Virus record (IMG/VR): IMGVR_UViG_3300046522_000430
Location: 1 to 20,313 of that record
Strand: one strand, 5' to 3'
Length of the DNA: 20,313 bases
From: a virus
The position numbers and the translations under genes are program-made. A model generated the notes under the pieces. That model saw only the letters and a list, made by a program, of their open reading frames with translations. It was not told where the DNA came from and searched no databases. This document shows positions 1 to 20,313 of the stretch, one piece after another; the stretch's first letter is position 1; every line of letters begins with the position of its first letter.

Positions 1-3
1 CCT

Positions 4-471
4 GTGTTGAATCGTAAAAAGTGGTTGTTGAAAGGTGCCGACCGGTTGTTGCCGTTGGTGCGTCGGGTGCCTTTTGCGGTGCAGCGCCTGGCGTTGCAGC
101 AGGCGCTCAATCGCTGCCTCGCCGGGCCGTTGCGGGATGGTGAGTTTGAGGTGTTGCGTGGGCGTTGGTTGTGCTTGCGGATTCCCGATCTGGGGTTGTC
201 GTGGTTCCTGACGTTGACGCGTGACGGGTTGCGAATTGCTGAACGCGCCACGGCAAATGTGACCATCAGCGGTAACTGGCGCGAGTTTTTGTTGTTGGCG
301 AGTCGTCAGGAAGATCCGGATACGTTGTTCTTTCGCCGGCGTTTGGTGATTGAGGGTGATACGGAGTTGGGGTTGGCGTTGAAGAACCTGATCGACAGTC
401 TTGATCCTGATGTGTTGCCTGTGTGGTTGTGGCGCAATCTGGAGCGGGCGGGGAAGGGGTTGGCGGCCTGA
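4..471 (+). CDS. ubiT: UbiT-like SCP2 domain protein, O2-independent ubiquinone biosynthesis accessory factor
   Basis: A 155-residue protein resembling the UbiT/YhbT family. In that family a small SCP2 lipid-carrier fold binds prenylated ubiquinone intermediates and works with UbiU and UbiV in oxygen-independent ubiquinone synthesis in the cytosol. The body has the expected pattern: a short basic N-terminus, a middle segment with RIPDLGLSWFLTLTRDGLR, an ANVTISG strand, and the C-terminal RRLVIEGDTELGLALKNLID stretch typical of the family. The GTG at 4 is the first start visible, but the window begins only 3 bases upstream, so the true start could lie further left. It is a host gene, the last one before the prophage. 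The assignment rests on recalled family pattern, not an alignment. Confidence 0.75.
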   Translation: MLNRKKWLLKGADRLLPLVRRVPFAVQRLALQQALNRCLAGPLRDGEFEVLRGRWLCLRIPDLGLSWFLTLTRDGLRIAERATANVTISGNWREFLLLASRQEDPDTLFFRRRLVIEGDTELGLALKNLIDSLDPDVLPVWLWRNLERAGKGLAA

Positions 472-518
472 TAGCCGACCTGTGTTTTTGGTCGGGGTAC
501 ATATCCGTTGTTGCGGTA

Positions 519-800
519 ACGGCGGCTTAGGGTTCCGCCCTTACGGCGGGTCACTTGGAAGAGCGCCAAGTAACCAAACGCTTTCGCCCCTGACGTACGG
601 TGCCTCGCTGTGGCTCGGCATGCCCTCGCTCCGGTCCTGCTCCGTGGGCCCGCCGCCATCGGCCATCCATGGCCGGGGGCGGCTACCGCGGCATCCTTGC
701 CGCGGTGCCCACTGCGCAGAACCTGCGCTCGGCCTTCCGACGGGGCAGATCAAGATCAAAAGCAAGATCAAAAGCCAAAGCGAGGCGGCCGACCGGCCGA
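519..800. repeat. Dispersed Pseudomonas intergenic repeat (non-coding)
   Basis: GC-rich stretch starting near TTACGGCGGGTCACTTGGAAGAGCGCCAAGTAACC and running through blocks such as GGGCCCGCCGCCATCGGCCA and ATCCATGGCCGGGGGCGGCT to CGACGGGGCAGATCAAGATC. I recognise it from memory as a sequence found many times between genes in P. fluorescens-group genomes, where it is often mis-annotated as small ORFs. It contains short palindromes (CTTGG..CCAAG near 555-572; CCGCGGCA..TGCCGCGG near 687-704) and ends in a 12-bp tandem duplication CAAGATCAAAAG at 751-762 and 763-774. Overlapping ORFs in several frames lack recognisable domains. No gene is supported between 472 and 1198. Confidence 0.6.
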
Positions 801-871
801 CCTATCCTTCTAGTCCGCTCCAGCAGATCATTGGCGGCGTACACCCAGCCCGCACCTGGCAAAAATCCAAA

Positions 872-948
872 TGTGGGAGCGGGCTTGCTCGCGAAGGCGT
901 CGTGTCAGTCGATATCAATGTGCCTGACCCACCGCTTTCGCGAGCAAG
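872..948. repeat. REP/REPIN palindrome, second arm truncated
   Basis: The first arm, TGTGGGAGCGGGCTTGCTCGCGAA (872-895), is the common fluorescens-group REP sequence. The inverted partner starts as TTCGCGAGCAAG at 937-948, a perfect complement of 884-895. It should continue CCCGCTCCCACA, but at 949 it changes to TGTGGGGAGG. The loss of symmetry at one exact base is what marks the prophage junction. Confidence 0.8.
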
Positions 949-951
949 TGT
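944..951. other. Predicted host/prophage junction (attL) inside the REP arm
   Basis: Host sequence matches the REP arm up to 948. The next bases are TGT, the usual terminal trinucleotide of Mu-type elements. Mu-family phages duplicate 5 bp on insertion, so GCAAG (944-948) would be the target copy on this side. The repressor stop lies about 250 bp inside this point, a normal distance for a Mu-like left end. The right-end junction is not in the window, so this remains a prediction. Confidence 0.6.
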
Positions 952-967
952 GGGGAGGTTCTAGATA

Positions 968-1156
968 TGGCACCGGCAGAGAGTCAGTGGGATGAGGCGG
1001 GATAAAGCGGGAGATAGTGCGACAGGCCAAGCCGGGTAAGGGTTTCAGAAAAAGCTCAATTGCCGAACCAGTGCCAAAGCATCGCCAAAGAGTAAACAGA
1101 TCTAAATGAGCGCAGAAGTTGAGTCCGGGCCAATTTAGCGAAACCTTTGGCACCGG
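968..1156. repeat. Three copies of TGGCACYGG near the left end: candidate transposase binding sites
   Basis: TGGCACCGG occurs at 968-976 and 1148-1156, and CCAGTGCCA, the complement of TGGCACTGG, at 1068-1076. The last two share a longer 12-base form CTTTGGCACYGG (1145-1156 and the complement of 1068-1079). Mu-type left ends carry several spaced transposase sites of mixed orientation, so position and arrangement fit. The specificity of this transposase is unknown, so the assignment is inference. Confidence 0.45.
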
Positions 1157-1198
1157 ACGTCAAGACAATCTCGGTAGAGTGATATTACACCTTGCCTG

Positions 1199-1855
1199 TC
1201 AAATCCAGCCGCCCGCCCAGACAACGCGGCCGATTATCTCCAGGTCGTTCAACTGTTCTTTAGGCACGACCATATCCCGGTAAGCTTTGTTCTCACTGAT
1301 TATCTGTATCGACCCGTCGAACTGGCGCTGTAGGCGTTTAGCGTAGAGATGGTCATCCAGTCGGATTACATAGATAGCCTCGCCCTCAAGCACGTTGCGG
1401 GCATGGTCGATCATGACCGTGTCACCATCGCTCAGTAGCCCTTCCATTGAATCCCCGTCTACACGGATAGCTGAAAGCTTCGCGGGATCCAGGCCCTGCT
1501 TGCGCAGCGAATACGCGGTGAAAGCAAGCATCGTCAATACCTTCGCTCCGTCGCTCCAGGAGCCATGCCCAGCGCTACAGCGGGCGTCGTACAGGGGGAC
1601 ATAAGCATATTTGTCGTCGGCGGGGGCCTGAGCTGCTAAGCCTTTGAGTCGGTCGCCTTCTCCAGTTGCCAGCCAGCCCACATCGACACCTACGGCCTTC
1701 GCAATCTCTACACAGCGCGCCACCTTCAGTTCGCGCTGCCCTGTCAGGTAGTACTCCAAAGTCCTCCGTGGAATAGACGTCAGGCGTGACAGTTCATCGC
1801 CGCTTCCGGCTATTTCCGCGCAAAGCCTGATGCGTGCCGCCAACTCTTCATTCAT
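1199..1855 (-). CDS. LexA/CI-like phage repressor with S24 autocleavage domain
   Basis: 218 residues encoded leftward. The N-terminus (about 15-60) is a helix-turn-helix of the XRE/CI kind (LSRLTSIPRRTLEYYLTGQ). The C-terminus (about 85-218) is an S24 peptidase: cleavage pair Ala95-Gly96 in RCSAGHGS, nucleophile Ser136 in GDSMEG, and general base Lys173 in YAKRL. In this family RecA filament triggers self-cleavage and so prophage induction, which is inferred here from the intact catalytic dyad. It is the lysogeny switch, divergent from the early operon, and its ATG lies directly against an operator-like TTTCGCTTTACC, suggesting autoregulation. Coliphage Mu's c repressor lacks this peptidase domain, so this is a lambda/LexA-style switch on a Mu-type phage. 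Confidence 0.9.
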   Translation of the reverse strand: MNEELAARIRLCAEIAGSGDELSRLTSIPRRTLEYYLTGQRELKVARCVEIAKAVGVDVGWLATGEGDRLKGLAAQAPADDKYAYVPLYDARCSAGHGSWSDGAKVLTMLAFTAYSLRKQGLDPAKLSAIRVDGDSMEGLLSDGDTVMIDHARNVLEGEAIYVIRLDDHLYAKRLQRQFDGSIQIISENKAYRDMVVPKEQLNDLEIIGRVVWAGGWI

Positions 1856-2005
1856 TTCGCTTTACCCAAAGTAGAAAACGAAACGCTGGCCGCATCGAAA
1901 GCGAAATTTCGTTTATCGATAAAACCCTTTAAAAACATATACATAGACGCACCGCACGAAAAAATGCCACTTCCGGCAAAGCGAAACGCCGCTTTTCGCT
2001 TTACC
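1855..2005. promoter_or_regulatory. Operator cluster between repressor and early operon
   Basis: The 12-mer TTTCGCTTTACC occurs twice, at 1855-1866 and 1994-2005. The second copy forms a perfect inverted repeat with AAAGCGAAA at 1978-1986 (7-base spacer). A third dyad CGAAATTTCG is at 1902-1911, embedded in AAGCGAAATTTCGTTT. A further half site AAAACGAAACGC is at 1876-1887. The shared GCGAAA half site and the placement between divergent repressor and Ner genes are what a repressor/Ner control region should look like. Which protein binds which site cannot be told from sequence. Confidence 0.7.
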
Positions 2006-2028
2006 ACCAGGTCTAAAGCGGCTATGTT
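2000..2028 (+). promoter_or_regulatory. Putative early promoter (-35 TTTACC, 17 bp, -10 TATGTT)
   Basis: TTTACC (2000-2005) and TATGTT (2023-2028) are separated by 17 bp. Each box matches the sigma70 consensus at 4 of 6 positions. The -35 box is the end of the TTTCGCTTTACC operator, so a bound repressor would block polymerase. Transcription would begin near 2035, about 60 bases ahead of the Ner-like start codon. Confidence 0.5.
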
Positions 2029-2055
2029 TATGCCGTAAGTGACGTTAGACACCCC

Positions 2056-2080
2056 AAAAAAACCACCCTCAACGGTGGTT
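2056..2080 (-). terminator. Leftward Rho-independent terminator upstream of the repressor
   Basis: AACCACC (2061-2067) and GGTGGTT (2074-2080) form a perfect 7-bp stem with a 6-base loop. On the minus strand the hairpin is followed by seven T residues (complement of 2056-2062). On the plus strand no T tract follows. It would stop transcription entering the repressor region from the right, and it also places a hairpin in the early mRNA leader. Confidence 0.55.
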
Positions 2081-2097
2081 ATGAATGGACGCCAGGC

Positions 2098-2436
2098 ATG
2101 AACACAACCGAAATCCCCCTCGACCCAACCCAGAGATGGGAATGGATCAAGTACCAGCTACGTACCCGAGGCACCTCGCTGGCCATGCTGGCGCGTGCGC
2201 TTAACGTTTCCGACACTGCCGTCAAAAACGCTAAACGTACTGCCTATCCCCGTATGGAAAGGGCTATTGCCAACGCACTGGGCCTAAAGCCTATCGACTT
2301 GTGGCCCGAACGCTGGAATGCAAACGGCACTCCGCATCGTATCCGGGTGCAGCGTGCAGAACACAACGCAACTTCTAGCCAAGAGCATAACCCAGCTTAT
2401 GCCCTTAGACATCGTAAAACCGGCACGGAGGCTTAA
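2098..2436 (+). CDS. Ner-like winged/HTH DNA-binding regulator
   Basis: 112 residues. The first 75 match the Ner/Nlp family: WEWIKYQLRTRGTSLAMLAR, then NVSDTAVKNAKRTAYPRMER, then IANALGLKPIDLWPERW. In Mu, Ner is the first early protein, binds the intergenic control region and turns down both repressor and early transcription. First position after the divergent operators supports the same role here. The extra ~35-residue tail (TPHRIRVQRAEHNATSS...) is basic and polar with no recognisable domain. The shine-dalgarno is weak (CCAGG just upstream of the ATG). Confidence 0.85.
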   Translation: MNTTEIPLDPTQRWEWIKYQLRTRGTSLAMLARALNVSDTAVKNAKRTAYPRMERAIANALGLKPIDLWPERWNANGTPHRIRVQRAEHNATSSQEHNPAYALRHRKTGTEA

Positions 2437-2438
2437 AC

Positions 2439-2885
2439 ATGCGCCAGGTAAAAGACGACCGGACATTAGACATCTTCTCCGTGCCACAGCCGGTTCTGGC
2501 TATCCCTGGTAACGGCAACAATGCCGCCCAAGTCAGTGAACTGATCAGTGAGATTCTGAAAGGTTCCGATCTGGACCGTTACGAAATCGGCGCGCGCATG
2601 TCTCGTCTGTCTGGTGACGACGTCAGCAAGCACATGCTCGACGCTTGGTCGAGCCCTGCCCGAACTGACCACAACCTTCCGTTCTACCGGGCGGCATTGC
2701 TGGAAGAAGTTTGCAGCAGTCACGTACTCACCAACTGGTTGGTCGAGCAACGTGGCGGGCGCGTGGCTTATGGACGCGATGCCCTCAATGCCGAACTCGG
2801 TCGACTTGAGCGGTTGCGTGATGACGCAGGACGCAAGGCTCGTGAACTGAAAAAGGTGCTTGGCGTTGGTGACAACCATGCATAA
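2439..2885 (+). CDS. Conserved early phage protein, function unknown
   Basis: 148 residues, preceded by a good GGAGG at 2427-2431 and beginning 2 bases after the Ner-like stop. Visible pieces: an N-terminal region with NNAAQVSELISEILKGSDLDRYEIGARMSRLSG, a mixed middle, and a charged helical C-terminus (NAELGRLERLRDDAGRKARELKKVL) likely to form a coiled coil. I do not recognise a named family. Its last 8 bases overlap the transposase start, so the two are probably translationally coupled. Mu-like phages of Pseudomonas commonly have an unknown gene between ner and the transposase. Confidence 0.7.
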   Translation: MRQVKDDRTLDIFSVPQPVLAIPGNGNNAAQVSELISEILKGSDLDRYEIGARMSRLSGDDVSKHMLDAWSSPARTDHNLPFYRAALLEEVCSSHVLTNWLVEQRGGRVAYGRDALNAELGRLERLRDDAGRKARELKKVLGVGDNHA

Positions 2886-4911
2886 CTGGTACTCCGCCCG
2901 TGAGTTGGCTGGCCTTCCTGGCATGCCAGGTACAGAGCGAGCAATCCAACTGCGCGCCAAACGCGAACAATGGGAAGGCCAAGGCCGACTTGGCAGCAAG
3001 GCGGTTGAGTACCGATTCGCCGCGCTTCCTCCAGAAACCCAAGCCGCGTTGATCGCCGCATCTGTCGCCCACGCCTCGCCAGAACTTTCGTCTGTCATGG
3101 AGCGGATACCTACTCAGCGTGACTCTATTTCAGCGTCACGCTTGAACGAGGATCAACGTTCGGTGATGACCGCTCGCCTGGCATTCGTGCGCGAAATTGA
3201 GCGCATGAGCCAGACGATCAGCCAGCAACGAGCCATCGACACCCTGGTGTCTCTGGCAAAAGCTGAACAGCTCACCGCGTATCTGACGGGGCTTGTTCTG
3301 CGCGCCAACGACCGCTCTACCGGCGACCGCTCTCTGAGCGAGCGCACACTCAAACGCTGGCTTGCCGACTACCGCAAAGAGGGGGAAACCGGCCTGGCTC
3401 CAGCCCGTCGTCAAAAAGACTTGAGCCTGCCTGAATGGTCGGCCGCGTTCCTTACCTGCTACCAGCGCCCGACCAAGCCTAGCGTCGAAGCGGCCTACGC
3501 CGAGTTCGCCCACAAGCATCCGGCAGAGCGACCGAGCATTCATGTTGTTCGCCGCTTCCTTAATAAGCTGAGCGCCGAAGCCCGCGAGCGTGGCCGCCGC
3601 ACTCCGCAGGAACTCAAAGCCCTGCAACCGTTCAAGCGCCGGACCACCAAGAACATGTATCCCTGCGACGTGTTCACCGCCGACGGCCACAAGTTCGACG
3701 CCGAGGTGTTGAACCCACGCACCGGCAAACCCTACCGGCCAGAAGCTACTACCGTCCTCGATGTCGCCACCCGCAAGGCGTTGGGTATCTCCATCGGCGA
3801 AGCCGAGTCGACCATCGGCGTCATGGATGCTCTGCGCGATGCAATGCAGCACGGCATGTTCGCCATGTTCTACGTCGACAACGGTTCTGGATTCGCCAAC
3901 GACACCGTCCGCGAAGTGGTCGACCGCCTGGGCGGCACCATGACCCACGCCTTGCCTTACAACAGTCAGGCTCGGGGTTTGATTGAACGCTCCCACCAGA
4001 CGATTTGGGTCAACGCAGCCAAGAAGCTGACCAGTTACATCGGCGCCGACATGGACAAGCATGCGGGCACCAAAGTGCATCGGATCGGCCGCAAAGAACT
4101 ACGCGAAACCGGGCGTACCCGTTTGATTCCGACCTTCGCCGAGTTCATGGCGGGAGTCGAATACGAGATTGAAACCTACAACAACAGCCCGCACCGGGGG
4201 CTCGCCAAGTTCCGCGACCCACTCACTGGCAAGCTTCGTCACATGAGCCCCAATGAAGCCTGGGACGCTGCCCGTGCCGAAGGCTGGGAGCCGATAGTAG
4301 CTCCAGCCGAACTGCTGAATGACCTGTCACGGCCGCAAGTCATTCGTCCAACGCGTCGCGGCGAAGTCACCTGGGCGGGCGAGACTTACTTCCTGGACGC
4401 CTTGCGCAACTTTCATGGCGATGAAATCCGCTTGGCTTACGACGTGCGTGATGCATCCCGTGTTTGGGTCCGTACGCTCGATGGCGACCTGATCGGCGAG
4501 GCCCTAGTGGACGGCAACGCCAGCGACTACATGCCGAAAGCCATGATTGAAAAGGCATACGACAAGCGCGAAAGCGGCCAGATGAAGCGCGCCATCGACA
4601 AGATCGAAACCCTCACTGGCAAGCGCGTCGAAATGATCGCCCCGACCACAGCGCCGTCAGCCCAGCTCAGCCTTGAGCAAATGGCCGACGCCAGACGTTT
4701 CGCCGAGTTGGCGGCCCCGAAGGCCAAAACCTTCGACCTGCCAACTGACCCAACCGCCCGCTATCGCTTCTGGAATCAACTCGATGCCCGCCTCACCAGC
4801 GGCGAGACGCTGACGCCCGAAGAAACGCAATGGCATTCCCGTTACCCGCACCACCCGGATTTCACATCGATTCAGCAGATGTTCGCGTTCGCCGACCAAG
4901 CCCGCGCTTAA
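2878..4911 (+). CDS. Mu-like DDE transposase (MuA role)
   Basis: 677 residues from the ATG at 2878. The segment WYSARELAGLPGMPGTERAI near the N-terminus matches the Mu-type DNA-binding domain, which supports this start over the in-frame TTG at 2860. The integrase core (rve) follows with catalytic residues Asp269 (TADGHK), Asp334 (FYVDNGSG) and Glu370 (ARGLIERSH). The segment after residue 390 resembles the Mu transposase C-terminal beta-barrel (RRGEVTWAGETYFL). It cuts phage ends and joins them to target DNA for integration and replicative transposition. The spacing between second Asp and Glu is 35 residues, the classic DD35E, whereas MuA has a much longer gap; this suggests the B3/Tn552-like branch. 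Confidence 0.93.
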   Translation: MHNWYSARELAGLPGMPGTERAIQLRAKREQWEGQGRLGSKAVEYRFAALPPETQAALIAASVAHASPELSSVMERIPTQRDSISASRLNEDQRSVMTARLAFVREIERMSQTISQQRAIDTLVSLAKAEQLTAYLTGLVLRANDRSTGDRSLSERTLKRWLADYRKEGETGLAPARRQKDLSLPEWSAAFLTCYQRPTKPSVEAAYAEFAHKHPAERPSIHVVRRFLNKLSAEARERGRRTPQELKALQPFKRRTTKNMYPCDVFTADGHKFDAEVLNPRTGKPYRPEATTVLDVATRKALGISIGEAESTIGVMDALRDAMQHGMFAMFYVDNGSGFANDTVREVVDRLGGTMTHALPYNSQARGLIERSHQTIWVNAAKKLTSYIGADMDKHAGTKVHRIGRKELRETGRTRLIPTFAEFMAGVEYEIETYNNSPHRGLAKFRDPLTGKLRHMSPNEAWDAARAEGWEPIVAPAELLNDLSRPQVIRPTRRGEVTWAGETYFLDALRNFHGDEIRLAYDVRDASRVWVRTLDGDLIGEALVDGNASDYMPKAMIEKAYDKRESGQMKRAIDKIETLTGKRVEMIAPTTAPSAQLSLEQMADARRFAELAAPKAKTFDLPTDPTARYRFWNQLDARLTSGETLTPEETQWHSRYPHHPDFTSIQQMFAFADQARA

Positions 4912-4935
4912 ACCAAGACCTTTAGGAGTCGAATT

Positions 4936-5655
4936 ATGAGTATTAGCAAGATTGTTCCCCTGACCAATGTTGGTCTCTTGTCCGCAGCCATTGCACGGAC
5001 GCACAACCGCCCAGCTGGGCTGCCTGGTCTGGTGGTGATGTATGGCGCAAGTGGGCTAGGCAAAAGCGTTGGCGCTGCCTTCGCCGCCAACCAGCATCGC
5101 GCTTACTACGTCGAGTGCCGCGATACCTGGAGCAAGAAAGCTTTCCTGCACGCAATTTTGCGCGAGATGAGTATCCAGCCCGCCCCGACGTTGTCGGTCA
5201 TGGTTGACCAGATCGCCGAACAGTTGTCCCGCAGCGGCCGCCCGTTGCTGATCGACGACGTCCAATACCTGCTGGAAAAGGCCGTCGCCAACGTGCTGAC
5301 GGACATCTACAACGCCAGCGAAGGCACCATCGTCCTGATCGGTGAAGAGCGGGTGCCGGGCAGCCTTGCCAAGCTGGAGCGTTTGCATAACCGCGTATTG
5401 GAGTGGGTGCCCGCGCAACGCGCCACCCTCGACGATCTGCGCGCCCTGGCCGAAGCCAGCTACCCAAAACTGCACTTTGCCGATGATCTGTTGGATGACC
5501 TGCGCAAAAAGGTCAACGGCTGCCTGCGCCGCGTTGCCGTCAACCTCTACAAGGTATACAGCGAAGCCCAAGCCCGCTGCATTGACCGCATCGACCTTGC
5601 TGGCTGGGGCTCGGATGGCTGGTTTACCGGCGAAGCGCCGTCGCGGAGGGCTTGA
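4936..5655 (+). CDS. MuB-like AAA+ ATPase, target DNA activator
   Basis: 239 residues with a clear AGGAG at 4923-4927. Walker A is GASGLGKS (residues 37-44), Walker B is PLLIDDV (103-109, acidic pair Asp107-Asp108), and a sensor-like TIVLIGE sits at 131-137. The C-terminal ~60 residues resemble the helical MuB tail (LRRVAVNLYKVYSEAQ). In Mu, MuB polymerises on DNA with ATP, selects target DNA and activates MuA. Compared with MuB (about 312 residues) the N-terminal helix-turn-helix domain is missing, as in B3-type TnpB proteins. The position immediately after the transposase supports the role. Confidence 0.9.
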   Translation: MSISKIVPLTNVGLLSAAIARTHNRPAGLPGLVVMYGASGLGKSVGAAFAANQHRAYYVECRDTWSKKAFLHAILREMSIQPAPTLSVMVDQIAEQLSRSGRPLLIDDVQYLLEKAVANVLTDIYNASEGTIVLIGEERVPGSLAKLERLHNRVLEWVPAQRATLDDLRALAEASYPKLHFADDLLDDLRKKVNGCLRRVAVNLYKVYSEAQARCIDRIDLAGWGSDGWFTGEAPSRRA

Positions 5656-5658
5656 GGG

Positions 5659-6270
5659 ATGCCTAGAGTGAGAGCCGATCTAGTAATGGTAGGTGGCAAG
5701 TCCCCACGCCAACACATTTGGGAAGCCATCCGCGCTGTAAACGCCAGCCCCAAAGAGCTGACGACTTACGCGGTTGCACGTAAATCTCAGCAAGACGATC
5801 AAGCCGTGCGTGCCTATTTCCGAGATATGGAAAAAGCGGGCATTGTCAGCAAGGTACGCAACGTCGGTCGCCTTGATGCCGAATGGACCTTGCTGAAAGA
5901 CGAAGGTGTTGAAGCCCCCAGCATCACCCGAAGCGGCAAGGTTTCTAAATATGCAGGCGGGGCCGAGAACGTATGGCGGGCGTTGCGCATCCTCGGCGAG
6001 TTCAGCGCCGCCGAGGCCGCCGCTGCTGCAAGCGTCAACGGCGTGACGATCAGCGAATTCGGCGCGCAGGTGTATTTGTCGGGCCTGGCAAAGGCTGGCT
6101 ACCTGACACGCAGTGGCGGCACACCTGGTAAGAAAACCCGCTTCCGCTTGATCCCTTCACGGTACACCGGCCCCAAGCACCCGATTTATCAGCGCGACTT
6201 CGACCAAGTCTATGACCCGAACCTGGACCAAGTGGTCTGGCGCAAGGCTGATCAGGAGGTGGCCGAATGA
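5659..6270 (+). CDS. Conserved early phage protein with winged-helix-like segments
   Basis: 203 residues, ATG 3 bases after the MuB-like stop with GAGGG just upstream. Two halves each look like a winged helix: about 18-75 (IWEAIRAVNASPKELTTYAVARKSQ... VRAYFRDMEKAGIVSKV) and about 105-160 (VWRALRILGEFSAAEAAAAASVNGVTISEFGAQVYLSGLAKAGYL), the second followed by a basic wing-like GTPGKKTRFRL. This suggests DNA binding, possibly in regulation or replication, but I cannot name a family. It overlaps the next gene by an ATGA junction, so it is cotranslated. Confidence 0.7.
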   Translation: MPRVRADLVMVGGKSPRQHIWEAIRAVNASPKELTTYAVARKSQQDDQAVRAYFRDMEKAGIVSKVRNVGRLDAEWTLLKDEGVEAPSITRSGKVSKYAGGAENVWRALRILGEFSAAEAAAAASVNGVTISEFGAQVYLSGLAKAGYLTRSGGTPGKKTRFRLIPSRYTGPKHPIYQRDFDQVYDPNLDQVVWRKADQEVAE

Positions 6271-6647
6271 ACCAGGTCAACCTTGCTGCATGGGGCAATG
6301 ACGCGCCGTTGTTCGTGCGCCTGCTCGCTGCCGAAGTCGCAGCCACCAACAAGACCAAGGCCAGTCAGCGCATCGGAATGAGCCGCACAGCCGTCAGCCT
6401 GATCCTTTCCAACCGCTACGCGTCGCCCAGCACTGCCGGTGTCGAACGGCGGGTAATGGAAACCCTGGGGCGCATCGAGTGTGTCGCCCTGGCCGACGTG
6501 GTCACCACTGATCAGTGCCAAAGCTATCGCGAAAAACCGGCGCCGACCCACAACCCGCAAGCCATGCAGCACTGGCGCGCCTGTCAGCACTGCCCACTCA
6601 ACCCCGACTGCTGCAACCAGGAGAACGCTCATGCTCGCCTCCACTAG
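6267..6647 (+). CDS. Small HTH protein with C-terminal cysteine cluster
   Basis: 126 residues starting at an ATGA overlap. Residues about 18-75 form a helix-turn-helix (KTKASQRIGMSRTAVSLILS) of the XRE kind, with the NRY..P.AG..RRV pattern often seen in phage regulators. The C-terminus carries CQHCPLNPDCC, a cysteine set (C-x2-C-x5-C-C) that could hold zinc. It probably regulates phage or host promoters, but no target is visible. The coding end overlaps the next gene by 17 bases. Confidence 0.75.
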   Translation: MNQVNLAAWGNDAPLFVRLLAAEVAATNKTKASQRIGMSRTAVSLILSNRYASPSTAGVERRVMETLGRIECVALADVVTTDQCQSYREKPAPTHNPQAMQHWRACQHCPLNPDCCNQENAHARLH

Positions 6648-6954
6648 TAGTGCCCCGTTGAAAGTCCTGACTCCGACCCTGGCGGACCGCCTACGGGTGT
6701 TCAACGCCGCCGCCCGCAACTTGCAGGCAAACGGCATTCGCGTGCTGGGCTTTCACCCCTCTGATAACCGACTGGTGATCACGCCTGAAGCTGGCCAGCG
6801 CCTGATCAACCTTGGTCACACCGAGGGCTACAAGCGCCACGCCACAGCCGGTAGCACCCGTTTCAGCGTGCAGTTCCAGGGGGTGACCCTGGAATGGCGC
6901 GAACCCATCAGCGCCGCCCGTCCTGCCGACTGGTCTCGCCCAACTCTCCATTAA
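6631..6954 (+). CDS. Small early phage protein, function unknown
   Basis: 107 residues. I start it at the ATG at 6631 because AGGAG lies 7 bases upstream (6619-6623) and because upstream in-frame sequence is the coding region of the preceding gene. The middle (LADRLRVFNAAARNLQANGIRVLGF) is helical, followed by strands and a basic TEGYKRHATAGSTRFSVQFQGVTLEW. I do not recognise it. It sits in the early block between the HTH gene and DUF3164, a place for small poorly conserved genes in these phages. Confidence 0.7.
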   Translation: MLASTSSAPLKVLTPTLADRLRVFNAAARNLQANGIRVLGFHPSDNRLVITPEAGQRLINLGHTEGYKRHATAGSTRFSVQFQGVTLEWREPISAARPADWSRPTLH

Positions 6955-6965
6955 GGAACCCCGAA

Positions 6966-7589
6966 ATGACTGCACAACAACACACCATCCCCGAAGGCTA
7001 CCGCGTCGACGCGCAACGTCGTCTCGTTGCTGAAAGCATGATCAAGCCGCTTGACCTGGCCCGCGATGCCTTGGTGCTGGAACTGGTTGAAAAGGCCCGC
7101 GTGGCCAGCAAAGGCTTGGCCCTCTTCAAGGCTGCTGCATTCGGCGACATTGATGCCTTTGTCGACATGAGCGCCGAGGAATACGGCGCCAAGCTGGGTG
7201 GCAAGAAAGGCAACGTCAGCCTGATCAGCTTCGATGGCCGCTACAAAATCCAACGAGCCATTCAGGAAAGCATCGCCTTCGACGAACGCCTTCAGGCCGC
7301 GCGGTCCTTGATCGACGAATGCCTTGAAGAGTGGACAGCTGGGGCTCGTCCCGAAGTGGTGACGCTGGTTAACGATGCATTCCGTACCGATACCAAAGGC
7401 GACATTCGCACGGCGCGAGTGCTGGCCCTGCGTCGGTTGGAAATTGCTGATGAGCGCTGGCAGCGCGCCATGCAGGCCATCGGCGAAGCCTGTCAGGTGA
7501 TCGGTTCCAAGTCCTACATCCGCGTGTATGAGCGCGTTGGCGACACCGATCAATACCAGCCGATCAGCCTTGATATCGCGGGGGTGTGA
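6966..7589 (+). CDS. DUF3164 family phage protein
   Basis: 207 residues with AAGGAA at 6953-6958. The sequence is characteristic of DUF3164: an N-terminal PEGYRVDAQRRLVAESMIKPLD, a central SAEEYGAKLGGKKGNVSLISFDGRYKI, and a C-terminal EIADERWQRAMQAIGEACQVIGSKSYIRVYER. The family is common in Mu-like phages of proteobacteria, near the replication genes, and is sometimes mislabelled a sulfate transporter; no membrane segments are present, so that label is wrong. Molecular function is unknown. It stands where coliphage Mu and many relatives have Gam, and no Gam gene is visible in this window. Confidence 0.88.
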   Translation: MTAQQHTIPEGYRVDAQRRLVAESMIKPLDLARDALVLELVEKARVASKGLALFKAAAFGDIDAFVDMSAEEYGAKLGGKKGNVSLISFDGRYKIQRAIQESIAFDERLQAARSLIDECLEEWTAGARPEVVTLVNDAFRTDTKGDIRTARVLALRRLEIADERWQRAMQAIGEACQVIGSKSYIRVYERVGDTDQYQPISLDIAGV

Positions 7590-7590
7590 C

Positions 7591-8007
7591 ATGCAGCGCT
7601 ATCACGACACCCGCAGTGATCCACTGCCAGTCCACTCGCCGCAACTCAACGTCGAGCGCGCCAACCTTGAACGCTTGACGGCAGAGTTCCTGATGCACGG
7701 CGGCGAGATCCAGGAAGTGGGGCATCAGATGAGCAGCGCACCGGCGACCTTCACCATCAACCCCGAACGTTCGCCGGTCTATGCCCATTTGTTTGCACCT
7801 TCCGCCCCACTGGTGACCTCGGAAGTCGTAGTGCCCGTCAAGGTTGAGGCTTCCTCGCCGGACACTGGCAAGCACGCGGCACTGATTATGGCTGATGCAG
7901 CCATGGGCAACTCTCCCAAGTGGATCGCCCGCAAGCACCACATGAGCGAGAAGTATGTTCGCCAGGTTGCCCGCGACTACCACATCACTTTCCACCATCA
8001 ACGATAG
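7591..8007 (+). CDS. Early phage protein with C-terminal HTH-like segment
   Basis: 138 residues. ATG at 7591 directly follows the DUF3164 stop, with GGGGGTG upstream. The first ~90 residues are not recognisable. The last ~45 (HAALIMADAAMGNSPKWIARKHHMSEKYVRQVARDYHI) look like a helix-turn-helix of the recombinase/sigma-4 type: helix, turn at MSEK, recognition helix VRQVARDYH. DNA binding is therefore plausible. I cannot assign a family name. Confidence 0.65.
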   Translation: MQRYHDTRSDPLPVHSPQLNVERANLERLTAEFLMHGGEIQEVGHQMSSAPATFTINPERSPVYAHLFAPSAPLVTSEVVVPVKVEASSPDTGKHAALIMADAAMGNSPKWIARKHHMSEKYVRQVARDYHITFHHQR

Positions 8008-8015
8008 GACGCCCC

Positions 8016-8237
8016 ATGGCCAAGATCACCATCACTCTGGAAGACCGCCGTGAAGACAACGGCAGGTCTTCGGTCGCCATTGATATGACCGGCGTACCGA
8101 CCAACCCGCTGGGTGCACCCCGTCAGACAGAAGCCGTGCGCATCTTCAACAAGGTGTTTGACCTGGTCGCCAGCGAAAAGATGCTGGGGGCTGTCCCAGC
8201 GTGTCGCTGGCAACCGGGCACCACAACCCTTCACTGA
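8016..8237 (+). CDS. Small early phage protein ending inside hammerhead 1
   Basis: 73 residues, ATG 8 bases after the previous stop with only a weak GGAC upstream. The N-terminal MAKITITLEDRREDNGRSSVAIDM is beta-strand-like, and the rest (TEAVRIFNKVFDLVASEKMLGA) helical. Similar short beta/alpha proteins beginning MAKITIT are frequent in Mu-like Pseudomonas phages, with no known function. Its UGA stop (8235-8237) lies in the 5' stem II strand of the first ribozyme, so translation ends exactly where the RNA must fold. Confidence 0.7.
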   Translation: MAKITITLEDRREDNGRSSVAIDMTGVPTNPLGAPRQTEAVRIFNKVFDLVASEKMLGAVPACRWQPGTTTLH

Positions 8238-8300
8238 GCGAAACCGCCCCGGCCATCCGGGGTGGTCTGCCAGGCGTGGTTGCCTGGTACTGATGAGCAG
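8234..8300 (+). ncRNA. Type II hammerhead self-cleaving ribozyme, copy 1
   Basis: All core residues are present in permuted order: GAAA (8240-8243); stem III 8244-8252 with 8257-8265, nine continuous pairs including one G-U, loop CCAT; U16.1 and C17 at 8266-8267; stem I 8268-8275 with 8282-8289, eight pairs, loop GTGGTT; CUGAUGA at 8290-8296; stem II from CTGAGC (8234-8239) and GCAG (8297-8300). Cleavage is expected between C8267 and U8268. Stem II is short: two contiguous pairs, or one pair, a two-base bulge and three pairs. Hammerheads of type II are known from comparative searches in bacteria; this element is recognised from its core and fold, not from a database hit. Confidence 0.88.
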
Positions 8301-8311
8301 CCGAGGACGAG

Positions 8312-8728
8312 ATGGAACAAGTGGATTGGGATGCATTGAAGGAGCAGATGGCAAGCCCGTGGGGCTGCATGAAGCTCAAGTGTGATGGTTTTGAGATCAG
8401 CCTTTCGCAAGAGACTGATCGCACCAAAAAGAGTTGGTCGACGGTGGTTTACGTAGATGGATATTTGAAGGGGATCTGGTTGGATTGCGACCACAGATCA
8501 GGCGAACCAAAGCACGAAGAAACTCGCCGTTTTTATCGCAAGGTGACTCGTGCTCTTCATACCAAAAAAGAGATCGAGGCCTACCGAAAAATCTGGGGCA
8601 AGCGCAAGGCTACCGAGATGGTGGCGGTCAAATTCATCACCTATGACTGGTCCTGGAAAAGCTTCAGCGCCCTCAAAAAACACCTGCTGGCCAACAACAC
8701 CAGCATCGCCCGTATTTTCGAGATCTGA
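8312..8728 (+). CDS. Hammerhead-flanked cassette gene 1, unknown phage protein
   Basis: 138 residues. ATG at 8312 with GAGGA at 8303-8307. It begins 44 nt after the ribozyme 1 cut site. The protein is mixed alpha/beta: a strand-rich first half (CMKLKCDGFEISLSQ, STVVYVDGYLKGIWLDC) and a basic helical second half (RRFYRKVTRALHTKKEIEAYRKIWGKRKATEM) ending SFSALKKHLLANNTSIARIFEI. Proteins of this look occur in Pseudomonas phages without assigned function. It forms a two-gene unit with the DUF2786 gene that follows 4 bases later. Confidence 0.7.
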   Translation: MEQVDWDALKEQMASPWGCMKLKCDGFEISLSQETDRTKKSWSTVVYVDGYLKGIWLDCDHRSGEPKHEETRRFYRKVTRALHTKKEIEAYRKIWGKRKATEMVAVKFITYDWSWKSFSALKKHLLANNTSIARIFEI

Positions 8729-8732
8729 CGAA

Positions 8733-9404
8733 ATGGACCACAGCAAAGCCATAGAAAAAATCAAGAAGCTGCTGCGCCTCGCCGCCAGCGACAACCCACA
8801 CGAAGCCGCCGCAGCCATGCGCCAGGCCCGCGCCATGATGGAGAAATTCCGTATTGAAGAGGCAGATGTCGCGCTCTCCAATATCCAGGAATCGGCCTCA
8901 CGAAGTGGCTCCAAGATTAATCCGGTTCGCTGGGAAGCCAGCCTGGCAGGGTGCGTAAAACGTGCGTACGCCTGTGAGTTGCTGTTCATGGCAGGAGTAG
9001 GCGAATGGCGTTTCATTGGCGAGTTCGCCGAGGTGGCCAGCTACACCATGACGATTCTTCTCCGTCAGATCCGCCAGGCTCGCCGAGACTTCATCGCCAA
9101 CAATCTCAAGCGCTGCAAGGCTTCGACAAAGACCAAGCGCGCCGACGTGTTTTGTGATGCCTGGGTTTACCAGGTGCGCAAACAAGTCATGGCGTTTGCT
9201 GGTAATGACACCCCGTCAGCAGCAGCTTCTGCATACATGCTTCAGCATCACCCGGAAACCAAGCAGTCAACTCCAACGGACCGCAACACCAGCAAGCGGT
9301 TGAGCAATCGGACAGTGACAGATGCCATGCACGGCATTCTTGCCGCGACCGACGTTCGCCTTAATCACGGAGTAAATGGCCAGGAACAGCTTGCCCTGAA
9401 CTGA
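8733..9404 (+). CDS. DUF2786 domain protein, hammerhead-flanked cassette gene 2
   Basis: 223 residues. The first 40 (SKAIEKIKKLLRLAASDNPHE ... AMMEKFRI) match DUF2786, a short helical domain found in phage and bacterial proteins, usually with an unassigned C-terminal region. The remaining part contains a possible metal-binding or nucleic-acid region (FVASYTMTILLRQIRQARRDFI-like helix, then basic RCKASTKTKRADVF). No SD is seen; the ATG is 4 bases after the preceding stop, so translational coupling is likely. The UGA stop (9402-9404) lies in the stem II strand of ribozyme 2, just as the previous unit ends in ribozyme 1. Confidence 0.8.
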   Translation: MDHSKAIEKIKKLLRLAASDNPHEAAAAMRQARAMMEKFRIEEADVALSNIQESASRSGSKINPVRWEASLAGCVKRAYACELLFMAGVGEWRFIGEFAEVASYTMTILLRQIRQARRDFIANNLKRCKASTKTKRADVFCDAWVYQVRKQVMAFAGNDTPSAAASAYMLQHHPETKQSTPTDRNTSKRLSNRTVTDAMHGILAATDVRLNHGVNGQEQLALN

Positions 9405-9467
9405 GCGAAACCACCCTGGTATTCCGGGGCGGTCTGCCGGACGTGGTTGTCCGGTACTGATGAGCAG
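9401..9467 (+). ncRNA. Type II hammerhead self-cleaving ribozyme, copy 2
   Basis: Same architecture 1167 bases downstream. GAAA 9407-9410; stem III 9411-9419 with 9424-9432, loop TATT, with U-G at 9417-9426 and an A-C mismatch at 9413-9430 where copy 1 has G-U; U16.1-C17 at 9433-9434; stem I 9435-9442 with 9449-9456, loop GTGGTT; CUGAUGA 9457-9463; stem II CTGAGC (9401-9406) with GCAG (9464-9467). Stem I differs from copy 1 by two full base-pair swaps (A-U to G-C, G-C to A-U), so pairing is conserved while sequence is not. Predicted cut between 9434 and 9435. Confidence 0.88.
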
Positions 9468-9473
9468 CCACCC

Positions 9474-9752
9474 ATGACAGACGAAACACCAAAACAGCGC
9501 ATAACCCGTTTGGCACGCGAACGTAAACGTGCCCAGCGCAAGCGCGACAAGGATAAGCGCCTGGCCATGGGAGCCAGCAAACTCAAGATGGAAATTTTCA
9601 TCGGTACCAAAAACGAGCTGGAACAGATCCGCACTGCCGGGGCATTCGACGAAACAGAACACGCACTCACCATGGCGATTCATGGTGCTGCTGAACTGTC
9701 CCGACGCGACCCGGCTGCGTTCCAGGCACTGATCAAAGGAGGAAGACAGTGA
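9474..9752 (+). CDS. Small basic early phage protein
   Basis: 92 residues. The ATG at 9474 is 39 bases after the ribozyme 2 cleavage site and has no recognisable SD; an in-frame TTG at 9447 lies inside the ribozyme and is less likely. The N-terminal third is very basic (RITRLARERKRAQRKRDKDKR), the rest MEIFIGTKNELEQIRTAGAF...ALTMAIHGAAELSRRD resembles a small regulator fold, possibly ribbon-helix-helix. Nucleic-acid binding is plausible, function unknown. Its stop overlaps the GTG of gemA. Confidence 0.68.
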   Translation: MTDETPKQRITRLARERKRAQRKRDKDKRLAMGASKLKMEIFIGTKNELEQIRTAGAFDETEHALTMAIHGAAELSRRDPAAFQALIKGGRQ

Positions 9753-10165
9753 GTACACGAAACCTGCAACTGAGCAAAATCCATATTGCCAAGAAACATT
9801 TAGGGCTGGACGACGAAACCTACCGCGCCTTGTTGGCCCGCGTGGCGGGTGTGCGTTCAGCCAAAGACCTGAATCCACGCCAGATCGGCGCCGTCCTAGC
9901 CGAGTTCACCCGTTTGGGCTGGGAGTCGGCACCGGCTAAAAAGCACGGCCGAAAAACACCGGCCGTGGCGCCAGACCGGGCAAAACTGGTGGGAAAAATA
10001 GAGGCCTTTCTCGCCGAAGCAAAACGTTCCTGGGCGTATGCCGATGGCATGGCCATGCGCATGTTCAAGGTCGAGCGCGTGGAGTGGCTGGACTCTGGGC
10101 AACTCCAAAAAATGGTTGCTGCATTGACCTATGATGCCCGTCGTCACGCGAGGCCTGAGCGATGA
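9749..10165 (+). CDS. gemA: GemA (Mu gp16 family, DUF1018) regulatory protein
   Basis: 138 residues. GTG start at 9749 overlaps the previous stop and has a strong AAAGGAGG at 9735-9742. The sequence LSKIHIAKKHLGLDDETYRALLARVAGVRSAKDLNPRQIGAVL is the hallmark of the GemA/Mu gp16 family, and the C-terminus (KLVGKIEAFLAEAKRSWAYADGMAMRMF ... LQKMVAALTYDARR) also fits. In Mu, GemA affects host gene expression and DNA relaxation; the biochemical mechanism is unclear. The adjacent mor-type gene keeps the usual Mu order. Confidence 0.92.
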   Translation: MSTRNLQLSKIHIAKKHLGLDDETYRALLARVAGVRSAKDLNPRQIGAVLAEFTRLGWESAPAKKHGRKTPAVAPDRAKLVGKIEAFLAEAKRSWAYADGMAMRMFKVERVEWLDSGQLQKMVAALTYDARRHARPER

Positions 10166-10599
10166 ACGAAGAACTATTCCCTGACGACACCGATAAGCTA
10201 GACCCTGAAAAGGTTCTGGCTCACATGGAAACACCCACCGTTCTGGCGCGCTGGGAAGGCACCTTGGGCGAGATGGTCAGGATAGCGGAGGTCGAGCTGC
10301 GCAAGGCGCTGAACAACTCTGATAACGCTCCGGAACTGGCCCGTCGTGTGGTTTATGCCATCTGCGAACACCAGGGCGGTACGGTGATGTATTTGCCACG
10401 CGGCACAATCCTCAAGCGGGCCATGCGCGACGCTGCTATCTATCAGGACTGGCGGGACAAAGGAGTTAAACCTGCGGATATGGTCAGCAAGTACGATCTG
10501 TCCAGTCAAACGATTTATGACATCATTGCCCGTCAACGGGCGCTGCACCGTAAAAGCGAACCCGACTTATTTGGCTTTGATGACGGGACGATTCATTAG
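10162..10599 (+). CDS. Mor/C family transcription activator of middle or late genes
   Basis: 145 residues, ATGA overlap with gemA. The family signature is present: EHQGGTVMYLPRG (about 70-81), the beta-strand dimer region, followed by a helix-turn-helix VKPADMVSKYDLSSQTIYDIIARQRALHR (about 102-130). In Mu, Mor binds an inverted repeat and recruits RNA polymerase to the middle promoter. Here it closes the early operon and the next phage genes are lysis and morphogenesis, so it likely activates them from a site downstream. The dyad at 11240-11276 is one candidate site. Confidence 0.9.
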   Translation: MNEELFPDDTDKLDPEKVLAHMETPTVLARWEGTLGEMVRIAEVELRKALNNSDNAPELARRVVYAICEHQGGTVMYLPRGTILKRAMRDAAIYQDWRDKGVKPADMVSKYDLSSQTIYDIIARQRALHRKSEPDLFGFDDGTIH

Positions 10600-10621
10600 T
10601 GATGCTCATAGGAGAGCGGGT

Positions 10622-11170
10622 ATGAAAATACTGAATGGTTTAATCGGCATGTTTCTCGGGTTGGCCGTTTCTTTATCTGCTCACGCTGTCGTCGACACCC
10701 CCAAGCATGCATTCAAAAACACATACGATGAGTTGCTGGAAGAGCTTCCGAACGTCCGCAGCAAAATGGAAGAAAGTAAACCCGCTGATGATGGGCTGAA
10801 GCATTGGGTCGGAGCCGTTCCGATTGGGAGCGCATCTTCAGTTATCGAAATCAGTGGCAAAGATAAAAATGCAATAACGAAACTGACAGTGATATTGCTT
10901 TTTGATACCAAAACCACAGACGCCGACTATGACAACGCCGAAGCTCTTAGGGACGTCCTGTTCCAGGGGCTTTTAGGTAGAGGTGCTGCTTTCAGTCTTC
11001 TGAACGATTTTTGGGTGAAAGAATTGGCGCGTCAGCAGCCCATCATCAGGGCTGGCGGAACACCAAAGGGTGGTACCAAGAAAATTGGAAATGGAACATC
11101 AGAAGTAAGCCTTGTACTTATAAGCGGTCCCGGCGTGCTATCGGCTATTTACTCAATGAAGTTGCTGTAG
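10622..11170 (+). CDS. Exported protein of unknown function (cargo gene)
   Basis: 182 residues, ATG at 10622 preceded by GGAGAG. The N-terminus is a classic Sec signal peptide: MKIL, hydrophobic core NGLIGMFLGLAVSLS, and cleavage site AHA-VV near residue 22. The mature part has alternating strands and helices (AITKLTVILLFDTKTTDADYDNAEALRDVLFQGLLGR) and no family I recognise. It is richer in A/T and in AAA/GAT codons than its neighbours and sits between the activator and the lysis genes, followed by its own hairpin, so it looks like inserted cargo. A role in the envelope, such as superinfection exclusion, is only a guess. Confidence 0.7.
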   Translation: MKILNGLIGMFLGLAVSLSAHAVVDTPKHAFKNTYDELLEELPNVRSKMEESKPADDGLKHWVGAVPIGSASSVIEISGKDKNAITKLTVILLFDTKTTDADYDNAEALRDVLFQGLLGRGAAFSLLNDFWVKELARQQPIIRAGGTPKGGTKKIGNGTSEVSLVLISGPGVLSAIYSMKLL

Positions 11171-11175
11171 TTTCC

Positions 11176-11197
11176 AGCCCCGCACTCGAGCGGGGCT
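11176..11197. terminator. Strong hairpin after the exported cargo gene
   Basis: AGCCCCGC (11176-11183) and GCGGGGCT (11190-11197) form a perfect 8-bp stem with loop ACTCGA, starting 6 bases after the cargo gene stop. It has the look of an intrinsic terminator stem, but no run of T follows on either strand, so termination may be partial or Rho-assisted. Confidence 0.4.
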
Positions 11198-11239
11198 AAA
11201 CCTTAAACCCTTCTGAAATTACTACTTCCCCCGCCATAC

Positions 11240-11276
11240 GCGAACCTACACCCGTTCTTTCAAACGGCAGGTTCGC
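11240..11276 (+). promoter_or_regulatory. Two-part inverted repeat directly before the lysis block
   Basis: GCGAACCT (11240-11247) pairs with AGGTTCGC (11269-11276), and inside it CCGTT (11252-11256) pairs with AACGG (11263-11267). The 3' arm ends 3 bases before the ATG at 11280. As DNA it could be the dyad bound by the Mor-type activator; as RNA it would form a hairpin covering the translation start. Nothing in the sequence decides between these. Confidence 0.5.
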
Positions 11277-11279
11277 ACC

Positions 11280-11621
11280 ATGCATTCCGCTCCCACTTCC
11301 CCAAAAGTCTCTCGGCCTAAATGGCCACGTCAGTTCGCCCAGGTCATTCTCACCGCTGGTGATGATGCTGCGCGAGCGGTGCTGTGGGCCAAGGTTCCGG
11401 CCGACTGGCGGGAGCTGGTGCAGTTGCATATCTCCCAGGCCGACGCCCGTACTGAGCTGCATGTCCGCCAACAAGACAAATTGCGCCCCGCTGTAAGAAC
11501 CATCACCCCAACCTTCGCCGAATACCAAGCCCCCACCTACGTGCGCGGCAATGCCGTGGTGGCCGCTCAACAACTGGCCGTACTGCGTGCCGCCATCAAC
11601 TCACCGCGAGTATCCCAATGA
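11280..11621 (+). CDS. Conserved phage protein at the head of the lysis block
   Basis: 113 residues starting at the ATG 3 bases after an inverted repeat; SD is weak. The segment KWPRQFAQVILTAGDDAARAVLWAKVPADWRELVQLHISQADAR is helical, amphipathic, and followed by RTITPTFAEYQAPTYVRGN. Proteins like this precede the holin in B3-like phages of Pseudomonas; I know no function. It overlaps the holin start by an ATGA junction, so the two are coupled. Confidence 0.72.
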   Translation: MHSAPTSPKVSRPKWPRQFAQVILTAGDDAARAVLWAKVPADWRELVQLHISQADARTELHVRQQDKLRPAVRTITPTFAEYQAPTYVRGNAVVAAQQLAVLRAAINSPRVSQ

Positions 11622-11911
11622 CCACCACCGCACCGAAGCGGCGTCCCCGCACGCCTCGCATGACCTTCTGGGCTCTGATCACCATCGCCTTGCTGTTCTG
11701 CCTAGCCATCGTCGCCCCAACCAAGTTGCCCGTCGTCCTCTATAAATGTGGCCTGGTCACGTTGGGCTGCGTTTTGGGTTACTGGCTCGACCGGGCGTTA
11801 TTCCCCTATGCCCGGCCAGACATGGTTCCGGCTTGCGAACGCTCTATGGCCGGTATCCGTCGCGCCCTGATCGTTCTGGGTTGCGTCCTCGGCCTGACGT
11901 TGGGGCTCTGA
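11618..11911 (+). CDS. Putative holin
   Basis: 97 residues with three hydrophobic segments: about 16-33, 38-57 and 82-97, after a basic N-terminus (TAPKRRPRTPR). The middle contains VTLGCVLGYWLDRALFPYARPD, typical of a putative holin family of Mu-like Pseudomonas phages. A holin forms lesions in the inner membrane to release or activate the endolysin at lysis time. It lies immediately before the muralytic enzyme and spanin genes, which supports the call. Confidence 0.82.
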   Translation: MTTTAPKRRPRTPRMTFWALITIALLFCLAIVAPTKLPVVLYKCGLVTLGCVLGYWLDRALFPYARPDMVPACERSMAGIRRALIVLGCVLGLTLGL

Positions 11912-11912
11912 C

Positions 11913-12551
11913 ATGCGCCGCTCCCGTATCCTTCTATATATAGGCGCAGCTCTCATTGGGGCGGCCGTTTTACTTGCAGCCAGCCAGCAGGCCAAAGCCG
12001 AGATCCCAGACCAGGCCGAACGCTACCGCCGCGATCTGACCCGCATCGCACAGGCCGAATGGGGCTTGGACGCCCCGGTGGCGACCTTCGCCGCACAAAT
12101 CCACCAGGAAAGCCGCTGGAAGTTCGACGCCAAGTCGCCCGTTGGTGCGCAAGGATTGGGCCAAGTGATGCCCTCGACCGCCATCTGGCTCGCCGAGTTG
12201 TTCCCCAAAGCCCTCGGCAAGGTCGAGCCGTACAACCCGGTTTGGTCCATGCAAGCGTTGGTCAGCTATGACCGCTGGCTGGCGGATCGCATCCAGGCGC
12301 GTGGTCCCTGCGAACAAGGGGCGCTGATTCTGTCTGCCTACAACGGCGGGTTGGGATGGGTCATCCGTGACCGCAGGTTGGCATCGGCAAAGGGCGCCGA
12401 TCCGCTGACCTGGTTCAACTCGGTCGAGCGCCACAACGCGGGGCGCTCGGCTGCCAACTTCAAAGAAAACCGCCAGTATCCGCAATACATTTTGCGCCGC
12501 TGGGAGCCGCTGTACATCGCCGCCGACTGGGGCCGAGGAGTTTGCCAATGA
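11913..12551 (+). CDS. Lytic transglycosylase endolysin (SLT fold) with N-terminal export signal
   Basis: 212 residues. Residues 7-23 are hydrophobic (LLYIGAALIGAAVLLAA) followed by a possible AKA cleavage site, so it is a signal peptide or a signal-anchor-release segment. The catalytic domain shows the SLT motifs: IHQESRW with Glu66 as general acid, GAQGLGQVMPSTA at about 78-90, and LSAYNGG. It cleaves the MurNAc-GlcNAc bond of peptidoglycan. One base separates it from the holin gene, and it overlaps the Rz gene by ATGA. Export by its own signal would make the holin a timing device rather than a channel. Confidence 0.88.
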   Translation: MRRSRILLYIGAALIGAAVLLAASQQAKAEIPDQAERYRRDLTRIAQAEWGLDAPVATFAAQIHQESRWKFDAKSPVGAQGLGQVMPSTAIWLAELFPKALGKVEPYNPVWSMQALVSYDRWLADRIQARGPCEQGALILSAYNGGLGWVIRDRRLASAKGADPLTWFNSVERHNAGRSAANFKENRQYPQYILRRWEPLYIAADWGRGVCQ

Positions 12552-13192
12552 GCGGCCTGCTCGACTTATTCAAGCCCGCAACCTGGTATGTAGGCCTCAT
12601 TGCAGCCGTGGTGATCGGTCTGCATTTCAACTGGCAGGACGGCTACGACCAGGGTTATGCCAAGGCTCAGGCCGAAGGGGAAACAGCTATCACAAAGCTG
12701 CGTCTTGAACATTCCCTGGAACAACAAGGCATCGCCGACGTGGCAGCCAAGGCCGCCACAAAGGCGCTTGAACATCTACGCGCCGAGCAGGATCGGGGCG
12801 ATCAACTAGCCAGCCAACTTGTGGACACCAAGGAAACACTGCGCAAGAAAACCGACCAACTCAATGGAGAGATCGCCCGTGTCACGACCCTGTATCGCCG
12901 CACCCTTCAATCGCCACCTGAGCCTCTGCCTGCTGGTGTGTTCACTGTTGGCTTTGTCCGCGTGTGGAACAGCGCCAACGGAATCAACACCTCAATGCAT
13001 GCCCAACAAACCCAGCAAGCCCCCAGCGGAGCTGCTACGGCGCCCGACGGAACCGGAGCCGCTGACAGCCTCGACTCAGGTGTCACCCAGCCCCTTGTCC
13101 TCGCCAACCAGATACGCAATGGCGAGCAGCACAGTTCTTGCCGGGCTCAGCTCAACCGCCTGATCGACTGGACATTTAATGGAAGTAACTGA
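12548..13192 (+). CDS. Rz-like inner-membrane spanin
   Basis: 214 residues. A membrane segment at about 12-27 (TWYVGLIAAVVIGLHF), then a long charged coiled coil to about residue 110 (AEGETAITKLRLEHSLEQQ ... ETLRKKTDQLNGEIARV), then VFTVGFVRVWNSANG, a common ending pattern of Pseudomonas Rz-like proteins. The inner-membrane spanin pairs with an outer-membrane lipoprotein to fuse the membranes at the end of lysis. A second reading frame inside it encodes that partner. The start is set by the ATGA overlap with the endolysin. Confidence 0.8.
   Translation: MSGLLDLFKPATWYVGLIAAVVIGLHFNWQDGYDQGYAKAQAEGETAITKLRLEHSLEQQGIADVAAKAATKALEHLRAEQDRGDQLASQLVDTKETLRKKTDQLNGEIARVTTLYRRTLQSPPEPLPAGVFTVGFVRVWNSANGINTSMHAQQTQQAPSGAATAPDGTGAADSLDSGVTQPLVLANQIRNGEQHSSCRAQLNRLIDWTFNGSN
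12864..13163 (+). CDS. Rz1-like outer-membrane spanin lipoprotein, nested in Rz
   Basis: 99 residues in the +1 frame, entirely inside the Rz gene. From the ATG at 12864 there is a signal peptide with hydrophobic core LSLCLLVCSLLALS and lipobox LSAC, lipidated Cys34, followed by a proline- and threonine-rich region (MPNKPSKPPAELLRRPTEPEP). This is the standard o-spanin pattern: short, lipidated, proline-rich, and encoded within the i-spanin gene. An ATG at 12819 is possible but would leave a long basic stretch before the signal. Overlapping Rz/Rz1 genes are well known in lambda-like and other phages. Confidence 0.82.
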   Translation: MERSPVSRPCIAAPFNRHLSLCLLVCSLLALSACGTAPTESTPQCMPNKPSKPPAELLRRPTEPEPLTASTQVSPSPLSSPTRYAMASSTVLAGLSSTA

Positions 13193-13400
13193 CTTTGCCA
13201 GCCACCTTGAGGCCATCCACAACGAAACCTCTTTGGCGGCACATTTGGCACAACGTGAAGTATTGACCGGCCCTTCGGCCGAGTTTTGCACAGGAGTGGA
13301 TTGTGAAATGCCCATCCCGGAACAACGTCGTGCGGCCATACCAGGTGTGCAGCTTTGCGCGCAGTGCCAAACGCATCGCGAAAAACGGAGTCGCCGATGA
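13179..13400 (+). CDS. TraR/DksA-family C4 zinc finger protein
   Basis: 73 residues. Cysteines at 37 and 42 (CTGVDC) and at 60 and 63 (CAQC) with IPEQRRAAIPGVQL between them form the C4 zinc site of the TraR/DksA family. Short TraR-like proteins bind in the RNA polymerase secondary channel and change promoter choice without ppGpp. The N-terminal helix (VTDFASHLEAIHNETSLAAHLAQRE) would be the channel-inserting part. It overlaps the Rz end and the next gene (ATGA). In phages such proteins may tilt transcription to the virus; here that is inference. Confidence 0.88.
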   Translation: MEVTDFASHLEAIHNETSLAAHLAQREVLTGPSAEFCTGVDCEMPIPEQRRAAIPGVQLCAQCQTHREKRSRR

Positions 13401-13708
13401 CGACGATTGAAATGCCTGCGTGGCAGTTGGTGGGTATCGCCGTAACCATCCTAGGGGCATTTGCCGGGTTGGTAAAGATGATGGTTATGCAGATGGAACG
13501 CCGCCTGGATCAACGCTTTGCCATGGCGGACAAGGACAGTGAACGCCTGCGCACGCTGGAAATATCCTTTGAACGGCTGCGGGGAGACATGCCTGTGCAT
13601 TACGTGCGCCGGGAAGACTACGTGCGCGGCCAAACCGTGATCGAAGCCAAGCTTGATGCCTTGGCTCTTAAGCTAGAAACCGTTCAATTAAAAGGACTGA
13701 AGCAATGA
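13397..13708 (+). CDS. Membrane-anchored coiled-coil phage protein
   Basis: 103 residues from the ATGA junction. A single hydrophobic segment about 9-27 (WQLVGIAVTILGAFAGLVKM) is followed by a charged coiled coil (MERRLDQRFAMADKDSERLRTLEISFERLRGDM) and RREDYVRGQTVIEAKLDALALKLETVQLK. Short anchored coiled-coil proteins of this sort (Mu gp25 region) stand between the lysis and packaging genes in Mu-like phages; function unknown. It is not a second spanin by any clear signal: no lipobox and no proline-rich part. Confidence 0.72.
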   Translation: MTTIEMPAWQLVGIAVTILGAFAGLVKMMVMQMERRLDQRFAMADKDSERLRTLEISFERLRGDMPVHYVRREDYVRGQTVIEAKLDALALKLETVQLKGLKQ

Positions 13709-14016
13709 ACATCGACGCTGCCAAGACACGCCGGGAATCCCTGCGCTGGTACATCATCAAAACCCTGGACACCTCGCGCCCCGTAGATCCGCATGAGGCT
13801 ATCGTGCTGTCCACCATCCAGGGCATATACCCCGATGCCACTACCATGGAGCTGCGCCGCGAACTCGACTATCTGGCCGACCGTAGCCTGGTGACGCTGG
13901 ATAAAAAGCCCAACGGCGTGTGGATCTGCGGCCTGACCCACTACGGGGTTGATATTGCGGAATACACCATCCCTTGCAATCCCGGCATTGCCCGGCCGGA
14001 AAAATACTGGAGCTAA
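13705..14016 (+). CDS. Mu gp26-like (VpaChn25_0724 family) phage protein
   Basis: 103 residues, ATGA overlap with the previous gene. The sequence SLRWYIIKTLDTSRPVDPHEAIVLSTIQGIYPDATTMELRRELDYLADRSLVTL looks like a winged helix, and the tail GVWICGLTHYGVDIAEYTIPCNPGIARPEKYW is typical of this family. It always lies just upstream of the small terminase in Mu-like phages. Role unknown; DNA-binding is plausible given the fold. Confidence 0.83.
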   Translation: MNIDAAKTRRESLRWYIIKTLDTSRPVDPHEAIVLSTIQGIYPDATTMELRRELDYLADRSLVTLDKKPNGVWICGLTHYGVDIAEYTIPCNPGIARPEKYWS

Positions 14017-14019
14017 GCC

Positions 14020-14532
14020 ATGCCACCTCGCAGCAAAGTCGCCAGTCTGCCTAAGGCGGTCAAGGCTTGGCTGGACAAGGCCTTAGCCGAGAACAGCTTC
14101 AGTGAGTATGAAAGCCTCGCGAGCGAGCTTTCGGCTCAAGGCTTTTCCATCAGCAAATCCGCGCTACACCGCTATGGCCAGGACTTCGAATCCAGGCTTT
14201 CGGCGCTCAAGGTGTCCAGCGAACAGGCGAAAGCCGTGGTCGAGGCTGCGCCTGATGAGGAAGGCGCGGTGAATGAAGCGCTGATGCGTTTTGTCCAGGA
14301 ACACCTGTTCAAGATGCTGCTGGTCGAAGGGGGCAAGTTCGACCCGTACAAGATGGCCAAGGCGGTCGCCGAGTTGGGTAAGGCTTCTGTAGTACAGAAA
14401 AAATGGCAATCCGAGTTCCGCGAGAAGGCCGAGGCTGCTGCCGCCCGCGTGGAAAAAATCGCCAAGAAAGGTGGCCTTAATCAGGAGACGGTCAACGAAA
14501 TCCGCCGCGAGATTCTGGGGATGGCAGCCTAA
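14020..14532 (+). CDS. DUF3486 small terminase subunit (Mu gp27-like)
   Basis: 170 residues with GGAG at 14009-14012. The N-terminal ~60 residues form a helix-turn-helix-like region (LPKAVKAWLDKALAENSFSEYESLASELSAQGFSISKSALHRYGQ), the rest is helical (FVQEHLFKMLLVEGGKFDPYKMAKAVAELGKASVVQKKW). This matches DUF3486, the Mu gp27 family, the DNA-recognition subunit for headful packaging starting from the left prophage end. Its stop TAA overlaps the ATG of the large subunit (TAATG). Confidence 0.9.
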   Translation: MPPRSKVASLPKAVKAWLDKALAENSFSEYESLASELSAQGFSISKSALHRYGQDFESRLSALKVSSEQAKAVVEAAPDEEGAVNEALMRFVQEHLFKMLLVEGGKFDPYKMAKAVAELGKASVVQKKWQSEFREKAEAAAARVEKIAKKGGLNQETVNEIRREILGMAA

Positions 14533-16085
14533 TGAGCCTTCCTCTTATCCTGGACAACACTGCCAGCGCCGTTGCACCGGCTGTTCTGCTCGGCTACCAG
14601 AGAGAGTGGATCGGCATTCGTGCCCCGCTCAAGGTCGGCGAGAAGTCCCGTCGTATAGGCCTGACCTGGGCGGAAGCGGCGGACAACGTCCTGGTCGCCG
14701 CGGCCGAAAAACCAGCCGGTGGCCAGACTGTTTACTACCTGGGCTACAACCAGGACATGACGGTCGAGTACATCCAGGCCTGTGCCATGTGGTCGCGAGC
14801 GTTCAACTACGCGGCAGGGGAAATTGAGGAAGGCATCTGGCCGGACAGTGACCCGGACAAGCACATCAAGACTTACACCATCGTATTCCCCAGTGGGCAC
14901 CGCATCGTCGCGTTGACCAGTCGGCCGTCTAACCTTCGAGGGCGTCAGGGCGTGGTCGTGATTGACGAAGCCGCGTTCCACCAGGATCTGGCTGAGCTGC
15001 TGAAAGCCGCCCTGGCACTGCTGATCTGGGGCGGCGAAGTCCATGTGATCAGCACTCACGACGGCACCGAAAACGCTTTCAACGAATTGATCAACGATAT
15101 CCGTGCGGGCAAACGCAAGGGCGCACTGTTCCGTTGCCCATTCCGCGAAGCCGTGTCCGATGGTCTTTATAACCGGGTCTGCCTGCGTAAGGGCGTTGAG
15201 TACAAGCCCGAAGAAGAAGCCGCTTGGGTCCAGGACGTGTACGACTTCTATGGCGATGCCGCTGACGAAGAGCTGGATTGTGTGCCTTCCCAGGGCGGCG
15301 GCGCCTTTCTCAGTCTGGCCCTGGTCGAGCAACGCAGTAGCCGAGACGTGCCGGTATTGCGCCTGGCCTACCCGCAGGGCTATGAGACCCTGCCAGAACA
15401 CCTGCGCTTGGCTGAGTCGCTGGAGTGGTGCGAAGAGCATCTAAAGCCGTTGCTTGAGGTTATCCCGCTGGATGTCCAAAGCTATTACGGCATGGACTTC
15501 GCTCGCTCCGGTGACCTCTCGGTGATCTGGCCGCTGCTAAAGGAACAGAACCTGCGCAAGCGTACGCCCTTCGTGGTTGAGCTGCGTAACGTGCCGTTCA
15601 AGCAACAGCGTCAGATCAAGTTCTACATTCTCGACCGTCTGCCCAACTTCCTCAAAGGCGCCGACGATGCTAGGGGCAACGGCTCCCAGCTCTCGGAAGA
15701 AACCGCCATTGAGTACGGCTTCAACCGCATCGAACGGGTGATGCTGACCGAGGGCTGGTATCGCGACAACATGCCGTCCTTCAAAGCCTCCTTGGAAGAC
15801 GACACCTTCTACGACATCCCGGCCGACAAGGACGTGGTTAGCGACGTGCGCGCCTTCCGCATGGTCAAGGGTGTAGCCCGCATCCCGGAAAAGCGCACCA
15901 ACGAGAAAGGCGAAAAGTCCGGGCCGAAGCGCCACGGCGACGCTGGTATCGCGGCCGTGCTAGCGGATTACGCCTCCCGCCAGGAAACCGAAATATTTGA
16001 ATTTCACCGAGTCCAACCCGCCGCCCAGCAGGATCGCGAGATCAAGCTCGGCGCGGGCTGGCGCACCCAGAAAGGCATTTGGTAA
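14532..16085 (+). CDS. Terminase large subunit (Mu gp28-like)
   Basis: 517 residues. ATPase: KSRRIG at 38-43 in place of a canonical Walker A (usual for Mu gp28), Walker B VVVIDEAAF (141-149), and the coupling motif ISTHDGT (174-180). Nuclease: RuvC-like acidic strand YGMDFARSGD with Asp323, and a C-terminal HGDAGIA with Asp471. It drives DNA into the prohead with ATP and cuts the packaged DNA. In Mu-type packaging the nuclease cuts in flanking host DNA, so virions would carry pieces of host sequence such as the REP. Start fixed by TAATG overlap. Confidence 0.95.
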   Translation: MSLPLILDNTASAVAPAVLLGYQREWIGIRAPLKVGEKSRRIGLTWAEAADNVLVAAAEKPAGGQTVYYLGYNQDMTVEYIQACAMWSRAFNYAAGEIEEGIWPDSDPDKHIKTYTIVFPSGHRIVALTSRPSNLRGRQGVVVIDEAAFHQDLAELLKAALALLIWGGEVHVISTHDGTENAFNELINDIRAGKRKGALFRCPFREAVSDGLYNRVCLRKGVEYKPEEEAAWVQDVYDFYGDAADEELDCVPSQGGGAFLSLALVEQRSSRDVPVLRLAYPQGYETLPEHLRLAESLEWCEEHLKPLLEVIPLDVQSYYGMDFARSGDLSVIWPLLKEQNLRKRTPFVVELRNVPFKQQRQIKFYILDRLPNFLKGADDARGNGSQLSEETAIEYGFNRIERVMLTEGWYRDNMPSFKASLEDDTFYDIPADKDVVSDVRAFRMVKGVARIPEKRTNEKGEKSGPKRHGDAGIAAVLADYASRQETEIFEFHRVQPAAQQDREIKLGAGWRTQKGIW

Positions 16086-17641
16086 TGGCTGACTCCCGCA
16101 TCGTCGACCAGTACGGTCGACCGATCCAGTACGACAAACTCACGGAAGAACTGGCCGCTGCCCGCACCACCGGCATTCGCCAGGTCTGGCACCAGTCCGT
16201 TGCCAGCGGCCTGACACCCGGTCGCCTGGCCAACATTCTGCAAGCTGCTGCCGAGGGATCGGCTCATGACTACCTGACCCTGGCCGAGGAAATGGAAGAA
16301 CGGGATTTGCATTACGCGTCGGTGTTAGGCACCCGCAAGCTGGCGATATCGGGTCTGTCGATCCGAGTTGAAGCCGCCAGCGACGACGCCGAAGACGTGC
16401 GCCGAGCCGATCAACTCAAAGAGATTGTGGATTCCCCCGAGTTCGGCGAACTGCAAGCTGACCTGACCGATGCCATGGGCAAGGGCTATGCCGTCTCCGA
16501 AATCATGTGGGACCGCAGCGGCAAAACCTGGAACCCGGAGCGCTTTGAGCCCCGAGATCAGCGATTCTTCCAGTTCGACCGCGACACCGGCCGGGAGCTG
16601 CGCCTGCTCGATGAGGCCGACCCGGTGAACGGCGTGGCCTTGGCGCCATACAAGTTCATCGTCCACTTGCCGCGCATTCGTTCGGGTCTGCCGATCCGGG
16701 GCGGTCTGGCGCGTCTCGCGGCCGTTGGCTACATGTGCAAGGCCTGGACCTGGAAGGACTGGATGGGTTTTGCCGACATCTTCGGCATGCCGATGCGCGT
16801 GGGCCGCTATGGACCGGGGGCCAGCAAAGACGATATCGCCACCCTGATGTCGGCAGTGGCCAACCTGGGCAGCGATGCGGCGGCGGTGATCCCGGACAGC
16901 ATGCGTATCGACTTCACCCAGGCCGCCAATGTCACCGGCGCTGGGGACTTCTTTAAAGGCCTGGCCGAGTGGTGGGACAAGCAAGTCAGCAAAGCCGTGG
17001 TCGGTCAGACCATGTCCACCGACGACGGCTCCAGCCAGGCCCAGGCCACGATTCACAACGAAGTTCGCCTCGACCTGCTGCAAGCCGATGCCAAGGCCGA
17101 ATCCAACACACTGAACCGCTACTTTGTGCGGCCCTGGTGCGATCTGAACTTTGCACCTGGTCGGCCGTATCCGCGGCTGATCATCGACGTCCCGAAGCCA
17201 GAGAACACCAAGATACTGATCGAAGCGCTCAAGGAGCTGGTGCCGCTGGGGTTGAAGGTCGAACAGTCGGTGATCCGCGACAAGCTAAATATTCCTGCTC
17301 CCGCCGAGGGTGCCGAGCTGCTGGGCATCCCTGCGCCGGTTGCCACTCCGGCACTGGCACAGGCAACCAACAGCGAGCAGGTGCCTGCGAAACCGGTAGC
17401 GCTGCCTGACATTGTTGATAACCAGGTGAGGACGATGGAGCGGGCTGTCGGGGTTCATCTGGATGACATGGTCGAGCAGATCAAGGAACTGCTCGATACA
17501 GTCAATAGCCTGGAAGAGTTTCGGGATCGGTTGATTGAGACGTATCCAACGATGACTACTGCCCAGATGACGGACGCTATTGCAGATGGGCTGGCGGCTG
17601 CCAGCCTGGCGGGTCGCGATGACATTTTGAGAGGGCTTTAA
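16085..17641 (+). CDS. Portal protein (Mu gp29-like, DUF935)
   Basis: 518 residues from the ATG at 16085, in a TAATG overlap with the terminase stop. Characteristic DUF935 features: DYLTLAEEMEERDLHYASVLGTRKLAISGL at about 62-91, GYAVSEIMWDRSGKTW, KFIVHLPRIRSGLPIRGGLARLA, and KDWMGFADIFGMPMRVGRYGPGAS. The portal is the dodecameric ring at the head vertex through which DNA passes. The last four bases overlap the 3' end of the leftward gene that follows, leaving no gap for a terminator. Confidence 0.95.
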   Translation: MADSRIVDQYGRPIQYDKLTEELAAARTTGIRQVWHQSVASGLTPGRLANILQAAAEGSAHDYLTLAEEMEERDLHYASVLGTRKLAISGLSIRVEAASDDAEDVRRADQLKEIVDSPEFGELQADLTDAMGKGYAVSEIMWDRSGKTWNPERFEPRDQRFFQFDRDTGRELRLLDEADPVNGVALAPYKFIVHLPRIRSGLPIRGGLARLAAVGYMCKAWTWKDWMGFADIFGMPMRVGRYGPGASKDDIATLMSAVANLGSDAAAVIPDSMRIDFTQAANVTGAGDFFKGLAEWWDKQVSKAVVGQTMSTDDGSSQAQATIHNEVRLDLLQADAKAESNTLNRYFVRPWCDLNFAPGRPYPRLIIDVPKPENTKILIEALKELVPLGLKVEQSVIRDKLNIPAPAEGAELLGIPAPVATPALAQATNSEQVPAKPVALPDIVDNQVRTMERAVGVHLDDMVEQIKELLDTVNSLEEFRDRLIETYPTMTTAQMTDAIADGLAAASLAGRDDILRGL

Positions 17642-17994
17642 GCGTCTTGCATTCTGGTTTGAAGGCTTTGGCACTCCTGGCAAAGCATCTCATCAAGGAT
17701 GTAACAACCATCTAGATCCTCGTCATCAATGCTACCGCTGCCAATGCAGCCACCATTTCCTTCGTCATCTTCGGAACCGAAAACCCCGTCGCATGGGACA
17801 TTTTCAACTAGCGGGCGAATGTAGTTTTCGTAGTGATAGCGCTGGTTTTCTGACAGCGCTTCTACGTTGCCATTGTTGCCAACGAGAAACCTGGCGACAC
17901 CTATCGCCGCAGCAGGGTTACCCCTTGCCGGTACGTTTTCTTCGATCAGCTCTGGGTTGTTTTCAACGATGTGTCTTAAGGCTGCGATATTCAT
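17638..17994 (-). CDS. Leftward small acidic cysteine-containing protein inside the head operon
   Basis: 118 residues, encoded against all neighbours. I choose the ATG at 17994-17992 because GGAG lies 7 bases ahead of it; the ATG at 18006 has AGGAA directly touching it. The N-terminal MNIAALRHIVENNPELIEENVPARG is helical, the middle (VGNNGNVEALSENQRYHYENYIRPLVENVPCDG) likewise, and the C-terminal third is very acidic (SEDDEGNGG, SIDDEDLDG) with cysteines ending in LCQEC. No family recognised. It lies between portal and MuF and has a sigma70-like promoter of its own, so it may be expressed in the lysogen. An acidic small protein beside a nuclease-like toxin domain could be an immunity protein, but this is a hypothesis. 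Confidence 0.72.
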   Translation of the reverse strand: MNIAALRHIVENNPELIEENVPARGNPAAAIGVARFLVGNNGNVEALSENQRYHYENYIRPLVENVPCDGVFGSEDDEGNGGCIGSGSIDDEDLDGCYILDEMLCQECQSLQTRMQDA

Positions 17995-18027
17995 GAGGCG
18001 CTCCATTTCCTAGCTTGATGAGCAGTG

Positions 18028-18057
18028 ATCATAATTTCAGAGTTTGAGGTATAGCAA
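18028..18057 (-). promoter_or_regulatory. Putative leftward sigma70 promoter for the acidic gene
   Basis: On the minus strand TTGCTA (complement of 18052-18057) and TATGAT (complement of 18028-18033) are separated by 18 bp, matching the consensus at 4/6 and 5/6. Transcription would start near 18020, about 25 bases before the start codon I chose. The -35 box touches the MuF start codon, so the two genes' signals are interleaved. Confidence 0.55.
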
Positions 18058-19326
18058 ATGGCTGTCTCACACGGGTCGCTTCCGTTCAAGAAACAGATCG
18101 ACTACTTCCGTGGCAAGGTCGATCTGCCCACCCGCTCCTGGACAGATATCTACAACGCAGAGCATGACTACGCCTTCGTGGTGGCCGGGGCGGTCAAGCG
18201 CGATCTACTGACCGATCTGCGCGGTGCAGTCGAGAAGTCCATTGCCAATGGCACCACGCTGGAACAGTTCCGCAAGGACTTCGACCAGGTCGTCGGCAAA
18301 CATGGCTGGCAGTACAACGGCGGGCGTGGGTGGCGTACTAATGTCATCTGGGAAACCAACCTGCGCCAGTCTTATAACGCTGGTCGCGAAGAGCAGATGG
18401 CCGACCCAGAGCTACGCAAGCGGCGCCCTTATGGGCTATACCGGCACGGTGACAGTGCGCACCCGCGTCCTATGCACTTGGCTTGGAACGGCACGACCTT
18501 GCCGCTTGATGATGCTTGGTGGTCCACCCACAACCCGCAGAATGGCTGGGGCTGTAAGTGCAAGAAGTTCATGCTGTCGGCCAGGGACGTAGAACGCAAG
18601 GGCCTAAAAATCGGCCCGGCACCGGAAATCGAATGGGAAGATCGGGTCATTGGCAAAAACAGTCCGGAGGGTCCACGCACTGTCCGAGTACCCAAGGGCA
18701 TCGATCCGGGCTTTGAATACGCACCAGGACGCTCGCGCTTGTCCAATGCCGTGCCGCCGATGCGTGCCCATGATCCTCTGCCCGAGCTGGGGAGCAAACC
18801 CGCTAGCGCCCACGGCGCCGGATTGCCTAATCAACGCCCTAGCGATCCGTTACCAGCGCCAAGATCAGTGCCCGCCAGTCAGTTGCTACCATCCGGTCTA
18901 ACTGACGATGCCTATGTCGACCGCTTCCTGGGCGAGTTCGGTGCCAAACAAAGCGCACCCGCGCTGTTCAAGGACGTGACCGGGGATGCGGTCGTGATCG
19001 GCCGGGATATGTTCACGGTGAAGCGAACCGGCCAACTCAAGGTGCAGAAACGTGGGCGCGAGCAGACCTTGCTCCTGGTCGCCCAGGCATTGCGCGAGCC
19101 TGACGAAGTATGGGTACGTCTGGAATGGATGTACGCGCTACAGAAAGCCGTCGTACGGCGCCGCTACCTGGCGCGTTTTGAAGTCGAAGGCAAGGCCACC
19201 CCAGCGCTAGCGGTGTTTGAGGTAGGTGACGACGGGTGGGACGGCGTGACCGGATTTGTCGCTGAGAGCGAGGGCTACCTGGACGACCTGCGCTTGGGCG
19301 TCCGGCTCTACCGTCGACATAAATAA
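18058..19326 (+). CDS. MuF minor head protein fused to a PBECR2 nuclease-like domain
   Basis: 422 residues with GAGG at 18046-18049. The N-terminal half is the Mu F/gp30 head-morphogenesis domain: WTDIYNAEHDYAFVVAGAV, TNVIWETNLRQSYNAGREEQM, RHGDSAHPRPMHLAWNGTTLPLDD, and GWGCKCK (163-169). A proline-rich linker (about 225-278) follows. From about 280 on the sequence (DDAYVDRFLGEFGAK, ALFKDVTGDAVVIGRDMF, KVQKRGREQTLLLVAQALREPDEVWVRLEW, RRRYLARFEVEGK, GLAVFE-like strand, YLDDLRLGVRLYRR) resembles the PBECR2 domain of barnase/EndoU/colicin/RelE-like phage nucleases. Such MuF fusions are known as phage-borne polymorphic toxins or injected effectors. The domain call is by pattern memory. Confidence 0.85.
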   Translation: MAVSHGSLPFKKQIDYFRGKVDLPTRSWTDIYNAEHDYAFVVAGAVKRDLLTDLRGAVEKSIANGTTLEQFRKDFDQVVGKHGWQYNGGRGWRTNVIWETNLRQSYNAGREEQMADPELRKRRPYGLYRHGDSAHPRPMHLAWNGTTLPLDDAWWSTHNPQNGWGCKCKKFMLSARDVERKGLKIGPAPEIEWEDRVIGKNSPEGPRTVRVPKGIDPGFEYAPGRSRLSNAVPPMRAHDPLPELGSKPASAHGAGLPNQRPSDPLPAPRSVPASQLLPSGLTDDAYVDRFLGEFGAKQSAPALFKDVTGDAVVIGRDMFTVKRTGQLKVQKRGREQTLLLVAQALREPDEVWVRLEWMYALQKAVVRRRYLARFEVEGKATPALAVFEVGDDGWDGVTGFVAESEGYLDDLRLGVRLYRRHK

Positions 19327-19391
19327 AAAAGCCCCAACGCTGTCACGCCGAGGCCGCCCCGGATGTAGGCATGGAGGCCCTGACAGGGGCT
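19325..19391 (-). terminator. Long structured intergenic hairpin with leftward T tract
   Basis: AGCCCC (19330-19335) can pair with GGGGCT (19386-19391) and CTGTCA (19340-19345) with TGACAG (19381-19386), closing a 35-base GC-rich interior. On the minus strand the hairpin is followed by TTTTTT, the form of an intrinsic terminator for leftward transcription. On the plus strand it forms a structured spacer between MuF and gpG with no T tract. The interior is too elaborate for a simple terminator, so another RNA role is possible. Confidence 0.45.
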
Positions 19392-19429
19392 GCTCATCCG
19401 ATGGGATGTATCAATAATAGGAGAGGAAT

Positions 19430-19909
19430 GTGGCAGGTGCAATGCTGGAAGTAATAGTCGATGAAAGCCAGGTCGGTAAAGCCCTGGAAGAGCTACGCCG
19501 TCGTCTAGGCGACCTCACCTCACCATTCAATGACATCGCCGAATACCTGCACCAGTCCACCAATGACCGATTCAGCCAAAAGGTTGCGCCGGACGGCTCG
19601 CCCTGGGCACCGCTCTCGGCCGTCACGCTGGCCAGAAAGAAAGGCACCGGCATCCTGAGAGAAAAAGGCACGCTCCAAGACACGTTGCGTCACCAGGTCA
19701 CCAGCACTGAACTGGCCTTTGGTACGGACCGCCCCTACGGTGCAGTTCATCAGTTCGGCCAGAAGAAAGGCGCTTCGGGTAGCTCGAAAGGTCGACCCAT
19801 TCCATGGGGAGATATACCCGCACGGCCCTACCTTGGGTTGTCATCCGATGATGAAACGGAGGTGGTATTCATCATCCGTGACTATCTATTGGAGCCGATC
19901 AAGGGTTGA
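19430..19909 (+). CDS. Phage virion morphogenesis protein (Mu gpG-like)
   Basis: 159 residues from the GTG at 19430 with AGGAG at 19419-19423; the in-frame ATG at 19442 is the alternative. The family pattern is visible: LEVIVDESQVGKALEELRRRLGDLTSPFNDIAEYL, STNDRFSQKVAPDGSPWAPLSAVTLARKKG, GILREKGTLQDTLRHQV, YGAVHQFGQKKG and IPARPYLGLSSDDETEV. Mu G is a tail-completion or head-morphogenesis factor required for stable virions. It is the last recognisable structural gene in the window. Confidence 0.9.
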   Translation: MAGAMLEVIVDESQVGKALEELRRRLGDLTSPFNDIAEYLHQSTNDRFSQKVAPDGSPWAPLSAVTLARKKGTGILREKGTLQDTLRHQVTSTELAFGTDRPYGAVHQFGQKKGASGSSKGRPIPWGDIPARPYLGLSSDDETEVVFIIRDYLLEPIKG

Positions 19910-19961
19910 ACGCATGGAGCCCGGCAGACGCTCCGTAACACAAGTGATCTGTACCTAGGCT

Positions 19962-20014
19962 CGCATTTTGCTGCTAAGGGGCGTTAGAGCTGCGTTAGAT
20001 TCCCTTAGAATGCG
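19962..20014. promoter_or_regulatory. Inverted repeat and phased TTAGA boxes before the accessory gene
   Basis: CGCATT (19962-19967) pairs with AATGCG (20009-20014) and CTAAGGG (19974-19980) with CCCTTAG (20002-20008). Within this, TTAGA occurs at 19984, 19995 and 20005, spaced 11 and 10 bases, two of them as GCGTTAGA. Helix-phased boxes and a long dyad ahead of a gene suggest a protein binding site or a leader hairpin. Confidence 0.45.
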
Positions 20015-20047
20015 AAAACTCGAGCTGCCAGAGAAAGGGAGTGTCAT

Positions 20048-20313
20048 GTGGAAAACCTTCTAAGCAAAATTGTTGGTCTGTCTAAAAAAGACGGAGCCAA
20101 ATCTGTTCTTAAATTTGCTGACCTCGTATCCAAGCTGGGTCTCAGCCAGGCACCAGTTGGCAGTGCTGTATACGAGGTATCTAAAATCCTCGTAGAGGCT
20201 GCCCGTGACTATGTGCAGGGACGCAACGAAAAGCGGATCGTTGAATTTCACCAAACCTTGCTCTCTAGAGAGGGAGTTTCTGATCAGGATATGACTCATG
20301 CTGAGCTTAGCAC
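20048..20313 (+). CDS. Accessory gene after gpG, 5' part only
   Basis: At least 88 residues, running off the window. GTG start at 20048 with GGGAG at 20037-20041; the ATG at 20046 in another frame stops after five codons. The visible protein (MENLLSKIVGLSKKDG, KFADLVSKLGLSQAPVGSAVYEVSKILVEAARDYVQG, NEKRIVEFHQTLLSREGVSDQDM) is helical and uses A/T-rich codons (AAA, TCT, GTT) unlike the head genes around it. No family recognised. In Pseudomonas Mu-like phages this site between gpG and the protease/scaffold gene carries variable cargo, including anti-CRISPR operons, which is why it deserves attention; the sequence itself does not identify it as one. Confidence 0.7.
   Translation, partial: MENLLSKIVGLSKKDGAKSVLKFADLVSKLGLSQAPVGSAVYEVSKILVEAARDYVQGRNEKRIVEFHQTLLSREGVSDQDMTHAELS

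Follow-up and report, generated by a model that had tools for sequence, protein, structure and literature searches.

A Mu-like phage has, in its early operon, two type II hammerhead ribozymes that flank a block of two genes, and these ribozymes probably act as RNA punctuation dividing the early message. The DNA analyzed (here called the window), an IMG/VR virus record, is 20,313 bases long, and its plus strand carries the early genes for a Mu A transposase, a B-like ATPase, GemA, and Mor. An initial annotation, made from the sequence letters, had placed a ribozyme in a Mu-like early operon, a setting that the Mu A transposase, GemA, and Mor genes on the same strand confirmed.

Results

A covariance-model scan of the 20-kb window with 4,227 Rfam families matched Hammerhead_II (RF02276) at two plus-strand positions, 8236 to 8306 (copy 1; 68.8 bits, E of 1e-12) and 9403 to 9473 (copy 2; 61.4 bits, E of 9e-11). 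Both scores exceed the gathering score of 37 bits, and copy 1 reached 99.1 bits with a model built from our own alignment (see below). The initial annotation had suggested such a scan as a check on copy 1, which passed it. No hammerhead was matched on the minus strand, and beyond copies 1 and 2 there was no further hammerhead in the 20,313 bases. Direct reading located the core CUGANGA, GAAA, the A15.1-U16.1 pair, and H at position 17; the covariance-model alignment and pair counts showed loops closing stems I and III, with stem II open. The two copies are identical at 57 of 71 positions and, like the clustered prophage hammerheads, share a strand and bracket a block of phage genes. The window elements are two genuine type II hammerhead ribozymes, and neither match arose by chance. 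Elsewhere in the window, close to its left end, a TwoAYGGAY RNA was matched on the minus strand (646 to 710; 46 bits, cutoff 43), upstream of the phage repressor region.

Read along the plus strand, the order at copy 1 is the stop codon UGA, the 3' strand of stem II, GAA, stem III, C17, stem I, CUGAUGA, and the 5' strand of stem II. The stop codon (TGA, 8235 to 8237) of the upstream gene (8016 to 8237) adjoins the ribozyme directly. Direct reading placed the stem II strands, GC in each case, at 8238-8239 and 8297-8298, G12-A13-A14 at 8240 to 8242, and CUGAUGA at 8290 to 8296. Alignment and covariation defined the two hairpins: stem III has 10 pairs, including A15.1-U16.1 and one G-U (8243 to 8252 with 8257 to 8266; −19.4 kcal/mol for 8243 to 8266), and stem I has eight, one of them G-U (8268 to 8275 with 8282 to 8289; −14.0 kcal/mol for 8268 to 8289). 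Between them lies C17, the cleavage-site nucleotide, at 8267. The cut predicted initially, between 8267 and 8268, agrees with both direct reading and the covariance-model alignment; for copy 2 the predicted cut is 9434/9435. The eight pairs annotated for stem I were recovered, as was the stem III hairpin, for which the earlier count of nine had omitted the A15.1-U16.1 pair.

Stem II of copy 1 has two pairs. Loop I bases U8277-G8278-G8279 (UGG, 8277 to 8279) form a pseudoknot with C8301-C8302-G8303, and these pairs are kept in 61 of 61 aligned ribozymes. Such a pseudoknot between loop I and the 3' tail is usual in type II hammerheads, in which stem II is commonly down to two pairs (PMC3088659). 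Because the pseudoknot is present, a two-pair stem II is sufficient; a bulged four-pair stem II was considered and found unnecessary, as the pseudoknot accounts for the short stem. The initial annotation had given two contiguous pairs or a bulged four as the options for stem II and had suggested a loop contact with the bulged stem II; the contact is instead the pseudoknot between loop I and the 3' tail. Its end coordinate for the element, 8302, is also too short: the pseudoknot reaches G8303, which puts the end at 8303 or later. The pseudoknot tail CCG overlaps the Shine-Dalgarno sequence GAGGA (8303 to 8307) of the gene at 8312 (8301 to 8307 overall), so that G8303 is both a pseudoknot base and the first base of GAGGA. 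Copy 2 has one A×C mismatch in stem III, a pseudoknot of GUGG (9443 to 9446) with CCAC (9468 to 9471), and no clear Shine-Dalgarno sequence.

Relatives were gathered mainly by similarity of the neighboring proteins rather than of the ribozyme, and 61 distinct ribozymes, selected for an intact core, were aligned. Standard pairs occupied 97.4% of pair cells. Two-sided changes affected 11 pairs (shuffles, 6.4) and 91 cells (shuffles, 23.4), values attained in 0 of 500 shuffles, although the shuffle controls disregard relatedness and the counts are therefore not probabilities. When the partner strand was slid by 1 to 3 bases, pairing fell to 28 to 48%. All three pseudoknot pairs were standard in 61 of 61 rows, and one of them had two-sided changes; the first pair was UG, UA, or CG, and the second was GC or AU. 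All ten scored core positions were invariant in these 61 core-selected relatives, and N7 varied (23% minor); N7 is the single hammerhead core position known to be free. C17 was C in 81 of 81 distinct copies. The alignment-built model yielded 108 copies in 66 sources, some of them overlapping, and no broken-core copy was seen among these 108 matches (E of ≤0.01, at loci mostly chosen by protein). This pattern of conservation is what would be expected for selection on catalysis rather than on a mere hairpin or DNA repeat. Together with the Rfam match, the strict conservation of the core and the compensatory changes in relatives uphold the original reading of copy 1 as a full type II core with its invariant residues.

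The fit between ribozyme and gene junction was measured in 81 distinct copies from Mu-like Pseudomonas phages. In 67 of 81 the upstream stop codon ended exactly 3 nt upstream of G12 (0.4% for random positions), and in 78 of 81 this distance was 2 to 4 nt (1.1%). An ATG opening an ORF of 60 codons or more began 10 to 16 nt after the core in 77 of 81, compared with 4.8% of random positions. For copy 1 the start codon was at +16 from the core, with few exceptions, whether the next gene encoded phrog_5671, a DUF2786 protein, or a small Cys-rich protein. Both window ribozymes are on the sense strand of the operon with stop and start codons abutting. The ribozyme exactly fills the gene junction in Mu-like Pseudomonas phages; in other phage groups it is also intergenic, with a looser stop-codon distance.

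The cassette between the window ribozymes consists of two plus-strand genes of unassigned function, the first a phrog_5671 gene (8312 to 8728) and the second a phrog_421 gene with DUF2786 and DUF7168 domains (8733 to 9404). Copy 2 is followed, on the same strand, by phrog_4093 (9474 to 9752), GemA (9749 to 10165), and Mor (10162 to 10599). Searches with the cargo proteins returned no Pfam domain other than DUF2786/DUF7168, no defense-gene match, and no convincing solved relative. Upstream of copy 1, the plus-strand early gene at 7591 to 8007 encodes a protein that weakly matches the SutA RNA-polymerase-binding domain (PF20661, residues 22 to 49, E of 6e-5, under the curated cutoff).

Among loci, the genes flanking this slot are largely constant and its contents vary: phrog_5671 plus DUF2786 as in the window, either of these alone, a 65- to 71-amino-acid protein plus DUF2786, phrog_5671 plus an unrelated 99-amino-acid protein, and others. 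At eight loci (L128, L129, L131, L135, L137, L144, L177, and L178) a Cys-rich protein of 65 to 71 amino acids (CGDCVHCRRC...C) replaces phrog_5671 after copy 1. The slot is empty, with a single ribozyme, in L176, L181, JBD30, and MP22. The left-hand alignment of L176 to the window runs through copy 1 and the right-hand one starts from copy 2; the two overlap only at the L176 ribozyme (L176 4646 to 4721). HKPH_J3 (L123) and JBD30 (L188) are ∼96% alike; in HKPH_J3, the 3' edge of the ribozyme is followed directly by an inserted DUF2786 gene. Prophage genes flanked by hammerheads have been reported to vary (PMC3088659), and the slot is a clear worked example of that known principle.

One or two hammerheads were present in 17 of the 19 records searched whole, and none of the 19 had more; the Mu-like genomes have at most two copies each, at one fixed locus, among the loci examined. 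Two same-strand copies flank a cassette at 38 distinct loci, with a spacing of 480 to 1,170 nt. The same element is present in the widely used laboratory phages JBD30, MP22, and JBD24, and Casadabanvirus-group phages such as JBD30 and MP22 have one hammerhead each; phage B3, with its distant DUF2786 gene, yielded no hammerhead. The similarity of copy 1 to copy 1 of other genomes (0.875) slightly exceeded that to its own partner (0.851), so that recent gene conversion between the two was rejected and both copies look old and stable. Also rejected was the idea that stem I is kept different between copies to prevent cross-pairing: 5 of 38 genomes share a stem I strand, where shuffling expects 4.5 (P of 0.77).

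Discussion

Family membership suggests that the window ribozymes self-cleave in their phage, and splitting of the transcript in the cell would be a reasonable consequence. Each ribozyme occupies the space that separates a stop codon from the ribosome-binding region of the following gene and would cut itself, after C8267 and C9434, soon after synthesis. The cuts at 8267/8268 and 9434/9435 would release a 1,167-nt RNA with the phrog_5671 and DUF2786/DUF7168 genes and leave an early message in three parts: the genes as far as 8237, the cassette with its two genes, and phrog_4093-GemA-Mor. Since the type II form closes stems I and III, there would be a hairpin at each new end, with the upstream mRNA ending in the strong stem III hairpin and the downstream mRNA beginning with that of stem I (median energies, −16.6 and −14.0 kcal/mol, respectively). 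The pieces would then be translated and decay separately; we infer these separate fates, as well as a protective role for the end hairpins. A consensus scan detected no promoter or terminator on the plus strand from 7500 to 10700. Stem III was also considered as an intrinsic terminator and rejected, as no T-run follows it and no plus-strand terminator was found.

Minimum-energy folds of the isolated 77-mers differ from the hammerhead fold, as computed by programs that ignore the pseudoknot and the tertiary contact, and such pseudoknot-blind folding is a known blind spot; the centroid fold of copy 1 contains stems I and III. These predicted non-hammerhead folds count mildly against the cleavage model, and the stem III mismatch of copy 2 is a further point against it. 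Tandem prophage hammerheads have been shown to cleave in vitro and, in the Agrobacterium case, also in E. coli (PMC3088659). In the same study, 4 of 18 hammerheads that fit the consensus were inactive in vitro, which counts against cleavage here.

A possible but less likely alternative is that the folded ribozyme serves mainly as a switch of translation, in which the pseudoknot takes G8303, the first Shine-Dalgarno base, so that ribosome loading and ribozyme folding are mutually exclusive; cleavage would free the site, or ribosomes would delay cleavage. The tail CCGAGGA of copy 1 is common to the pseudoknot and the Shine-Dalgarno sequence, and the start is fixed at +16 irrespective of the downstream gene, but such spacing could simply come with an inherited connector. 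Where the Shine-Dalgarno G is present, the loop U is sometimes C, which restores a Watson-Crick pair (CG in 4 rows); against this, copy 2 is without a clear Shine-Dalgarno sequence. Computed energies for opening the region from the Shine-Dalgarno sequence to the AUG gave mixed results: the median fell from 2.8 to 1.7 kcal/mol after cleavage, with opening easier in 50 of 81 copies, but window copy 1 showed no drop (3.1 to 3.6 kcal/mol). A speculative reading is that in Mu-like Pseudomonas phages a standard connector composed of stop codon, type II hammerhead, and ribosome-binding site bounds an accessory-gene slot, that incoming genes would be RNA-insulated already on arrival, and that ribosome loading and ribozyme folding might compete through the shared Shine-Dalgarno base.

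It is improbable that the ribozymes are repeated DNA connectors that allow accessory genes to be swapped by homologous recombination, their RNA activity being incidental. Such a role would suit the variable slot contents, the alignment of the single ribozyme of the empty genome L176 to both window copies, and the ∼96%-alike pair JBD30 and HKPH_J3, distinguished by a DUF2786 gene that adjoins the ribozyme on its 3' side. However, a DNA repeat need not retain an invariant unpaired catalytic core with a free N7 and compensated stems. Use in recombination may coexist with an RNA role, and the readings set out here can coexist.

The 5'-OH and 2',3'-cyclic phosphate ends that such cleavage would leave are substrates of the RtcB ligase. 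That the ribozyme pair excises and circularizes the 1,167-nt cassette RNA would be in keeping with same-strand pairs around a cassette at 38 distinct loci 480 to 1,170 nt apart, but it is very unlikely because single-ribozyme phages are common (JBD30, MP22, and L176 among many) and because a search for circles in the prophage cases already published found none (PMC3088659); moreover, the cassette consists of coding genes and is not a replicon.

The biological role of phage hammerheads has, to our knowledge, been open since 2011; the exact fit to stop codon and ribosome-binding site and the sometimes-empty slot narrow the possible roles to early-message processing, and the presence of the element in single-ribozyme phages such as JBD30 and MP22 makes that role genetically tractable. 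In 2011, Perreault et al. described prophage genes flanked by hammerheads (PMC3088659), and those elements (RF02276) resemble the window ribozymes in their permuted core, short stem II, pseudoknot between loop I and the tail, and clustering around single genes or short blocks. In contrast to them, the Mu-like Pseudomonas phages show a conserved exact fit to stop and start codons and a varying cargo between two copies. The tandem hammerheads that surround ardA in an Agrobacterium tumefaciens prophage (PMC3088659), which cleave in vitro and in E. coli, also number several per operon, but the genes and host are different and the arrangement is triple. GenBank record OQ594957 (Pseudomonas phage vB_Pae_LESphi4, a Casadabanvirus) annotates a hammerhead as an ncRNA (RF02276), of the same type and in the same operon position as in the window, before a phrog_4093-like gene, GemA, and Mor; that phage has one ribozyme and no cassette, whereas the window has two ribozymes and a two-gene cassette.

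As in retrozymes and viroid-like circular RNAs, a pair of hammerheads enclosing a unit of comparable size could free an RNA whose ends can be ligated. Unlike those RNAs, the window has coding genes in a DNA phage operon, ribozymes of type II form, relatives in which single-copy genomes are common, and no sign of RNA replication. Retrozymes are tandem copies around a noncoding unit spread by RNA circles; here the unit is two genes, and no Mu-like genome has more than two copies, which occupy one fixed locus among the loci examined. In the open-licence literature, we found nothing on Mu-like phages or DUF2786 together with a hammerhead and no description of a fit between stop codon, ribozyme, and Shine-Dalgarno sequence or of a gene slot in Mu-like phages. 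The kind of ribozyme is already known in phages, and the window pair is a well-supported addition.

Larger arrays were observed outside the Mu-like group. Streptomyces phage Puginator has ten type II hammerheads genome-wide, seven of them within 5 kb (L193, PP978857.1 45703 to 50773); most end a few to ∼20 bases before an annotated gene, giving an operon punctuated by ribozymes. Nine type II hammerhead matches were found in L045 (IMG/VR 3300046664_000025) and seven in L058 (3300046520_000064), some only ∼70 bases apart; one match in L045 (3150 to 3222, reverse complement) has an altered GAAA core.
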